Shown one piece after another: positions 1-64,000 of a stretch of DNA of 64,000 bases. Every line of letters begins with the position of its first letter. Positions within the stretch are counted from its first letter, which is position 1. The position numbers were made by a program, and so were the translations under genes. The notes beneath the pieces were generated by a model. The model was not told the DNA's origin. It saw only the letters and a list, made by a program, of their open reading frames with translations, and made no database searches. This stretch comes from Pseudonocardia sp. C8 (GTDB lineage Bacteria; Actinomycetota; Actinomycetes; Mycobacteriales; Pseudonocardiaceae): NCBI RefSeq assembly GCF_014267175.1, contig NZ_JACMTR010000002.1, positions 1,066,001 through 1,130,000 on the forward strand, read 5' to 3'.

Positions 1-488
1 TCCCACATGTCGAGCATGACGACCGGGACCTGCCCGGCCGGCAGCTGCGACTGCTGGTCGTAGAGCTGGTGGACCAGCAGCCGCCCGCCGAGGGTGTCCC
101 AGCCGAGGATGGCCCAGCCGGAGCCCTGGATCGTCGTGGCGGCCGCGGTGAAGTGCGCCCGGAAGGCGTCGAACGAGCCGAACTCCTCGTCGATGGCGGC
201 GGCGAGCTCGCCGGTCGGCTTGTCCCCGCCCTCCGGGGACAGGTTCTTCCAGAAGATCGAGTGGTTGACGTGGCCGCCGAGGTTGAAGGCGAGGGTCTTC
301 TCCAGCCCGACGATCGCGCCGAAGTCGTCCTTCTCCCGGGCCTCGGCGAGCTTGTCGAGCGTGCCGTTGAGGCCCTGGACGTAGGTGTTGTGGTGCTTGG
401 AGTGGTGCAGCTCCATGATCTCCGGCGCGATGTGCGGGGCGAGCGCGCCGTAGTCGTAGGGAAGATCCGGGAGCGTGTACTCGGCCAT
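1..488 (-). CDS. sodF: Superoxide dismutase, Fe/Mn family (probably Fe-SOD), 3' end cut by window edge
   Basis: Cytoplasmic enzyme that dismutates superoxide to oxygen and hydrogen peroxide. About 162 codons from ATG at 488 are visible; the C-terminus lies beyond base 1. The N-terminus matches the family, with the ELHHSKHH helix carrying the first metal ligand (His28), a [10 protein letters not shown] segment with the second His, and the LDMWE segment with the Asp ligand just at the edge. About 200 residues are expected in full. The Fe rather than Mn assignment rests on the Nur box upstream and on a Ni-SOD gene 2 kb away, the pairing known from Streptomyces; residues alone do not prove the metal. 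In that system nickel-loaded Nur represses sodF, so this gene should be expressed when nickel is scarce. Confidence 0.93.
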
Positions 489-624
489 CGGTGGTCTCCG
501 ACCTCCTCGGTGACGGGGAGCGTGGCGGGCTGCCACGCCGTTCACATGCCAGTGTCTCGCAACAGCCACGAACTCGCGATGCGACGCGCTCGCGTGGACG
601 GATCGATTCGCCAGATGTACTCTG

Positions 625-641
625 CTGCAAGTCACTTGCAG
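625..641. promoter_or_regulatory. Nur box (nickel-responsive operator) upstream of the Fe-SOD gene
   Basis: A perfect dyad, CTGCAAGT-C-ACTTGCAG, contains exactly the published Streptomyces Nur motif TGCAA-N5-TTGCA at 626-640. It lies about 140 bp upstream of the sodF start. On the minus strand a weak -35 (CTGCAA) and -10 (TACATC) separated by 16 bp overlap it, so a bound repressor would cover the promoter. The motif match is seen directly; binding by Nur is inferred. Confidence 0.75.
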
Positions 642-738
642 GAGTGGCCGCGGCAGTGATCGTTCTGGCAGCTCGACACCCGCCGCCGGCGGCGCCGCCG
701 GCCGGTTCGCCCGGTCGCGGCGCCGCCGGGCTCCGCCC

Positions 739-1296
739 CTACCCGAGGAGCTCGCCGAGCTTCCGGACGGTTGCCCAGTTGCGGGCCGTGCCACCACCGT
801 CGGCGGCCCCGGTCCGTGCCGACAGGCGGGCGCCCAGCTCGCTGCGCCCGATCCCGTCGGGCAGGTGCAGGTAGACGACCCGTCCGACGATCTCGGCGGT
901 ACCGCGCCCGCCCTTGGCGCGCTCGGCCTCCAGCGCCGCGGCGAACCGGGCCCGCTCGGCGTCGTCCGGCGGGGCGGCGCGGAACACCGCGTGCAGCTGC
1001 TTCGGGTCGGTGACCTGCGGGAACGGGTTCGCCTCGACCGCGGCGACGTACTCCTCGCGGTCGAACACCACGGCCGGCCGGGGGACGCCGAGGTCGTCCC
1101 GGAGCACCTCCTCGATCGTCGCCGCCACCACGGCCGGGTCCGGGTCCGTGCTGCTGAGGACGACGTTGCCGGACTGGATGTAGGTCGCGACGTCGGTGAA
1201 GCCGCGCCGGGCCAGCAGCCGCCGCAGGTCGGCCATGGGCACCTTCCCGGAGCCTCCGACGTTGATCCCGCGCAGCAGCGCGACATGGGTGCGCAC
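739..1296 (-). CDS. DUF1697 family protein
   Basis: A 185-residue protein of the DUF1697 family, which has no established biochemical role. The family hallmark LLRGINVGG lies right at the N-terminus, followed by the ADLR segment and the YIQSGNVV strand. I chose the GTG at 1296 because the family normally begins just before [10 protein letters not shown] and no stronger start is seen. The gene lies between the Fe-SOD and TauE genes; the 250-bp stretch between it and sodF holds the Nur box. No metal-binding or catalytic motif is evident. Confidence 0.85.
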
Positions 1297-1328
1297 GCCG
1301 TGATCCTGCCCCGCCCGGTCAGCGGATG

Positions 1329-2195
1329 TCACCGCGGCCGGGGCGCGGCCTCGTGGCGCCACACCTTCACCGCGGACACCAGCAGGATCGCCGCCAGCGC
1401 CGGGACCAGCACCAGGTCGGGGACGACGCCGAGGAGCAGCGCGCCGCCCAGGCTGCCGGCGACCGAGCCCGCCGTCATCGTCAGCACGAACCTGCCGTGG
1501 CCGCGCAGCACGACGAACGCCCGGTCCCGGCTGTAGCGGGCGAACGCCACGAGCATCGTGGGCAGCGACACCGCCAGCGACAGGCTCCCCGCCAGCTTGA
1601 TGTCGACGCCGTACAGCAGCACGATCGTCGGGATCAGCAGCTCCCCGCCGGCGACGCCCATGATCGCGGCCACCACGCCGATGCCGAAACCGGCGACCAG
1701 GCCGGCGACGACGAGCAGCGGACCGCTCGGCACCGGCGCGGCCGGTGCGCCGCCGAGGTGGGTCGCCACGAGCGCGGCGGCCATCAGCACCAGCAGCGCG
1801 GCGAGGACCGCGTAGAGGGTGCGGGCGCGCATCCGGGTGGCCCACGAGGCCCCGGCCCAGGCACCGGCCAGGCTGCCGCCCAGGAGGTTGACCGCCACCG
1901 GCCAGTGCGGGGCCAGTGCGGCGTACGGCACGGCCACCAGCCGCGCCGGGAGCGCCGTGAGGACCACGGCGAGGCTCATCGCCTTGTTGACGATCACCGC
2001 GTGGAGCGCGGCGAACCCGAACAGCCCGATCAGCAGGGGCAGCCGGAACTCGGCGCCGCCGAGCCCGATCATCCCCCCGAGGACGCCCACCGCGGCACCG
2101 GTGCCGAAGACCGCCGGCACGGATCCGCGCCGGCGACGCGCTGCGGGGAGCTCGGACCCGAGGGGTTCCTCTTCGGGCACGTGAGGAACCGTCAC
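1329..2195 (-). CDS. TauE/SafE family membrane transporter
   Basis: A 288-residue integral membrane protein of the sulfite exporter TauE/SafE family, members of which move sulfite, sulfoacetate or related organic anions. It shows around eight hydrophobic segments in two repeats, each opening with a Gly-rich helix (GVLGGMIGLGGAEF near residue 35 and GVVAAIMGVAGGEL near 175), the internal duplication typical of the family. The substrate cannot be read from sequence. The GTG start at 2195 falls inside a 15-bp tandem duplication (2178-2207), so the exact N-terminus is uncertain. The next start downstream would still keep all membrane segments. It ends 32 bp before the DUF1697 gene and may be cotranscribed with it. 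Confidence 0.88.
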   Translation of the reverse strand: MTVPHVPEEEPLGSELPAARRRRGSVPAVFGTGAAVGVLGGMIGLGGAEFRLPLLIGLFGFAALHAVIVNKAMSLAVVLTALPARLVAVPYAALAPHWPVAVNLLGGSLAGAWAGASWATRMRARTLYAVLAALLVLMAAALVATHLGGAPAAPVPSGPLLVVAGLVAGFGIGVVAAIMGVAGGELLIPTIVLLYGVDIKLAGSLSLAVSLPTMLVAFARYSRDRAFVVLRGHGRFVLTMTAGSVAGSLGGALLLGVVPDLVLVPALAAILLVSAVKVWRHEAAPRPR

Positions 2196-2207
2196 GTGAG
2201 GAACCGT
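2178..2207. repeat. 15-bp tandem duplication across the TauE start codon
   Basis: CACGTGAGGAACCGT occurs twice head to tail (2178-2192 and 2193-2207), perfectly. The GTG start of the TauE-family gene lies within it, so one copy changes the N-terminal peptide and the other the leader. Confidence 0.8.
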
Positions 2208-2295
2208 AGCGGGGACGGCCGGTGATCACCGCTCCGTCCGTTGTGCGGCACCGCGGCCCACCGACGTCGTGCCGTCGGGCCGCCCGGTGACGAGA

Positions 2296-2339
2296 ACGGC
2301 GCCGACCGGCGGGAGCAGGTGCCCGCCGGCCGGCGCCGT
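2296..2339 (-). terminator. Rho-independent-like hairpin after sodN
   Basis: Two 18-base arms (2296-2313 and 2322-2339) pair with a single mismatch around an 8-base loop, 16 bp past the sodN stop. There is no clear U-tract, as is common in high-GC actinobacteria. Confidence 0.6.
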
Positions 2340-2354
2340 CATCCGTGCGCCTAG

Positions 2355-2762
2355 TCAGGCCGCGTTCTTCGTCTCCCAGAAGATCTTGTCGATCTCCGCG
2401 ATGTAGTCCAGCAGCTGCTGGCCGGTGGCCGGGTCGTTCGACCCCTTGGTGCCGGTGGCACCGGCGGCCTTGGTGGCCTTGTTGAACAGCTCGTGGAGCT
2501 GCGGGTACTTCTCGAAGTGCGGGGGCTTGAAGTAGTCGGTCCACAGCACCCACAGGTGGTGCTTGACCAGGTCGGAGCGCTGCTCCTTGATCTCGATGGC
2601 ACGGGACCGGAAGTCCGGGTCCTCGTTGCTCTGGTACTTCTCCTGGATCGCCTTGACCGACTCGGCCTCGATCCGGGCCTGGGCGGGGTCGTAGACGCCG
2701 CAGGGGAGGTCGCAGTGCGCGGTGGCCTCCAGCCGCGGGCGGAGAATGCGGGACAGCCGCAT
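2355..2762 (-). CDS. sodN: Nickel superoxide dismutase
   Basis: A 135-residue precursor of Ni-SOD. Residues 1-15 (MRLSRILRPRLEATA) are the propeptide; cleavage exposes the mature N-terminus HCDLPCGVYDP, the nickel hook in which His1, Cys2 and Cys6 bind nickel. The rest is the four-helix bundle, with the usual KAIQEKY and HHLWVLWTDYFKPPH segments. Length and motifs are canonical. The ATG at 2762 is preceded by GGGAGG. It is divergent from its maturation protease gene. In Streptomyces nickel raises sodN and lowers sodF through Nur, partly by an sRNA from the sodF 3' end pairing with sodN; the corresponding sodF 3' end is outside this window. Confidence 0.97.
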   Translation of the reverse strand: MRLSRILRPRLEATAHCDLPCGVYDPAQARIEAESVKAIQEKYQSNEDPDFRSRAIEIKEQRSDLVKHHLWVLWTDYFKPPHFEKYPQLHELFNKATKAAGATGTKGSNDPATGQQLLDYIAEIDKIFWETKNAA

Positions 2763-2867
2763 GGAATCCTCCCTGGTGGTGATCGTTCTGGCGGTGCCGA
2801 CCCTACCCTCGTGGCCGGGGCGGAGCAGGTCGGGCGGCCCGTGGATTCCACACTGGAGGGAGGCGCC

Positions 2868-3176
2868 GTGCGCTGGCGTCGGGTGACGGTGCGCGGGCCG
2901 TCCATGTCGCCCGCCCTGTCCGACGGCGACGTGGTCCTGGTCCGGTGCGGCGCCCCGGTGCGCGCGGGCGACGTCGTGCTGGTCACCTGGGACTCGCGGC
3001 CCGGTCAGCTGTCGGTGAAGCGGGCCGTCCGCCCGGACGGCGCCGGGTGGGACGTGCGCGGCGACAACCCGTTCGGCTCCACCGACTCGGCGACGCTCGG
3101 CCCGGCGCGGGTCCGGGCGGTCGCCCGCCTCCGGCTGTGGCCCCGTCCCGGCCGGATCCCCGCACCTCGCCACTGA
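2868..3176 (+). CDS. sodX: Nickel-type superoxide dismutase maturation protease (S26 family)
   Basis: A 102-residue signal-peptidase-like (S26) protein that in other actinobacteria and cyanobacteria removes the Ni-SOD propeptide. It has the catalytic Ser in VRGPSMSP, the general-base Lys in LSVKRAV about 40 residues later, and the GDNPFGSTDS box of the family. There is no membrane anchor, which fits a cytoplasmic target. The GTG at 2868 is preceded by GGAGGGAGG. The 105-bp divergent spacing from sodN and the partner function make the assignment firm. Confidence 0.9.
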   Translation: MRWRRVTVRGPSMSPALSDGDVVLVRCGAPVRAGDVVLVTWDSRPGQLSVKRAVRPDGAGWDVRGDNPFGSTDSATLGPARVRAVARLRLWPRPGRIPAPRH

Positions 3177-3228
3177 CCGGCCGGCGCCCCGCGCGCGCCG
3201 GTTGCCCTGGGGGCGGGCTGGTCGAGGC

Positions 3229-3740
3229 GCACGGTCTTGCACGGCGCGGGGTGCGAGCGTGCTGATGATCAGAGCCTCACCCGTAGACACGCACGTTTCG
3301 GGCCCGCCCGGGGCGCCTACGTGCTGGTCACGAGGGCCCGGCTGGTCGAGGCGCACGTCCCTGCCCCGGCCCGGGGCACGTGGTGCTGACGACCGGTGAT
3401 CCGCCGGTTGGGGTGCACGTTTCCGTCCCCGCCGGGGCACCATCGTGCTGATCGTCAGAGCGGGGGTGGTCGGGGTGCACGTTTGCGTCCTGGCGGGGGC
3501 ATCTGGGTGCTGATCACCAGTGGTCGGTCGGTCGGGGTGCACGTTTTCGTCCCGGCCGGGGCATGATCGTGCTGATCACGAGGCGAGACCTGGTCGGCGT
3601 GCACGTTGGCGCCCTGCCACGGGCATCTGCGTGCGGATCACCAGTGGCCGGCCGGGTCGACGCGCACGCTTCCGCCCCACTCCGGACGGCAGCGTGATGA
3701 TCACCGGTGGCCCGGTCGTCGGGGCGCACGTTCGGCACCG
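3229..3740. repeat. Degenerate 62-bp tandem repeat array, eight full units
   Basis: The core GCACG recurs at 3229, 3291, 3353, 3415, 3477, 3539, 3601, 3664 and 3726: spacing is 62 bp except one of 63. Units share GCACGTTT near the start, a GCCGGGGC core, then CGTGCTGATCAC and GGTCGGGGT at the end. Within most units GCACG pairs with CGTGC 24 bases later around an inner GC-rich inverted repeat, so each unit could fold into a hairpin. Because 62 is not divisible by three the array cannot encode a repeat protein. It fills the 720-bp gap between sodX and the FIST gene, which holds no other gene. Function unknown. Confidence 0.9.
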
Positions 3741-3900
3741 GTCGGGGCGGTCGGCGGGCCGGTGAGCGGGGAGACCCGCTCGGCGCCGTTGCGTGAGCCC
3801 GGCGGGCCACAGGGTCGCGAGACCGTGGCGGCGCCCACCGCCCCTCCCGTAGCGTCGGCCGGGACCGGTGGCCTCCCACCGCCGGGGAACGGAGGCGGTG

Positions 3901-5124
3901 ATGACCGCCGAACTGAGGGCCACCGAGCGACGGGTCGGTGACGGTCTCGCCGTCGGGCCGGACCTCACCGGCGCGGCGGAGGTGGCGACCGGCCAGGCCC
4001 TGTCCGCGCTCGGTGCGGCCCCCGACCTGGTCGTCTTCTTCGTCGGCCCGGGGTCGGGACCGTCGGCGCCGGGCACCGAGGTCGAGGCGGCGGGCCTGCG
4101 GGTGATGGAGCTCGCCGGGGCCGGGGCCGCGATCGGGGTGACCGCGCACGGCGTCATCGCCGACGGCCGCGGTGTCGAGGGCGAGCCGGCCGTCGCGGTG
4201 TGGGCGGCGAGCCTGCCCGCGGTGACGGTCCGGACGACGGCGCCGGTGGCGGAACGCCGCCCGGGCGCCGGCCCGCACGGCAGCGGCGCGATCTCGGTGC
4301 GGGGCCTGCGCCCGCCCGCCGAGGACGACCGGGTGGAGATCCTGCTCGTCGACCCGCACGCGTTCCCGATCGGCGGCGTCCTGGAGCGGGGCAACGAGAA
4401 CCGCCCCGGGTTCCCGGTGATCGGCGGCCTGGCCGGAGCACCGGGCGGCCCGGGCGCGAACCGGCTGTTCGTCGACGGCCGGGTGCACACCGGCGGGGCC
4501 GTCGGCGTCCTGCTCGGTGGTGCGGCCGTGCCGCGGATCGCGGTCAGCCAGGGATGCCGGCCGATCGGGCCGTCGATGGTGGTCACCCGGGCCGAGCACA
4601 ACCGGATCGCCGAGCTCGCCGGCAAGCCCGCCGTGGAACGGCTGCGCGAGATCCTCCGCACCCTCCCGCCGGACGAGCGGCAGCAGGCACTGCAGGGCCT
4701 GCACCTCGGCGTGGCCGTCGACGAGTACGCCGACGAGCACGAGCGCGGCGACTTCCTCGTCCGCGCGGTGCTGGCCGTCGACGTCGAGGGCGGCACGATC
4801 GTGGCCGGGGACGTCGTCGAGGTCGGCACCACGGTCCGGCTCCAGGTCCGCGACGTCGCCGGGGCCGCGGAGAACCTGCTCGAGCTGCTCGGCCCGCTGC
4901 GCCGCGACCGCCCTGCGGCCGGCGCGCTGCTGTTCTCCTGCAACGGCCGCGGTGCGGCGATGTTCGGCGACGCCGACCACGACGTCCGCACCGTCCGGGC
5001 CGGCCTCGACCCGGACGGGACCCGGCGGCCACCGGTGGCCGGGTTCTTCGCGGCCGGCGAGATCGGCCCGGTGGGCGCCCGCAACCACCTGCACGGCTTC
5101 ACCGCGTCGGTGCTGGTGGTCTGA
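3901..5124 (+). CDS. FIST-domain sensory protein
   Basis: A 407-residue protein with FIST N-terminal (about residues 20-215) and FIST C-terminal (about 215-380) domains. FIST modules are predicted small-ligand or amino-acid sensor domains, usually linked to signal transduction; here they stand alone with no output domain. Recognisable segments are LVVFFVGPG, GGAVGVLLGG, VSQGCRPIGP, the LLFSCNGRG motif and the C-terminal GFFAAGEIGPV. GGAGG precedes the ATG at 3901. No signal peptide is visible, so it is likely cytoplasmic. It follows the 62-bp repeat array; whether the array affects its expression is unknown. Confidence 0.88.
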   Translation: MTAELRATERRVGDGLAVGPDLTGAAEVATGQALSALGAAPDLVVFFVGPGSGPSAPGTEVEAAGLRVMELAGAGAAIGVTAHGVIADGRGVEGEPAVAVWAASLPAVTVRTTAPVAERRPGAGPHGSGAISVRGLRPPAEDDRVEILLVDPHAFPIGGVLERGNENRPGFPVIGGLAGAPGGPGANRLFVDGRVHTGGAVGVLLGGAAVPRIAVSQGCRPIGPSMVVTRAEHNRIAELAGKPAVERLREILRTLPPDERQQALQGLHLGVAVDEYADEHERGDFLVRAVLAVDVEGGTIVAGDVVEVGTTVRLQVRDVAGAAENLLELLGPLRRDRPAAGALLFSCNGRGAAMFGDADHDVRTVRAGLDPDGTRRPPVAGFFAAGEIGPVGARNHLHGFTASVLVV

Positions 5125-5190
5125 TCCCGCGCGTGATCGGGCCCGCGGGGCCGCGTCGTCGCACGGGTTCGATGCGCGTCGCACGAGACC

Positions 5191-5250
5191 CAACCTGTGC
5201 GGTGCCCGCCCAACCTGTGCGGCCCACGCCCGACCTGTGCGGTGCCCGCA
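5191..5250. repeat. 20-bp tandem repeat, three units
   Basis: Three head-to-tail 20-bp units (5191-5210, 5211-5230, 5231-5250) follow the pattern CRACCTGTGCGGYSCMCGCM. They sit in the 150-bp gap between the convergent FIST and epoxide hydrolase genes. No hairpin is obvious. Confidence 0.85.
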
Positions 5251-5277
5251 TCGGGGCGGGCTGCGCCATCCGCACGG

Positions 5278-6408
5278 TCAGCGCAGGGTGCGGAAGAACC
5301 CCCGCAGCTCGTCCACGAACGTCTCCGGCTGCTCCAGCGACGCGAAGTGCCCGCCGACCGGCGGCCGGGTGAACCAGCGCAGGTCGGTGTAGCGGCGCTC
5401 CAGCCAGTGCCGCGGCAGCTTGACCATCTCCTGCGGGAACTGGGCCACGCCGGTCGGGACGGCCACCTCCTCCATCCTCCGCCGCGCGAAGCTCTCCCAG
5501 TAGATCCGCGCCGACGACGCACCCGTCGCGTTCAGCCAGTACTGCATCACGTTGTCCAGCAGGCGGTCCCGGCTGATCACGTTCTCCGGGTGCCCGGCGC
5601 AGTCGGTCCAGTCCCAGAACTTCTCGACGATCCAGGTGCACTGGGCGACCGGCGAGTCGACCAGGCCGTACCCGATCGTCTGCGGCCGGGTCGACTGCTC
5701 GCTGGAGTAGCCGGCGCCGTACCGGTCGAAGGCCTTCGAGAACGCGATGTCCTCCTTCTCCTGCGTCGACAGCGGCTGCCCGTCGTCGTCGGGACGCGGG
5801 GCGAGCGCCATCGTCAGGTGGATGCCGTACAACATCTCCGGCGCCGCCGTCCCGAGCGCGGAGGTGATCATCGAGCCCCAGTCGCCGCCCTGCGCGGCGA
5901 ACTTGGCGTAGCCGAGCCGGTCCATCAGCTGCGCCCACGCCACGGCGATGCGTTCCACGCCCCAGCCGGGCACGGAGGGCTTCCCGGAGAACCCGAACCC
6001 GGGCAGGGTCGGCAGCACGACGTGGAACGCGTCCGCCGGGTCCTCGGGGTCGGTCAGCGCGGGCAGGACGTCCAGGAACTCGACGATCGAGCCCGGCCAG
6101 CCGTGGGTGAGCAGCAGCGGCATGGCGTCCGGGTGCCGGGAGCGGGCGTGCAGCAGGTGCACCTCGACCGAGTCGTCCCCGCCGCCGTCGAGGCCGGTGC
6201 GGTACTGCGGCCACGAGTTGATCTCCGCCTCGACCCGGCGCCAGTCGTAGCGGGTGCGCCAGTACTCGCAGAGCTCGCGGGCGTAGTCCAGCGGGACGCC
6301 CTGGGTCCAGCCCTCGACGGTGGCCGGGTCGGGCCAGCGGGTCCGGGCCAGCCGCTCGCGCAGGTCGTCGAGCTCGGGCTCGGGGATCTCGATCCGGAAG
6401 TCGCGCAC
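5278..6408 (-). CDS. Epoxide hydrolase (EHN-type alpha/beta hydrolase)
   Basis: A 376-residue soluble enzyme of the epoxide hydrolase N-terminal family, related to juvenile hormone / microsomal epoxide hydrolases. The N-terminal EHN lid (residues 1-110, with RTRWPD) precedes an alpha/beta hydrolase core. The HGWPGS oxyanion motif, the nucleophile Asp in GGDWGS and the catalytic His in VGGHFASLE are all present. It should open epoxides to diols; the substrate is not predictable. The GTG at 6408 gives the family-typical start RDFRIEIPE. It is convergent with the FIST gene and followed by no obvious partner. Confidence 0.9.
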   Translation of the reverse strand: MRDFRIEIPEPELDDLRERLARTRWPDPATVEGWTQGVPLDYARELCEYWRTRYDWRRVEAEINSWPQYRTGLDGGGDDSVEVHLLHARSRHPDAMPLLLTHGWPGSIVEFLDVLPALTDPEDPADAFHVVLPTLPGFGFSGKPSVPGWGVERIAVAWAQLMDRLGYAKFAAQGGDWGSMITSALGTAAPEMLYGIHLTMALAPRPDDDGQPLSTQEKEDIAFSKAFDRYGAGYSSEQSTRPQTIGYGLVDSPVAQCTWIVEKFWDWTDCAGHPENVISRDRLLDNVMQYWLNATGASSARIYWESFARRRMEEVAVPTGVAQFPQEMVKLPRHWLERRYTDLRWFTRPPVGGHFASLEQPETFVDELRGFFRTLR

Positions 6409-6465
6409 GTCGTCACCGTGGCACGGCCGCCGCGCGCCGTCCCGGTGCGGGTGGCATCGGAACGA

Positions 6466-7221
6466 TCACGATGCGAGCGCCCGGCTGATCCCCCTGGCGG
6501 CCGCCCGCACGGCCGGCACCCAGGTGTGCGGGTTGGTCCCGGCCGGGACGACGATCGAAAGCGCGGCCACCACCGGCCCGCCGCCCGCCCGCACGGGTGC
6601 GGCCACCGACAGCGACACCGCCTCGATCTGCCGGTCGGAGATCACGAACCCGCTCGCGCGGGCGCGGGCCAGCAGCGCCCGCACCCCGGCCGGGTCGCAC
6701 ACCGTGTGCGGGGTGAACCGGCGCAGCGGCCGGGCGAGCACCCGCTCGGTGTCGGCCGGGTCGGCGTGCGCGAGCAGCACCAGCCCGACCCCGGTGGCGT
6801 GCGACGGCAGCCGGGACCCGGGCCGGGTGACGATCGAGACCGCGTCCCGGCTGGAGAGCCGCTCGACGTAGACGACCTCGGCCGGGTCCTCGGGGTCCAG
6901 CACGGCGAGCTGGACGTTGTGCCGGGTGACCTCGTGCAGGTCCTCCAGGAACGGCATCGCCGCCTCGCGGAGGCCGTGGCTGGCCGGCGCGAGGTGGGCG
7001 ATCTCCCAGAGCCGCAGGCCGATCCGGTAGCGCCCGTCGTCGCCGCGGTCCAGCGCCCCGCCCGCGGCGAGCTCGCCCACGATCCGGTGCACGGTGGTCA
7101 GCGGCAGCCCGGTCCGCCGCGCGATGTCGGTGAGCCCCAGCGCCGGCGCCTCGGCGGTGAACGCGCCGAGCACGTCCAGCACCCGGGCCGTGACCCCGGA
7201 CCGGGCCGGTCGTGACCCCAT
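6466..7221 (-). CDS. IclR-family regulator, probable regulator of 4-hydroxybenzoate catabolism
   Basis: A 251-residue IclR protein: winged helix at about 10-75 (LTDIARRTGLPLTTVHRIVGEL as recognition region) and an IclR effector domain at 80-250 (LPSHATGVGLVLLA, VSLSVAAPV). The ATG at 7221 was chosen because the winged helix starts shortly after and an upstream in-frame extension is unlike the family. It is divergent from pobA with 70 bp between them, and a 17-bp palindrome lies in that gap, matching the PobR/PcaU/PcaR type of arrangement. Whether it activates or represses is not shown by sequence. Confidence 0.88.
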   Translation of the reverse strand: MGSRPARSGVTARVLDVLGAFTAEAPALGLTDIARRTGLPLTTVHRIVGELAAGGALDRGDDGRYRIGLRLWEIAHLAPASHGLREAAMPFLEDLHEVTRHNVQLAVLDPEDPAEVVYVERLSSRDAVSIVTRPGSRLPSHATGVGLVLLAHADPADTERVLARPLRRFTPHTVCDPAGVRALLARARASGFVISDRQIEAVSLSVAAPVRAGGGPVVAALSIVVPAGTNPHTWVPAVRAAARGISRALAS

Positions 7222-7232
7222 GACCGGGCATT

Positions 7233-7249
7233 CTTCCGCACAGCGGAAG
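7233..7249. promoter_or_regulatory. Candidate IclR operator between regulator and pobA
   Basis: CTTCCGC-ACA-GCGGAAG, a perfect palindrome with 7-bp arms, lies in the 70-bp divergent promoter region. The same TTCCGC-N3-GCGGAA core recurs at 9883-9897, upstream of gtrA. Confidence 0.6.
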
Positions 7250-7291
7250 GCGCGTCGAACGCGGTCGGTCCGTTCGGGGACAGTGCCGGGC

Positions 7292-8527
7292 ATGACGCAG
7301 CGGCGCGAGCACCGGAGCCAGGTCGGGATCGTCGGGGCGGGGCCGGCCGGCCTCGTCCTCGCGAAGCTGCTCGCGCGGGCCGGTGTCGACTCGGTGGTGC
7401 TGGAGGCCCGCAGCCGCTCCTACGTCGAGGCCCGGGTGCGGGCCGGCGTCCTCGAGGCGCCGACGGTGGAGCTGCTCCGGGAGGCGGGTGTCGCCGACCG
7501 CCTCGACCGGGAGGGGATGCCGCACAGCGGGATCGCGCTGCGGTTCGCCGACGCTCCCGGCGGCCCGGCGCAGGACCACCGGATCGACTTCGCCGACCTC
7601 GTCGGGAAGGGCATCACCGTGTACGGCCAGCAGGAGGTCGTCAAGGACCTGCTCGCCGACCGGATCGACGACGCCGGCCTGCCGGTCGAGTTCGAGGTGT
7701 CCGACGTCGAGTTCCACGACGTCACCACGGACGCGCCGTCGATCACCTGGACCGCCGCGGACGGCTCCGCGCACCGGCTGCACTGCGACGTGGTCGCCGG
7801 GTGCGACGGTTTCCACGGCGGCTCCCGGGCGGTGGCCGGGGCGGGCGGGGACCTCACGGTCGCCGAGCGGTCCTACCCGTTCGCCTGGCTGGGCGTGCTC
7901 GCGAAGGCGGCCCCGACCACCGACGAGCTCGTCTACGCCCACCACGACCGCGGCTTCGCGCTCTACTCGATGCGCAGCCCGGAGGTCACCCGGCTCTACC
8001 TGCAGGTGCCGCCGGAGACCGACCCCGGCGACTGGTCGGAGGCCCGGATCTGGGACGAGCTGCAGACCCGGCTGGCCCGCCCGGGCTTCACGCTGAACGA
8101 GGGCGAGTTCCTGGAGAAGCCGGGCGTCACCGGGATGCGCAGCATGGTGGCCGGGCCGATGCGCCGGGGCCGCCTGTTCCTGGCCGGCGACGCCGCGCAC
8201 ATCGTCCCCCCGACCGGCGCGAAGGGGATGAACCTGGCGATCGCCGACGTCCGGGTGCTGGCCGAGGCGATCACCCGGTTCTACGCCGGCGCCGGCGAGG
8301 GCGGCTTCGACGGCTACTCGGAGACCTGCCTGCGGCGGGTCTGGCGGGCCGAGCACTTCTCCTGGTTCATGACGTCGATGCTGCACCGCTTCGACCCCGG
8401 CACCGAGGCCGGCGACCCGTTCGGCGTCGGCCTGCAGCGTGCCCAGCTGCGCTACACCGTCTCGTCGCGGGCTGCCGCCACGAGCCTGGCCGAGAACTAC
8501 GTCGGGCTGCCGCACGGCGCCGTCTGA
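7292..8527 (+). CDS. pobA: 4-hydroxybenzoate 3-monooxygenase
   Basis: A 411-residue FAD-dependent hydroxylase converting 4-hydroxybenzoate to protocatechuate. Visible are the GAGPAG dinucleotide fold at about 16-21, the EARSRSYVEARVRAGVLE segment characteristic of PobA, the CDGFHG motif, and the second FAD motif GDAAHIVPPTGAKGMN. Length is typical for the family. The ATG at 7292 follows the divergent promoter. pcaHG start 28 bp after it and take the product onward, so pobA-pcaH-pcaG is very likely one operon. The specificity for NADPH or NADH is not assigned here. Confidence 0.95.
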   Translation: MTQRREHRSQVGIVGAGPAGLVLAKLLARAGVDSVVLEARSRSYVEARVRAGVLEAPTVELLREAGVADRLDREGMPHSGIALRFADAPGGPAQDHRIDFADLVGKGITVYGQQEVVKDLLADRIDDAGLPVEFEVSDVEFHDVTTDAPSITWTAADGSAHRLHCDVVAGCDGFHGGSRAVAGAGGDLTVAERSYPFAWLGVLAKAAPTTDELVYAHHDRGFALYSMRSPEVTRLYLQVPPETDPGDWSEARIWDELQTRLARPGFTLNEGEFLEKPGVTGMRSMVAGPMRRGRLFLAGDAAHIVPPTGAKGMNLAIADVRVLAEAITRFYAGAGEGGFDGYSETCLRRVWRAEHFSWFMTSMLHRFDPGTEAGDPFGVGLQRAQLRYTVSSRAAATSLAENYVGLPHGAV

Positions 8528-8555
8528 CCCACCCACCACGAGAGAGGACCGGCCG

Positions 8556-9263
8556 ATGACGACCATCGAGCCCTACGCGGCCGTGCCCGCCGGCGCCCAT
8601 GCGCCGCTGGAGTACCCCGGCTACCGCAGCACCGCGCTGCGGGCGCCGAAGGAACGGCCGGTGATCCTTCCGCACCGGCTCACGGAGGTCACCGGGCCGC
8701 TGCTGCCGGGCCCGATCCGGCCGGGCGACGACGACCTGACCCTGGGCGAGCACGGTGAGGCCCAGGGCCAGCGCATCGTCGTCTTCGGGCGGGTGCTGGA
8801 CTCCGGCGGCCGCCCCGTCCCGGACACCCTGGTCGAGGTCTGGCAGGCCAACGCGGCCGGCCGCTACGCGCACAGGTGGGACAACTGGCCGGCCCCGCTC
8901 GACCCGAACTTCACCGGCGGCGGCCGCGTGCTCACCGACGCCCACGGCCACTACTCGTTCACGACGATCAAGCCGGGGGCCTACCCCTGGGGCAACCACC
9001 ACAACGCCTGGCGCCCCGCGCACATCCACTTCTCGCTGTTCGGCCGGGCGTTCGTCCAGCGCCTGGTCACCCAGATGTACTTCCCGGACGACCCGCTGTT
9101 CGGCCAGGACCCCATCTACAACTCGGTGCCCGAGGGCGCGCGCGAGCGCATGATCGCCTCCTTCGACCTGGACGCCACCCGCCCGGAGTGGGCGCTCGCG
9201 TTCCGGTTCGACATCGTGCTGCGCGGCCGGGACCAGACCCCGTTCGAGGAGCCGCACGCATGA
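8556..9263 (+). CDS. pcaH: Protocatechuate 3,4-dioxygenase beta subunit
   Basis: A 235-residue intradiol dioxygenase subunit that, with PcaG, opens the protocatechuate ring to 3-carboxy-cis,cis-muconate. It carries the non-heme iron: Tyr in GRYAHRW, Tyr in KPGAYPWGNHHNAWRPAHIH and the two His of PAHIHFS are the expected four ligands. The N-terminal subunit-specific extension is present. AGAGAGGA precedes the ATG. Its stop overlaps the pcaG start by 4 bp (ATGA), indicating translational coupling for 1:1 assembly. Confidence 0.95.
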   Translation: MTTIEPYAAVPAGAHAPLEYPGYRSTALRAPKERPVILPHRLTEVTGPLLPGPIRPGDDDLTLGEHGEAQGQRIVVFGRVLDSGGRPVPDTLVEVWQANAAGRYAHRWDNWPAPLDPNFTGGGRVLTDAHGHYSFTTIKPGAYPWGNHHNAWRPAHIHFSLFGRAFVQRLVTQMYFPDDPLFGQDPIYNSVPEGARERMIASFDLDATRPEWALAFRFDIVLRGRDQTPFEEPHA

Positions 9264-9832
9264 GCCGCCCGCTCACCCCCTCCCAGACCGTCGGCCCGTA
9301 CCTCGCGCTCGGGCTCCCGTGGCCGGACGGCCCGGACGTCGTGCCCGAGGGCACGCCCGGCGCGGTGACGATCGGCGGCACCGTGTACGACGGCAACGGT
9401 GACCCGGTGCCCGACGCCCTGATCGAGACCTGGCAGGCCGACCCGGCCGGCCGGTTCGACCACCCGGACGACCCCCGGGGCGCGGCGAAGCCCGAGGTCG
9501 AGGGCTTCCGGGGGTTCGGCCGCGTCCCCACCGGCGACGACGGCAGCTGGAGCGTGCGCACCGTGCTGCCCGGCGCGCTCCCGGCGGTGGGGGACACCCC
9601 GGCCCAGGCACCGCACGTCGACGTCTCGGTGTTCGCCCGGGGCCTGCTCGACCGGGTCGTCACCCGGATCTACTTCCCGGACTTCCCCGACGCGAACGCC
9701 GCCGACCCGCTGCTGGCCGTGGTGCCCGCCGGGCGGCGGGACACGCTGGTCGCGGTCGCCGACGGCCCCGGCCGGTACCGGTTCGACATCCGGCTGCGCG
9801 GGGCGGGGGAGACGGTGTTCCTGCAGCTCTGA
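9260..9832 (+). CDS. pcaG: Protocatechuate 3,4-dioxygenase alpha subunit
   Basis: A 190-residue intradiol dioxygenase-fold subunit. It starts with the PcaG hallmark TPSQTVGPYLALGLPW and keeps the fold (GTVYDGNGDPVPDALIETWQ) but, as normal for alpha subunits, lacks the full iron ligand set. It ends the pobA-pcaHG operon; the later genes for carboxymuconate conversion (pcaB, pcaC/D, pcaIJ, pcaF) are not nearby. The next gene starts 114 bp on, after a second copy of the pobA palindrome. Confidence 0.95.
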   Translation: MSRPLTPSQTVGPYLALGLPWPDGPDVVPEGTPGAVTIGGTVYDGNGDPVPDALIETWQADPAGRFDHPDDPRGAAKPEVEGFRGFGRVPTGDDGSWSVRTVLPGALPAVGDTPAQAPHVDVSVFARGLLDRVVTRIYFPDFPDANAADPLLAVVPAGRRDTLVAVADGPGRYRFDIRLRGAGETVFLQL

Positions 9833-9882
9833 CGGGCACGGCCGGAGCCGGCGGGTGACCGGTGTGACCGGCGTCCGGCGGA

Positions 9883-9897
9883 TTCCGCTCGGCGGAA
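9883..9897. promoter_or_regulatory. Second copy of the pobA-type palindrome, upstream of gtrA
   Basis: TTCCGC-TCG-GCGGAA has the same arms and spacing as the site at 7233-7249. It lies 50 bp past pcaG and 50 bp before the gtrA start, which suggests that the next two genes could share the IclR regulator. Confidence 0.5.
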
Positions 9898-9946
9898 CCG
9901 GGTAACAGCTGCCAAGATCCTCGTTCGGAGACGGCGGGAGGAACGG

Positions 9947-10477
9947 GTGGGTGCAGCATCGGGGCCGCGGGCGTGGCCGGACGCCGGCGTGGTCCGCCGG
10001 GTCCGCGCCCGGCACCCCCTGGTCGTCCAGCTGGCCCGGTACTCGGTGGTGGCCGGTGCCGCCACCGGGTTCAACGCGGCCCTGTTCCTGACGGTCCGGC
10101 CGTGGCTGGACGCCGTCCCGGCCGGTCTGGTCGCGCTCGTCGTGACCACCGCGATCAGCACCGAGCTGAACCGCCGCTTCGCGTTCGGCCGGGCCCGCGC
10201 CCACCGGCTGCGCGAGTGGGTGCAGGACGTCGGCACCGTCGCGTTCTACGCCACCTACACCTCGGGTGTCCTGCTCGCGCTGCACGGGCTGGTGGAGGCG
10301 CCCACGCCGGGCCAGGAGGCCACCGCGATCGCGCTCGCCAGCGTCGGGGGCGGCCTCCTGCGGTTCGCGGTGCTGCGGTTCTGGGTGTTCGACCTCCGGG
10401 ACGAGCCCGGTGACGACGAGGCGGGACGGGCAGGAGGTGCCGCGCCGTGTTCGGTGAGTTCACCCCCTTCGACCTGA
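9947..10477 (+). CDS. GtrA-family membrane protein
   Basis: A 176-residue protein of the GtrA/DPMS flippase-like family with four hydrophobic segments (about residues 28-50, 55-75, 95-115 and 125-150) and the typical TTAISTELNRRFAF and LRFAVLRFWVF segments. Relatives take part in moving lipid-linked sugars during cell-surface polysaccharide synthesis. The GTG start at 9947 is preceded by GGGAGGA. Its 3' end overlaps the next gene by 31 bp, so the two are cotranscribed, although the functions are not obviously related. Confidence 0.85.
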   Translation: MGAASGPRAWPDAGVVRRVRARHPLVVQLARYSVVAGAATGFNAALFLTVRPWLDAVPAGLVALVVTTAISTELNRRFAFGRARAHRLREWVQDVGTVAFYATYTSGVLLALHGLVEAPTPGQEATAIALASVGGGLLRFAVLRFWVFDLRDEPGDDEAGRAGGAAPCSVSSPPST

Positions 10478-11346
10478 CCGTCGGCCCGGACGAGGTGCCG
10501 ATCCACGGCGTCCGGGGCGGGGACGGCCCGCCGGTCCTGCTGCTGCACGGCTTCCCGCAGACCCACGCCATGTGGGCGCCGGTCGCCGAGGACCTCGCCC
10601 GCGACCACACCGTGGTGTGCACCGACCTGCGCGGCTACGGCCGGTCCGGCCGCCCCGCGTCCGGTGACGACCACGCCGGCTACGCGTTCCGGGCGATGGC
10701 GGCCGACCAGGTCGAGGTCATGTCCCGGCTCGGGCACGACGTGTTCGCCGTGATCGGGCACGACCGGGGCGCCCGGGTCACCCACCGGATGCTGCTCGAC
10801 CGGCCGGAGCGGGTCACCCGGGCCGCGCTGCTCGACATCCTGCCCACGGCCTACGTGTACGCCCACGTCGACCGGGCGCTGGCGACCGCGTACTACCACT
10901 GGTTCTTCTTCATCCAGCCCGAGGACCTGCCGGAACGGCTGATCGCCTGCGACCCGGTCGGCTACCTGCACTCGCTGCTCGGTGGCTGGGGCTCCGGGCT
11001 GGACGCGCACCCGGTCGAGGCACTCGCGTCCTACGAGCGTGCGTTCGCCGACCCGGCCGCGCGGCACGCGATGATGGAGGACTACCGGGCCGGCGCGACG
11101 ATCGACCTGGAGCACGACGCCGCGTCCGCCGCGGACGGGCGGCGGATCACCGCGCCCACCCTGGTCCTGTGGGGTGCGGCGGGGGTGGTCGGCGCCAACG
11201 CGGAGAGCCCGCTGGACGTCTGGCGTCGCGAGGCCGCCGACCCGGACCTGGTCACCGGCGAGGCGGTCGCCGGGGCCGGGCACTTCCTCGTCGACGAGCG
11301 GCCGGCCGACACCCTGGCCGCCCTGCGGGCGTTCCTCCACCGCTGA
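10447..11346 (+). CDS. Alpha/beta hydrolase, fluoroacetate/haloacetate dehalogenase-like
   Basis: A 299-residue soluble alpha/beta hydrolase. The family alignment places Asp106 in GHDRGAR as nucleophile, Arg107 and Arg110 as carboxylate binders, His151-Trp152 and Tyr213 as the halide pocket, and His279 as general base. These correspond to all seven key residues described for fluoroacetate dehalogenases (Asp110, Arg111, Arg114, His155, Trp156, Tyr219, His280). It probably hydrolyses short 2-haloacids to 2-hydroxyacids, or is a close relative with another small acid substrate. GTG start at 10447, overlapping gtrA. No transport or halide-export gene is adjacent. Confidence 0.8.
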   Translation: MFGEFTPFDLTVGPDEVPIHGVRGGDGPPVLLLHGFPQTHAMWAPVAEDLARDHTVVCTDLRGYGRSGRPASGDDHAGYAFRAMAADQVEVMSRLGHDVFAVIGHDRGARVTHRMLLDRPERVTRAALLDILPTAYVYAHVDRALATAYYHWFFFIQPEDLPERLIACDPVGYLHSLLGGWGSGLDAHPVEALASYERAFADPAARHAMMEDYRAGATIDLEHDAASAADGRRITAPTLVLWGAAGVVGANAESPLDVWRREAADPDLVTGEAVAGAGHFLVDERPADTLAALRAFLHR

Positions 11347-11374
11347 AACCGGACGATCTGGGACAATCGCACGC

Positions 11375-11587
11375 ATGCGACGTACGACGCTCTCCCGGGC
11401 GCTGCTCGGGACCCTCGCGGCCCTCGCCCTCGTGTTCACCACCGCCGGAGCCTGCGGCGGCGGGGAGGACGCGCCCGCGCCGCCCCAGCAGCAGGAGCAG
11501 GAGCAGGAGGGCGGCGACCAGGGCGGCGAGGACCAGGAGGGCCAGGAGGGGCAGGAAGGCCAGGAGGAGCAGGAGGGCGACGGCTGA
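11375..11587 (+). CDS. Small Glu/Gln-rich secreted or lipoprotein-like protein
   Basis: A 70-residue protein of unknown function. Residues 1-25 form a signal peptide (RR near the start, then LLGTLAALALVF), followed by a Cys in TTAGACGGG that could be lipidated, although position -3 is Ala rather than the preferred Leu. The remaining 40 residues are almost entirely Glu, Gln, Gly and Asp in QEG-like repeats, so disordered and strongly acidic. ATG at 11375, 28 bp after the dehalogenase-like gene. Confidence 0.6.
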   Translation: MRRTTLSRALLGTLAALALVFTTAGACGGGEDAPAPPQQQEQEQEGGDQGGEDQEGQEGQEGQEEQEGDG

Positions 11588-11611
11588 TCCCGCCCACCTG
11601 CGCACACACCG

Positions 11612-11644
11612 GGGCCCGGCTCCGCACGACGCGGAACCGGGCCC
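11612..11644. terminator. Hairpin between convergent genes
   Basis: Arms GGGCCCGGCTCCGC (11612-11625) and GCGGAACCGGGCCC (11631-11644) pair with one mismatch around a 5-base loop. It lies between the acidic small protein and the convergent betaine methyltransferase gene and could serve both. Confidence 0.65.
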
Positions 11645-11670
11645 TCGCGTGTACGCGGCCCGTGGGCGGC

Positions 11671-12501
11671 TCAGCCCTTGACGGCGTGCACGATGCCCCA
11701 GGTGAGCTTGCCGGCGTTGCCGCCGTCCACCCAGTGCTGCAGGCCGGCCTTCATGTTGGTGATGTAGGTGTCCGAGATCGCCGCGGACAGTTCCTGCTCG
11801 CGGGCGACGAGCTCCTCGCGGACCCGCCGGTAGTGCGTCGGCAGCTGCCCGGCGTGGTCGTGGAAGGTCACCGAGGCGAAGCCGCGCTTCTCGAGGCCGC
11901 CCGTGTAGAAGCCGGGCGTCGCCATCGTCGACAGCTGGATGCGGTCGAGGATCGGCTGGATCGACGACTGGTCGAGCCCGTCGACCGCCATCGGGTCGGT
12001 GAACACGGCGTGGCCGCCCGGGCGCAGGACCCGGGCGATCTCGTCGAGCACCCGCTCGCGGTCGCCGGAGTGCAGGAACGCGTCCTGCGACCACACGACG
12101 TCGACCGACCCGTCGTCGACCGGCACGTCCTCGAAGGTGCCCGTCGCGACGGTCACCAGGTTCTCGAGTCCCTGCCGCGTGGTGAGCCGGCTGTTGCGGT
12201 CGTTCTCCACCGGGGACAGGTTCAGGCAGTGCACCTTCGCCCCGAGGTTGCGGGCGAGCTGGCGGGCGGCACCGCCGTAGCCGGCACCCAGGTCGAGCAC
12301 CCGCGTCCCCGGGGCGAGGCCGGCGATCTCCGCCATCCGGGCGACCGTGCGGCGGCTGGCGGCGGCGATCTCCTCCTGCGGGGTCTCGTACATCCCGACG
12401 TGGATGTCCTCGCCACCCCACACCCGGGAGTAGAAGGTGTCCGCGTCCTCGGAGTCGTAGTAGCTGCGGGCGGTGTGTTCCGCGGTCTGCGCCTGGGTCA
12501 C
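11671..12501 (-). CDS. Sarcosine/dimethylglycine N-methyltransferase
   Basis: A 276-residue SAM-dependent methyltransferase that finishes glycine betaine synthesis (sarcosine to dimethylglycine to betaine). The SAM site VLDLGAGYGGAARQLA is near residue 70, with the later LNLSP, QDAFLHSGDRE and RVLRPGG motifs; YYDSEDADTFYSRVWGGED at the N-terminus is typical of this family. GTG start at 12501 overlaps the upstream gene's stop by 4 bp. Together with that gene it allows de novo synthesis of the osmoprotectant from glycine, a trait of halotolerant actinobacteria. Assignment is by strong motif similarity. Confidence 0.9.
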   Translation of the reverse strand: MTQAQTAEHTARSYYDSEDADTFYSRVWGGEDIHVGMYETPQEEIAAASRRTVARMAEIAGLAPGTRVLDLGAGYGGAARQLARNLGAKVHCLNLSPVENDRNSRLTTRQGLENLVTVATGTFEDVPVDDGSVDVVWSQDAFLHSGDRERVLDEIARVLRPGGHAVFTDPMAVDGLDQSSIQPILDRIQLSTMATPGFYTGGLEKRGFASVTFHDHAGQLPTHYRRVREELVAREQELSAAISDTYITNMKAGLQHWVDGGNAGKLTWGIVHAVKG

Positions 12502-13352
12502 GCCTCGTCCTCCTCGAGGTAGGCCTTCTCTGCGATGTGCACGAAGAAGTCCGGCTCGTCGTCGGAGTAGGTCGACTGGAAGTCCCCGTAGGTCGTGATG
12601 CGCTGGAACCCGACCTCGTGCATGAGCCGGCGCGTGTAGTCCTTGCGCAGCGGGAACATGTTCAGGTGGTACTCGGAACCGTCCGGGAACTGGTAGCGGA
12701 ACCGGGCGAGCCCGTCGTCGACGTACTCCGGCTCGGCGACGACGTCGTCGCCGCAGTAGTAGTACTGGTGCTTCGAGCTGAAGCCGTTGTCCAGGATCGC
12801 GTCGTAGTTCCGCTGGTCCAGGATCAGGACGCCGTCGTGCTTGAGCATCGCGTAGAACTCGGCGAGCGCCTTGCGCCGGTCCTTCTCGGAGAACAGGTGG
12901 GTGAACGAGTTCCCGAGACAGATGATCGCGTCGTACTCACCGTGGACGTCCCGGTTGAGCCAGCGCCAGTCGGCCTGCACGACGCGCAGGATGTGCCCGC
13001 CGAACTTCATGCCGTTGTCGAACGCCTTCGCCAGCATCTCGGCGCTGCCGTCGGCCGAGACGACGGTCTCGAAGCCTTCCTCGAGCAGCCGCACCGAATG
13101 GAACCCGGTCCCGGTGGCGACGTCGAGGACGCTCTGCACCCCGCGGTCGCGGAGCTGCTGGACGAAGAACTTCCCCTCGCTCTCGTAGCGGCCTCGCCAG
13201 TCGATGAGCTCGTCCCACTTGTCGACGAACGACTGCACGTACTCGTGCTTGTAGTGGGTGGACTCGCGGACCTCGGTGGGTTCGTCACCGAACTCCTGCA
13301 CGGTCCGTCCGAGCTCGGGGAGCTCGCTGGTGGTGCGATGGTCGGCCGTCAT
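12498..13352 (-). CDS. Glycine/sarcosine N-methyltransferase
   Basis: A 284-residue SAM-dependent methyltransferase catalysing the first betaine-synthesis steps, glycine to sarcosine to dimethylglycine. The N-terminal YVQSFVDKWDELIDWRGR region, the SAM motif VLDVATGTGFHSVRLL near residue 77, and CLGNSFTHLF and RNYDAILDNGF are characteristic of bacterial GSMT. ATG at 13352. It is the first gene of a two-gene operon, with a 4-bp overlap to the second enzyme. Expression is probably induced by osmotic stress, but no known osmotic regulatory site can be named. Confidence 0.92.
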   Translation of the reverse strand: MTADHRTTSELPELGRTVQEFGDEPTEVRESTHYKHEYVQSFVDKWDELIDWRGRYESEGKFFVQQLRDRGVQSVLDVATGTGFHSVRLLEEGFETVVSADGSAEMLAKAFDNGMKFGGHILRVVQADWRWLNRDVHGEYDAIICLGNSFTHLFSEKDRRKALAEFYAMLKHDGVLILDQRNYDAILDNGFSSKHQYYYCGDDVVAEPEYVDDGLARFRYQFPDGSEYHLNMFPLRKDYTRRLMHEVGFQRITTYGDFQSTYSDDEPDFFVHIAEKAYLEEDEA

Positions 13353-13698
13353 GTACCGCGTCTCCTCGACACAACTCGGGTGCTTCGGGGCGACCCGACC
13401 GTAGTTCGGGGGCCCCGGCGCCGTCGTGGGGTCGTGTCGGGGGTCTGGATCGACCGGAAATGTTGTGTTATACGCAACTAGGCCGATGAACCTATGACGT
13501 TCGTCACGTCACCGGGGTACCTGCCGGGCTCCGGGGGTCGCCCGTGCGGGCGCTCTCACCAGTGCCGCAGCGACCCCACCGGGGTGGCCGGTGCGGGCCC
13601 GCGGGGATGGTGACGAGGAACGCTCGGCACGGCGACCGGGCCACCACGGGCGGCCCGGAATCGCCAGTGTGATACTGCTCACGCGGACGATCACAAGT
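13353..13698. other. 346-bp gap upstream of the betaine operon
   Basis: No gene is seen. A relatively AT-rich patch at 13462-13478, GTTGTG-TTATA-CGCAAC, has near-palindromic arms and on the minus strand contains a TATAAC -10-like hexamer about 120 bp upstream of the glycine methyltransferase start. A convincing -35 is not visible. The rest (13500-13698), beyond the CoA transferase stop, shows nothing recognisable. Confidence 0.35.
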
Positions 13699-14904
13699 TC
13701 ACCCGTTCGGCCCAACCGCGCCCCTCCAGAGGGCGGTGAGCGCCCGGCGGCGCTCATCGCGGCCGAGGCCGCGCAGGTCAGCCGTGCCCCGGTCGGTGAC
13801 CACGACGTCCACGTCGTGCGACGGCGTGGTGACCGGCCCGCCCAGCTGCTCGACGAGCGTCGGCCGGCCCCGGTGCGACGACGGGAGCGCGATCACCGAC
13901 AGCCCGGGCCCGCGCGCCGCGGCGGCCGCGAAGTCCGGGTGCCCGCCGATCATCCCGGCGGCCGACCCGGCGACGCCCTCGACGTTCACCTGCCCGTCCA
14001 GGTCGATCTCGAGCGCCGTGTTCAGGGCGACCAGCGGCCCCGGGTCGGTGGTCAGCCGGCTGAGGTCGTGGGTGTACTCGACGGGCCGGACGACGCCGTG
14101 GCCCGCCCGGCCCAGCCGATCGGCCCACTCGTGGAGCCGCGCGCTGCCGTGCAGCGCGGTCGCCGACGGCGTGCCGCGCAGCAGCCCGCGCTCGGCCAGG
14201 TCGACGACCGGGTCGGCGAGCAGCCCCGAGTCGACGTGCACCGGGACGTCCAGGGCGGTGACCAGCGCGCCGGCCAGCCGGCCGGGACCGAACTGGACCC
14301 GCGCGCCCGCGGGCACGAGCGCGGCCACCGCCTCGGCGATCGCGCGGTCCGCCGGGGTCGGCGGGGGAGCCTCGATCGCGTACGGCCGCCCGGCGTCGCC
14401 GTCCACCTCGCCCAGGACGGTCACGTCCGGCAGCGGGTCCCCGGCCTCGGCGTGCGGCGCGGTCCGCGAGACGACCGCGGCGACCGGCACCCCGTCCTCG
14501 GCGAGCCCGCGCATCCACGACGACTCGGCGCCGAACCGGTAACCGTCGGCGTGCGCGACGACGGTCGCGAGCAGCAGGTCGGGACGCAGCGGCCCGGCGA
14601 GCAGCGCCGGCAGCGCCGACAGCCGGGCCGGCACCCGGTGCGCGGCACCCGACTCGACGAGCCTCCGGACCCCCGGCCCGCCGACGACCGTCCGGATGTC
14701 GGCGAACGCGGCCGGGTCGAGGTCCGGCGGCGGGCCGGGGACCCAGCCCAGCACCAGCCGGATCCCGCCGGCCCGGGCGGCCACCCGGCTCAGCGGGCGG
14801 GCCAGCACGGAGGGCAGCCCGCACGCGTCGGCCAGCGCGATCCGCGCACCGGGCCGGACCAGCTCGCGCAGCCCCCGCTCGGCGGTGACCTCGACGTCGC
14901 TCAT
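13699..14904 (-). CDS. Acetyl-CoA hydrolase/transferase family protein
   Basis: A 401-residue class I CoA-transferase-fold protein of the acetyl-CoA hydrolase / 4-hydroxybutyrate CoA-transferase group. The C-terminal domain is clear: VHVDSGLLADPVVDLAERG, LNTALEIDLDGQVNVE and the IALPSSHRGRPTLVEQL region. It probably moves CoA between acetyl-CoA and another acid, or hydrolyses acyl-CoA. The N-terminal half is less conserved. It is divergent from a quinone-reductase gene by 50 bp. Substrates cannot be decided from sequence. Confidence 0.83.
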   Translation of the reverse strand: MSDVEVTAERGLRELVRPGARIALADACGLPSVLARPLSRVAARAGGIRLVLGWVPGPPPDLDPAAFADIRTVVGGPGVRRLVESGAAHRVPARLSALPALLAGPLRPDLLLATVVAHADGYRFGAESSWMRGLAEDGVPVAAVVSRTAPHAEAGDPLPDVTVLGEVDGDAGRPYAIEAPPPTPADRAIAEAVAALVPAGARVQFGPGRLAGALVTALDVPVHVDSGLLADPVVDLAERGLLRGTPSATALHGSARLHEWADRLGRAGHGVVRPVEYTHDLSRLTTDPGPLVALNTALEIDLDGQVNVEGVAGSAAGMIGGHPDFAAAAARGPGLSVIALPSSHRGRPTLVEQLGGPVTTPSHDVDVVVTDRGTADLRGLGRDERRRALTALWRGAVGPNG

Positions 14905-14954
14905 GCCGTCATCCGATCATGCGGGGCGCCCCGGGCGGCAGTAGCGTTCCGCGC

Positions 14955-15941
14955 ATGGGGAGCACCGGCGAGTTCGTGCGGGAACCGCTCGGGGTGGCCG
15001 AGCGCATCACGGCCGACGGGACGTCCGCGTGGCCGGTGGAGGCGGGCCGGTACCGCCTCGTCGGGGCGCGGGCCTGTCCGTGGGCGAACCGGGTGATCAT
15101 CACCCGGCGGTTGCTCGGGCTGGAGGACGCGATCTCGCTGGGGATCGCGGGCCCGCTGCACGACGAGCGGAGCTGGCGGTTCCACCTCGACCCGGGTGAC
15201 CGCGACCCGGTGCTCGGGATCGAGTACCTGCGCGAGGCGTACGAGAAGGCGATCCCCGGCTACGACCAGGGCGTCACGGTCCCCGCGATGGTCGAGATCG
15301 CCTCGGGCAAGGTCGCCACGAACGGCTACGCGGACCTGGAGTTCGACCTGTCCACCCAGTGGCGGGAGTTCCACCGCGACGGCGCCCCCGACCTGTGGCC
15401 CGAGCAGCACCGTGCCGAGATCACCGAGATCGGCGAGGGGATCTTCCACGACGTCAACAACGGCGTCTACAAGTGCGGGTTCGCCACGACCCAGGAGGCC
15501 TACGAGAAGGCGTACCGGGCGCTGTGGGACCGGCTCGACGTGCTGTCCGAGCACCTGTCGACCCGCCGCTACCTGGTCGGGGACACCATCACCCAGGCCG
15601 ACATCCGGTTGTGGGTGACGCTGGCCCGGTTCGACGCCGTCTACCACGGCCATTTCAAGGCCAACCGGCACAAGCTCGCCGAGCTGCCGGTGCTGTGGGC
15701 CTACGCCCGGGACCTGTTCCAGACCCCCGGCTTCGGCGACACCATCGACTTCGAGCAGATCAAGCAGCACTACTACGGCGTGCACCTGCCGGTGAACCCG
15801 ACCGGCATCGTGCCGCTGGGTCCCGACCCGGCGGGCTGGCTGACCCCGCACGGCCGCGAGGAGCTGGGCGGCCGCCCGTTCGGCGACGGCACCCCGCCCG
15901 GCCCGCCCCCGGTCGACGAGCGGGTCCCCGCAGTCGGCTGA
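14955..15941 (+). CDS. Glutathione S-transferase-like protein (glutathionyl-hydroquinone reductase family)
   Basis: A 328-residue Xi-class GST. The catalytic Cys lies in GARACPWANR; GVTVPAMVEI marks the thioredoxin-fold half, and the C-terminal helical half carries FHDVNNGVYKCGFATTQEAYE and RYLVGDTITQADIRLW, all hallmarks of glutathionyl-hydroquinone reductases. These enzymes reduce thiol-conjugated hydroquinones. Actinobacteria mostly use mycothiol, so the physiological thiol here may be mycothiol; that is inference. ATG at 14955 was chosen over an upstream in-frame ATG because conservation begins there. Confidence 0.88.
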   Translation: MGSTGEFVREPLGVAERITADGTSAWPVEAGRYRLVGARACPWANRVIITRRLLGLEDAISLGIAGPLHDERSWRFHLDPGDRDPVLGIEYLREAYEKAIPGYDQGVTVPAMVEIASGKVATNGYADLEFDLSTQWREFHRDGAPDLWPEQHRAEITEIGEGIFHDVNNGVYKCGFATTQEAYEKAYRALWDRLDVLSEHLSTRRYLVGDTITQADIRLWVTLARFDAVYHGHFKANRHKLAELPVLWAYARDLFQTPGFGDTIDFEQIKQHYYGVHLPVNPTGIVPLGPDPAGWLTPHGREELGGRPFGDGTPPGPPPVDERVPAVG

Positions 15942-15998
15942 CACACCGCGGCGGGTCCGGGCGGGCGGAGCGGGCCCGTGCTGTCACGATGGTCGGCG

Positions 15999-17207
15999 AT
16001 GCGAGGACGAACCCACCCGCCGGCGCTGCGGGGCCCGGCCGCCCGGCGTCGCGGCGCCGGCCTGTTGACGGCGGCCGTCGTCGGCGCCCTGGCCGCGGGC
16101 ACCGTGGCGGTCTCCGCGCCGGCGACCACCGCGCGCCCCGGTGCCGGGGCCGCCCCGCCGCAGGCCGCCCCGGCGAGCGTGGAACGGCCGGTCGACACGT
16201 GCGCCCCGATGGTCGGGGCGCTCTCCCCGCGGGACCGGTTGGCGCAGCGGCTGATGGTCGGCGTCGACGCGTCCGACCCGGCGGGTGCGCGGTCGATCGT
16301 GCAGGGCTCCCGGGTCGGTGGGGTGTTCCTGGGCGGGAACGCGACCGCGCTGCTGCAGGGCGGCCGGATGCAGGCCCTGCAGGACGCCTCCCGCACGCCG
16401 CTCGCGGTCGCCGTCGACGAGGAGGGCGGCCGGGTCCAGCGGATCGACGCGCTCGACGGCGACATCCCGAGCGCCCGGCAGATGGCGGCCACGAAGACCC
16501 CCGAGCAGGTCACCGAGATCGCCCGGACCCGCGCCGGGCAGCTCAAGGCCCGCGGCGTCACCTGGAACCTGGCGCCGTCCGTGGACGTGTCCGGGCAGCC
16601 CCGCGCGTCCGTGATCGGTGACCGCTCCTTCTCCGACGACCCGGAGACCGCGACCCGCTACGCGCGGGCCTGGGCCGAGGGGCAACGGGCCGGCGGGGTC
16701 TACGGCGTCCTCAAGCACTTCCCCGGCCACGGCAACGGTTCGGGCGACTCGCACCGGGGCTCGGTGCGCACGCCGCCGCTCGCCGAGCTCGAACGCACCG
16801 ACCTGGCGCCGTACGCGGCCCTGGTCGGCCCCGGCAAGCCGCTCGACGGCCGAGTCGGCGTGATGCTCGGGCACCTGGAGGTCCCCGGGCTGACCGGCGA
16901 GAACCCGGCGAGCGTCGACCCGGCCGCGTACCGGCTGCTGCGCGAGCGGTACCGGTTCGACGGCGTCGTGATGACCGACGACCTGGGCGCGATGAAGGCG
17001 ATCAGCGACCGGTACGGGCTGGCCGAGGCCACGACCCGGGCCCTGTCCGCCGGTGCGGACATCGCGCTGTTATCGAACGTCACCGCGGTCGGCCCGCTGC
17101 TCGACGCCGCCGAGCAGGCCCTCGCGAACGGGCGGATCACCCCCGCGGCGAACGACGCCGCCGTCGCCCGGGTCCTGGAGTCCAAGGGCCTCTGCTCCCG
17201 CTCCTGA
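15999..17207 (+). CDS. Glycoside hydrolase family 3, NagZ-type beta-N-acetylhexosaminidase, exported
   Basis: A 402-residue enzyme. An N-terminal Arg-rich stretch followed by GLLTAAVVGALAAGTVAV indicates a signal peptide or anchor, then an Ala/Pro-rich linker. The GH3 barrel has FLGGNAT, VAVDEEGGRVQR, the KHFPGHG motif whose His-containing loop acts in NagZ enzymes, and VMTDDLGAM with the nucleophile Asp. It probably trims N-acetylglucosamine from cell-wall muropeptides outside the membrane. An in-frame GTG at 15978 would add seven residues; ATG at 15999 is preferred because the basic n-region starts there. Confidence 0.88.
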   Translation: MRGRTHPPALRGPAARRRGAGLLTAAVVGALAAGTVAVSAPATTARPGAGAAPPQAAPASVERPVDTCAPMVGALSPRDRLAQRLMVGVDASDPAGARSIVQGSRVGGVFLGGNATALLQGGRMQALQDASRTPLAVAVDEEGGRVQRIDALDGDIPSARQMAATKTPEQVTEIARTRAGQLKARGVTWNLAPSVDVSGQPRASVIGDRSFSDDPETATRYARAWAEGQRAGGVYGVLKHFPGHGNGSGDSHRGSVRTPPLAELERTDLAPYAALVGPGKPLDGRVGVMLGHLEVPGLTGENPASVDPAAYRLLRERYRFDGVVMTDDLGAMKAISDRYGLAEATTRALSAGADIALLSNVTAVGPLLDAAEQALANGRITPAANDAAVARVLESKGLCSRS

Positions 17208-17219
17208 TCCCCCCGAACG

Positions 17220-17268
17220 CACTCATGGCCCAGAAGCCCCGTCACGCGGGACTTCTGGGCCATGAGTG
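17220..17268. terminator. Bidirectional terminator with 17-bp perfect stem
   Basis: Arms at 17220-17236 and 17252-17268 are perfect reverse complements (CACTCATGGCCCAGAAG and its partner), with a further short pairing in the 15-base middle. It separates the convergent glycosidase and fabG genes. Confidence 0.8.
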
Positions 17269-17286
17269 GACGGCCGGGCAGGGGCG

Positions 17287-18051
17287 TCAGGCCATGTCGA
17301 GGCCGCCGTTGACGCTGATCACCGAGCCGGTGACGTAGCCGGCGCGGTCGTCGACCAGGAACTGGACCGCGCGGGCGATCTCGTCGGCCTGGCCGAGCCG
17401 GCCCACCGGGATCTTCGCGAGGATCCGCTCCATGGCCTTCTCCGGCACCGCGGCGACCATCTCGGTCTCGATGAAGCCCGGGGCGACGCAGTTGACCGTC
17501 ACGCCCTTGTTCGCGACCTCCTGGGCCAGCGACTTCGAGAAGCCGATCAGGCCGGCCTTGGAGGAGGCGTAGTTCGCCTGGCCGATCGAGCCGGTCTGGC
17601 CGATCACCGAGGAGATGTTCACGATCCGGCCGAACTGGTTGCCGGTCATGTGGTCGAGCACGGCCTTGGTCATGTAGAAGGCGCCGGACAGGTTGATCCG
17701 CAGCACGGCGTGCCAGTCGTCGACGGTCATCTTGCGGACGGTCTTGTCCACGGTGATGCCGGCGTTGTTGACCAGGTAGTCGACCCGGCCCTTCTGCTCG
17801 AGCACCTCGGCGACGACGCGCTGGCAGTCCTCGGGGGAGCCGACGTTGCCCTGGTGCACCGAGACCGAGGCCCCCTCGGCGCCCAGCTTCTCCTTCAGGT
17901 CGTCGGCGGCCTTGGAGTTGGACGAGTAACCGGCCGCGACGTGCACGCCCTGCCGGGCGAGCGCGGTGGTGATCGCGGCACCGATGCCGCGCGCACCCCC
18001 GGTGACGATCGCGACGCGCTGCTCCGGCTGCGTGTCGGTGATGGCGGTCAT
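17287..18051 (-). CDS. fabG: 3-oxoacyl-ACP / acetoacetyl-CoA reductase (FabG/PhbB-type SDR)
   Basis: A 254-residue NADPH-dependent short-chain dehydrogenase. Cofactor motif TGGARGIG is near residue 18, NNAG at about 95, catalytic Ser in ISSVIGQTGSIGQ and YxxxK in YASSKAG. The KMTVDDWHAVLRINLSGAFYMTK stretch and the length resemble acetoacetyl-CoA reductases (PhbB) as much as FabG. It overlaps the 3' end of the carboxylase gene by 4 bp, so the two are translationally coupled. This supports a role on a product made from the carboxylase's malonyl-CoA, either acetoacetyl-CoA or a 3-ketoacyl-ACP. Confidence 0.9.
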   Translation of the reverse strand: MTAITDTQPEQRVAIVTGGARGIGAAITTALARQGVHVAAGYSSNSKAADDLKEKLGAEGASVSVHQGNVGSPEDCQRVVAEVLEQKGRVDYLVNNAGITVDKTVRKMTVDDWHAVLRINLSGAFYMTKAVLDHMTGNQFGRIVNISSVIGQTGSIGQANYASSKAGLIGFSKSLAQEVANKGVTVNCVAPGFIETEMVAAVPEKAMERILAKIPVGRLGQADEIARAVQFLVDDRAGYVTGSVISVNGGLDMA

Positions 18052-21000
18052 TCCGTTCCTCCAGTGTTGTCGAGCGTGCGCTTCATGCCCCGCTGGACGG
18101 CGTCGACCAGGTACGGCCGCAGCTGGTCCGGGCTGACGATCCGGTGCACCGAGCCGACGGACTGCGCCCGCTCGATGGAGTGCTTGGTGTCGAACTCGTC
18201 CGCGACCTGGCCGAGCTTCTCGGAGCGGACGTCCGGGCGGAGCGTGGCGAGCTCGCCCCGCAGCCGGGCGGCCGTGGCCTCGTCCCCGGCCTCGGTCGCC
18301 TCGGCGATCCGGGCCTCCAGGCCGGTGATCCGCTCGTCCTTCGCGGTGCGGTCGTTGACCTCGCTGGCGAACACGACGGCCGCGGCGGGCGCGCCGCCCA
18401 GCACCGAGGCGTACGACCCGGTGATCGCGGCGATCTCCATGTTGTCGTTGAGCGTTCCGGAGAACACCACGAACGCGCCGCCGTGGTAGCGGGAGACCAC
18501 GCAGAACACGATCGGGCCGTCGAAGTTCACGATGGCCCGGCCGATCTCGGCGCCGTTCTCCAGCTGCAGCCCGCGCAGCGACTCCGGCGAGCCGTCGAAC
18601 CCGGACAGGTTCGCCAGCACGACCAGCGGCCGATTGCCGGACGCCGCGTTGATCGCCCGCGCGCACTTCCGCGAGGACCGCGGGAACAGGGTGCCCGCGG
18701 TGAACTGCGACGGGCCGTCCACCGGACGCGGGCCGCGGCGGGGCAGCGGCCGCGACTCGATGCCGATCATGGCGACCGGCTGCCCGCCGAGGTGGGCGTC
18801 GAGCACGACGACCGACTGGGCGTCGTGCATGTCGGCCCAGCGCTCGGTGGTGCCGTGGTCGGCGTCGGCGACACCGCGCATCACCGAGCGGATGTCGAAC
18901 GGCTTCTTGCGCTCGCCGTTCGTCTCGTCCGACCAGATCTCGCCGAGCGTGGTGAACTCGCAGTTCGGGCCGGCGTGCGGCGCGGTCGTCACGTCCCGGG
19001 AGACCGGGTCGGTGGTCGGCGCCGGGCGCGGGAACCGCTCGCCCGGCAGCGACCAGGTGTGTGCGTAGTGCTTGAGCAGCACCTGCACAGCGCCGGACAG
19101 GTCGGGCGCCCAGTACTGCGCCTGGCCGTTCGGGCCCATGATCCGGTCGTAGCCGCCGATGCCGAAATTGTCCTCGGCGGAGACGCCACCGGAGTAGTCC
19201 AGCGACTGCTTGCCGGTCAGGACCATGGTCGAGTCCGGCGTCATGACCAGGATGCCCTTGGTGTGCATGAGCATCGTGGCCTCGGCGTTCCAGTAGGGCT
19301 GGGCGCCGACGTTGATGCCGGTGACGACGACGTTCAGCTCGCCGCCGTCCTGGGTGAACTCGATGATCCCGCGCAGCACCCGGGAGATCCAGTCCATGTT
19401 CTCGGTCCCGGAGTCCATCGCGATCTTCGCGCCGGCCGAGACGGCGAACCACTCGATCGGCACGTCGAGCTCGCGGGCGAGCCGGATCGCGGCGAGCACC
19501 CGGCGGCACTCCGGCTCGGCGATCGCGCCGAGCGCCCGGGTCGGGTCACCGAGCAGCACCACCCGGCGCATGCCCTCCGGGTAGCGCAGGGTCGGCACCG
19601 ACACCACGCCGAGCACCAGGTTGGCCGAGTTCCCGCCGGGCGCGCGGTCCACCGGGTAAGGGACACCGCTGTCATCACTGCCGTCGAGGTCGTACTCGGT
19701 CCAGGTGCCCTCACCGGCGTCGATCGGCGCGGTGAGCAGCGGGACGATCTCGTACGGGTAGACGGCGCCGCGGCGGCGGGCCTTGAGCACCTTCTGGTCG
19801 TACGCGTCGAGCTCTCGCATCGGCTCGGTCGGCGGCTCGTCGAGCCGGATCGTCAGGCCGGCACCCGGCGGGCGCGACATGCGCAGCAGCATCGAGCGCG
19901 GGCCGCCCTGACCGCCGGTCACCGAGGCGTCGGTGGTGCGGAACTCGACGAGCACCTGCTCCAGGCCGAGGTTCGCGGTGCGGGGCGCGAGCCGGCGGAT
20001 GACCGGCTCGAGCTCGGACAGCGGCACGTCGATCTCCGGCCACACGTAGAGCGCGATCCGGTTCCAGGAGGTGCGGGCGAGCGTGCGGTCCCCGGCCCGC
20101 GCCGCGCGCAGCGAGTTGATGCAGGCGTCGAGCGCCCGTTCGAACTGCGGCAGCGCGCGGATCTTCCCGGTCTCGTCGTCGCGCAGGACGGTGAACTCCC
20201 GGACGTCGGCCATCGCGACCAGCCGGTCGTCGGCTGCGACCTCGCGGCCGGTGGCCCGGAACAGGTGGACGTCGAGGGCGGCCGGCAGCCGGGTCAGGTG
20301 GAAGTTGCGGAACCGCCACAGCCGAAGCCGGTCCGCGACCAGCGGGTGCATGCCGCGCAGCCGCCGGTCCTCGACGAGCTCGCCGGTCTCGTCCGGGCGG
20401 AACGTGAACCAGGTGGGCGTCTCGTCCACGTCGGCGTGCTCGGTGCGCGGGTTCGGCCGGACCGCGACCGCGACCCGGTGCAGCACCCCGCCCGGGACGC
20501 GGCCCAGCGCCGCCCGGACCCGCTCGGCGCGGGCGTCGGGGTCGCCGCCGTCGTCGGCCTTGGTGGAGGTGACGTAGAGGTCGACGAGCGCGGTGCGGTT
20601 GCCGTCCAGCTCGGCGACCCGGCGGCGCAGCTCCTCGGCGACCGCCGCGGCGGCCGCGGGATCGTTGTTGTCGATCACCGAGGCGAACAGCGTGCGGTCG
20701 TTGCCCAGGTGCTGGTAGCGCGCGGTGAGCAGCGGCTTGCCGGCGTGCTCGGTGAGCTCCAGCTCGCGCAGCGGGCGCACCCGGTAGTAGCGCCGGGTCA
20801 TGACCTCGAGCAGGACGGCGTCGTGCCGCTCGCCGAACACGCCGAGGATCGGCTCCGAGGAGGCGACGAGCGCGTCGATCCGCCGGGCCCGGTCCGGGGC
20901 GGTGTCGTCGCCCGCCCGCCCCTCGGCGAGCACGTCGAGGCTCTCCCGGACCTCGTGCAGCGTGCGGGCGCGCTCGGCCGCGACCACCGGGGCGTCGAAC

Positions 21001-23681
21001 GCCCGGTAGCGGAGCAGGCGGGCGGTGTCGCCGACGACCGGGTGCCGCAGCTGGGTGGCGACGACGAGCCCGTCGAGGGTCCGGAGGTACTCCTCCCGGG
21101 CGGCAGGGGAGAGCCCCGCGACCGACTCGGGGTGCTGCAGCCGCCAGTTCAGCAGGTCCAGCACCACCGGAACCTGCTGCGGCGCGCGGCGGTGCGCGAG
21201 GAACATGCGGTACAGCGCCGGCCCCAGATCCGGATCGTCCGAGATGTCGGTGATCCCGTAGTGCGCGAGCGCCCGGCGCAGCTTCGCCTGGAACGACTCG
21301 GGCAGGCCCTCGTCGTCGGCGTCGCGGCTGCGCAGGTAGGCGTAGAGGTACTCCTGCGGGTTGCGCTCGGTCTCGCCGGTCTCGTCGTCGGTCTCGGAGC
21401 GGTTGCGCGACAGCGCGCACAGGTCGGCGAAGATCTGCAGGACGGCCGTCTCCCCGGCCAGGACGGCGGGATCGTCGCCGGCCAGCTCGTTGCGGGCGGT
21501 GGCCAGGCGGCGCAGCTGCGGACGGGCCTGGCGCTCGTCGACGTCGAAGCCCAGTACCTGGTAGCGCAGCGCCGACAGGGCGTCCGCCGCGGTCGCGGCC
21601 GGGTCGGCGTCGGTGGCGGCGGGGGCGAACGCGGAGAAGTCCGCGCGGTCCCCGGCGGCGGCCGCGGCCACGCCGGCGTCCGCCGACGGCTCGAGCCGGA
21701 CCAGCTTGGTGCCGCCGTCGACCTGGGTGTTGGCCGGCACCAGGAGCTCGGCCACGGTGCCGTCGAACGGCGCCCGCAGCGACGTCTCGAGCTTCATCGA
21801 CTCGACGATCGCGACCGTGTCGCCCTCGGACACGACCTGGCCGGGGGTGACCGGCAGCGCGACGACCATCGCCGGGGCCGGTGCGCGGACGATGCCCGCC
21901 TCACCGCCGGAGATGCGGTGCACGGCGCCGTCGACCTCGACCAGGTAGTCGGCGTCCTGGGCGACCGAGAGCACGGTCCAGCTCTGGTCACCGACGGTGA
22001 GCCGGCGCTCGTAGGCGCCGTTGCGCTCGACGTCGACGTCGATGCTGACCCCGTCCAGCTCGACGCGGTAGCGCCCGGCGCGGGTGCGGGCCACCTTCAG
22101 CTTGTACGACTGCCCGGCCGCGGTGACGTCGGTCTGGTGCCAGGTCTCGTAGCCGACCTCGGGCCGGCCCGCGGCCGCGGAGCGGAACAGCCGGTCCTGC
22201 TGGCGGGCGACGTGGCCGTCGTGCGACTGGATCGCGGTGGCCAGCAGGGCGACGTCGATCCGGCGGGGCGGGGCGTAGCCCTCGGCCATCATCCCGTCGA
22301 GCCAGGTGGTCTTCAGGTCACCGGTGCGCAGCTCGGGACGGTCGAGCAGGTCGAGCAGGAACGCCTTGTTGGTGGAGCCGCCGTCGATCACCGCGGCGGT
22401 CTGGCGCAGCGCGCGGGCCAGCCGGGCGCGGGCCTCGTCGCGGTCCCGGCCCCATGCGATCACCTTGGCGATCATGGAGTCGAACTGCGGCGGGATGACG
22501 TCGCCCGCGGCGACACCGGTGTCCACCCGGATCCCGGGGCCGCTGGGCAGCGCCAGGTGCTCGATCCGGCCCGGTGCGGGCGCGAACTCGCGCTCCGGGT
22601 CCTCCGCGGTGAGGCGGGCCTCGATCGCCCAGCCGTTCCCGTCCGGAGCGGAGCCGGCGACGTCGGCCAGCGCACCACCGGCGGCCACGTGCAGCTGCAG
22701 CTTGACGATGTCGACGCCGGTGCACGCCTCGGTGACCGGGTGCTCGACCTGCAGCCGGGTGTTGACCTCGAGGAAGGAGAGCAGCTTCTCCTCGGGCTGG
22801 TAGAGGAACTCGACGGTGCCGGCGTTGACGTAGCCGGCGGCGCGGGCCAGGTCGGCAGCGGAGTCGCGGAGCAGCTTCTCCTGCTCGGCGTCCAGCGCGG
22901 TGGACGCCGACTCCTCGATCACCTTCTGGTTGCGCCGCTGCACCGAGCAGTCCCGCACGCCCAGCGTCCACACGTCGCCGGTCGCGTCCGCGACCACCTG
23001 GACCTCGACGTGCCGCCCGCCGGAGACCGCCCGCTCCAGGAAGACCGTCGCGTCGCCCGCGGTCCGCGAGGCCTCGGACACGGCCCGCTCGAACGCCTCG
23101 TCCAGCTGATCCGGGCCCGCCACGAACCGGATGCCGCGGCCGCCCCCGCCCGCGGTCGCCTTCACCATCAGCGGGTAACCGATGGTCTCGGCGGCCTTCC
23201 GCGCGGCGTCCAGGTCGGCCACCGGGCCGCCGGACCACGGGGCCATCGGGACGCCGACCGACTCGGCCAGCTGCTTGGACGCGATCTTGTCACCGAGCCG
23301 GCGCATGACGTCGGCCGACGGGCCGACGAAGGTGATCCCCAACCGCGCGCACAGCTCGGCGAAGTCGGCCTTCTCCGAGACGAAGCCCCAGCCCGGCCAC
23401 ACGGCGTCCGCCCGGGAGGCGCGCAGCGCCCGCTCCAGCTCGGCGTGGTCGAGGTAGGGGCTCGCGCCCATGTGGTCGGGGTCGTCGGGTCCGATCAGGA
23501 CGGCCTCGTCGGCCTCCCGGACGTACATCGCGCGCCGGTCGACGGCGGTGTACAGCGCGATGGTGCGCAGCCGGCGGTCGGGGCCGCTCTCGGCGTTCCA
23601 CTCCCGGACGGCGTTGATCAACCGCATGGCGGGTTCACCGCGGTTGACGATGGCGATGCGCGAGAACATGGCGGGTTTCAC
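18048..23681 (-). CDS. Single-chain acetyl-CoA carboxylase with eukaryotic-type domain order
   Basis: A 1,877-residue multidomain carboxylase that should make malonyl-CoA from acetyl-CoA, bicarbonate and ATP. Order: biotin carboxylase (1-460; KATAGGGGRGIRF, LEVNTRLQVEHPVTE), BT-like linker (500-590), biotin carrier (598-668; biotin Lys about 630 in VESMKLE), a central region (about 740-1290; RYYRVRPLRELEL, YPYEIVPLL) and fused carboxyltransferase (about 1300-1877; WFAVSAGAKIAMDSGTEN, VLANLSGFDGS, SRYHGGAFVVFSG). This is the plan of eukaryotic ACC, unlike the usual split actinobacterial subunits. Start is GTG 23681 or ATG 23669; AGGAG spacing does not decide. A long-chain or propionyl substrate cannot be excluded. 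It is flanked by a ketoacyl synthase and a reductase. Confidence 0.9.
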   Translation of the reverse strand: MKPAMFSRIAIVNRGEPAMRLINAVREWNAESGPDRRLRTIALYTAVDRRAMYVREADEAVLIGPDDPDHMGASPYLDHAELERALRASRADAVWPGWGFVSEKADFAELCARLGITFVGPSADVMRRLGDKIASKQLAESVGVPMAPWSGGPVADLDAARKAAETIGYPLMVKATAGGGGRGIRFVAGPDQLDEAFERAVSEASRTAGDATVFLERAVSGGRHVEVQVVADATGDVWTLGVRDCSVQRRNQKVIEESASTALDAEQEKLLRDSAADLARAAGYVNAGTVEFLYQPEEKLLSFLEVNTRLQVEHPVTEACTGVDIVKLQLHVAAGGALADVAGSAPDGNGWAIEARLTAEDPEREFAPAPGRIEHLALPSGPGIRVDTGVAAGDVIPPQFDSMIAKVIAWGRDRDEARARLARALRQTAAVIDGGSTNKAFLLDLLDRPELRTGDLKTTWLDGMMAEGYAPPRRIDVALLATAIQSHDGHVARQQDRLFRSAAAGRPEVGYETWHQTDVTAAGQSYKLKVARTRAGRYRVELDGVSIDVDVERNGAYERRLTVGDQSWTVLSVAQDADYLVEVDGAVHRISGGEAGIVRAPAPAMVVALPVTPGQVVSEGDTVAIVESMKLETSLRAPFDGTVAELLVPANTQVDGGTKLVRLEPSADAGVAAAAAGDRADFSAFAPAATDADPAATAADALSALRYQVLGFDVDERQARPQLRRLATARNELAGDDPAVLAGETAVLQIFADLCALSRNRSETDDETGETERNPQEYLYAYLRSRDADDEGLPESFQAKLRRALAHYGITDISDDPDLGPALYRMFLAHRRAPQQVPVVLDLLNWRLQHPESVAGLSPAAREEYLRTLDGLVVATQLRHPVVGDTARLLRYRAFDAPVVAAERARTLHEVRESLDVLAEGRAGDDTAPDRARRIDALVASSEPILGVFGERHDAVLLEVMTRRYYRVRPLRELELTEHAGKPLLTARYQHLGNDRTLFASVIDNNDPAAAAAVAEELRRRVAELDGNRTALVDLYVTSTKADDGGDPDARAERVRAALGRVPGGVLHRVAVAVRPNPRTEHADVDETPTWFTFRPDETGELVEDRRLRGMHPLVADRLRLWRFRNFHLTRLPAALDVHLFRATGREVAADDRLVAMADVREFTVLRDDETGKIRALPQFERALDACINSLRAARAGDRTLARTSWNRIALYVWPEIDVPLSELEPVIRRLAPRTANLGLEQVLVEFRTTDASVTGGQGGPRSMLLRMSRPPGAGLTIRLDEPPTEPMRELDAYDQKVLKARRRGAVYPYEIVPLLTAPIDAGEGTWTEYDLDGSDDSGVPYPVDRAPGGNSANLVLGVVSVPTLRYPEGMRRVVLLGDPTRALGAIAEPECRRVLAAIRLARELDVPIEWFAVSAGAKIAMDSGTENMDWISRVLRGIIEFTQDGGELNVVVTGINVGAQPYWNAEATMLMHTKGILVMTPDSTMVLTGKQSLDYSGGVSAEDNFGIGGYDRIMGPNGQAQYWAPDLSGAVQVLLKHYAHTWSLPGERFPRPAPTTDPVSRDVTTAPHAGPNCEFTTLGEIWSDETNGERKKPFDIRSVMRGVADADHGTTERWADMHDAQSVVVLDAHLGGQPVAMIGIESRPLPRRGPRPVDGPSQFTAGTLFPRSSRKCARAINAASGNRPLVVLANLSGFDGSPESLRGLQLENGAEIGRAIVNFDGPIVFCVVSRYHGGAFVVFSGTLNDNMEIAAITGSYASVLGGAPAAAVVFASEVNDRTAKDERITGLEARIAEATEAGDEATAARLRGELATLRPDVRSEKLGQVADEFDTKHSIERAQSVGSVHRIVSPDQLRPYLVDAVQRGMKRTLDNTGGTE

Positions 23682-23733
23682 TGCTCCTGAGGGCTGCTAC
23701 GGCGGGTGACGGTCGGGACCGGGTACGGCCCCG

Positions 23734-23772
23734 CCGGTAGGACGGGCGAGATCGCTCGCACTGTCCTACCGG
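23734..23772 (-). terminator. Hairpin between ketoacyl synthase and carboxylase genes
   Basis: Outer arms CCGGTAGGAC (23734-23743) and GTCCTACCGG (23763-23772) are perfect; inside, GCGAG and CTCGC pair around ATCG. It occupies the 106-bp intercistronic gap and could attenuate or terminate readthrough, or protect a processed end. Confidence 0.65.
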
Positions 23773-23787
23773 TGGAGCGCGTTCCTG

Positions 23788-25737
23788 TCACTCGCCGAAG
23801 GCGATACGGACGTCGTCGGTCGTGGGCGCGGCGGCGACGGGCGCGCCGCCGGCGGCGGCCGGGTCGAGGAACACCTCGGGTGCCATGACGGCCGGGTCGA
23901 CCTCCAGGACCGCGTAGCCGCCGACCGCGCCGGCCCCGAAGCCGGGGGCGAACACCCGCTTGCGGCCGGCCACGACGCCGTCGGCGCAGGCGTCGAACAT
24001 CGCGATCGGGATGGACGCGGCGGAGACGTTGCCCATCGTCTCGATGTTGAAGTACAGCTGGTCGGCCGAGAGCCCCGCCTTGGCCGCGAGCTGCAGGATC
24101 ATCGTCTTGTTGGCCTGGTGCGGGACGATCAGCTCGATCGCGTCCAGCATCGTTCCGGTGCCGTCCGGGCCGGCCTGCTCGCCCAGCTCGGAGATCATCT
24201 GGGCGAGGTAGCGGGCGACCAGGGCCTTCACCTCGGGGCCGTAGACGGTGATGTCGTTGTCGAACTCCGGGTTCGGCCAGATGATCGAGTTGACCTGGGA
24301 CGCGGGCCCGGAGGCGTAGGTCTGCAGCAGGTCGACGTCGCCGGGCTCGCCCTCGGCGGCCGGGGCGACGACCATCGCGGCCGCACCGTCACCGAAGATC
24401 ATCCGGGAGGTGCGGACGCTGCCGATCTTGTCCGAGAACTTCTCGACGCAGACCAGCAGGACCGGGCGCTGCACCTCCTGCAGCTGCCGGACGGCCTCGG
24501 ACAGGCCGTAGGGCAGGCCGGCGCAGGCGGCGACGATGTCGGCCGAGCAGTGCGTCTGCAGGATGCCGAGCTGGCCGGAGAGCCAGGTGGACAGCGAGGG
24601 GATCAGCCGCTCGCTGGTGCACGTCGCGACGAGCACGGCCCCGATCTCGGCGGCGGTGCGACCGGAGTGCTCGAGCGCCCGGACGGCGGCCGCCCAGGCC
24701 AGGTCCTCGATGTCGAGCTCGGTGTAGCGGCGCTGGTCGATGCCGGTCTTGGTGGAGATCTCCTCGGCGCTCATCGGGGACCAGGAGAACGAGGCGTTCC
24801 GCACGACGTCGTCGTTGGCGCAGACGTGCTCGCCGCGGGCGACGGCGACGGCCTCGATCTTCGGCTGGACCCGGAAGGCCTCGCGGACCCGGACCGGGGG
24901 CAGCGGAGCCTCGGGCTCGACCGCGTCCGCCTGGGTGGAGATGCGCCCGCGGCGGGCCGGGCGGGCCCCGGAGGCACGGTCGAGGAAGGCCTCGACGTCG
25001 CGGTTGCGCGGGTGGAAGGCGATCACGTAGTCGTCGTCGCCGATCCGGTCGGCGGTCCGCAGCTCGGTCGCGGCGCGGTCCCACGGGTACTGGTTGTGCA
25101 GCACCATCGCCCAGCGGGTGAGGGCCTCCAGCTCCGGGCGGTCGGCGTCCGCGTCGACGATCTCGTTGAACGAGAAGACCGGGTAGTCCGGGTCGTGGTG
25201 CGGGACGACCCAGGTCTGTGCACCCGGGGTCGTGAGGAACTCCTGCACGGTCGGCTTCAGCGCCGGCAGCTCGGTGGCGTGGTGGCGGCGGTTGCCGAAG
25301 ACGTCGAAGAGCAGATCGAAGATCTTCTGCTCGGCCGCGTCGTCCCAGGTGGCCGGCAGCGTCGCGAAGGCGTCCCGCACCGCGCGGATCTTCTTGTCGC
25401 CGTCCTGCCACGGGGTGAGCGTGGGGAGGAAGACGTCGCCGCGGTGGCGCGGGAGGTCGCGCCAGCGGGTGGGCCGCTTCTCGAACATGGTCATCGAGTA
25501 GCGGTTGACCCAGAAGAGGTTCTGGCTGACGTCGCGCAGCAGGGCGAAGCGGCTCTCGTACTTCCCGGCCGTGATGCGCTCGAGGATGTCGGTTCCGGTA
25601 GGGGCTTTCGACTCGAAATCGCGACCGACGATTGCCGTGAACTGTTCGAGGTCGTCGATCACCGAGAAATCGAGTTCACCGAGAAAATTCGCGGGAAAGA
25701 CCAGACGGTCGTGGCTGTTGACCACGAACGGCTTCAT
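23788..25737 (-). CDS. Beta-ketoacyl synthase III-like enzyme with extra N-terminal domain
   Basis: A 649-residue protein. The C-terminal part (about 295-649) is a KAS III fold with an intact triad: Cys405 in DIVAACAGLPYG, His540 in IVPHQANK and Asn570 in IETMGNVS. It should condense an acyl-CoA with malonyl-CoA or malonyl-ACP. Residues 1-290 (starting MKPFVVNSHDRLVFPANFLG, with FEKRPTRWRDLPRHRG and NQYPWDRAA) resemble no family I recognise; ordinary FabH lacks this. The ATG at 25737 has CTGGAGG nine bases ahead. It is upstream of the carboxylase gene on the same strand, which points to use of its malonyl-CoA; acetoacetyl-CoA synthesis, as in NphT7, is one possibility. Confidence 0.85.
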   Translation of the reverse strand: MKPFVVNSHDRLVFPANFLGELDFSVIDDLEQFTAIVGRDFESKAPTGTDILERITAGKYESRFALLRDVSQNLFWVNRYSMTMFEKRPTRWRDLPRHRGDVFLPTLTPWQDGDKKIRAVRDAFATLPATWDDAAEQKIFDLLFDVFGNRRHHATELPALKPTVQEFLTTPGAQTWVVPHHDPDYPVFSFNEIVDADADRPELEALTRWAMVLHNQYPWDRAATELRTADRIGDDDYVIAFHPRNRDVEAFLDRASGARPARRGRISTQADAVEPEAPLPPVRVREAFRVQPKIEAVAVARGEHVCANDDVVRNASFSWSPMSAEEISTKTGIDQRRYTELDIEDLAWAAAVRALEHSGRTAAEIGAVLVATCTSERLIPSLSTWLSGQLGILQTHCSADIVAACAGLPYGLSEAVRQLQEVQRPVLLVCVEKFSDKIGSVRTSRMIFGDGAAAMVVAPAAEGEPGDVDLLQTYASGPASQVNSIIWPNPEFDNDITVYGPEVKALVARYLAQMISELGEQAGPDGTGTMLDAIELIVPHQANKTMILQLAAKAGLSADQLYFNIETMGNVSAASIPIAMFDACADGVVAGRKRVFAPGFGAGAVGGYAVLEVDPAVMAPEVFLDPAAAGGAPVAAAPTTDDVRIAFGE

Positions 25738-26312
25738 ATGACGACCTCCAGGGTGGCGTCGACCGGTGGAATCGCCAGGCCGGGACGCGTGGACGAGCCG
25801 GGCGAACGGAGCGGGTGCGGTGCCACTCACGGTATCGACGAACAGCCTCGATCGGAATGTGATCCGGCCCGGGAGTGTGCGCCCTCACGGGTGATCGGTC
25901 AACTCCGACTGTTACCGGCGAGAATGTTACCGCCCGGTTCTACCCACGGGTTCTCGTTGCGTTTCCGGCATTTTCCCAGGTACGTGGCATGACGATGTCC
26001 ACTGTAGAAAGATCACCCGACGTGGTCGGGCGGTCTCGCCGCGTGCACATGCAGGCCGGTGTGACGTCGGTGGGCGCCGCGAGGAGCGCCGGCGGAACCG
26101 GGCCGATCGTCCCCCGGCAGCGGCGTGTCGCGCCACCCCTTCCCGGTGCAGTGTTCCCTCCCTTGTGGAATGACGACCGGGGCTGCGGCCGGTGGTCCGG
26201 CGGTGCGGGGCAGGCGATCCGGGCCCGCACCGCCGTGGTGCCGGGCCGGGTCCGCGGCAGCACCGTGCGGCCCGCGCGGCGGGACGGTCCGGGCGGCGGC
26301 GAGGATGGCCGC
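25738..26312. other. 575-bp divergent gap with 8-bp direct repeat
   Basis: No convincing gene. TGTTACCG occurs at 25910-25917 and 25925-25932, exactly 15 bp apart, about 175 bp upstream of the ketoacyl synthase. On the minus strand TTGACC (complement of 25897-25902) is a possible -35, but the -10 is poor. The stretch 25980-26312 leading to the F420 flavoprotein shows nothing recognisable. Confidence 0.4.
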
Positions 26313-26723
26313 ATGAGCCCACGCCGATCCCTCGCCGACGGTGTCTCCGACCGCTTCCGCGAGTTCTGGTCGGAGCGCCGCCCGTGCACGCTCGTGACCC
26401 CGAGGGCCGACGGGACCCCGCACGCGGTGCCGGTCGGGGTCACCGTCGACGTCGAGACCCGGACCGCCAGGGTGATCTGCGGCGGCGGCTCGCAGAAGGC
26501 CCGCAACGTCGCCGCGGCCGGCCCGCGCGGGGCCCGGGTCGCGGTCACCCAGGTCGACGGGCGGACCTGGTCGACGCTGGAGGGCGTCGCCGTCGTCCGG
26601 GACGACCCGGACTCCGTGCGGGACGCCGAGCGCCGGTACGCCCGCAAGTACAAGGAGCCCCGGCCGAACCCGCAGCGGGTGGTGCTGGAGATCGCGGTCG
26701 ATCGCGTCCTCGGCAACGTCTGA
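26313..26723 (+). CDS. PPOX-class F420-dependent flavoprotein-like protein
   Basis: A 136-residue split-barrel protein of the pyridoxamine-phosphate-oxidase-like, F420-binding group. The barrel is recognisable from FWSERRPCTLVTPRADGTPHAVPVGVTVD, QKARNVAAAGPRGARVAV and the LEGVAVVRDDPD segment. Relatives bind coenzyme F420 and reduce or scavenge small molecules; the substrate is unknown. The ATG at 26313 is the first in-frame start in the conserved region. Two downstream genes in the same direction begin within 25 bp, suggesting an operon. Confidence 0.82.
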   Translation: MSPRRSLADGVSDRFREFWSERRPCTLVTPRADGTPHAVPVGVTVDVETRTARVICGGGSQKARNVAAAGPRGARVAVTQVDGRTWSTLEGVAVVRDDPDSVRDAERRYARKYKEPRPNPQRVVLEIAVDRVLGNV

Positions 26724-26745
26724 ACGGGGCGGGGATACTCGGGGC

Positions 26746-27534
26746 GTGGACCTGCCGGAGACGACCTTCCTCGGCCACAGCACGCTGCGGCTGCGGATGG
26801 GCGGCCGCACCGTCCTGACCGACCCGGTCCTGACCGCCGCGATCGGGCCGCTGCGGCGCACCGCGCCCGCGGTCGACCCCGCCGGGCTCGCCGGCGTCGA
26901 CCTGGTGCTGATCTCGCACCTGCACGCCGACCACCTGCACCTCGGGTCGCTGCGCCGGCTGCACCACGACACCGAGGTCGTCGTGCCGGCCGGGGCGGGG
27001 GACTGGGTGCGCCGCCGCGGGGTGCGGCGGGTGTCGGAGCTCGCCGTGGGCCAGACCCGGCGGTTCGGCGGGCTGCAGGTCACCGGCACCCCGGCCGACC
27101 ACTCGGGGCATCGCTGGGGCCCGCGGCTCACCCACGGCCCGCAGGCGGACGCGATGGGCCACCTCCTCGAGGCCGACGGCCTGCGCGTCTACGCGGCCGG
27201 GGACACCGGGCTGTTCCCCGGGCTCGACGACGTCGCCGCGCAGGGGCCGATCGACCTGGCGGCGCTCCCGGTGTGGGGGTGGGGCCCGAGTCTCGGCCCC
27301 GGGCATCTCGACCCGCCGGGCGCGGCCGAGGCGGTCCGGCGGCTGGCGCCACGGGTCGCGCTGCCGGTGCACTGGGGAACGCTCGCCGTCACGGGGCTCT
27401 GTGCGGTGCCCGGGCGGATCGGCGGGCGGATGCGCGAGCTGCTGGTGCACCCGCCGCACGAGTTCGCCGACGCCGTCACGGCGGCCGGGCTGCCGACCCG
27501 GACGCTGGTCGTGCCACCCGGGGCGGCGGCGTGA
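26746..27534 (+). CDS. MBL-fold metallo-hydrolase (UlaG/NAPE-PLD-like)
   Basis: A 262-residue beta-lactamase-fold hydrolase. The dinuclear zinc motif HLHADH appears near residue 65, with later ligands in TPADHSGHRW, YAAGDTG and LPVHWGT. The arrangement resembles UlaG and NAPE-PLD-type enzymes acting on phosphoesters or lactones; the substrate is unknown. It begins at GTG 26746 and shares a GTGA overlap with the following membrane protein gene. Confidence 0.87.
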   Translation: MDLPETTFLGHSTLRLRMGGRTVLTDPVLTAAIGPLRRTAPAVDPAGLAGVDLVLISHLHADHLHLGSLRRLHHDTEVVVPAGAGDWVRRRGVRRVSELAVGQTRRFGGLQVTGTPADHSGHRWGPRLTHGPQADAMGHLLEADGLRVYAAGDTGLFPGLDDVAAQGPIDLAALPVWGWGPSLGPGHLDPPGAAEAVRRLAPRVALPVHWGTLAVTGLCAVPGRIGGRMRELLVHPPHEFADAVTAAGLPTRTLVVPPGAAA

Positions 27535-28220
27535 GCGCGCTCGCCGCACTGCTGGCCGGCCCGCCCCCGCCGGTCGACGAGTGGTTCGAGGCCGAGCTGT
27601 CCGCGGACGCCGGCCGGGTCGCCTACCTCGTCGTCGGGGGCGGGGTGCTGGCCGGGTCGATCGTGCCGGTGGTGCCGACCGGGGCGATCGTCGGTGCCGC
27701 CGCCGCGACGGCGATGACCACCGACGTGCTGTCCCTGCCGCTGGTGCTGGTCCTGTCGTTCGCCGCGGCACTGGCCGGTGACCTCGTGACGTTCGCGCTC
27801 GCCCGGTGGGGGAGCGCGCCGGTGCTCGCGGCCGTCGCCGGGGGCCGGCTGGGCGGGGCCCGCGCCGGTGACCGGATCGCCCGGATGCGGGGCGCGTTCG
27901 CCGAGCGCGGCTGGTTGCTGGTGCTGGTGGGCCGGGTGGCCCCGGCCGGGCGGGTGCCGACCCTGCTCGCGGCCGCCGCGTCCGGGATGGCGTGGGCGAG
28001 GCTGGTCCCGGCGGTTGCCGGCGGGGCGGTGCTGTGGACGCTGCTCTACGGCGTCCTGGGCGTGCTCACCGGCAACCTCACCGACTCGCCGCTGGTGGCC
28101 GCGGCGATGGCGGTGGGGCTGGTCGCCGTCGTCGGCGCCGTGTCCGCCCTGGTCGGACGGCTGCGGGCCCGGCTCCGCGACCACCGCGCCGAGCCGGCCG
28201 GGACGCCCGCCGACCGGTGA
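27531..28220 (+). CDS. DedA-family membrane protein
   Basis: A 229-residue membrane protein with four to five hydrophobic segments and the DedA / SNARE-associated core: GSIVPVVPTGAIVGAAAAT, the ALAGDLVTFALAR segment, and the GRVAPAGRVPTLLAAAASGM motif with the conserved Arg. DedA proteins flip or scramble phospholipids or undecaprenyl phosphate and support membrane-potential and envelope integrity. GTG start at 27531 overlaps the MBL gene by 4 bp. It is convergent with the HtrA gene 10 bp away. Confidence 0.85.
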   Translation: MSALAALLAGPPPPVDEWFEAELSADAGRVAYLVVGGGVLAGSIVPVVPTGAIVGAAAATAMTTDVLSLPLVLVLSFAAALAGDLVTFALARWGSAPVLAAVAGGRLGGARAGDRIARMRGAFAERGWLLVLVGRVAPAGRVPTLLAAAASGMAWARLVPAVAGGAVLWTLLYGVLGVLTGNLTDSPLVAAAMAVGLVAVVGAVSALVGRLRARLRDHRAEPAGTPADR

Positions 28221-28229
28221 CCGCGTGCC

Positions 28230-29564
28230 TCAGTCACCGAAGGGGCTGAAGCCGAACGGCAGCGGGCTGCCCTGGCCGGAGCCCTCCGGCGCCGTCGTCG
28301 AGCCGTTCTGCGCGTTCGCCGCGGCCGTGTCCTGCACGCTGCCCAACGTCACCGGAACCTGCCGGGCACCCGCGCCGCTGCCGACGGTGAGCGTGACCTG
28401 CTGGCCGGGGGTGAAGTTGCCGACCCGGGCGATCAGGTCGGCGAAGCTCGACACCGGGTACTCGTTGACCTTGGTGACGACGTCGCCGGGCCGCAGGCCG
28501 GCGGACGCGGCCGGCGAGCCGGGCTGCACAGCGGCGATCTCCGCGCCGCCGGTGCCGGAGGTGGCGCCGGACGCGGCGATCGACCCCTGGACGCCCAGCT
28601 GCGGCTTGGTCGCGACGCCGTCGGACATCAGCTCCTGCGCGACCCGCTTGGCGGTGTCGACCGGGATGGCGAAACCGAGACCGATCGAGCCGCTGTTCTG
28701 CCCGGAGGTGGCGATCGCCGAGTTGATCCCGATGACCTGGCCGGCCAGGTTCACCAGCGGGCCGCCCGAGTTGCCCTGGTTGATCGGCGCGTCGGTCTGC
28801 AGCCCGTTGTAGACGACCGGGGCCTCGCCGTCGCCGCCCGCGGCCACGGTCCGGTTCAGCGCGCTGACGATCCCGGCGGTGACCGTGCCGGACAGGCCCT
28901 GCGGGGAGCCGGTCGCGACGACCTGCTCACCGACCTGGATGTCCGCGGACTGCCCGAGCGTGGCCGCCTTGAGCCCGGAGGCCCCCTCCAGCCGGATGAC
29001 GGCGAGGTCGTAGCTGGGGGAGGTGCCGACGACGGTCGCGCGGTACTGGGTGCCGTCGGAGGTGGACACGGTGATCTGGCCGCCGCTGCCCGCACCGGAC
29101 ACGACGTGGTTGTTGGTGAGGACCTCGCCGTCGGCGGTCAGGATGACGCCGGAGCCCTCGGCGGTGCCCTGCGCGGTGCGGACCTGGATGTCCACGGTGC
29201 TCGGCGTGATCGCGGCCGCGGCCCCGGCGACCGTGCCGTCGGCCGGTTGGGCCGGGGTGCCCGGGTCGGCGGCGCTCGACAGGGTCGCCGCGGTCCCCGG
29301 CGTGGCGTCGCCGAGGACCGCGTAGGCGCCGCCGAACCCGACGCCGCCCCCGACCAGTCCCGCCGCGAGCGCGATCGCGACCAGCCCGGTCCGGCGCGGC
29401 GGCTTGCCGGGGGCCCCGGACTGCGTGGGGAACGGCGGGTACACCGAGGTCGGCGGGCTGCCGCCCCCGTGCGCCGGGATCGTCGGGTGGCTGCTGGACG
29501 CCCACGACGGCGGGGCGCCGGGGGACCGGTGCTCCTCGTGCAGCCGGTGGTCGGTGCCGGTCAT
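28230..29564 (-). CDS. HtrA/DegP-type serine protease with PDZ domain
   Basis: A 444-residue membrane-anchored envelope protease like mycobacterial PepD. A Pro-rich cytoplasmic tail (1-60) precedes one membrane segment (TGLVAIALAAGLVGGGVGF), then a trypsin-like domain with His in LTNNHVVS, Asp in SYDLAVIRL and Ser in GNSGGPL, and a C-terminal PDZ domain (VQPGSPAASAGLRPGDVVTKVN). It should degrade or refold misfolded exported proteins. I chose the ATG at 29564 because AGGAGG lies 8 bases upstream; an in-frame ATG at 29711 would add 49 residues but has no ribosome site. Confidence 0.9.
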   Translation of the reverse strand: MTGTDHRLHEEHRSPGAPPSWASSSHPTIPAHGGGSPPTSVYPPFPTQSGAPGKPPRRTGLVAIALAAGLVGGGVGFGGAYAVLGDATPGTAATLSSAADPGTPAQPADGTVAGAAAAITPSTVDIQVRTAQGTAEGSGVILTADGEVLTNNHVVSGAGSGGQITVSTSDGTQYRATVVGTSPSYDLAVIRLEGASGLKAATLGQSADIQVGEQVVATGSPQGLSGTVTAGIVSALNRTVAAGGDGEAPVVYNGLQTDAPINQGNSGGPLVNLAGQVIGINSAIATSGQNSGSIGLGFAIPVDTAKRVAQELMSDGVATKPQLGVQGSIAASGATSGTGGAEIAAVQPGSPAASAGLRPGDVVTKVNEYPVSSFADLIARVGNFTPGQQVTLTVGSGAGARQVPVTLGSVQDTAAANAQNGSTTAPEGSGQGSPLPFGFSPFGD

Positions 29565-29800
29565 GGCGGTCGCCTCCTGTGCGCTGCTGCCGCCGGCGCG
29601 CGCGGAACCGGCTCCCGCACGCCGGTCGGGCCGGGTGGGGTCCGGGCCGTCGCCGCCGGAGGAGGTCCGTCCGCCGGCCGGCTCGCCGGGACCCTGCCCG
29701 TACTCGGTCATGGTCGTACTGTGCGCCGTGACCCTGAGACGATCCTGTGACCGTGCTGGGAATCCCGCGGGCGTTCGGTGTGATCCCGCCCGCGCCGCCG

Positions 29801-30970
29801 TCAGCCGACCAGCTCGACGATCGTCGCGTTCGCGGTCCCGCCGCCTTCGCACATGGTCTGCAGTCCGTAGCGGATGCCCCGGTCGCGCATGTGGTGCACC
29901 AGCCGGGTCAGCAGGATCGTTCCGGACGCACCCAGCGGGTGCCCGACGGCGATCGCGCCGCCCAGCGGGTTGAGCCGGTCGTCGTCGGCGCCGAGCTCGG
30001 CCTGCCAGGCCAGCGGCACCGGCGCGAACGCCTCGTTCACCTCGAACGCGCCGATGTCGCCGATCGACAGCCCGGAGCGCTTGAGCACCTTCTGGGTGGC
30101 CGGGATCGGCCCGGTCAGCATCCGCAGCGGGTCCGCGCCGGAGACCGCGCCGGAGTGGTAACGCACGATCGGGGTCAGCCCGAGCTCGGCGGCCCGCTCC
30201 GGCGTGGTGACCAGGACCGCCGAGGCGCCGTCGGAGATCTGCGAGCTGTTCCCGGCGTGGATCACGCCGTCGGCGGAGAACGACGGCTTCAACGCGGCCA
30301 GCGTCTCCACGGTGGTCCCGCGGCGCAGGCCCTCGTCGGCGGTGAGGCCGGGTGCCTGCGGGACGGTGACGAGCTGGCCGTCGAAGGCGCCGGAGTCGAT
30401 CGCGGCGGCCGCGAGGGCGTGGCTGCGGGCGGCGTACTCGTCGAGCCGGGTACGCGACAGGTTCCAGTCCCGGGCGATCCGCTCGGCGCCGACGCCCTGG
30501 TTGAAGTCGCCGTTCGGGAACTCGCCGGACTCCAGGTCGGTGCGGTACCGCTCGCGGACCAGCGGGCCGTACGGGCGTCCGAGGTCCCGGCCGGCACCGA
30601 GCGGCACCCGGGTCATGGACTCCACCCCGCCGGCGACGACGACGTCGTACTGCCCGGCCAGCACCATCCCGGCCGCGAAGTCGAACGCCGACTGGCTCGA
30701 CCCGCAGGCCCGGTTGATCGTCACGCCCGGGACGGTCTCCGGCCAGCCCGCGGCGAGCAACGCGTACCGGCCGATCTGGGCGGCCTGGTCGCCGACCTGG
30801 TTGACGCAGCCCCACACCACGTCGTCGACGACACCGGGATCGATCCCGGTGCGGTCGGCCAGCGCGGTGAGCACGGCCGCGGACAGGTCGACCGGGTGGA
30901 CCTCGGACAGCGACCCCTTCCGCTTCCCGATCGGTGTGCGGACGGCCTCGCAGACGACGGCCTCGGGCAT
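29801..30970 (-). CDS. Acetyl-CoA C-acyltransferase (thiolase)
   Basis: A 389-residue thiolase. The acyl-accepting Cys lies in NRACGSSQSAF, the His in GGAIAVGHPLGASGT and the second Cys in QTMCEGGGTANATIVE. It cleaves 3-ketoacyl-CoA in beta-oxidation, or runs in reverse. The N-terminus (VVCEAVRTPIGKRKGSL) is typical of degradative thiolases in actinobacteria, including those for steroid side chains or fatty acids. GAGGAGG precedes the ATG. A palindrome in the leader could be its operator. It is not next to other beta-oxidation genes. Confidence 0.93.
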   Translation of the reverse strand: MPEAVVCEAVRTPIGKRKGSLSEVHPVDLSAAVLTALADRTGIDPGVVDDVVWGCVNQVGDQAAQIGRYALLAAGWPETVPGVTINRACGSSQSAFDFAAGMVLAGQYDVVVAGGVESMTRVPLGAGRDLGRPYGPLVRERYRTDLESGEFPNGDFNQGVGAERIARDWNLSRTRLDEYAARSHALAAAAIDSGAFDGQLVTVPQAPGLTADEGLRRGTTVETLAALKPSFSADGVIHAGNSSQISDGASAVLVTTPERAAELGLTPIVRYHSGAVSGADPLRMLTGPIPATQKVLKRSGLSIGDIGAFEVNEAFAPVPLAWQAELGADDDRLNPLGGAIAVGHPLGASGTILLTRLVHHMRDRGIRYGLQTMCEGGGTANATIVELVG

Positions 30971-31001
30971 GACGGGTCCTCCTCAGGTCTTCGCTGACAC
31001 T

Positions 31002-31012
31002 CGTTGGCAACG
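31002..31012. promoter_or_regulatory. Short palindrome upstream of the thiolase gene
   Basis: CGTTG-G-CAACG is a perfect 11-bp dyad 32 bp before the thiolase start, in an AT-richer leader. It could be a TetR- or KstR-like operator; the regulator is unknown. Confidence 0.3.
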
Positions 31013-31111
31013 CTAACTCCCGGACGTGCTGCCGGTGGCGAGACCACGGTCACAGATCCGCGCGCGGGGGTCGATCGGCTCTGGATCGATGAGGTAGCCT
31101 GCGGTCGTACG

Positions 31112-31241
31112 CGAAGGGGAGTAGCTCCCAACGCTGCGCTCGACATACTGGTCCGCCCACGAGGCCGGGCCCGGGTGCAGCGGCCTGTCCGCCACCAGGC
31201 GAGCGAGACCTTCGATCCGGCAGAGCCGGATCGAGGTCGCT
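31112..31241 (+). promoter_or_regulatory. yybP-ykoY manganese riboswitch with expression platform
   Basis: The aptamer runs from about 31112 to 31214. GAAGG (31113-31117) and CCTTC (31209-31213) form P1; the conserved AGGGGAGTAGCT, CGACATACTGG and CAGGCGAGCGAGACCTTC segments match the Mn2+-sensing yybP-ykoY family. Immediately after, CGATCCGG (31213-31220) pairs with CCGGATCG (31226-31233), and the stem can extend into GAGGTCGC (to 31241), consuming the 3' side of P1. Aptamer and downstream hairpin are thus mutually exclusive, which fits Mn2+ turning expression on. It precedes a GDT1-family exporter gene, a known partner of this riboswitch. Confidence 0.92.
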
Positions 31242-31277
31242 CCTGCCCTTGATCCGGTGCGAGATCGAGGGATGGGC

Positions 31278-32027
31278 ATGGACGGATTCCTGGTCGCGTT
31301 CGCGGTCAGCTTCGGCGTCGTCTTCCTGGCCGAGCTCGGGGACAAGTCCCAGCTCATGGCACTCACGTTCGCGACCCGCTACCGGGCGGTCCCGGTGCTG
31401 GTCGGCATCACCGTCGCCGCCGCGGTGACCCACCTGGTGTCGGTCGCCGTCGGCTACGGCCTCGGGTCGTCCTTGCCCACCGGCTGGATCACGCTGGTCG
31501 CCGCGGTCGCCTTCCTCGCCTTCGGTCTGTGGAGCCTGCGCGGCGAGGGCGGCCCGGACGGCGACGGCGCCGAGGACGGGCCCCGTGCCCGGGCCGGCGG
31601 CGGCTCGGCCGTCGCCACGGTCCTGGTCGCGTTCTTCCTCGCCGAGCTCGGTGACAAGACGATGCTCGCCACGATCGCCCTGGCCGCCCGGTACGACTGG
31701 GTCGGAGTCTGGCTCGGCTCCACGGCCGGGATGGTCGCCGTCGGCGGGCTCGCGATCGTCGTCGGCCGCACGCTGGGCCGCCGCCTGCCCGAGCGGATCA
31801 TCGGCATCGGCAGCGCCGTGCTGTTCCTGGGCTTCGGCAGCTGGATGCTGGTCGAGGCGGTCCCGCAGGTGTGGGGGCCGGACGCCTGGTCGGTCGCCCT
31901 CGGGCACCCGGTCACCGGCTGGGTCGCGGCCGCACTGGCGCTCGGCGGTCTCGGCGCCGGGGCCGGGCTGTGGGCGCGCCGGCGCGCGCGCCGCGCCCGC
32001 GGTGCCGAGCGCACCCGGGTCGGCTGA
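31278..32027 (+). CDS. GDT1/TMEM165 (UPF0016) family manganese/cation exporter
   Basis: A 249-residue membrane protein with six to seven hydrophobic segments and two copies of the family signature: VFFLAELGDKSQLMALTFATRY-like near residue 20 and FFLAELGDKTMLATIALAARY-like near 120. Members export Mn2+ (MneA/MntX-like) or exchange Ca2+/H+. The yybP-ykoY riboswitch upstream strongly supports manganese export. The ATG at 31278 has GAGGG 7 bases ahead; another ATG at 31272 is too close to it. It is convergent with the dimethylsulfone monooxygenase gene. Confidence 0.93.
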   Translation: MDGFLVAFAVSFGVVFLAELGDKSQLMALTFATRYRAVPVLVGITVAAAVTHLVSVAVGYGLGSSLPTGWITLVAAVAFLAFGLWSLRGEGGPDGDGAEDGPRARAGGGSAVATVLVAFFLAELGDKTMLATIALAARYDWVGVWLGSTAGMVAVGGLAIVVGRTLGRRLPERIIGIGSAVLFLGFGSWMLVEAVPQVWGPDAWSVALGHPVTGWVAAALALGGLGAGAGLWARRRARRARGAERTRVG

Positions 32028-32074
32028 CCCGCTCCCTCCGCGCCCTGCGACTGCGACCCGCGCTCCGGTCCGGC

Positions 32075-33232
32075 TCAGGCCGGCGCCGGCTGCGGCTCGC
32101 GGGCGGCGAGCTCGGCCTCCTTCTCCCGGATGATCGGCAGCACGCGGGAGCCGAAGTACTCGACCTCCTCCTGGAAGTGCAGGAAGCCGAGCAGCAGCAG
32201 GTTGGCGCCGCGGCGCTTGTACTCGATCGCCCGGTCGGCGATCTGCTCGGGCGTGCCGATCAGCTGGGTGCGGAAGCCGTCGTTGTACTGGACCAGGTCC
32301 TCGAACGACGAGTCCGCCCACATGCCGCGCCGGTCGCCGGTGGCGTTCCCGGCCTGCTGGACGGCGTCGCGGAACCCCTCGACGGCGGGCCGGTTCGCCT
32401 TGGCGATGATCTCGCGCAGGGTGTCCCTGGCCTCCTTCTCGCCGTCACGAGCGATCATGAAGCCGTTCAGGCCGAACCGGACGGGCTGCAGGCGCTGCGC
32501 GGTCCTGGCGTGGCCGAGGACCTCCTCGACCTGCTCGGTGAACCCGTCGTAGTCCTTGCCGTTGGAGAAGTACCAGTCGGAGACGGTGCCGCCGTTGCGG
32601 CGGGCGGCCGTGGAGTTGCCGCCCTGGAAGATCTCCGGGTGCGGCCGGCCGGGCAGGTCGAGCGGCTTCGGCTTCAGGTCGAACCCGTGCACCCGGTAGA
32701 AGTCGCCGGAGAACTCGGCGCCGCCCTCGCCCGCGGTCCAGATCTCGCGGAGCACCCGGATGAACTCGCTGGTGCGGCGGTAGCGCTCGTCGTGCTCGAG
32801 CCACGGCTCGCCCATCGCGGTGAACTCGTTCTTCAGCCAGCCGGACACCACGTTGAGCGCGATCCGGCCGCCGGTGAGGTGGTCGGCGGTGGCGATCCAC
32901 TTCGACAGCACGGCCGGCTGCCACAGGCCCGGGTGCACGGCCGCGATCAGCTTCAGCCTCGTGGTCGCCAGTGCCAGCGCGAGCGAGAAGCTGGTGGCCT
33001 CGTGCTGGTGGTCGGCGCCGTAGCTGGCCTGGTAGCGGATCTGGGAGAGGGCGTACTCGAAGCCGTTGTCCTCGGCGGTCCGGGCCAGCCGGACGTTGTA
33101 GTCGTAGCCCCAGTCGGTGCGCTGCTCGATGGTGCTGGTGACCAGGCCGCCGGAGACGTTCGGGACCCAGTAGGCGAACTTGAGGGGCTCGCCGATCTGC
33201 GTGTTCGGTGTGATGTCGAGGTTGTCGGACAC
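32075..33232 (-). CDS. sfnG: FMNH2-dependent dimethylsulfone monooxygenase
   Basis: A 385-residue bacterial-luciferase-like flavin monooxygenase that converts dimethylsulfone to methanesulfinate, letting the cell use it as sulfur source. The N-terminal LKFAYWVPNVSGGLVTST and IEQRTDWGYDYN segments are SfnG hallmarks; the TIM-barrel continues through NVVSGWLKNEF and IFQGGNS. AGGAG precedes the GTG start at 33232. No flavin reductase or SsuD partner lies beside it, so reduced FMN must come from elsewhere. The 285-bp upstream stretch before the TetR gene shows no gene. Confidence 0.9.
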   Translation of the reverse strand: MSDNLDITPNTQIGEPLKFAYWVPNVSGGLVTSTIEQRTDWGYDYNVRLARTAEDNGFEYALSQIRYQASYGADHQHEATSFSLALALATTRLKLIAAVHPGLWQPAVLSKWIATADHLTGGRIALNVVSGWLKNEFTAMGEPWLEHDERYRRTSEFIRVLREIWTAGEGGAEFSGDFYRVHGFDLKPKPLDLPGRPHPEIFQGGNSTAARRNGGTVSDWYFSNGKDYDGFTEQVEEVLGHARTAQRLQPVRFGLNGFMIARDGEKEARDTLREIIAKANRPAVEGFRDAVQQAGNATGDRRGMWADSSFEDLVQYNDGFRTQLIGTPEQIADRAIEYKRRGANLLLLGFLHFQEEVEYFGSRVLPIIREKEAELAAREPQPAPA

Positions 33233-33517
33233 GGGTGATCTCCTGGTGGTCGCCCGCCGGGAACGGCGGGGCGGGCGCGCGACAGGGCGGCGCCCGGGAG
33301 GAAAAGGACGAATCGGGCCAGGGGTCGCGGGTCAGCGACAGGCCTGGCTCGTGACGACCAGGTGATCCACGTGACGGCGGCGCGTCAGCAGCGGGGCGAC
33401 CACGACCCCACCGAACCGGGGCGGTCGCGGTGCTGTCAACCGCCCGCGGGCGACGTCACCGGTTCCTCCAGCGCGACCCCGAGATCGACGACCGCGCCAG
33501 GAATCAATCTTTGTTCA

Positions 33518-34126
33518 CTATGCCGGGTCGACGCCGAGGCAGCCGTGCGCGATGTCGGTCAGCAGCGCCTCGAGCCGTTCCGGGGCGAGCCCGCTGCGGA
33601 AGAACAGCGTCGACTGGATCGCCCCGACGCAGGCGTGCACGAGCACGCGCAGCTCGCCGTCGGCGAGGTCGGGGCGCAGCGGGGCGAGGGCGTGCACCCA
33701 GTCCTCGACGTGGTGGCGCTGGCGGCGGCGCAGCACGCGGCGCTCCTCCTCGGGCAGGGTGTGCACCTCGCGGTGGTAGACCGCGAGCTCGGCGCCGTGC
33801 TCGACGGCGACCGTGATGTGGTCCTTGACCAGCATGGACAGCGTTTCGCGGTCCGAGGTCGCCGCGGCGAGCGCCGCGGCCGCCCCGGTCTCCAGGCGGG
33901 TCATCCCGCGGTCGAGCAGCGCGACCAGGATCGCCTCCTTGGAGGCGAAGTGCCGGTAGATCCCGGAGCCGACGATGCCTGCCTCGGCGCCGATCTCGGC
34001 CATCCCCACGGCGTGGAAGCCGCGGTTCGCGATCAGCCGGGCGGCCGCGGCGAGGATGCGCTCCGCGCGGTCGGGGTCGCGGCGCCGCGGTGTCGCGGCG
34101 GTCGTGGGCGAGGATCCGGCCGGCAT
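33518..34126 (-). CDS. TetR-family transcriptional regulator
   Basis: A 202-residue repressor-type regulator. The helix-turn-helix is at about residues 20-65 (ILAAAARLIANRGFHAVGMAEIGAEAGIV then GIYRHFASKEAI); the C-terminal ligand domain resembles those sensing acyl-CoAs. ATG at 34126 was preferred over an upstream ATG since the latter lies inside the likely operator region. It is divergent from an acyl-CoA dehydrogenase / acyl-CoA ligase operon across 67 bp, the classic layout for a local repressor relieved by a pathway CoA intermediate. The ligand is not known. Confidence 0.87.
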   Translation of the reverse strand: MPAGSSPTTAATPRRRDPDRAERILAAAARLIANRGFHAVGMAEIGAEAGIVGSGIYRHFASKEAILVALLDRGMTRLETGAAAALAAATSDRETLSMLVKDHITVAVEHGAELAVYHREVHTLPEEERRVLRRRQRHHVEDWVHALAPLRPDLADGELRVLVHACVGAIQSTLFFRSGLAPERLEALLTDIAHGCLGVDPA

Positions 34127-34164
34127 CTGGTCAGCATGGCAGGAACGCGGTACCGTCCGCCACA

Positions 34165-34182
34165 AGTGAACGATAAATCACT
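34165..34182. promoter_or_regulatory. Candidate TetR operator
   Basis: AGTGA-ACGATAAA-TCACT: an inverted repeat with 5-bp arms, 12 bp before the acyl-CoA dehydrogenase start. It is the most AT-rich part of the divergent gap, so probably overlaps the promoter. Confidence 0.45.
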
Positions 34183-34193
34183 GGGAGGTCGGC

Positions 34194-35345
34194 GTGGACT
34201 TCAGCGAGACCGACGAGGAACGCGACCTCCGGTCGGCGGTGGCGGCGATCGCGGGATCCTTCGGGAGCGACTACTACCTGCGCTGCGCCCACGAGGGCCG
34301 GCACACCCAGGAGCTGTGGACGGCGATGGGGAAGGCCGGGTTCCTCGGTGTCAACATCCCCGAGGCCTACGGCGGGGGCGGCGGGGGGCTGGTCGAGCTG
34401 TCGGTGGTCTGCGAGGAGGCGGCGGCGCAGGGCACCCCGCTGCTGCTGGTCCTCGTCTCCGCGGCGATCTCCGCCGAGGTGATCGGCGACTTCGGCTCCG
34501 ACGCGCTGCGCGAGCGCTGGCTGCCGGGGCTCGCCGACGGATCCACCAAGGTCGTCTTCGCGATCACCGAGCCGGATGCCGGGTCGAACACGCACCGGAT
34601 GGCGACGCACGCCGTCCGGGACGGCGACGAGTGGGTTCTGAACGGCACCAAGCACTACATCTCGGGCACCGACGACGCGGAGGCCGTCCTCGTCGTCGCG
34701 CGTACCGGGCGCACCCCGGACGGGCGCGCGCAGCTGAGCCTGTTCGTCGTGCCGGTCGACGCGCCGGGCCTGGTCCGCACCCCGCTCCCGGTCGACCTGA
34801 TCGCGCCGGACAAGCAGCACGTCCTGCACTTCGACGACGTCCGCGTCCCGGCCGGCAACCTGGTCGGCGCCGAGGGCGACGGCTTCCGGCAGATCTTCCG
34901 GGGGCTCAACCCGGAGCGGATCACCGGCGCCGCGCTCGGTGTCGGCATCGCCCGGTTCGTGCTGGGCAGGGCGGCGGAGTACGCCCGCACCCGGCAGGTG
35001 TGGGACGTCCCGATCGGCGCCCACCAGGGCGTCTCGCACCCGCTGGCGAAGGCCCGGATCGAGACCGAGCTCGCCGCGCTGATGACCCGGAAGGCGGCCT
35101 GGTTGCACGACCGGGGCCTGCCGGCCGGCGAGGAGTCCAACATGGCCAAGTACGCCGCGGCGGAGGCCGCGATGCACGCCCTGGACGCGGCCATGCAGAC
35201 CCACGGCGGCAACGGGTTGGCCAGCGAGTACGGGTTCGTGCCCTACTGGGGGATGGCGCGGCTGTTGCAGGTGGCGCCGGTGAACCGGGAGATGATCCTC
35301 AACCACGTCGCCCAGCACGGCCTGGGCCTGCCTCGATCGTACTGA
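34194..35345 (+). CDS. Acyl-CoA dehydrogenase
   Basis: A 383-residue FAD enzyme that desaturates an acyl-CoA at the alpha-beta position and passes electrons to ETF. The domains are in order: helical N-terminus (NIPEAYGGGGGG), FAD-binding middle (FAITEPDAGSN, WVLNGTKHYISG) and C-terminal bundle (MQTHGGNGLASEYGF with a candidate base Glu). The chain length or branch preference is unclear. GTG start at 34194, with GGGAGG upstream. It is first in an operon with two acyl-CoA ligases, under the divergent TetR gene. Confidence 0.92.
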   Translation: MDFSETDEERDLRSAVAAIAGSFGSDYYLRCAHEGRHTQELWTAMGKAGFLGVNIPEAYGGGGGGLVELSVVCEEAAAQGTPLLLVLVSAAISAEVIGDFGSDALRERWLPGLADGSTKVVFAITEPDAGSNTHRMATHAVRDGDEWVLNGTKHYISGTDDAEAVLVVARTGRTPDGRAQLSLFVVPVDAPGLVRTPLPVDLIAPDKQHVLHFDDVRVPAGNLVGAEGDGFRQIFRGLNPERITGAALGVGIARFVLGRAAEYARTRQVWDVPIGAHQGVSHPLAKARIETELAALMTRKAAWLHDRGLPAGEESNMAKYAAAEAAMHALDAAMQTHGGNGLASEYGFVPYWGMARLLQVAPVNREMILNHVAQHGLGLPRSY

Positions 35346-35355
35346 GGGAGCCGAC

Positions 35356-36948
35356 ATGGAAACCGCAACGGAGCGGAACCTGATCCAGCGGGTCAACGTC
35401 GCCGACTCGCTGACCCGGAGCGCGGCGGCCCGGCCGGCGCAGCTCGCCGTCGTCGACGGGGACCGGAGCTGGACCTACCCCGAGCTGGACGCCTGGGTCG
35501 ACCGGCTCGCCCGCGGGCTGGTCGACCGCGGCTACGCCCGCGGGGACGCGCTGGCGGTCGCCTCCGGCAACAGCGCCGAGTTCCTGGCCGTCTACTACGC
35601 CTGCGCGCGCACCGGCCTGGTGTGCGTCCCGATCAACCTCGGCTGGAAGCCGGGCGAGGTCGCCTACGTGCTCGGCCACTCCCGGGCCCGCGGGATCGTC
35701 GTCGAGACCCAGCTCGTGGACGGGCTCGCCGAGGCGCTGGAGAAGGTGTCCGGGGTGACCGACGTGATCGTCGCGCCCGGGACCGGGGCGCCGCACACCA
35801 GGGAGCCGGCGGACCGGTCGTGGTCGACGCTGGACGAGCTGGCGGGCGCGGACGGCCCGGTCGAGGTGGTCGTGGAGGACCGCGACCCGCTGAGCTACCT
35901 CTACACCTCGGGGACGACGTCGTTCCCGAAGGGCGTGGCCGCCTCCCACCTGGCGATCACCATGGAGTCGTTCTCGACCGCGCTCGACTCGGGGTGGCAC
36001 GCCGGGGACCGGTTCCTCGCGATGATGCCGATGTTCCACACCGCCCAGCTCAACGCGTTCTGCACGCCCGCGGTGCTGGTCGGCGCGACCATCCACGTGT
36101 CGCGCGGCTTCGAACCGGAGTCGTTCCTGGACACGATCGAACGCGAGCGGATCACCCAGGTGTTCGGGCTGCCGATGATGTACCGGGCCGCCCTGGAGCA
36201 CGACTCGTTCACCTCCCGCGACCTGTCCTCGCTGCGGCGGGCGGTCTACGCGATGGCGCCGATGCCCGAGCCGCTGGTCCGGGCCTGCATGGACGGTTAC
36301 GGCTGCGAGTTCGCGCTGCTGTTCGGCCAGACCGAGATGAGCCCGTGCACCACGCTGTTCCGGCCCGAGCACCAACTGACCCACGTCGGCGCGGTCGGCA
36401 CCCCGATCACCGGCGTCCAGGTGGCGATCATGGGACCGGACGGCGAGCTGCTCGGCCCCGGCGAGCAGGGCGAGATCGTCTACCGCGGCCCGTCGACCAT
36501 GAACGGTTACCTCGACGACCCCGGGGCCACCGACGAGGCGTTCCGGCACGGCTGGTTCCACTCCGGCGACGTCGGCTCCTTCGGCGAGGACGGGATGCTG
36601 TGGTTCGCCGACCGCTACAAGGACGTCATCAAGACCGGCGGCGAGAACGTGGCGTCGCTGGAGGTCGAACGTGCCGTCTACGCCGCCGACCCCGGGATCG
36701 CGGAGGCGGTCGTCGTCGGGCTGCCGCACGAGCGGTGGAGCGAGGCGATCACGGCCGTCGTCGTCCCGAAGCCGGGGGCCACGGTCGACCCGGACGCCCT
36801 GGTGGAGGCGCTGAAGCAGCGGCTCGACGGCTACAAGGTCCCGAAGGCGGTGATCGTCGCGGAGGCGCTGCCGAAGACGTCCACCGGCAAGATCCAGAAG
36901 AACGTCGTGCGGGACGAGCACGCCGGTCACTTCGGTGGTGCCCGATGA
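35356..36948 (+). CDS. Acyl-CoA synthetase (AMP-forming, FadD-type)
   Basis: A 530-residue ANL-superfamily ligase that activates a carboxylic acid to acyl-AMP and then acyl-CoA. Motifs: phosphate loop YTSGTTSFPKG near residue 180, FGQTEMSP near 320, the hinge WFHSGDVG and WFADRYKD region near 400-415, and the C-terminal catalytic Lys in PKTSTGKIQ. It lies 10 bp after the acyl-CoA dehydrogenase gene and overlaps the next ligase by 4 bp. The two ligases side by side suggest that the operon handles two acids or two steps of one pathway. Confidence 0.92.
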   Translation: METATERNLIQRVNVADSLTRSAAARPAQLAVVDGDRSWTYPELDAWVDRLARGLVDRGYARGDALAVASGNSAEFLAVYYACARTGLVCVPINLGWKPGEVAYVLGHSRARGIVVETQLVDGLAEALEKVSGVTDVIVAPGTGAPHTREPADRSWSTLDELAGADGPVEVVVEDRDPLSYLYTSGTTSFPKGVAASHLAITMESFSTALDSGWHAGDRFLAMMPMFHTAQLNAFCTPAVLVGATIHVSRGFEPESFLDTIERERITQVFGLPMMYRAALEHDSFTSRDLSSLRRAVYAMAPMPEPLVRACMDGYGCEFALLFGQTEMSPCTTLFRPEHQLTHVGAVGTPITGVQVAIMGPDGELLGPGEQGEIVYRGPSTMNGYLDDPGATDEAFRHGWFHSGDVGSFGEDGMLWFADRYKDVIKTGGENVASLEVERAVYAADPGIAEAVVVGLPHERWSEAITAVVVPKPGATVDPDALVEALKQRLDGYKVPKAVIVAEALPKTSTGKIQKNVVRDEHAGHFGGAR

Positions 36949-38435
36949 ACATCGCGACCCTGCTGCGCCGCGCCGCGGCCGACCACCCGTCGTCGGTGGC
37001 GGTGGCCCTCGACGGTGCCGAGACCAGCTACACGGCCCTCGCCGACCGGGCCGCCCGGTTCGCCGGGTACCTGCGCCGGCGCGGGATCGCCCCCGGCGAC
37101 CGGGTCGGGTTCCTGCTGCCGAACCACCCGGACCACCTCACCGGGCTGCTCGGGACCTGGCAGGCCGGGGCGGTCGCGGTGCCGCTCAACGTGCTCTTCC
37201 CGGACGCGGCGCTGCGCCACGCCGTCGCCGACTCGGGCCTGCGGCTGGTGGTGCTGCCCGCGGCCGAGGCCGAGCGGGTGCGCGGGCTCGCCCCCGACGG
37301 CGTCGAGCTGCTCACCCTCGGCGCCGGGTTCGACGCCGCCGTCGCCGGGGAGCCCGCCGCCGGCGTCGTCCCGCGCCTGGACGGCGACGACGCGCTGCTC
37401 ATGTACACCTCGGGCTCGACCGGCGTGCCCAAGGGGGTCCGGCAGACCCACCGCAACACCTGGGCGCAGGTCGAGGGTGTGATCGACCTGTACGGGATCA
37501 CCGCCGACGACCACGTCCTCAACTGCCTGCCGCTGTTCCACGTCGGCGGGCTGCAGCTGGCGAGCCTGCCGGTGCTGGCCCGCGGCGGGCGGATCACGTT
37601 CATGCCGCGCTGGGACGCCCTGGAGTGGCTGGACCTGGCGCAGCGGCTGCGGCCCACCTACGGCGGCCTGATCTCCACGATGATGATCGACGTCGGGAAC
37701 CGGACGGTGGAGAACCCGGTGGTACTGGACTCGTTCCGGATCTGCATGTTCGGCGGGTCGCGCACCCCGACCGCTGCCGTGGAACGGCTCGCCGCCGGCA
37801 CCGGGATCCCCGGCACCGAGATCTACGGCCAGACCGAGCAGAGCGGGCTCGCCGTGTCCTACGCCCCCGGCGAGGAGCGCAGGCCCGGGTCGATGGGCCG
37901 GCCGCTGGAGCAGATCGTGGCGACCCGGCTGGTCTCCCCGTCCACCGGTGCCGACGTGACCGGGCCCGGCGAGGTGGGGGAGCTGTGGGTGCGCGGCGAC
38001 GCCGTCACCCCCGGCTACTGGAACCTGCCCGAGCTGACCGCCGAGCGGTTCACCGACGGCTGGCTGCGCACCGGCGACCTGATGTCGGCCGACGACGACG
38101 GCTACCTGTACTACACCGACCGGATCGACGACATGATCGTCTCGGGTGGGGAGAACGTGTTCCCGCAGATGGTCGAGGAGCACCTGGCCGGGCACCCGGA
38201 CCTGGCCGAGGTCGCCGTGATCGGGACCGCCCACGAGCGCTGGGTGGAGCAGGTGACCGCGGTCGTCGTGCCGAACCGTCCCGGGGTGACCGCCGACGAC
38301 GTCGCGGCCTGGTGCGCCACCCACCCGGACCTGCGCGGCATCGCCCGGCCGCGCCGGATCGAGATCGTCGACGCGCTGCCCCGCACCGGCAGCGGGAAGC
38401 TCGACCGGCCCACGCTGCGCTCCCGGTTCCCGTGA
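36945..38435 (+). CDS. Second acyl-CoA synthetase (AMP-forming)
   Basis: A 496-residue ANL-superfamily acid-CoA ligase, shorter than its neighbour. Motifs: YTSGSTGVPKG near residue 155, IYGQTEQSG near 300, LRTGDLMS and YYTDRIDDMIVSGGENV in the C-terminal swivel, and the catalytic Lys in PRTGSGKLDRP. ATG at 36945 overlaps the previous stop (ATGA). It is only distantly similar to the upstream ligase, so this is not a recent tandem duplication. It may prefer short-chain or aromatic acids; that is not resolvable from sequence. Confidence 0.92.
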   Translation: MNIATLLRRAAADHPSSVAVALDGAETSYTALADRAARFAGYLRRRGIAPGDRVGFLLPNHPDHLTGLLGTWQAGAVAVPLNVLFPDAALRHAVADSGLRLVVLPAAEAERVRGLAPDGVELLTLGAGFDAAVAGEPAAGVVPRLDGDDALLMYTSGSTGVPKGVRQTHRNTWAQVEGVIDLYGITADDHVLNCLPLFHVGGLQLASLPVLARGGRITFMPRWDALEWLDLAQRLRPTYGGLISTMMIDVGNRTVENPVVLDSFRICMFGGSRTPTAAVERLAAGTGIPGTEIYGQTEQSGLAVSYAPGEERRPGSMGRPLEQIVATRLVSPSTGADVTGPGEVGELWVRGDAVTPGYWNLPELTAERFTDGWLRTGDLMSADDDGYLYYTDRIDDMIVSGGENVFPQMVEEHLAGHPDLAEVAVIGTAHERWVEQVTAVVVPNRPGVTADDVAAWCATHPDLRGIARPRRIEIVDALPRTGSGKLDRPTLRSRFP

Positions 38436-38448
38436 CCCGCGCCGGACA

Positions 38449-38491
38449 GCACGGTGCCCCGCGGCCGGATCGCAGCCGCGGGGCACGGTGC
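38449..38491. terminator. Hairpin between convergent ligase and transporter operons
   Basis: Arms at 38449-38465 and 38475-38491 (GCACGGTGCCCCGCGGC and partner) pair with a single mismatch around nine bases. It lies 14 bp after the ligase stop and 18 bp before the tctA stop, so could terminate both directions. Confidence 0.75.
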
Positions 38492-38508
38492 CGATGTGCC
38501 GGGACGGG

Positions 38509-40014
38509 TCAGACCTTCTCCGGCTCCTTCTGGCGCTGCCCGCGGACCGCACGCAGCACGATCGGCGCGACGAACAGGATCGCGATCAGCACGTAGACGA
38601 TGATCGCCAGCGGCGTGGAGAACAGCGTCGTCGGATCACCGTCGGAGATCTGCAGCGAGCGGCGCAGCTGCAGCTCGGCGTCCGGGCCGAGGATCACGCC
38701 GATGATCGCCGGCAGCACCGGCAGGCCGAACCGGCGCATCAGGAACCCGATCGCGCCGATCGCCAGCAGCACCAGCAGGTCCACCGGCTGCCCCGACACC
38801 GCGTAGGCGCCGACGCAGGCGAAGAACAGGATGCCCGCGTACAGGTGCGGCCGCGGGATCCGCAGCAGCTTCGCCCAGGCCGGGGCCAGCGGCAGGTTCA
38901 GCGCCAGCAGCAGCACCAGGCCGATGAACAGGCTCGCGATCAGGGTCCAGACCAGGTCCGACTCGCGCTCGAACAGCAGCGGCCCCGGCTGGATCCCGAA
39001 CTGCTGGAACGCCGCCAGCATCACGGCGGCGATCGCCGTGGTCGGCAGGCCCAGGGTCAGCATCGTCGCGAGGGTGCCCGCGGACGACGCGCTGGCCGCC
39101 GACTCCGGCCCGGCGAGGCCCTCGACGGCGCCCTTGCCGAACTCGTCGCGGTGCTTCGAGAGCCGGCGCTCGGTCACGTAGGCCATGAACGTCGAGATCT
39201 CCGCGCCGCCGGCCGGGATCGAGCCGAACCCGAAGCCGATGAACGGCCCGCGCAGCCACGGTTTCCAGGACCGCCGGAGCTCGCTGCGGCCCAGCCACGG
39301 GCGGCCGACCGGGATGACCTCCTGCGTGCCGCGGCGCAGGTGCGCGGCCACCCAGAGCGCCTCGCCGACGGCGAACAGCCCGACCGCCACGATGACGACG
39401 TCGATGCCGTCGGCCAGCTGCGGCACCCCGAACGTCAGCCGGGGCTGGCCGCCGATCGGGTCCAGCCCGACCAGGCCGATCGTCAGGCCCAGCGCGAGTG
39501 CGGCGAACCCGCGGACCCGCGACGCGCCGAGCACGCCGCTGACCGCCACGAACGCCAGTACCATGATCGCGAAGTAGTCGGGAGCGCCGATGTCGACGGC
39601 CACCGAGGCGATCAGCGGTGCGATCACCACGAGGCCGGTGACACCGATGATGCCGCCGATGAAGTGACCGATCGCCGCGATGGCGAGCGCTTGCGCGCCC
39701 CGCCCGGACTTGGCCATCGGGTTGCCCTCGACCGCCGCCATCACCGACGCCGACTCGCCGGGGGTGTTGAGCAGGATCGACGTCGTCGAGCCGCCGAACA
39801 TCGCCCCGAAGTAGATCCCGGCGAACATGATGAACGCGCCGGTCGGTTCGAAGGCGTAGGTCACCGGCAGCAGCAGCGCCACCGCCATTGCCGGGCCGAT
39901 GCCCGGCAGGACGCCGATCGCGGTGCCGAGCAGCACCCCGACCGCGGCGAAGAACAGGTTGCCCGGGGTCAGCGCGTTCGCGAACCCGTTCATCAGCAGG
40001 TCGAACGTGCCCAT
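38509..40014 (-). CDS. tctA: Tripartite tricarboxylate transporter, large permease subunit
   Basis: A 501-residue membrane protein of the TctA family, the main transport subunit of a binding-protein-dependent secondary transporter. About a dozen hydrophobic segments surround the family motifs [17 protein letters not shown] near residue 40, [18 protein letters not shown] near 75, and [16 protein letters not shown] and [14 protein letters not shown] in the second half. The ATG at 40014 overlaps the tctB stop by 1 bp. The likely substrates are citrate or other di/tricarboxylates, or aromatic acids such as protocatechuate or terephthalate. Confidence 0.94.
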
Positions 40015-40565
40015 CAGCCGAACACCCCCATCAGCGGGCCGCCCGGCAGGTCGACGCCGAGCAGGGCGTCGAACAGGACCCAGGTCAGCAACGAGACCCC
40101 GCCGGCGATGGCGAGGTCGCGGGCCACGGCCCGCGAGCCGAGCGCGAAGGTGGCGCCGGCGAACAGCACGGTGCCGGCGATCGGCCAGCCGAGCAGCGGG
40201 ATCAGCGCCGCCGTGGCGATCAGCACCCCGGCGAGCATCCCGACCGTGCGGAAGTCCATCGGCGTGCTGAGGTCGATGTCCTCGCCGGCCTCCGCCTCGC
40301 CGTGGCCGCCGCGCAGGATGTCGACGGTCAGCAGCGCCGAGAGCAGCAGCAGCGCCGCGCCGAGCACGAACGCCACCGTGCGGGGCCCCAGCGGGTCCGA
40401 GTCGGTGCCGCCGCTGCCCGCGGTGACGGTGTCGACCAGCACGAGCACACCGACCACGGCGAGCAGGGCGGACACCCCGAGCTCGGAGTGGTCGCGCAGC
40501 CACGATCGGATGCCGCCGGTGGGGGTACCGGCCCGGCCGGTCCCGGTGTCGTCGGTGAGTGTCAT
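40014..40565 (-). CDS. tctB: Tripartite tricarboxylate transporter, small permease subunit
   Basis: A 183-residue membrane protein with four hydrophobic segments (LGVSALLAVVGVLVLV, VAFVLGAALLLLSALL, a third around residues 105-125 and GVSLLTWVLFDALLGV), the layout of TctB. The VLFDALLGVDLPGGPL motif near the C-terminus is typical. It sits between tctC and tctA with 1-bp spacing or overlap on each side, so translation of all three is coupled. Confidence 0.9.
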   Translation of the reverse strand: MTLTDDTGTGRAGTPTGGIRSWLRDHSELGVSALLAVVGVLVLVDTVTAGSGGTDSDPLGPRTVAFVLGAALLLLSALLTVDILRGGHGEAEAGEDIDLSTPMDFRTVGMLAGVLIATAALIPLLGWPIAGTVLFAGATFALGSRAVARDLAIAGGVSLLTWVLFDALLGVDLPGGPLMGVFG

Positions 40566-40566
40566 G

Positions 40567-41610
40567 TCAGCCCCAGCTGGTCAGCACCCGCTCGACGCGG
40601 GCGTCCTCCTCGGCGAGGAACCTCTGGAACTCGCCGCCGGGCAGGTAGGCGTCCTGCCAGCCGTTGGTCTCCAGCACCTCGCGCCACTCCGGTGTGCCGC
40701 GCATCTCGGCGTAGACCCGCTCGAGGTCCGCCCGGGCCTCCGGGGTCAGCCCCGGCGGCGCGACGACGCCGCGCCAGTTGGTGAACTCGACGTCGATCCC
40801 CGCCTCGCGCAGGGTCGGCGCGTCCACACCCGGGACCCGCTCGCCCGCGGTCACCGCGAGCACCCGCAGGTCACCGGACTCGACCTGGTCGGCGAACTCG
40901 CCGAGCCCGGACACGCCGAACGCGACCTTCCCGCCGAGCACCGACGCCAGGAGCTCGCCGCCGCCGTCGTAGGCGACGTAGTTGACCGCCTTCGGGTCCA
41001 GCCCGGCACCCTCGGCCATCAGCATCGGGGCCAGGTGGTCCGGCCCGCCCGGGGAGGACCCGCCGCCGACCGGCGTGCCGCCCGGGTTCGCCTTCCAGTC
41101 CCGCAGCAGCGAGGCCAGGTCCTTGTACGGCGAGTCCGCCGGCACGACGACGATCTCGGTCTCCTCGGTGAGCCGGGCGATCGGCGTTGTGTCGGCGAGG
41201 GTGGAGGGCGAGTCGTTGGAGTAGACGCTGCCGACGAGGCCGAGGCCCATGCTCATCACCAGGCGGTCGTTGCCGGCCTCGTTGACGGTGCGGCCGAGCC
41301 CGACCGTGCCGCCGGCTCCGGGCAGGTTGAAGACCTCGACGGGGCCGGTGATGCCGGCGTCCTCCATGGCCTTGGCGGCGCTGCGCGCGGTCACGTCGTA
41401 CCCGCCGCCGGGTGCGTTCGGGACGAGCATGCGCAGGCCGCGCATCTGGGTGCCGTCACCGCCGCCGGTCACCGCACCGACCGCGGGCGGTACCAGGAGG
41501 AGGGCGGCGAGCACGGCGAGTGCCGTGCCGATCAGCGCGCCGGATCGGCGCCGGGTGGGCGGCGGGTCGCCCGGCGGCTGCCGGCTGCCCGTCGTCGTCG
41601 ACTGGGTCAT
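40567..41610 (-). CDS. tctC: Tripartite tricarboxylate transporter substrate-binding protein
   Basis: A 347-residue exported receptor of the Bug/TctC family. An Arg-rich n-region and the GALIGTALAVLAALLLVPPAV segment form an uncleaved or cleaved signal anchor, followed by the two-lobed domain: LRMLVPNAPGGGYDVTAR, LPGAGGTVGLGR, GSSPGGPDHLAPML and VNYVAYDGGGELLASVLGG. It captures the acid substrate outside the membrane and delivers it to TctAB. It is the first gene of the tctCBA operon and is divergent from the sensor kinase gene. Confidence 0.92.
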   Translation of the reverse strand: MTQSTTTGSRQPPGDPPPTRRRSGALIGTALAVLAALLLVPPAVGAVTGGGDGTQMRGLRMLVPNAPGGGYDVTARSAAKAMEDAGITGPVEVFNLPGAGGTVGLGRTVNEAGNDRLVMSMGLGLVGSVYSNDSPSTLADTTPIARLTEETEIVVVPADSPYKDLASLLRDWKANPGGTPVGGGSSPGGPDHLAPMLMAEGAGLDPKAVNYVAYDGGGELLASVLGGKVAFGVSGLGEFADQVESGDLRVLAVTAGERVPGVDAPTLREAGIDVEFTNWRGVVAPPGLTPEARADLERVYAEMRGTPEWREVLETNGWQDAYLPGGEFQRFLAEEDARVERVLTSWG

Positions 41611-41680
41611 GGGGGTCCGATCTCACCGTTGCGAAGGGAACGCGAGAAGTGTGCCGACGCCGGTGCCCGGTGTCTCCGAT

Positions 41681-41713
41681 ACGACCACAACGGACGTTGT
41701 GGTCGTTGTGGTC
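41681..41713. promoter_or_regulatory. Three half-site operator between tctCBA and the two-component genes
   Basis: The 10-mer CGTTGTGGTC occurs three times: inverted at 41683-41692, then direct at 41695-41704 and 41704-41713. The first two form a perfect 26-bp dyad (12-bp arms, GA between). The cluster lies 71 bp upstream of tctC and 73 bp upstream of the kinase gene, so it is a strong candidate binding site for the encoded response regulator. Confidence 0.65.
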
Positions 41714-41785
41714 ACCGCGCGGCCACCGGCGTCGTCGACACCGCTGCGCCGGAGCCGGCCACCGGCCGCGTTCTAGGGTGGGCGC

Positions 41786-43399
41786 ATGCGACGGCGCGCC
41801 GGTGGAGCGGGCGTACCGCTGGCCCGCCAGTTCCTCGTCTGGCAGCTGGTGGTCGTCCTCGTGCTGCTCGGCGCGGTCGCGGCGCTGGCCGCGGTGCAGT
41901 CCGCCGAGTCGTTCCGCAACGTCCAGGGCCGCCGGATGCTGTCGGTCGCCGAGGACGTCGCCTCGATCCCGACCGTCCGCGAGGCCCTGCAGAGCGGCGA
42001 CCACGACCTGCTGCCGTCGTTCGCCCGCAGCGCGGAGAACCTGTCCGGCGCCGACGAGATCGAGATCGTGGACGCCGGGCTGGTCGTGCGGACCTCACCG
42101 GACCCGTCGCGGGTGCGGCAGCGCTTCGACCCGGGGGCGAGCACCGCGCCCGCCGGGCGGGCCTGGGTCGGCAACCCGGACGGCCGCACCGTCGTCGCGC
42201 AGGTCCCGGTGATCGGCGACCGGGGCGAGGTCGCCGGGCTGGTGTCGGCCGGCATCCGGGCGCCGTCGCTGGTGGAGTCCCTGACCGGTGCGCGGGCCGA
42301 GTCGGCGGCGTTGCTGGGGCTCGCGCTGGGCGTCGGCGTCGCCGGGTCGCTGCTGCTGGCCCGCCGGGTCCGCCAGCAGACCCTCGGCCTGGAACCGGAC
42401 GAGATCGTCGAGCTGGTGCAGCGCCGCGAGGCAATGCTGCTGGGCATCAAGGAGGGTGTGGTCGGGCTGGACACGGCCGACCGGATCACCCTGCTCAACC
42501 CGGTGGCGCGCGAGCTGCTGGAGCTGCCCGGTGCCCGCGCCGGCGACCACGTCGACGACCTCGGCCTGGACGACCGGCTGCGCGAGGTGCTCACCGGCGC
42601 GGCCGCGGGGGAGGACCAGCTGGTGCTGCGTGACACCCGGGCGCTCGTGCTGAACCGGATGCCGGTGCGGCTCGACGGGCACGAGGTCGGCGCGGTCGTC
42701 ACCCTGCGGGACCGCACCGAGCTGACCACGCTGCAGCACCGGCTCGACGCCTCGCACACCGTCACCGACACGCTGCGCGCGCAGGCCCACGAGTTCTCGA
42801 ACCGGCTGCACACCATCGCCGGGCTGACCGAGCTCGGCGAGCACGACGAGGTCCGGCGGTTCGTCGCCGGGATCGTCGCGGCCACCGAGGACTGGCGGCG
42901 CACCGTGTCGGCGTGCGTCGGGGACCCGGCGACGGCCGCGCTGCTGGTCGCGAAGAACAGCCAGGCCGCCGAGCGCGGGGTGGAGCTGGCGCTCGACCCC
43001 GACACCCGGCTCGACCCGACCGACCCCGACCGCGACCCGGACCTGTCCGCCGACCTGGTGACGGTGCTGGGCAACCTGGTCGACAACGCGATCGACGCCA
43101 CGGCCGGCGCGGACGGCCCGCGCCTGGTGGAGATCGGGCTGGCCGGGGGCGGCGACGACGAGGTGTGGATCGAGGTGCGGGACTCCGGCCCGGGCGTGGC
43201 CTCCGAGCTGGCCGAGGAGGTGTTCCGCGCCGGGTTCAGCACCAAGGCGGCCGAGATCGGCGGCCGCGGTCTCGGCCTGGCTCTGGCCCGTCAGGCGTGC
43301 CTGCGCCGGGGTGGGACGATCGCGGTACGCAACACCGGGGAGTCCGGTGCGGTGTTCGAGGCGACGTTGCCGCTGCTGCCGACGGGGGTTCGGGCGTGA
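41786..43399 (+). CDS. CitA/DcuS-type sensor histidine kinase
   Basis: A 537-residue membrane kinase. First membrane segment about residues 15-40, extracytoplasmic PAS-like sensor to about 165, second membrane segment about 172-195, cytoplasmic PAS to about 310, SpoOB-type dimerisation helix with phospho-acceptor His in AQAHEFSNRLHTIAG (about 335), then the ATPase with NLVDNAIDA, DSGPGV and GRGLGLALA. Such kinases sense citrate or C4-dicarboxylates. It is coupled to the response regulator (4-bp overlap) and divergent from tctCBA, so it probably detects the transporter's substrate. Confidence 0.9.
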   Translation: MRRRAGGAGVPLARQFLVWQLVVVLVLLGAVAALAAVQSAESFRNVQGRRMLSVAEDVASIPTVREALQSGDHDLLPSFARSAENLSGADEIEIVDAGLVVRTSPDPSRVRQRFDPGASTAPAGRAWVGNPDGRTVVAQVPVIGDRGEVAGLVSAGIRAPSLVESLTGARAESAALLGLALGVGVAGSLLLARRVRQQTLGLEPDEIVELVQRREAMLLGIKEGVVGLDTADRITLLNPVARELLELPGARAGDHVDDLGLDDRLREVLTGAAAGEDQLVLRDTRALVLNRMPVRLDGHEVGAVVTLRDRTELTTLQHRLDASHTVTDTLRAQAHEFSNRLHTIAGLTELGEHDEVRRFVAGIVAATEDWRRTVSACVGDPATAALLVAKNSQAAERGVELALDPDTRLDPTDPDRDPDLSADLVTVLGNLVDNAIDATAGADGPRLVEIGLAGGGDDEVWIEVRDSGPGVASELAEEVFRAGFSTKAAEIGGRGLGLALARQACLRRGGTIAVRNTGESGAVFEATLPLLPTGVRA

Positions 43400-44076
43400 A
43401 GGTGCTGGTGGTCGACGACGACTTCATGGTCGCCCGGGTGCATTCCGGGTACGTGGAGCGGATCGAGGGCTGCACCGTCGTCGGGGTCGCGCACGGCGGC
43501 GAAGAGGCGGTCGAGCTGGCCGCGCGGCTGCGTCCCGACCTGGTGCTGCTCGACGTCTACCTGCCCGACGTGTCCGGGCTCGAGGTCCTGTCGCGGCTGC
43601 GGACCGGCGCCCCCGACGACCCGTTCGTGCTGGTCGTCACGGCCGCGGACGACCCGGACACGGTCGCCGCCGCGCTGCACGGCGGCGCGCTGCACTACCT
43701 GGTGAAGCCGTTCGACTTCGCGGCGCTCGCCGCGCAGGTGCAGCGGGCGGCCCGGGTCCGGCGCGACCTCGACCGGGTCCGCGGCCAGTCCGACATCGAC
43801 CGCCTGTTCGGCGGCGCCGCGGTCCCGTCCGCGGGCGGGCAGGAGCGGATGCCGAAGGGGCTCGCCACCCCCACCGCCGAGCTCGTCGCCCGGACCCTGC
43901 GCGAGCGCACGAGCGACGGCGACGACCTGTCCGCCGCCGAGTGCGCCGAGGCGACCGCGCTGTCGCGGGTCAGCGCACGGCGGTACCTGGAGCACTTCGT
44001 GACCACCGGCGTGGTGACCGTGCGGCTGCGCTACGGCACCGGGCGCCCGGAACGCCGCTACCGCTGGGTCGGCTGA
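43396..44076 (+). CDS. CitB/DcuR-type response regulator
   Basis: A 226-residue two-domain regulator. Receiver domain 1-120 with the acidic pair in VVDDDF, phospho-acceptor Asp in LVLLDVYLPDVSG (about 52) and Lys in YLVKPFDF. The C-terminal half carries the helix-turn-helix DDLSAAECAEATALSRVSARRYLEHF typical of the CitB family. GTG start overlaps the kinase stop. It should activate tctCBA, probably through the half-sites at 41681-41713. Its last 19 bp overlap the convergent hydrolase gene. Confidence 0.9.
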   Translation: MKVLVVDDDFMVARVHSGYVERIEGCTVVGVAHGGEEAVELAARLRPDLVLLDVYLPDVSGLEVLSRLRTGAPDDPFVLVVTAADDPDTVAAALHGGALHYLVKPFDFAALAAQVQRAARVRRDLDRVRGQSDIDRLFGGAAVPSAGGQERMPKGLATPTAELVARTLRERTSDGDDLSAAECAEATALSRVSARRYLEHFVTTGVVTVRLRYGTGRPERRYRWVG

Positions 44077-44981
44077 CCCTGCGGGGCCACCACGCCCGGT
44101 CCCCAGAGCGCGTCCTCGGCCTCGGCGGCGTGTTCCAGCAGCTCCGCGGCGAGCGGGTCCAGCACGGCCGCGGGCAGCGCGTGTCCCATGCCCTCGATCG
44201 AGACCAGCCGGACGGGAGGCTCGGCCCGCCCGCCCGCGATCCGCTCGGCGAGGTAGGCGGCGTGCGGCGGCGGGTGCACCGGATCCGCGGGCGCCTCCAC
44301 CACCAGCGTCGGCACGGTGATCGCACCGAGCTCGTCGCCCCGGTCGAGTCCGTCCACGCCGGCCAGCGCGTGCGCGGTCGCCGGCTCCACCCGCCCGCAG
44401 TGGGCCATCACCCGCCGTTCCAGGGCCTCGAACTCGGCGGGGTCGAACGGGAGGGCGTCGCCGGCGAGCAGCCGCCAGTGCTCGACCCGCCAGGTCAGCT
44501 CGCCGTGCTCGTCGCGCGGGTCGTGCAGCTCCTGCCACATCCGCAGCAGCTCCAGCGGGGGCCCGGGCAGGCCCGCCCGGTGCGCGTCGAGCGCCGCGGT
44601 GCACAGCAGGGTCGCGCTCGCCAGCCGCTCGGGGGCGTCGAGGGCGAGCAGCTGCACCAGGAGCCCGCCCATCGACATCCCGACGACGTGCGCGCGGCCG
44701 ATCCCGCAGGCGTCCAGCACGGTGAGCGCGTCACCGGCGAGGTCGGCGATGCCGTACGGATGGTCCTCGAAGGCCCGCGACGACCGCCCGGTGTCGCGGT
44801 GGTCGTAGCGGACCACCCGGTGCCGCTCGCGCAGCCGCTCGACCAGCCCGTCCGGCCAGGACGGCCCCGCGGCGTTCGCGCCCATCACGAGCAGGACCGG
44901 GCACGCCGGCGAGTCGCCGGCGGCGGGGAGATCCTCGACCCACAGGGCCACACCGGGCTCGACCTCGACCTCGCGTTCCAC
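44058..44981 (-). CDS. Alpha/beta hydrolase
   Basis: A 307-residue soluble alpha/beta hydrolase. Oxyanion region LLVMGANAAG, the acidic turn YDHRDTGRS, nucleophile Ser in VVGMSMGG near residue 108, catalytic Asp probably in EAPADPVHP and His in EGMGHALP. The family includes lactonases, esterases and C-C bond hydrolases (aclacinomycin methylesterase RdmC-like), and the substrate is not predictable. Its 3' end overlaps the response regulator by 19 bp in convergent orientation. Confidence 0.85.
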   Translation of the reverse strand: MEREVEVEPGVALWVEDLPAAGDSPACPVLLVMGANAAGPSWPDGLVERLRERHRVVRYDHRDTGRSSRAFEDHPYGIADLAGDALTVLDACGIGRAHVVGMSMGGLLVQLLALDAPERLASATLLCTAALDAHRAGLPGPPLELLRMWQELHDPRDEHGELTWRVEHWRLLAGDALPFDPAEFEALERRVMAHCGRVEPATAHALAGVDGLDRGDELGAITVPTLVVEAPADPVHPPPHAAYLAERIAGGRAEPPVRLVSIEGMGHALPAAVLDPLAAELLEHAAEAEDALWGPGVVAPQGQPTQR

Positions 44982-45011
44982 ACCCGCAATCTTCCAGACG
45001 GGCCCGGACGT

Positions 45012-45051
45012 GCGTCGGCCCGGTCCACACCGAGGGGGACCGGGCCGACGC
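45012..45051 (-). terminator. Terminator downstream of mihF
   Basis: A perfect 15-bp stem (arms 45012-45026 and 45037-45051, GCGTCGGCCCGGTCC and its complement) with a 10-base loop lies just past the mihF stop at 45066. Confidence 0.8.
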
Positions 45052-45065
45052 GGGCGAGCGAGGTA

Positions 45066-45377
45066 TCAGCCGACCTCGTCGATCAGCGCCTGGCGCTGCC
45101 GCTCGCCGAGACCGGCGGCACGCCGCGAGGCGTCGATGCCGGCCTTCTCCATCACCTTCGAGACCCGCGCCGGGCCCCAGCCGGGGACGCTCTTGAGCAG
45201 GTCGACGACCTTGGTCTTGCCGACGATCTGGTCGGTCTTCGCGCGACCCAGTACCGCGGGGATCGTCTCCTCGCCGCTGGCGATCTTGTCGCGGAGCTCC
45301 TTGCGGGCGGTGCGCGCGGCGGCCGCCTTCTTGAGCGCCTCTGCGCGCTGTTCCGGGGTCAGGGTGGGCAGGGCCAT
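45066..45377 (-). CDS. mihF: Actinobacterial integration host factor (mIHF)
   Basis: A 103-residue nucleoid-associated protein that binds and bends DNA and is essential in mycobacteria. It starts MALPTLTPEQRAEAL, and has the AAARTARKELRDKIASGE helix and the helix-two-turn-helix with VPGWGPARVSKVMEKAGI, all diagnostic. GAGGAGG precedes the ATG at 45377. In most actinobacteria mihF lies next to gmk (guanylate kinase) and pyrimidine genes; here it stands alone between a hydrolase and ndh, so it may be an additional copy or a rearranged locus. Confidence 0.93.
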   Translation of the reverse strand: MALPTLTPEQRAEALKKAAAARTARKELRDKIASGEETIPAVLGRAKTDQIVGKTKVVDLLKSVPGWGPARVSKVMEKAGIDASRRAAGLGERQRQALIDEVG

Positions 45378-45575
45378 CGCTGACGCCTCCTCTCGGTTCC
45401 ACGCACCCCGTGCCGGGGCGGATGTGTATCGCGGATCGCCGTACAGAGTGGCAGAGACCCCCTCGCGACCTGCGGGAACCCCCTGCCCGGGGCGTGTCGG
45501 CCCCGGGACGGGCTGCTCGGCGCAGCCGGTCCACCGGTCGTCGCACCGTACCGCGCCACCCGTGTCTTCGCAGGT

Positions 45576-45656
45576 CAGAGCGAGTAGCGCCAGCGGATCG
45601 CGCATCGGCAGAGCGAGTAGCGCCGGCGGATCGCGCATCGGCAGAGCGAGTAGCGG
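45576..45656. repeat. 33-bp tandem repeat, two and a half units
   Basis: Units at 45576-45608 and 45609-45641 differ by one base; a 15-base partial unit follows to 45656. Each begins CAGAGCGAGTAGCGCC. The array lies between the mihF leader and the stop of the ndh gene. It could influence mihF transcription or ndh message ends; no function is known. Confidence 0.88.
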
Positions 45657-45672
45657 GGAGCGGGGAGCGGGG

Positions 45673-47106
45673 TCAGGCCGAGGCGGCCGGCTTCCCCTCC
45701 GGCGGCGCGGGCGTGCCCGGAGCGGTGCGCGGGTCGAGCGAGGGGCGGTGCTCGACCTTCTCCTGCGGGACCTCGCCGTGCACGTCCTCGGACTTGTCGT
45801 ACGAGGCGGTGACGCTGATGAGGCGGTGGCCGCGGTAGCGGGCGTAGCGCAGCGAGCGGACCCAGTTGAACAGCGTGCCGAGCCGGTTGCCCCAGCCGAT
45901 CAGGAACATGACGTGGACGTAGCACCACATCAGGTAGCCGAGCCAGCCGGTGAACTTGACCCCGCGCACGTCGGCGACGGCCTCGCGGGCGCCGATTGTG
46001 GCCATCGAGCCCTTGTCGAAGTACCGGAACGGGGCCGGGGTGGTGTCGTCGCCCGCCGCCCGTGCCTTGATCAGCTTGCCGACGTAGGTGCCCTGCTGCA
46101 TGGCGACCTGCGCGACGCCGGGCAGCCGGTCGATGGTCGAGACCATGTCGCCGACGGCGAAGACGTCCCGGTGGCCCGGCAGGCTGCAGTCCGGGTCGAC
46201 GGCCAGCCGCCCGGCGCGGTCGACCTCGCCGCCGGAGGCCTTGGCGAGCAGCTCCGCGAGCGGGGAGGCCTGCACGCCGGCCGCCCACACCTTGGTACGG
46301 GAGAAGATCCGCTCCTCGCCCTGCGGGCCCTTCACGGTGATCGAGTCGGCGTCGATGTCGGTCGCCATCGTGTTCAGGCGGACCTCGATGCCCTTCTCCT
46401 CGAGGGTCTTGCGGGTGTAGTCCTGCAGCTTCTTCGCGAACGGCGGCAGCACGGCCGGCGCGGCGTCGAGCAGGATGATCCGCGCCTTGCGGGTGTCGAT
46501 CGCGCGGTACTCGCGCGGCAGCACGTGCCGGGCCAGCTCGGACAGCTGCCCGGCCAGCTCCACACCGGTCGGGCCGGCGCCGACGACGACGAAGGTCATC
46601 CAGGCCTGCTGCTCGGCCGGGTCCGTCGCGACCTCGGCCAGCTCGTACGCGCCGAGGATGCGCGACCGGAGCAGGCGGGCGTCCTCGATCGACTTCATGC
46701 CGGGCGCGTGCTCGGCCCACTCGGGGTGCCCGAAGTAGGCGTGCGTGGCGCCGGCGGCGACGACCAGGGAGTCGTAGGGCAGGTCGAGGTGCTGGCCGTC
46801 CGGCGCGGCCGCGTGGACGATCTTGTTCTCCAGGTCGATGTCACCGACCTCGGCCAGCAGCGTGCGCACGTTGCGCTGCTTCTTCAGCACCCGGCGCAGC
46901 GCGGGCGCGATCAGGCCGGGGGACAGGATCCCGGTCGCGACCTGGTAGAGCAGCGGCTGGAAGAGGTGGTGGTTGGTGCGGTCGACGATGGTGACGTCGA
47001 CGTCGGCGCCCTCGAGCGCCTTGGCGGCCTGCACACCGCCGAACCCGCCGCCGACGATGACGACCTTGTGCCGGCCCGTGCCTTGGTCGTGCCCTGCCGT
47101 GCTCAC
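45673..47106 (-). CDS. ndh: Type II NADH dehydrogenase
   Basis: A 477-residue FAD enzyme oxidising NADH and reducing menaquinone at the inner face of the membrane without proton pumping. The FAD motif GGGFGGVQAA is near residue 20, NHHLFQPLLYQVATG near 45, NAD motif VVGAGPTGVELAG near 180, and the FAVGDM signature near 315; the C-terminal region (GYLMWCYVHVMFLIGWGNR) is the usual membrane-associated helix. GTG start at 47106. It is divergent from asnB across 241 bp that shows no clear promoter consensus. Confidence 0.92.
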   Translation of the reverse strand: MSTAGHDQGTGRHKVVIVGGGFGGVQAAKALEGADVDVTIVDRTNHHLFQPLLYQVATGILSPGLIAPALRRVLKKQRNVRTLLAEVGDIDLENKIVHAAAPDGQHLDLPYDSLVVAAGATHAYFGHPEWAEHAPGMKSIEDARLLRSRILGAYELAEVATDPAEQQAWMTFVVVGAGPTGVELAGQLSELARHVLPREYRAIDTRKARIILLDAAPAVLPPFAKKLQDYTRKTLEEKGIEVRLNTMATDIDADSITVKGPQGEERIFSRTKVWAAGVQASPLAELLAKASGGEVDRAGRLAVDPDCSLPGHRDVFAVGDMVSTIDRLPGVAQVAMQQGTYVGKLIKARAAGDDTTPAPFRYFDKGSMATIGAREAVADVRGVKFTGWLGYLMWCYVHVMFLIGWGNRLGTLFNWVRSLRYARYRGHRLISVTASYDKSEDVHGEVPQEKVEHRPSLDPRTAPGTPAPPEGKPAASA

Positions 47107-47347
47107 CTGAGTCCGCCCCTCGTCCGGTCGTGGCGCGGGATCACCGCGCGACTTGATCGGCCGGTGAGGTCCCCGCCGCCTGGAGTGCGCGGTGGACGAC
47201 GGCCGTCCCGGCCGATCCCCGACCGTACGAAGCCCGGGCCTCCGGGGCAATTCGGATCGGCCCGGAAACGCCTTTCAGAGTCCGAATTCACACACCCTGT
47301 GCGCGGAACCACGGGCCGCACCCGCTCGGACGTGGGACGATGGACAC

Positions 47348-48946
47348 ATGTGCGGGATCGTCGCCGCCTTCGGCGGGACAGCGGTGGGAGCACCGAGGGA
47401 GATCGAGAAGTACGAGCGGATGCTCGCCAGGGTGGCGCACCGCGGACCGGACGACACGGGCGTACAGATCGTCGGGAACACCTGGCTCGGCCACCAGCGC
47501 CTGTCCATCATGGACGTCAGTGGCGGGCATCAGCCGATGTCGGACGCCGCCGAGACCACCTGGATCGTCGGCAACGGCGAGATCTACAACCACGAGCGGA
47601 TCAGCAAGGCCTTCCCGGACGGCACGGTGCGGACCGGGTCCGACACCGAGGCCGCGCTGCACGCGGTGATGCGCGACGGGCCGGCCGCGGTCGCGTCGCT
47701 GAACGGCATGTTCGCCGTCGCCATGGGCCGTGACGACGGGTCGGGCCTGGTGGCGCGGGACCCGTTCGGGGTCAAGCCGCTGTACTGGGTGCCGCCGGCC
47801 GACATCGTCGACGGGGCCGGTGACGCCGTCCCCTACACCGCGCCGGATCCGGCGGCGACCGTGCTGTTCGCCAGCGAGCTGCGGGCGTTCGACCCCGAGG
47901 ACCGGCCGTTCGTGGAGTCCTTCCCGCCCGGCTGCCTGTGGAGCCCGTCGTCGGGCCTGGTGCGGTTCGCCGACGCGGTGCCCGTCGAGGTCCGGCCGGC
48001 GCGCCGGGCGGTCCGGCCGAGCTGGGACGACGCCGACCTGTCCCAGATCAGGGAGGCCGTGGTCGCCGCGGTGCGCCGCCGGATGATGTCCGACGTCGGC
48101 GTCGGCGTGTTCCTCTCCGGCGGCCTCGACTCGGCGCTGGTCGCGGCGATCGCCGCGCAGGAGTCGCGGGCGCGCGGCGTGCAGCTGCCGACGTTCGCCG
48201 TGGGAACCGCGGAGTCGGGGGACCTGCTCGCGGCCCGGAAGGTCGCCGCGCACATCGGCTCGGACCACCACGAGGTCGTCGTGACCCCGGCCGAGATCGG
48301 GGAGGCGCTCGACCATGCCGTCGAGGTCATCGAGCACTACGACCCGGCGCTGGTGCGCAGCTCGGTCCCGAACCTCATCCTGGCCCGCGAGGCGGCCAAG
48401 GAGGTCAAGGTCGTGCTCACCGGGGAGGGCGCCGACGAGCTGTTCGCCGGGTACCCGTACCTGCACACCGACGACTACGCCGACCCGGACACCCTGCACG
48501 CGGAGCTGGTGCGCTCGCTCGAGCAGCTGCACCACCTGAACCTGCAGCGCTGCGACCGCACGACGATGTACTTCGGCCTGGAGGCCCGCGAGCCGTTCCT
48601 CGACTCGGGCCTGGTGCGGACCGCGCTGGCGCTGCCGCCCGAGTGGAAGCAGCGCACCGACGGCCGCCCGGAGAAGGCGATCCTGCGCGAGGCCTTCGAG
48701 GGCTGGCTGCCGGAGGACCTGCTGTGGCGCGGCAAGGAGCAGTTCGGCGACGGGTCCGGCGCGGGCACCGTGCTGGCCGAGCTCGCCGAGCGCAAGGCCG
48801 CTGCGGCGCGTCCGGAGGACCCGGACCGGCCGCCGCACTCGTGGCCGCTGCGCAGTACCGAGGAGATCCTCTACCACGGGATCTGGCAGTCCCACTTCGC
48901 CGGGATCCGCCCGGACCGGGTGCTGGGCGCGTTCGCGGAGGCCTGA
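47348..48946 (+). CDS. asnB: Asparagine synthase (glutamine-hydrolysing)
   Basis: A 532-residue class II amidotransferase making asparagine from aspartate, ATP and glutamine. Cys2 of MCGIVAAFGG is the N-terminal nucleophile of the glutaminase domain (RGPDD, GNGEIYNH motifs); the synthetase domain has the PP-loop VFLSGGLDSALVA near residue 258 and LTGEGADELFAGYPY. Length is typical of primary-metabolism AsnB. The ATG at 47348 is fixed by the need for Cys2. No natural-product cluster is around it. Confidence 0.93.
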   Translation: MCGIVAAFGGTAVGAPREIEKYERMLARVAHRGPDDTGVQIVGNTWLGHQRLSIMDVSGGHQPMSDAAETTWIVGNGEIYNHERISKAFPDGTVRTGSDTEAALHAVMRDGPAAVASLNGMFAVAMGRDDGSGLVARDPFGVKPLYWVPPADIVDGAGDAVPYTAPDPAATVLFASELRAFDPEDRPFVESFPPGCLWSPSSGLVRFADAVPVEVRPARRAVRPSWDDADLSQIREAVVAAVRRRMMSDVGVGVFLSGGLDSALVAAIAAQESRARGVQLPTFAVGTAESGDLLAARKVAAHIGSDHHEVVVTPAEIGEALDHAVEVIEHYDPALVRSSVPNLILAREAAKEVKVVLTGEGADELFAGYPYLHTDDYADPDTLHAELVRSLEQLHHLNLQRCDRTTMYFGLEAREPFLDSGLVRTALALPPEWKQRTDGRPEKAILREAFEGWLPEDLLWRGKEQFGDGSGAGTVLAELAERKAAAARPEDPDRPPHSWPLRSTEEILYHGIWQSHFAGIRPDRVLGAFAEA

Positions 48947-48974
48947 TCCCCGCGCGCCCTCGTGCGCGGCGCGG

Positions 48975-51962
48975 TCAGCCGTCCTCGCGGCGGACGCCGT
49001 CGACCGGGCCCATGCCCTGGGTGGTCGTGGCACCGGACTCCGAGGTCGCGCCGTCCTCACCGGCGGGCACGTCGGCGGCCCCGGTCGTCGCGCACGCGTC
49101 GGCGACCGACTGCGGGGCGGCCGACTCGGGCGCCGGTGCGGGCGTGGGGGACGCCTCGGTGGACTCCGCCGACCCGTCGGCGGACTCCGGGGACGCCGAG
49201 GGATCCGCGGACGGTGCCGGGGCCGGTGCGGGCGGCGGGGCCACGGGCGCCCCCGGTGGCGGAGGAGGCGGCGGATCGGCGATCGCGTTCCGTACGACCT
49301 CCTGCATGTAGTCCACGTCCGGGTCGGCGGTCACGAAGTGACCGGTCGAGGAGTTCGGGTCCGGCAGCGACGGGTCGAACGCGACGCTCTCCAGCCGGAA
49401 GCTCTCGTCGGCGAGCACCGCCAGCGCCGGCAGCACCTGCTGGGGCATGTCGGTGGCGACGTTGTCCCGGGTGACCGCGGCGATGCTCTGGAACCGGGTG
49501 ATCAGCTCCGTCGCGCTCGTCTCGGTGATCACCGCCTGGATCAGGCAGCGCTGGCGGCCCATCCGCTGGTAGTCGGTGCCGTCCCGGCGGGAACGGGCGA
49601 ACCACAGCGCGTCGTGGCCGTTGAGGGTCTGGACCCCGGGCGGGATGTAGTAGTCCGGCGTGGTGTGCCCGCCGCCGGCGGTGACCCCGCCGACCGGGAT
49701 CGGCGTCGTGCCGACGTTCAGCGTCACCCCGCCGACCGCGTCGATCATCGACGAGAAGCCGGCCATGTTGACCTCGAGATAGTAGTCGATCGGCAGGCCG
49801 GTCATGTACGAGATGGTCGACTGCAGCAGGTTGATCCCGGAGAACGGGGTCGGGCCCGGCGGTGCGAGCTCGGGATGCTGCTCGCCGTAGGCGTAGACGC
49901 CGTTGAGCAGGTAGTCCCCGGCGGAGCCGGACGGGTCGCGGAACCCGTCCGGGAACTCCTCGGCGGCCGGTGATCCCGGCGGGAACTGGGCGCGCTGGAT
50001 GTTGCGGGGGAGGCTGAACAGCGTCGTCCGGCCGGACCGGGTGTCGATGCTGGCGACCATCATCGTGTCGGTGCGGGTGCCGGTGCGGTCGTCGCCCGCG
50101 TCGCTGCCGAGCAGCAGGACGTTCAGGCGCGGCTTGCCGAGCGCCTCGGCCGCGGACGTGCCGCCGCCCTGGAACAGCGAGTTCAGCAGCCCGCGCTGGG
50201 AGTTCAGCAGCTCGACGCCGTACCCGAACGGCACGGCGACGGTGAGGCAGAGCAGGGCGGCCGTGCCGGTGCCGACGATCTTCTTGCCGAGCGGCAGCTG
50301 CCGCGGGCGGGCCAGGGCGTAGGTCCGCGCGATCTGCGCGATCCACCCGATGCCGCCCAGCACCAGCGCGCCGGCGATCACGGTCAGCGTGGTGGTCGAC
50401 AGCAGGTTCTGCAGCAGCGTCGAGCGGCGTGCCAGCAGGACCAGCAGCGCCAGTCCCGCGACGACCGCGACCAGCGTCCCGAGGATCAGCCCGCCGGTGC
50501 GGCGGCGGCGCAGGGCGAGGTGCCCGGTGCCGGGGACGACGGTGGACGCGGCGGTGAGCCCGAGCGCCGCGCCGAGCGTCCTGCGGGCGGGGTCGGGTGG
50601 CCCGGAGCCCCGCTTCCCGGGGCGGCCCTTCGGGCGGGTGCCACGGTCGCCCGGCCGGGCCGCCGCGCCCGCGGCGGCCGCGGTGCGGGGTGGACGCGGC
50701 GGGGCCGGTCGGCGGGGCTGTGTCGGTTGTTCCGCGGTCGGTCCTTCCGCGGGTTCGTCACCGGGCCGGGCGCCGGCGGGTTCGGACCGTGCGGGCGCCG
50801 GGTCCGCGGCACCCGGCCGTACCGCGGACGCGGAGCCCGGCCGCGCGGTGGCGCCGGGGCGGGTGGCGGAGCCGGGGTCGGAGTCCGGCCGGGCCGCGGG
50901 CCCGGAACCCGGCTGGGCGGCCGGGCCGGTGCCGGGGCTCGGCTGGGCGGCCGGGCCGGAGCCGGGGCGGGCGGCGGGGCCGCTGTCGTGGCGTGCGGGG
51001 CCGTCCGGGCGTGCGGGCCCTCCGGCGCCGGGACCGGTGGGTCCTCCGGCGCCGGGACGGGCGGACCCTCCGGTGCGGGGAGGCGCAGGTGGCGCCGCCG
51101 CGGGGCCGGGCCCGCCGGCACCGCGGGCGGGCCCGGGACGCCCGGGGGCGCTCCCGGGCGGTCCGGGTGGTGCGGGGGGGCCGTCGGTGGAGCGCGCGTC
51201 GGCCGGCCGCTGCGGCACGACCGGCAGCTCGCCGCTCAGCCGCGCGGCACGGTCCCGCTCCTCGCGCGGGGCGCCCGGCGCGGCGGCACGGTGCCGCCTG
51301 CGCTCCGCGGCGGTGTCCGGGCGTCCGGCGGCCGCCATCGTCTCGCCGAGCCCGCGGCGGGCCGCGCCGAGCCCCCGGATGTCGGTGGGGCGGCTGTCGG
51401 TGTGCCCGCGGGACGGCGTGCGGGCGCCGGGCCAGCCGGCACGTCCGGTCCCGGTGGAGGCCTCGCGCTCGCGGCGGCGCGGCCAGGGGCCGCCGCCGTC
51501 GGGCGGGGGAGCGTTGCCGGGCCCGCGCTCGTCCCGACCGCGCGGGGGCCGGACGGGGCGCTGCTCGGGGCCGTTCCCGGCCGGGGGCCGGCCGGTGGGG
51601 CCGTTCGGTGCCGGGCCGCGCGGCGGTGCGCCGGCGTCGCGGCCGGGCGGATGGTGTGCCGGGCCGCGGCCGCCGGGCGCCTCCGGGCGTCCTCCGGCGG
51701 GTGGCGGAGCCACCGGGCCGGGTGCACCGGCCGGGGCGGACGGAGCGGGTGCGGCGGGACGGCCCGGGGAGCCGGCGGCCGGGCCCGGCGAGGCGGTCCC
51801 CGGTGGACCGGGCCGCGTGGGCCCGGCGGGTCCGTCCCCGACACGGTCGGGTTCGTGCAGGTGCGGCCGGTCGTCGCGGCGGGGCCGGTCGGCCGGGGGG
51901 CGTCCGGGCCGTCGCGGCTCGTCGCCGGAGGGGCGGGTGCCCTCACGCGGTCGGTCGTTCAC
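48975..51962 (-). CDS. LytR-CpsA-Psr (LCP) family protein with very long disordered N-terminal tail
   Basis: A 995-residue membrane protein. Residues 1 to about 470 are a low-complexity Pro/Gly/Ala/Arg-rich cytoplasmic tail; three hydrophobic segments follow (GLILGTLVAVVAGLALLVLL, TLTVIAGALVLGGIGWI, TAALLCLTVAVPFGYGVELL), then the LCP domain from about 611 (LNVLLLGSD, TDTMMVASID, FSLPRNI, WFARSRRDGTDYQRMGRQ) and an acidic Pro/Ser-rich tail of 100 residues. LCP proteins attach arabinogalactan, teichoic acids or other glycopolymers to peptidoglycan. GTG at 51962 has AAGAGGGGG upstream. Several starts within the tail are possible, so the tail length is the uncertain part. Confidence 0.85.
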   Translation of the reverse strand: MNDRPREGTRPSGDEPRRPGRPPADRPRRDDRPHLHEPDRVGDGPAGPTRPGPPGTASPGPAAGSPGRPAAPAPSAPAGAPGPVAPPPAGGRPEAPGGRGPAHHPPGRDAGAPPRGPAPNGPTGRPPAGNGPEQRPVRPPRGRDERGPGNAPPPDGGGPWPRRREREASTGTGRAGWPGARTPSRGHTDSRPTDIRGLGAARRGLGETMAAAGRPDTAAERRRHRAAAPGAPREERDRAARLSGELPVVPQRPADARSTDGPPAPPGPPGSAPGRPGPARGAGGPGPAAAPPAPPRTGGSARPGAGGPTGPGAGGPARPDGPARHDSGPAARPGSGPAAQPSPGTGPAAQPGSGPAARPDSDPGSATRPGATARPGSASAVRPGAADPAPARSEPAGARPGDEPAEGPTAEQPTQPRRPAPPRPPRTAAAAGAAARPGDRGTRPKGRPGKRGSGPPDPARRTLGAALGLTAASTVVPGTGHLALRRRRTGGLILGTLVAVVAGLALLVLLARRSTLLQNLLSTTTLTVIAGALVLGGIGWIAQIARTYALARPRQLPLGKKIVGTGTAALLCLTVAVPFGYGVELLNSQRGLLNSLFQGGGTSAAEALGKPRLNVLLLGSDAGDDRTGTRTDTMMVASIDTRSGRTTLFSLPRNIQRAQFPPGSPAAEEFPDGFRDPSGSAGDYLLNGVYAYGEQHPELAPPGPTPFSGINLLQSTISYMTGLPIDYYLEVNMAGFSSMIDAVGGVTLNVGTTPIPVGGVTAGGGHTTPDYYIPPGVQTLNGHDALWFARSRRDGTDYQRMGRQRCLIQAVITETSATELITRFQSIAAVTRDNVATDMPQQVLPALAVLADESFRLESVAFDPSLPDPNSSTGHFVTADPDVDYMQEVVRNAIADPPPPPPPGAPVAPPPAPAPAPSADPSASPESADGSAESTEASPTPAPAPESAAPQSVADACATTGAADVPAGEDGATSESGATTTQGMGPVDGVRREDG

Positions 51963-52148
51963 CCGGGCACCCCCTCTTGCTGGTCGGCGCGGTCCCGTCG
52001 GATTTCCACCGTGCCGGTTCCGGATCCGAGCACGGACGCGTGCGCCCGGCAGCGGCGCGCGGGTCACCCGAGAATACTTGCCGTGATCACGATCAGGACG
52101 GCCGCCCACCCACCCCGGTGGAGGTACCGGGCAGGTCGGACATACCCG

Positions 52149-53129
52149 TCACTGGTAGGACACGAACACCGGTGACTCGGGTCCGACGTCGTAGGTCTGC
52201 CGGGGGGTGAACGTCGGCGAGTCCTCGTCGAGGAAGTTCTTCCAGCCCCAACACCGCAGGCCCGGCGGGCGCGGTGCGGCGTGCAGGGCGTTCCAGGTCT
52301 CGGCCTTCTCCGCCGGGGTGCCGAACCCGTCGGCGTGCAGGACGGTCGCGAGCTCCGGGCGGAGCACGACGTGCTGCCGGTCCCGGATCATCGGGACGCG
52401 GAACTGGTGCAGGAGGAACACCTTCTGCGGAAGGTTCCGCTCGCGCACCAGGCCGGCCAGCCAGGCGCTGGTCGCGTTGACCTCGGCCGCGTCCACGGAG
52501 CCGATCCGGGTGCCGTGGCGGTGCCCGGGTGCGAGCCGCCACTCCGGGTCGAGGGCCAGTCCGACGTGCGGCCGCGCCAGCAGCTCGGCGTAGCGCATCG
52601 CCTGCGTGCGGAAGTCGGTGCGGCCCGGCTGGAGGTCGAGGACGACGTAGACGCCGGCCCGCCCGGCCTCCTCGACCCAGGGCCGCAGCTCCTCGACGCT
52701 CATCTCCGCGGAATGGTCGCCGTCCGGCCCGGGTGCGCTGTCGGCCACCGTCGCGATGATCTCGAACGCCGGCACGACGGGCTCGCGCACGAGCGGCTGG
52801 AAGTCGGCGGCGAGCCGCCTGGCGCGGGCGATCGACCGCGGCAGGTCCTGCTCGCCGAGGACGCCCATCGACGGCGTGCCGGGGTGGCCGTACAGGGCGA
52901 CCATCCGGCGCCCGGGGAACACCTCGGTGCCGCCACCGGGGAGCTGTGCCCTCGGGGCGGCAAGGGGCGGGACCGGGGCGGGGGCCGCCGGTGGCGCGGG
53001 TGGCGGGGCGGCGTCGGCGGGCGGATCACCGGTGCAGCCGGCGAGCAACCCGCACAGCACGAGCAGCAGCGGGCCGAGCCGAGCGAGGCGGCGACGGGAG
53101 GCGGACGACACACCGTGGAGGGACACCAC
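52149..53129 (-). CDS. Putative lipoprotein of unknown function
   Basis: A 326-residue predicted lipoprotein. The signal peptide (Arg-rich, then LGPLLLVLCGLLAGC) has a canonical lipobox LAGC, followed by a Pro/Ala linker of 40 residues. The mature domain begins RRMVALYGHPGTPSMGVLGEQ and contains PAFEIIATVADSAPG, YVVLDLQPGRTDF, VGLALDPEW and KVFLLHQF, suggesting a TIM-barrel-like glycosidase or deacetylase fold. I do not recognise the exact family. GTG start at 53129 or 53126. It lies between the LCP and LytTR genes, so an envelope role is plausible. Confidence 0.75.
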   Translation of the reverse strand: MVSLHGVSSASRRRLARLGPLLLVLCGLLAGCTGDPPADAAPPPAPPAAPAPVPPLAAPRAQLPGGGTEVFPGRRMVALYGHPGTPSMGVLGEQDLPRSIARARRLAADFQPLVREPVVPAFEIIATVADSAPGPDGDHSAEMSVEELRPWVEEAGRAGVYVVLDLQPGRTDFRTQAMRYAELLARPHVGLALDPEWRLAPGHRHGTRIGSVDAAEVNATSAWLAGLVRERNLPQKVFLLHQFRVPMIRDRQHVVLRPELATVLHADGFGTPAEKAETWNALHAAPRPPGLRCWGWKNFLDEDSPTFTPRQTYDVGPESPVFVSYQ

Positions 53130-53183
53130 CCCCCAGGGTATGTGCGGATGGTGACCGCGGCGCGGCGGACGGTGAGGAGGTCG

Positions 53184-54206
53184 TCAGGCCGGGCCGTCCT
53201 CGGGGCCGCGCGGCGGGCGGTGCGGGCGTCCGCGCAGGATCCGCTTCAGGCCCGCGGTGTGCCGGCGGCTGACCGGTAGCTCGACGGCCTGCGGGCCGTT
53301 CCCGAGCCGCACGACGTAGCCGGAACCGGCCATCCGCAGCTCGGTGATCAGCGGGAGCGCCACCAGGTAGGCGCGGTGGATCCGCACGAACCCGGCCTCG
53401 CCCCACCGGTCCTCGAGCACCGAGACCGGGATCCGGACGAGGTGGCTGCCCTCGTTGGTGTGCAGCCGGGCGTAGTCGCCCTGCGCCTCGACGAACCGGA
53501 TCGACGAGCGCGGGATCAGCTTCGTCGTGCCGGCCAGCTCGACCGGGACGACCTCGTCGTCGGTGGTGGCCGCGGGCGGGGCGGGCCGGCGGGCGGCCGG
53601 GGCCTGCCCGGGCGGGGCGACGCCGTTCGGCGCGGCCGGCTCGGCCTGGCGTGCGGCCCGCAGCGCGACGGTGCGGTCCAGCGATCCGGCGAGGCGCTCG
53701 GTGCGCAGCGGCTTGAGCAGGTAGTCGACGGCGCCGACCTCGTAGGCGTCGACGGCGCGGTCGTCGTGCGCGGTGACGAAGACGACCGGCGGCGGCTCGG
53801 CCATCGCGTTGAGCACCCGGGCGAGCTCCAGTCCGTCCAGGCCGGGCATCCGGATGTCGAGGAAGACGACGTCGACGCCCGCGGTCGACGCGTCGGCCTG
53901 GGAGCCGTGCAGGATGCGCAATGCCTCGGTGGCGTCCGCTGCGGTGAGGACCGTGCCGACCCGCGGGTCCTCGCCGAGCAGGTGGGCGAGCTCGAGGAGG
54001 GCGGGCTCCTCGTCGTCCACCGCGAGGACGGTCAGCGGGTTCCCGGCGGGGGAGGGCTGCGGTGGTTCCGGGGTGCGGGCCTGCCCGGGCAGGCCGATCG
54101 GCCGGTGGCTGCTCGCACCGAAACCGGGCGGCGCACCGTAGCCGGACGAGCCGGCGGCGACCGGCGTCGCACCGGAAGCGTGCCCACCCCGCGCGTGGCT
54201 GTACAC
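53184..54206 (-). CDS. LytTR-family DNA-binding response regulator
   Basis: A 340-residue regulator of the LytR/AlgR type. A Gly/Pro-rich tail (1-57) precedes a receiver domain (58-180; LAVDDEEPAL, phospho-acceptor Asp in VVFLDIRMPGLDG, Lys in YLLKPL), then a Pro/Ala linker and a LytTR domain (235-330; FVEAQGDYARLHT, FVRIHRAYLVAL, LPVSRRHTAGLKRIL). Regulators of this class often control cell-wall or biofilm genes. GTG at 54206 has AAGGAGG just upstream. The partner kinase is not in the window, and the N-terminal extension before the receiver is unusual. Confidence 0.88.
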   Translation of the reverse strand: MYSHARGGHASGATPVAAGSSGYGAPPGFGASSHRPIGLPGQARTPEPPQPSPAGNPLTVLAVDDEEPALLELAHLLGEDPRVGTVLTAADATEALRILHGSQADASTAGVDVVFLDIRMPGLDGLELARVLNAMAEPPPVVFVTAHDDRAVDAYEVGAVDYLLKPLRTERLAGSLDRTVALRAARQAEPAAPNGVAPPGQAPAARRPAPPAATTDDEVVPVELAGTTKLIPRSSIRFVEAQGDYARLHTNEGSHLVRIPVSVLEDRWGEAGFVRIHRAYLVALPLITELRMAGSGYVVRLGNGPQAVELPVSRRHTAGLKRILRGRPHRPPRGPEDGPA

Positions 54207-54560
54207 GGCTCCTCCTTGCCCCGGGCCCACCGCCCGCTGACCGGTGACTGCGAGCACACCGTATCGAGGCTGCGGAGCGTCACCGACGGCCGGTCCTGCC
54301 CGCGCGCTCCCACGATCCGGGGTGCGTCGTCGGAGTGGTCGTGATGGCGGAGCGTGGAACGCTCCCGCGGCCGAACGGGCGCACGGGCCTCGATCGGGCC
54401 GCCGCCGGGCGCGTCGTGGCTGGTCGAGCGGACGGCCCGGCCCCGCCCGTTCGGACGGGATGCACCCGGGCCGCATTGTGGCACTCGGTGCCGAAACGCT
54501 AGCGTGGGCGCCCACCACGCACGCGTGGCCACACGGACGACCGACTGCGAAGGGGCAGGC
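54207..54560. other. 354-bp divergent gap between LytTR regulator and MftD-like gene
   Basis: No gene. On the plus strand TTGTGG (54476-54481) and TAGCGT (54500-54505) are 18 bp apart and may be the promoter of the flavoprotein gene. A small hairpin CCCGT-TCGG-ACGGG lies at 54446-54459. Nothing else stands out. Confidence 0.35.
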
Positions 54561-55778
54561 ATGGCGAGCACCAAGGACTGGTTCGAGACCGTCGCGGAGG
54601 CCCAGCGCCGCGCACGCAGGCGCCTCCCGCGGTCGGTCTACTACGCGCTGGTCGCCGGCGCCGAGCAGGGCCTCACGCTCGCCGACAACGTGGCCGCGTT
54701 CGACGAGCTCGGGTTCCGCCCGCACATCGCGAGCCTGCCGCCGCAGCGCGCGCAGTCCACGACCGTGCTGGGCCAGGACATCGACCTGCCCGTGATCATC
54801 TCGCCGACCGGCGTGCAGGCGGTCGACCCGGAGGGCGAGGTCGCCGTCGCGCGGGCCGCCGCGAGCTCCAACATCCAGAACCCGCTCGACCCCGAGCAGA
54901 CGGTGTCGACGGCCATGGGCCTGTCGTCGTTCGCGTCCCGCTCGGTCGAGGACGTCTGCGCCGTCCACGGCAAGGTCTTCTTCCAGGTCTACTGGGCCGG
55001 GTCCAAGGAGGACATCCTGGCCCGGGCCGAGCGTGCCCGGGCCGCCGGCGCCAAGGCGCTGATCGTCACCCTGGACTGGACCTTCGCCACCCGCCGGGAC
55101 TGGGGCAGCCCGCCCATCCCGGAGAAGATGGACCTCAAGGCGATGGCCCGGTTCGCCCCCGAGGTGGTCACCCGGCCGCGCTACCTGCTCGACTGGGCGC
55201 GCAGCGGGAAGCTCCCCGACCTCAAGGCCCCCAACATGGCCCCGCCGGCGGGCGGTGACGCGCCGACGTTCTTCGGCGCGTACGGCGTCTGGTGGACCAC
55301 CCCGCTCCCGACCTGGGAGGACATCGCCTGGCTGCGTGAGCAGTGGGGCGGCCCGTTCATGATCAAGGGGATCATGCACCCGGACGACGCCCGCCGCGCC
55401 GTCGACGCCGGCGCCACCGCGATCTCGGTGTCCAACCACGGCGGCAACAACCTCGACGGCACCCCGGCCGCCATCCGGGCGCTGCCCGCCGTCGTCGACG
55501 CCGTCGGCGACCAGATCGAGGTCCTGATGGACGGCGGGGTGCGCCGCGGCTCCGACGTCGTCAAGGCCCTCGCGCTCGGGGCCCGGGCCTGCCTGATCGG
55601 TCGCGCGTACCTGTGGGGGATGGCCGCACAGGGCGAGCGCGGGGTCAGCAACGTGCTGTCGATCCTCTACAAGGGCATCGACGAGGCCCTGCTGGGGCTC
55701 GGCAAGTCCTCGATCCACGAGCTGAGCCGGGACGACCTGATCATCCCGGAGGGCTTCACCCGCACCGGGAAGCTCTAG
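54561..55778 (+). CDS. FMN-dependent alpha-hydroxy-acid oxidase family protein, MftD-like
   Basis: A 405-residue TIM-barrel flavoprotein. [62 protein letters not shown], the [13 protein letters not shown] catalytic region and [20 protein letters not shown] are closely similar to mycobacterial LldD1 (Rv0694), now known as MftD, which finishes the redox-active core of mycofactocin. Plain lactate dehydrogenase activity is the alternative. No mftA, mftB, mftC, mftE or mftF is in the window, so either it is an orphan or the cluster is elsewhere. ATG at 54561, after AGGGGCAGGC. Confidence 0.75.
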
Positions 55779-56107
55779 CCACCTGCCATCGCCCCGACGA
55801 CGAGGAACGGCTCCTCGCCGCGGGCGACGGCGGCCGGCAGCGCGACACCGGCCGGCTCGTGGGACAGGTCCTCCTCGCAGGCGAAGTAACGCACGAACGC
55901 GCGCCGCCGCCCGGTGCCGCGGTCGCGGATCGCGCCGCACAGCACCGGGTGCCGGCGTTCGACGGCGTCCAGCACGGCGCCGAGCGTCACCGGAGGCCCG
56001 GGGACCGCGAGTGCGAGTTCGCCGTCCACCCGGGCCAGCCGGCGCAGGTGCGCCGGGAGCACCACCCGGACCGTGCAGGTCCCGGTCGCAGGGTCGGCCG
56101 CGGTCAC
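55775..56107 (-). CDS. MoaD/ThiS-like small ubiquitin-fold protein
   Basis: A 110-residue protein with beta-grasp features ([49 protein letters not shown]) ending in Gly-Gly (AGG-stop: VVGAMAGG), the C-terminus through which MoaD and ThiS carry sulfur or become conjugated. It may be a sulfur carrier for molybdopterin, thiamine or another pathway; the enzyme partner is not nearby. GTG start at 56107 overlaps the preceding propeller gene by 4 bp. Its own stop overlaps the convergent MftD-like gene by 4 bp. Confidence 0.8.
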
Positions 56108-57216
56108 AGCGTCTGCACCTCCACCGACAGCACGGCCGGCAGGTCGCGCACGATCGGCGCCCAGCTGTCCCCGGCGTCGGCGGAGGCGTAGACCTGCCCG
56201 CCGGTGGTCCCGACGTACACCCCGCACGTGTCGAGCCGGTCGACTGCCATCGCGTCGCGCAGCACGTCGACGTAGCAGTTCTCCTGGGGAAGGCCGGTGC
56301 CCAGCGGCTCCCAGTCCCCGCCACCGGTGCGGCTGCGGTAGACGCGCAGCCGGCCCTCCGGCGGGTAGTGCTCCGAGTCGCTGGTGATCGGGACGACGTA
56401 CACGGTGTCCGGGTCGTGGGCGTGCACGTCGACCACGAACCCGAAGTCGGTCGGCAGGCCCTCGCCGATGTCGTACCAGGTGCTGCCGCCGTCGTCGGAG
56501 CGCATGACGTCCCAATGCTTCTGCATGTACACGGTGTCCGGCCGGGCCGGGTGCCGGGCCAGCTTGTGCACGCAGTGACCCACCTCGGCGTCCGGGTCCG
56601 GGATGCCCTCGCTGACGAGGCCGCGGTTCGACGCCTGCCAGGTGGCGCCGCCGTCGGCGGTGCGGAACACGCCCGCCGCGGAGATCGCGACGAGCATCGC
56701 GTCGGTGTCCCGCGGATCCGGGCAGATCGTGTGCAGGCACATCCCGCCGGCGCCCGGCTGCCAGTGCGGCCCCGAGCCGTGCTCGCGCAGCCCGCGGACC
56801 TCCGACCAGCTCCCGCCGCCGTCGGTGGAGCGGAACAGCGCCGCGTCCTCGACGCCGGCGAGGAGCGTGTCCGGGTCGGTCGCCGAGGGCTCCAGGTGCC
56901 AGACCCGGGTGAACTCCCACGGGTGCGGCGTGCCGTCGTACCACTGGTGGGTGCCGGGGACGCCGGCGTAGGCGAAGTCGTTGCCGACCGCCTCCCAGGT
57001 CCGGCCCCCGTCCTCGGAGCGCTGGACCTGCTGGCCGAACCAGCCCATCGACAGGGCCGCCCAGATCCGGTCGGGATCGGCGGGGGACCCGGTGACGTGG
57101 TAGGCCTCCCAGCCGCCGAACAGCGGGCCGCTCACCTCCCAGTCACGGCGCGCACCGTCCGCCGTCAGCACGAACACGCCCTTGCGCGTCCCGACGAGTA
57201 CCCGTACCCCGCTCAT
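56104..57216 (-). CDS. Asp-box (BNR/sialidase-like) beta-propeller protein
   Basis: A 370-residue predicted beta-propeller. At least five Asp-box turns are visible: [40 protein letters not shown] and [11 protein letters not shown], with a further degenerate RTGGGDWE. Proteins like this are often annotated as exo-alpha-sialidase or glycosyl hydrolase, but no sialidase catalytic set is apparent and there is no signal peptide, so it is likely a cytoplasmic scaffold or binding protein. GGGAGG precedes the ATG at 57216. It is translationally coupled to the MoaD-like gene, a pairing whose biochemical purpose is unknown. Confidence 0.8.
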
Positions 57217-57277
57217 GCGGTCCTCCCTCGCTTCCGGTGACACGGGGTGGACCGGCGCGGGCGCCGGAACTCATCGG

Positions 57278-58612
57278 TCAGCCGGGTACCCGCACCGCCT
57301 GCCGCGCGGACCGGGCCGCGTCGAGCAGCAGGAACACGATCAGCGAGATCCCGAGGACCGGCAGGACCAGCCCGGCGCCGACCGCGACGGCGGCGACCAG
57401 CGCCACCGAGGCCGGCGACGGCGGTTCCCGGGACCCCGGCGGCCCGGCCGGCTCCGGGCGCCGCAGCCACCACATCCGGTAGCCCCACACGACGAGCACG
57501 ATCAGTGCCGCCGCCAGTGCCGCCAGCGCGATCTGGTTGGCCAGGCCGAACAGCAGGCCCATGTGGGCGTCGATGCCCCAGCGGGCCAGCTTCGCCGCGA
57601 GCGGCCAGTCGTCGAACGCGAGCCGGTCGGTGATCGTCGCCGTCGCGGGGTCGACGGCCACCGCGTCCTGCCGGGACGGCCAGTGGCGCACGTTCTGCTG
57701 CACCGACCAGGCCGCGCCGGGGTCCCCGGGCTCGATCGTCACGGGGCCGTCGAGGCCGTCGGTGCGGGCGGCGGCGAGCACCCGCTGGGCGGTCGTCGCG
57801 ACGTCGCCGGTGGCCGGGTGCGCGGCCGGCAGCGCGGTGGCGACCGCGGGCGTCGTCCAGTCGAGGGCGCTCCGCAGCGCGCTCACGTTCGCGCCCGCGA
57901 ACTGCGACCAGGTCAGCCCGGTCGCGGCGAGGAACAGGAAACCGGCCGAGGCCCAGATCCCGACCGCACCGTGCCAGGACCGCAGCCGGGCCCGCGGGGA
58001 CCCGCCGGTCCGGGGCAGCACCCGTTCGCGACGGTTCCGGACCCGCCGGGTCAGCTGCACGACCAGGCCGGACGTCGCCAGCACGGCCAGCCAGGACGCG
58101 GCCAGCTCGGTGTACACCTGGCCCGGCGGGCCCAGCAGCAGCGACCGGTGCAGGTTGTCGATCACGCCGCGGACCGGGAGCCACCCGGCGTAGGTGTCGT
58201 GCGTGGCCCGGACCGTGGCCGTGTACGGGTCGACGAACACGGTGCGCGCGTAGCTCTCCGGGAGCCCGGCGTCGAACGACACCCGGGTCGTGGCCCCCGG
58301 GCCCTCGGCCGGCCGGATCTCGGTCACCGGCAGGCCGGGCCGGGACGCGACCGCCGCCGCGACCTGCTCGGCCAGCGGGCGTTCCGGTCCGGTGACGGGC
58401 GCGGTCAGGGCGTCGGCGTGCACCCACCGCTCGATCTGGGGCGCCGCCGTGTACAGCAGCCCGGTCACTGCCGCGACGAGCAGGAATGGGCCGACGAGCA
58501 GGCCGGCGTAGAAGTGGATCCGGGCGACGAGCGGGCGCAGGCCCCGGAAGGTGGGCCCCCGGTCCGGGGGCGGGGCGGGCTCGCCGGGCCGGGTCGCGGT
58601 GCCGGTGCTCAC
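57278..58612 (-). CDS. PepSY-associated membrane protein
   Basis: A 444-residue membrane protein of the PepSY-TM (PiuB-like) family: first segment IHFYAGLLVGPFLLVAAVTGLLY, a PepSY-like extracytoplasmic domain (about 60-170), paired segments near 180-200 and 235-260 (WHGAVGIWASAGFLFLAATGLTW), another PepSY-like stretch, and two C-terminal segments. Conserved His in these helices could bind heme or metal; related proteins aid iron-siderophore reduction or copper handling. GTG at 58612 overlaps the DUF5134 stop by 4 bp. It is the last gene of the sigma factor operon. Confidence 0.87.
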   Translation of the reverse strand: MSTGTATRPGEPAPPPDRGPTFRGLRPLVARIHFYAGLLVGPFLLVAAVTGLLYTAAPQIERWVHADALTAPVTGPERPLAEQVAAAVASRPGLPVTEIRPAEGPGATTRVSFDAGLPESYARTVFVDPYTATVRATHDTYAGWLPVRGVIDNLHRSLLLGPPGQVYTELAASWLAVLATSGLVVQLTRRVRNRRERVLPRTGGSPRARLRSWHGAVGIWASAGFLFLAATGLTWSQFAGANVSALRSALDWTTPAVATALPAAHPATGDVATTAQRVLAAARTDGLDGPVTIEPGDPGAAWSVQQNVRHWPSRQDAVAVDPATATITDRLAFDDWPLAAKLARWGIDAHMGLLFGLANQIALAALAAALIVLVVWGYRMWWLRRPEPAGPPGSREPPSPASVALVAAVAVGAGLVLPVLGISLIVFLLLDAARSARQAVRVPG

Positions 58613-59382
58613 CAGCCCGCCACCATCGCCGCGAGCATCAGGACCATGCCGAGGCCGGCGACCGCGTGGCAGGCGGCGTCCGCCCGGGCCCCGAGCCGCC
58701 CGGGGGGTGACGGCGGTGCGGCCGGGTGCGTGGTCACCGCGAGGGTCGCGCGTCCACCACCCGCAGGATCGCCGGTCGGCCCGCCCGCCGGTCCGTCCGC
58801 GACCTCGGCCGGGTCGTCGGGCGTGAGCGGATCACCTGCGCGCCCGCCGTGCCCGATCGCGCGGACCGCCCAGAAACCGGCCGTGACCAGCAGCGCCACG
58901 CACAGGAGCACGGTCACCGTGACGGCCCAGCCGGCCTGGCCGGCGTGTGCGGCGTGGCCGGTCCCCTCGGAGGTGCCCCCGCCGTGGCCCGCGTGCCCGC
59001 CGCTCCCGCCGGCGGCGACCGCGACCGGCATGATCACCGGCATCGCGGCCAGCATCCACACCATCGCCGCGGCCATCAGGGCGTGCGCGGCACCGGCCAC
59101 CCGGCCGGCGCTCCCGCACGGGACCCCGCGCACCGCCGTGCCGGCGAAGAACACCGCGAACACCGTGAACAGCGTGATCTGCACCCACAGCCCGGCGGTG
59201 CCGAACCAGCTCCACGTCATGACGACCATCGCCGCGCTCATCACCAGGTGGGCCAGCTCCGCGGTCCGGTGCGCCGCCGGGAGCCCGGCGGACACGGCCG
59301 CCGACCAGCGCAGCAGGGCGACGACGCCGGTGGCGGTGACGAGCGCGGTCAGCGCCCAGGCGAGCGGCACGGACGAGATCAC
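58609..59382 (-). CDS. DUF5134 membrane protein
   Basis: A 257-residue polytopic membrane protein of the DUF5134 family: an N-terminal segment (LAWALTALVTATGVVALL), a LAHLVMSAAMVVMTW helix, ITLFTVFAVFFAG, an HALMAAAMVWMLAAM helix, then a Gly/His-rich loop (GGSGGHAGHGGGTSEGTGHA) and further helices. The His-rich loop and Met/His-rich helices are suggestive of copper or another metal ligand; no biochemical function is established. GTG at 59382 with GAGGA eight bases upstream. It lies between the sigma factor and PepSY genes. Confidence 0.83.
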   Translation of the reverse strand: MISSVPLAWALTALVTATGVVALLRWSAAVSAGLPAAHRTAELAHLVMSAAMVVMTWSWFGTAGLWVQITLFTVFAVFFAGTAVRGVPCGSAGRVAGAAHALMAAAMVWMLAAMPVIMPVAVAAGGSGGHAGHGGGTSEGTGHAAHAGQAGWAVTVTVLLCVALLVTAGFWAVRAIGHGGRAGDPLTPDDPAEVADGPAGGPTGDPAGGGRATLAVTTHPAAPPSPPGRLGARADAACHAVAGLGMVLMLAAMVAGW

Positions 59383-59602
59383 GCGTCCTCCTCGGTCGTG
59401 CGGGAACGACTCCAGTGGTCGCCGGGAAACCGCCCCCGGTTCCGGGGTGCGACGCCGATCACCCCGATGGACGACCCGCGGTGATCGCCGATCCGGCACC
59501 GGGAGCGGACGGAAACGGCCGGATCCGGTGCCGGACGGGGAGCACCGAGCGACCGTGCCGTCACGAGCCCGTCGCGCCGGTGCACACCGGCGCCGGGGCG
59601 GC

Positions 59603-60244
59603 TCAGCGCGGTGCGGAGCGTGCGGCCCGTGCGGTGCCGGGCCTGCGCGCGGTGCCGATCCCGTGGGCGGCGTCGATCCCGTGGGCGGTGCCGGGCCCGC
59701 CGTCGGCGTCGAGGGCCCGGACCAGATCCTCCCGGGCCCGCGCGACCCGGGAGCGGATGGTGCCGACCGGGCAGCCACAGACCTCGGCGGCCTCGGCGTA
59801 GCCGAGATCGAGGAGCTGCGTGAGCACGAACGCCTCGCGCCGGTCCGGGGCGAGGTCGTCGATCAGCGCGCGGAGCAGCACCGCCTCCTGGGCGCGGCCG
59901 AGCGGGGCGGCGCGTTCCAGGACCTCCTGGGTGTCCTCGCCGAGGTCCCGGATCCGCGGCCGGCGCACCGCGGTGCGGACGGCGTCGGCAGCCACCCGGC
60001 GGGCGATCGACAGCAGCCAGGTGCGCGCGCTGGAGCGGGCCGCGAACGCCGGCAGGGTGCCCAGCGCGCGCAGGTAGGTCTCCTGGGCGAGGTCCTCGGC
60101 GTCGGCGGGCCCGTTGCGGTGCACGAGGAAACGGTGCACGTCGGCCTGCGTCGCCCGCACGAACGACGCCAGCGCGGCCTGGTCGCCGGCCCCGGCGGCC
60201 AGCGCCCACGCCGTCACGGTGGCATCGTCGTGACGTTCGGACAC
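59603..60244 (-). CDS. ECF-type RNA polymerase sigma factor (SigC-like)
   Basis: A 213-residue sigma factor. Region 2 covers about 20-90 (ALASFVRATQADVHRFLV, DAEDLAQETYLRALGTLPAF) and region 4 about 120-180 (LIDDLAPDRREAFVLTQLLDLGYAEAAEVCGCPVGTIRSRVARAREDLV). It resembles mycobacterial SigC, which likewise lacks a classical anti-sigma partner. The GTG at 60244 begins at SERHDDATV, where conservation starts; an upstream ATG at 60481 would add 79 unconserved residues. It is followed by DUF5134 and PepSY membrane proteins, probably its targets or signal inputs. Confidence 0.88.
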   Translation of the reverse strand: MSERHDDATVTAWALAAGAGDQAALASFVRATQADVHRFLVHRNGPADAEDLAQETYLRALGTLPAFAARSSARTWLLSIARRVAADAVRTAVRRPRIRDLGEDTQEVLERAAPLGRAQEAVLLRALIDDLAPDRREAFVLTQLLDLGYAEAAEVCGCPVGTIRSRVARAREDLVRALDADGGPGTAHGIDAAHGIGTARRPGTARAARSAPR

Positions 60245-60408
60245 GCCCGCCACGGTAGCCGCCGCCGCGCCGCGCACCCGCACGCCCACCAGCCGTTCCG
60301 CCGCTCGGAGCAGCGCCGCACGACGCCCGCGGCGGACGGACCGGGCCACGGGCCGGAATTCCCGCCGAGATGCAGCTGAGGGTTCGCTGAAGATCGACAA
60401 TTTGCGTT

Positions 60409-60420
60409 GAGGTGCACCTC
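60409..60420. promoter_or_regulatory. 12-bp perfect palindrome upstream of the sigma factor
   Basis: GAGGTGCACCTC is perfectly self-complementary and lies beside a local AT-rich stretch (AATTTGCG region) about 165 bp upstream of the chosen sigma factor start. The AGGT/ACCT half-sites are reminiscent of metal regulators, but the spacing does not match the IdeR/DtxR box. Confidence 0.35.
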
Positions 60421-60538
60421 GGTGGGGGTGGTCCGGGCACGGACGGTTCGCGCCGGGCGCGAACCGCGCCGGGCGGCGCATCGTGGGGGCGGCGCCCGGT
60501 GAGGGGCGGCGGGCTGCTCGACGTACCCGGGAGGGTTC

Positions 60539-61693
60539 TCAGCCCGCCAGGCGCCGCGCCAGCATCCGGAACGCCGGCGTCGGCAGCTCCGGCGCCAGGT
60601 CGACCGCGCAGGTCCGGGCCAGGATCTGCAGGGTCCGCGGGCAGGCGTCCGGGCCGTGGTCGATCTCCGTGCCCACCGCCGCGTACGGGTCGAGCGCCGG
60701 GTGCAGCGGGTTGCGCGCCTGCAGCGACCGCCAGTTGGTGTACACGTGCCGGCCGGTGTCGATCAGCCGGTGCACGCCGCGGTGATCGGAGAACCGGGCC
60801 GCGTCCTCGGCGGAGCCGAACTCCACCGCGAGCCCGGCCGCGTGCGCCGGATCGTGGTGCGGGACCGGGTTCAGGTCCTTCCCGATCCGGCGCGCCAGCG
60901 CCTCCAGCGCGATCGCGCGGTGCCGGTGGCGGCGGGCGATCTGCGCGTCCAGCGCGTCCAGCTGCGGGCGGAGCACGGCCGCGGCCAGTTCCGGCATCCG
61001 CAGGTTCACGCCGACGATCAGGTCGGCGTCCGACCCGGCGAACCCGGGCCGCTCGTAGCTGCCGACGTCGTGGTACATCGCCGCCCGGTCGAACAGGGCG
61101 GGATCGTCGGTGACCAGGGCGCCGCCCTCGCCGGACCGGATGTTCTTGTGCTGGTTGAAGCTGAAGCAGCCGGCGTGCCCGATCGACCCGGCCCTGCGCC
61201 CCCGGTAGGTGACGCCGATGGCCTGGCACGCGTCCTCGACCACGACGAGGCCGTGCGCGGCCGCCACCTCCATGATCGCGTCCATGTCGGCGACCTGGTT
61301 GCCCATGTGCACCGGGACCACGGCCCGGCTGCGCGGGGTGATCCGGGCCCGGAGGTCGGCCGGGTCCATCGTGAGCGAGCCGTCGATCTCGACCAGCACC
61401 GGCACGGCGCCGACGGCGAGCGCGGCGGCCGCCGTCGACACCCAGGTGTAGGCGGGGACGAGGACCTCGTCGCCCGGGCCGATCCCGGCCCCGACCAGCG
61501 CGGCGACCAGCGCGCTGGTGCCGCTGTTCACGGCCAGCGCGTGCCGGGTGCCCACGTGCCCGGCGAGCTCGGTCTCGAAGCGGGCGACCTCCGAGCGGTC
61601 CCCGCCGGTGAACCGGCCCAGCTCGCCGCGACCCAGCACCCGGACCGTCGCCGCCATACCCCGCGCGGTCGTCATCATCGCGCCGAGTCCCAT
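60539..61693 (-). CDS. DegT/DnrJ/EryC1/StrS-family PLP aminotransferase
   Basis: A 384-residue fold-type I enzyme that usually aminates a keto-sugar, such as a nucleotide-linked deoxysugar. Motifs: VNSGTSALVAAL, VLVPAYTWVSTAAAAL, VVVEDACQAIG and the PLP-lysine motif FSFNQHKNIRSGEGGA, then the C-terminal substrate domain. AGGAGG precedes the ATG at 61693. It is divergent from a GMC oxidoreductase gene; the pair may act on the same cell-surface sugar or cyclitol. Without other sugar genes in view, the product is uncertain. Confidence 0.9.
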   Translation of the reverse strand: MGLGAMMTTARGMAATVRVLGRGELGRFTGGDRSEVARFETELAGHVGTRHALAVNSGTSALVAALVGAGIGPGDEVLVPAYTWVSTAAAALAVGAVPVLVEIDGSLTMDPADLRARITPRSRAVVPVHMGNQVADMDAIMEVAAAHGLVVVEDACQAIGVTYRGRRAGSIGHAGCFSFNQHKNIRSGEGGALVTDDPALFDRAAMYHDVGSYERPGFAGSDADLIVGVNLRMPELAAAVLRPQLDALDAQIARRHRHRAIALEALARRIGKDLNPVPHHDPAHAAGLAVEFGSAEDAARFSDHRGVHRLIDTGRHVYTNWRSLQARNPLHPALDPYAAVGTEIDHGPDACPRTLQILARTCAVDLAPELPTPAFRMLARRLAG

Positions 61694-61850
61694 ACTTGTC
61701 CTCCTGGACCGGTTCACCGGTGGTCGACGAACGGCGTGGGCCGGTTCCGTGCAGACTGGACGGAACCGGACACAACGGTACCGATGGCCGTTTCCTCCCC
61801 CGGGGACGCCCACGGCGACACCGCGCGACGATCGGAAGGACCTGCGCCGC

Positions 61851-63512
61851 ATGCTCATCGACACCCGGCGAGCACTCCCCGGTTCCTGGTTCGAGACCGA
61901 GGTCTGCGTGATCGGCAGCGGCCCGGCCGGTGCGGCGGTCGCCGCCGAGCTGGCCGACCGTGGCCTGCGCGTCGTCGTCCTCGAGGGCGGGGGACCGCGG
62001 CTGGGGCGGACCGCCCGGGACACCTACCGCGGCGTGACCGGGCGCGGCGCGCACGACCCGGTCGACGTCGTCCGGCAGAAGCGGCTCGGCGGTACCTCGC
62101 TCGTGTGGGGCGGGCGCTGCGCACCCCTCGACGACGTCGACTTCACCGAGCGCGACTGGCTGCCCGGGACCGGATGGCCGATCACCCACGACGAGCTCCG
62201 GCCCTGGTACGCGGTCGCCCAGCGGCATCTCGACGCCGGGGCCTGCGAGTACTCGGCGGCCGCGTCCGGGTTCCCGCCCACCCCGGCCGGAGTGTCGTCG
62301 GAGGTGCTGCGCTGGGACGACCTGTGGCGGTGGAGCCCGCCGACCTCGTTCGCGCCGCGGGTGGAGGCCATGGCGCGGGCCGGCCGGATCCGGTTGTTCC
62401 TGCACGCCACGGTGGCCCGTCTCGAGCGGGACCCGCTGTCCGGGGCGGTGACCGAGGCCGTCGTCGTGCCGCGCACGGGGCTGGAGGTGCGGGTGCGGGC
62501 GCGCCACTTCGTCGTCGCCGCGGGCGGCCTGGAGTCCACCCGGCTGCTGCTGGCCTCCGACGGCTACGGCGGCACCGGCCTGGGCGCCGGCATCGGCGAC
62601 GAGTACGGCCAGGTCGGCCGGCACTACATGACCCACCCGGTCGGCGAGGTCGGCCGGCTGCGGCTCACCCGGGCCGGGCGCGAGGTCGGCCTCGGCTACC
62701 TGCCGACCGACGACGGCGTGTACGCCCGCCGGATGCTGGCGCTGTCCCCGCGGGCGCAGGCCGACCACCGTCTCGGCAACCTCAAGGCCGCCCTCTGGTT
62801 CGCCGACCCGAAGGACCCCGACCACGGCGACGCCCTGCTGTCGACGTTCGCGCTGACCTACTGGGGGCTGGGCAAGCTGCGGACCGGGTTCAAGGCGGCC
62901 GGCACGCACGCCCAGTACGCCCGGACGACCGGCATCGGCCGGCACGTCCGGAACGTGGCCGCCGACCCGCTGCGGGTGGCCCGGTTCGCCCGCGGCTGGG
63001 CCCGGCCGCGGATCACCGGGGAGCGGCGGGTGCCGTCGTTCATGCCGCTGGACTCCGGGCACTGCCGGCTGCGGTTCGACGCCGAGCAGACCCCGGACCC
63101 GGCCAACCGGGTCACCCTCGACCGCGACCGGGATGCGCTCGGCCAGCACCGGCTGCGCGTCGACTACCGGGTGTCCGCGGCCGACCGGGACGCCATCGCG
63201 ACCTCGCTGACGCTGATCGGCAAGGAGCTGGAGCGCACCGGGCTCGCGCAGGTCGACCTGTCGGACCTGGAGCGGGTGCACGACATGGACATGACCGACG
63301 GCACCCACCAGATGGGGCTGCTGCGGATGTCGGACTCGCCGCGCACCGGTGTCGTCGACCCGGCGTGCCGGGTGCACGGGACGCCGAACGTGCACGTCGC
63401 CTCGAGCGCCGTCTTCCCGTCGGCCGGGGCGGTCGGCCCGACGCTGGCCCTGGTCGCGCTCGCCTGCCGGACCGCGGACCTCATCGCCCGGGAGACCGGC
63501 GCAGCAGTGTGA
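61851..63512 (+). CDS. GMC-family FAD oxidoreductase
   Basis: A 553-residue flavoprotein dehydrogenase. The FAD fold motif IGSGPAGAAVAAELA is near residue 20, GGTSLVWGGRCAPLDDVDF marks the GMC signature, and the C-terminal GMC domain has MDMTDGTHQMGLLRMS and the HVASSAVFPSAGAVGPT motif with likely catalytic His/Asn residues. GMC enzymes oxidise alcohols or sugars. GGAAGGA precedes the ATG at 61851. It faces the DegT aminotransferase gene, consistent with oxidising a hydroxyl to a ketone that DegT then aminates. Its 3' end overlaps the convergent GGDEF gene by 32 bp. Confidence 0.9.
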   Translation: MLIDTRRALPGSWFETEVCVIGSGPAGAAVAAELADRGLRVVVLEGGGPRLGRTARDTYRGVTGRGAHDPVDVVRQKRLGGTSLVWGGRCAPLDDVDFTERDWLPGTGWPITHDELRPWYAVAQRHLDAGACEYSAAASGFPPTPAGVSSEVLRWDDLWRWSPPTSFAPRVEAMARAGRIRLFLHATVARLERDPLSGAVTEAVVVPRTGLEVRVRARHFVVAAGGLESTRLLLASDGYGGTGLGAGIGDEYGQVGRHYMTHPVGEVGRLRLTRAGREVGLGYLPTDDGVYARRMLALSPRAQADHRLGNLKAALWFADPKDPDHGDALLSTFALTYWGLGKLRTGFKAAGTHAQYARTTGIGRHVRNVAADPLRVARFARGWARPRITGERRVPSFMPLDSGHCRLRFDAEQTPDPANRVTLDRDRDALGQHRLRVDYRVSAADRDAIATSLTLIGKELERTGLAQVDLSDLERVHDMDMTDGTHQMGLLRMSDSPRTGVVDPACRVHGTPNVHVASSAVFPSAGAVGPTLALVALACRTADLIARETGAAV

Positions 63513-64000
63513 CCCCGGTGTCCTGCCCGGCCGCGTCCAGTGCCGCCCACATGGAGTCCAGCGGCAGCGGCCGGCACCGGGTCCGGGTGATCACCGCGTG
63601 GCACGGGGTCGGGACGAACGGGAACGCCGAGGAGAGCCCGGCCACCGCCTCGCACAGCCGCCGCGCCGCCGTGGCCAGCGTGCGGACGTCGAGCCCGGGC
63701 AGCACCAGCAGGAACTCCTCGCGGCCGATCCGGACGGCGCGCCCCGCCGCGCCGGTGTGCCCGCCGAGCAGGCGGGCGACCCCGTGCAGCACGGCCGTCT
63801 CGGCGCGGAACCCGTGCTGCCGGTTCACCGTGCCCAGCCCGTGCACCCGCAGCAGCACCAGCCCGAGCGGCAGGGTGCCGGACATCGAGCCGTGCAGCCA
63901 GCGGTCCAGGAACGCCCGGGTGGGCAGGCCGCTGCGCGGGTCGCGCTCGGCGCCGGGTTCCAGCTGGTCGAGGCGGGACAGCGCGGCATCGGCGCGCCGG
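63481..64000 (-). CDS. GGDEF-domain protein, 5' end cut by window edge, degenerate signature
   Basis: The visible 173 codons contain a diguanylate-cyclase-like domain: DPRSGLPTRAFLDRWL at its start, LGLVLLRVHGL, and RIGREEFLLVLPG where GG(D/E)EF is expected. The second Gly of the signature is Arg here (GREEF), so catalysis of c-di-GMP synthesis is doubtful; it may be a GTP or c-di-GMP sensor, or inactive. The start and any N-terminal sensor domain lie beyond base 64000. Convergent with, and overlapping, the GMC gene end. Confidence 0.8.
   Translation of the reverse strand, partial: RRADAALSRLDQLEPGAERDPRSGLPTRAFLDRWLHGSMSGTLPLGLVLLRVHGLGTVNRQHGFRAETAVLHGVARLLGGHTGAAGRAVRIGREEFLLVLPGLDVRTLATAARRLCEAVAGLSSAFPFVPTPCHAVITRTRCRPLPLDSMWAALDAAGQDTGVTLLRRSPGR

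Follow-up and report, generated by a model that had tools for sequence, protein, structure and literature searches.

The classical PHB pathway consists of the PhaA thiolase, the PhaB reductase and the PhaC synthase. Excerpts of PMC5432608 put the thiolase condensation at about +7 kcal/mol, as against -0.9 kcal/mol for the reaction that uses malonyl-CoA, and passages of PMC7933458 and PMC10530661 describe how engineers have swapped the thiolase for NphT7 to drive carbon into PHB, with an NphT7-PhaB-PhaC pathway in cyanobacteria and NphT7 in sugarcane. In the excerpted account (PMC5432608) NphT7 lacks KAS III activity, presumably for want of an arginine required to bind ACP; we have taken that arginine to be Arg249 of FabH. 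The AGGSR motif of NphT7 is linked to CoA recognition. Livieri 2019 (PMC6491548) describes a single-chain actinobacterial ACC that supplies malonyl-CoA, and in this source SACE_4237 appears as the essential carboxylase for fatty acids, a homodimer that takes both acetyl-CoA and propionyl-CoA and belongs to a type whose CT groups with those of actinobacterial multidomain and eukaryotic ACCs. We found no natural malonyl-CoA-dependent PHB cluster in the PMC literature, outside of which the subscription journals largely fall; the malonyl-CoA route to PHB appears so far to be known from engineered organisms, and the new part of the locus described here would be its condensing enzyme.

A three-gene set in Pseudonocardia

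The window, i.e., the whole stretch of DNA analysed, comprises 64,000 nucleotides from Pseudonocardia sp. C8, which we take to be a soil bacterium. The three genes of interest are open frames on its minus strand, where an earlier note on this DNA had placed them. The first (23788..25737, 649 aa) starts at an ATG at 25737 with a GGAGG box ahead of it and encodes KAS-N, our name for a fusion of a KAS III with an additional domain at its N-terminus. A gap of 106 bp (23682..23787) separates its stop from the start of the second gene (18048..23681, 1,877 aa), a single-chain acetyl/propionyl-CoA carboxylase of the SACE_4237 type (BC-BCCP-central-CT), whose TGA overlaps by 4 bp the ATG of the third (17287..18051, 254 aa), a FabG/PhaB-type 3-ketoacyl-CoA (or -ACP) reductase; this ATGA coupling (18048..18051) had also been reported in the note.

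Judging from gene content and homology, we consider it likely that together the three genes serve as a module supplying the precursor for a malonyl-CoA-run PHB pathway. The carboxylase would convert acetyl-CoA to malonyl-CoA, an activity shown for its relative SACE_4237; KAS-N would act as an acetoacetyl-CoA synthase, joining acetyl-CoA and malonyl-CoA to give acetoacetyl-CoA and CO2 without an acyl carrier protein; the reductase would form (R)-3-hydroxybutyryl-CoA; and a PHA synthase, whose gene in Pseudonocardia lies at a different locus together with those of a regulator and a phasin-like protein, would polymerise this product. The decarboxylation would make the KAS-N condensation one-way, unlike that of thiolase. 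Such a pathway would share its reductase, its PHA synthase, a regulator and a phasin-like protein with the classical one, while the place of the PhaA thiolase would be taken by KAS-N and, at many loci, the carboxylase. The engineered NphT7-PhaB-PhaC pathway, as the excerpts present it, has the same steps (acetoacetyl-CoA from malonyl-CoA and acetyl-CoA, reduction, polymerisation) but is man-made from unrelated parts, whereas the window set consists of natural genes.

Pfam matches in the carboxylase run from the BC N-terminal (residues 5-126), ATP-grasp (131-339) and C-terminal (354-462) domains through a biotinyl domain (598-663) and ACC_central (1085-1234) to the CT (1370-1861), and so bear out the eukaryotic order in one 1,877-residue chain that had been read from the letters; Lys630, within ESMKLE, is the predicted biotin acceptor, and its codon falls by arithmetic at 21792..21794 on the minus strand. 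As in the SACE_4237 type, a single chain of ~200 kDa carries BC, BCCP, central region and CT. The window protein resembles that type in domain order, size and central region and differs from it by the adjoining KAS-N and reductase. We rejected the carboxylase as the novelty of the locus, since this single-chain build, which the note had presented as unusual for actinobacteria, is already described for actinobacterial ACCs (PMC6491548). Eighty relatives, 46-91% identical, were kept, and the carboxylase tree covers 100 bacterial sequences (100 of 102 passed the length and stop filters), with eukaryotic ACCs and SACE_4237 left out. The carboxylase probably serves fatty acid synthesis too.

The reductase scores above the cut-off of the TIGR01829 acetoacetyl-CoA reductase model (311.3 vs 302.1), barely above that of the FabG model (298.7 vs 297.75) and below that of the PhaB equivalog NF042966 (197.6 vs 436). 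All 17 cluster reductases have the catalytic residues Ser-Tyr-Lys and lack the E. coli FabG residues Arg129 and Arg172. We regard these two arginines as a weak test of CoA preference, since among seven other SDRs of the window genome (of 74 matches) Arg129 occurs in none and Arg172 in two; one of these two combines Lys129 with Arg172 and adjoins a gene that we read by eye as an enoyl-ACP reductase.

KAS-N and its place among KAS III enzymes

The condensing enzyme had been described as a KAS III with an intact triad. The KAS III domain is present, as is the triad, Cys405-His540-Asn570, which is invariant in 68/68 aligned homologues, but the protein is a fusion and not a plain KAS III. Residues 1 to ~290, on which the note is silent, are additional sequence that Pfam does not match, and the N-terminal domain proper (residues 1-262; 24952..25737, minus strand) yielded an AlphaFold2 model with a pLDDT of 78, for which Foldseek gave no PDB match at E<=0.001. 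KAS-N proteins are annotated merely as 3-oxoacyl-ACP synthase III; the window protein falls below the TIGR00747 fabH cut-off (143.3 bits vs 292.1), and a plasmid search returned no record covering 80% of its length.

At the places of Arg249 and Arg36 of E. coli FabH the window protein has Thr545 and Lys330, respectively. Both arginines are missing from 25/25 aligned KAS-N (Thr or Val; Lys) and from both NphT7 orthologues taken from mevalonate clusters, whereas all ten FabH-type controls retain the pair; four of the 12 FabH-like loci (L114, L121, L122 and L126) had no usable sequence and were left out of this alignment. As far as residues can tell, an ACP-only KAS-N is thereby made less likely, although the loss is no proof of ACP independence, since an A. 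baumannii KAS III without either arginine still binds ACP, according to an excerpt of PMC8036411.

KAS-N is like NphT7 in its KAS III family, its intact triad, its replaced Arg249 and Arg36 and its proposed reaction. The differences are that the KAS region of the window protein shares only 27-28% identity with the two NphT7 orthologues, that the extra N-terminal domain belongs to KAS-N, and that KAS-N has a reductase and PHA genes as neighbours and not HMG-CoA synthase. The AGGSR motif is found in 0/25 KAS-N, in 2/2 NphT7 orthologues and in 1/10 FabH-type sequences, and in the tree the 25 KAS-N sequences form their own clade apart from NphT7 (support 0.85). Orthology with NphT7 was rejected on account of this separate clade without AGGSR, and KAS-N would instead be a separately evolved KAS III that carries out NphT7's reaction. 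We likewise rejected KAS-N as the housekeeping FabH of the genome, since a separate FabH-like gene, in locus L158, has neighbours that by eye look like FabD, ACP and FabF; searched with the FabD and FabF of the window genome, the KAS-N loci gave FabD at 0/45 and FabF at 1/45.

Synteny and the association with PhaC

The synteny that the earlier note had proposed to look for is present: the three families occur together in Pseudonocardia, Geodermatophilaceae and one further family, with two different gene arrangements. Of 15 named Pseudonocardia loci with all three genes, 14 run KAS III, carboxylase, reductase, which argues against a chance arrangement; the remaining one (L012) has a different order. 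Outside Pseudonocardia, 16 of 30 loci have all three families (reductase at >=50% identity), and KAS-N lacks an adjoining carboxylase at eight.

The suggested check for phaC was also positive, with five PhaC_N matches in the window genome; none lies inside the window, and the nearest is ~270 kb away. PhaC shares a stretch with KAS-N at 18 of the 30 non-Pseudonocardia loci, in four families (f16 11/17, f4 2/4, f35 3/3, f100 2/2; f10 0/3 and f116 0/1), where chance would place it at roughly 1% per locus (~3 PhaC per 5-Mb genome, 20 kb examined). At one of these, a distant locus (L103), MaoC, an SDR reductase, PhaC, a phasin-like protein, an XRE regulator, KAS-N and carboxylase stand side by side; this PhaC is above the PhaC_N cut-off and just below that of the class I model (604 bits, cut-off 623), and the phasin-like protein scores below its model cut-off. 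L103 is the union of two loci of the window genome, the KAS-N/carboxylase/reductase locus and a second with a PHB-depolymerase-like gene, PhaC, XRE (52% to that of L103) and a phasin-like frame. The Pseudonocardia stretches around KAS-N gave PhaC in 0/18 (the window, 15 named loci, L184 and L107, several of them short), and in Pseudonocardia G021 PhaC lies ~19 kb from KAS-N, with XRE adjoining KAS-N.

In a 298-genome sample of the order, PhaC was found in 27/27 genomes with KAS-N vs 58/271 others (Fisher p 6e-17, relatedness ignored), a figure inflated by ancestry, since PhaC is also common in KAS-N-free Pseudonocardia (18/20, and 39/40 with KAS-N) and in Geodermatophilaceae, 25 genomes of which carry PhaC without KAS-N. 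In the sample of relatives the count was 41 of 42 KAS-N genomes. The proposal of a route from malonyl-CoA to 3-hydroxyacyl-CoA is thus favoured by synteny and phaC, while its carboxylase has turned out to be of a known family and its KAS III a fusion.

Alternative readings and thiolases

The same PHA gene context would suit a KAS-N that makes other 3-ketoacyl-CoAs for PHA, e.g., 3-ketovaleryl-CoA from propionyl-CoA and malonyl-CoA, leading to 3-hydroxyvalerate units or mixed polymers, and SACE_4237 does accept propionyl-CoA besides acetyl-CoA (PMC6491548). Phe87 of the FabH primer pocket is replaced by Ile or Met in KAS-N, which is a weak sign since the window genome's own FabH has Ile there too. 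Against this, the usual pool is acetyl-CoA and no residue rule at hand predicts primer length for the KAS-N clade, and we regard such a specificity as unlikely. It is quite unlikely that KAS-N is dedicated to starting fatty acids or lipids and stands next to the carboxylase on account of the latter feeding fatty acid synthesis. The essential role of SACE_4237 in that process (PMC6491548), the reductase's bare passage of the FabG cut-off and a FabF-like gene ~5 kb from KAS-N in L101 would agree with such a role, but the separate FabH beside FabD/ACP/FabF-like genes, the missing Arg249 and Arg36, the PhaC, phasin-like and XRE neighbours, and four loci (L177, L178, L182 and L183) at which KAS-N, reductase and PhaC stand together with the carboxylase missing all speak against it. 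FabH has been proposed as a 3-hydroxyacyl-ACP:CoA transacylase in recombinant and Burkholderia PHA makers, and an excerpt of PMC8231600 gives a precedent for FabH in PHA supply, but a KAS-N that joined fatty acid synthesis to PHA in this way would need to bind ACP, for which both arginines are missing, and would make a dedicated reductase superfluous; we consider this very improbable. That three general acyl metabolism genes are incidental neighbours without a joint pathway, as the carboxylase without KAS-N in 15/30 named Pseudonocardia loci (some on cut contigs) might suggest, is scarcely credible given the same three families in two gene orders and several families, the PhaC beside them and the 4-bp carboxylase/reductase coupling.

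The reading that we prefer, a malonyl-CoA-run PHB pathway with KAS-N as acetoacetyl-CoA synthase, can be extended to a broader proposal that we hold tentatively, as plausible but somewhat short of probable: KAS-N would be a family of acetoacetyl-CoA synthases that arose separately, has two domains and works independently of ACP, and it would serve an irreversible PHB pathway, natural and powered by ATP, in several actinobacterial families, and the N-terminal domain, which we would guess docks to a partner enzyme or granule, would hold carboxylase, synthase and reductase together or tie them to the granule. If bacteria do have a dedicated enzyme of another KAS III clade for the malonyl-CoA condensation, that would account for how carbon could be stored when acetyl-CoA is low, tie PHB to the carboxylase of fatty acid synthesis, provide new enzymes for bioplastics, and give a testable role to proteins annotated as 3-oxoacyl-ACP synthase III and to their Pfam-less N-terminal domain.

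Against the malonyl-CoA reading of PHB synthesis we have counted the absence of AGGSR from KAS-N, the eight loci at which no carboxylase adjoins it, the Pseudonocardia stretches that gave no PhaC, and a thiolase gene situated 4 kb from KAS-N. The idea that phaA/phaB stand beside phaC only in KAS-N-free genomes was rejected, as thiolase presence did not separate the groups: among 20 picked Geodermatophilaceae PhaC loci, a thiolase was near PhaC in 4 of the 16 genomes without KAS-N and in 3 of the 4 with it.

The three-gene locus and its carboxylase

In the genome that holds the window (two contigs, 6.24 Mb), three genes follow one another on the minus strand: a KAS III fused to an extra N-terminal domain (KAS-N; 649 aa, 23788-25737), a single-chain carboxylase (1,877 aa, 18048-23681) and a FabG/PhaB-type reductase (254 aa, 17287-18051). 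KAS-N starts with ATG preceded by GGAGG and lies 106 bp from the carboxylase gene, which overlaps the reductase gene by 4 bp; the next gene, on the opposite strand, encodes a glycoside hydrolase of family 3 (GH3). The three frames and the overlap are as the earlier note described them, and matches to BC, biotinyl, ACC-central and CT domains bear out the eukaryotic order it had read in the carboxylase. Elsewhere in the window are two methyltransferase genes with a 4-bp overlap (11671-13352), by eye resembling glycine betaine methyltransferase pairs, and a gene whose product has an acetyl-CoA hydrolase/transferase C-terminal domain, possibly a CoA-transferase (13699-14904).

What is new in this set is the KAS III with its two domains; the carboxylase is an ordinary one, of the same build as SACE_4237, the homodimeric multidomain ACC of Saccharopolyspora, which accepts acetyl- and propionyl-CoA and is essential to fatty acid synthesis there (PMC6491548). 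The window carboxylase probably serves fatty acid synthesis as well. Its closest named relatives, among the best 80 of 246 loci, are from Pseudonocardia (at most 91% identity). The genome has five CT matches, the window carboxylase included; of the other four stretches, three match it in the biotin carboxylase part only and one not at all, and by sequence it appears to be the sole SACE_4237-type enzyme among the five. Another single frame joining biotin carboxylase and CT parts lies at G000:C2:919039-923451 of this genome (L004). Seven further single-chain carboxylases (L060, L063, L068, L074, L079, L082 and L084), which align along all or nearly all of the chain at 46-51% identity, carry the record labels Minicystis, Myxococcales, Deltaproteobacteria, proteobacterium and Acidobacteria, beyond the actinobacterial families given in PMC6491548.

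Residues of KAS-N and of the reductase

The KAS III part of KAS-N spans residues 290-612 approximately, and its triad, which the earlier note had called intact, is invariant (Cys405, His540 and Asn570), together with the HQAN-K-T-M residues, in 68/68 homologues. Residues 1-290 matched no Pfam family. AlphaFold2 reached a mean pLDDT of 82 on the full-length protein (alignment of 68 rows) and of 78 on a construct limited to residues 1-262 (alignment of 16 rows), and a Foldseek search of the latter model against the PDB returned no match at E<=0.001.

We aligned 25 KAS-N sequences with FabH of E. coli, FabH of this genome, 8 FabH-type sequences and two orthologues of the acetoacetyl-CoA synthase NphT7, both from Streptomyces mevalonate clusters, where they adjoin HMG-CoA synthase. 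Position 249 (E. coli FabH numbering) is Arg in 10/10 FabH-type sequences, Val in both NphT7 orthologues, and Thr (23) or Val (2) in KAS-N; position 36 is Arg in the FabH type and Lys in KAS-N and NphT7. According to PMC5432608, NphT7 has no KAS III activity, presumably because it lacks an arginine required to bind ACP. From our alignment, we take this arginine to be FabH Arg249. There is, however, a counter-example in A. baumannii KAS III, which PMC8036411 describes as binding ACP though it lacks both arginines. KAS-N sequences form a separate clade, that of the window shares 27-34% identity with the FabH-type and NphT7 sequences, and the AGGSR motif is absent from the aligned KAS-N, so that the resemblance to NphT7 would have arisen by convergence.

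The reductase scores above the cut-off of the acetoacetyl-CoA reductase model and, narrowly, of the FabG model, and below that of the PhaB equivalog model. Arg129 and Arg172 of FabG are ACP-docking residues. Both are absent, and Ser-Tyr-Lys is kept, in 17/17 reductases (the window's and 16 from clusters), the control being a weak one, since seven other SDRs examined from this genome have Arg129 in 0/7 and Arg172 in 2/7.

Distribution of KAS-N

Among the best 80 of 246 carboxylase loci, all named, KAS-N occurs in 15, all of them in the set of 30 that bear a Pseudonocardia label; of the remaining 15 in that set, some are on cut contigs. The order KAS-N, carboxylase, reductase is found in 14 of these 15; in P. 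hydrocarbonoxydans (L012) the carboxylase and a GH3 gene precede KAS-N and the reductase. With the window's genome counted each time, KAS-N is present in 42/100 genomes of a sample of relatives (40/60 within the genus, plus G081 and G089), 27/298 of the order, 4/394 of the class and 2/396 of the phylum, and is thus common in some families and rare across the phylum. A second copy in L105 (G051:C1:987000-1003000) runs over two overlapping frames (994527-995885 and 995878-996489), which could mean either a disrupted gene or a sequencing error.

A tree of 100 carboxylases places Pseudonocardia beside Actinomycetospora, and family f10 beside Geodermatophilaceae. Within Pseudonocardia, loci that have KAS-N are intermixed with loci that lack it, and the carboxylase therefore looks long established and KAS-N like the part gained or lost.

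A possible supply route to PHB

Our results support the earlier note's interpretation, a malonyl-CoA-driven route to 3-hydroxyacyl-CoA, and allow it to be restricted to the supply of PHB. What we observed are genes, their order, domains, residues and recurrent neighbours, and carboxylase activity is known for a relative; KAS-N would form acetoacetyl-CoA from malonyl-CoA without ACP, the reductase would yield (R)-3-hydroxybutyryl-CoA, and the PHA synthase PhaC would polymerise it. Engineered precedents, as given in PMC7933458/PMC10530661, are a working NphT7, PhaB and PhaC route in cyanobacteria and one in sugarcane in which NphT7 was substituted for thiolase. No natural, dedicated malonyl-CoA-fed version was found in the literature searched, whose coverage mostly excluded subscription journals.

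In the order sample PhaC_N occurs in 85/298 genomes, namely 27/27 with KAS-N versus 58/271 without it (Fisher test, ancestry ignored), and 25 of those 58 are Geodermatophilaceae. More telling than this contrast is family f4, whose only PhaC genomes in that sample are its four KAS-N genomes. Within Pseudonocardia, PhaC is present in 39/40 genomes with KAS-N versus 18/20 without.

Thirty KAS-N loci outside Pseudonocardia were compared with the window proteins and with the PHB genes of locus L103. The carboxylase is present in 22, in three of which a contig end truncates it; a reductase with 50% identity or more is present in 21, and PhaC within the fetched stretch in 18, absences being partly technical because some contigs stop near KAS-N. 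A synteny check of the kind the earlier note proposed found the three families together in 16 of the 30, and in 15 Pseudonocardia loci. In L103, from family f35 of a different class, genes for MaoC, an SDR reductase and PhaC are followed in a row by one for a phasin-like protein (below the Pfam cut-off, with E 8e-4), one for an XRE regulator, and those for KAS-N and the carboxylase. Its PhaC-adjoining SDR (2269-3027) aligns to the best reductase models over the first ~181 residues only.

PhaC was found in 0/18 Pseudonocardia stretches around KAS-N, namely the window, L107, L184 and the 15 loci from named records. The earlier note had proposed a check for phaC elsewhere in this genome; one PhaC is at C2:2.096 Mb, in a PHB granule locus (L154 6664-11230; G000:C2 about 2.095-2.099 Mb) with a PHB-depolymerase-like gene, a phasin-like frame and an XRE protein that shares 52% identity with its L103 counterpart; thiolase and reductase matches were sought in this stretch and none was found. 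Given these shared genes, L103 joins what the window's Pseudonocardia holds at two places. In another Pseudonocardia (G021), an L103-type XRE gene adjoins KAS-N, with a phasin-like gene 15 kb and PhaC 19 kb away. A sigma-70 family gene adjoins the granule locus in L154.
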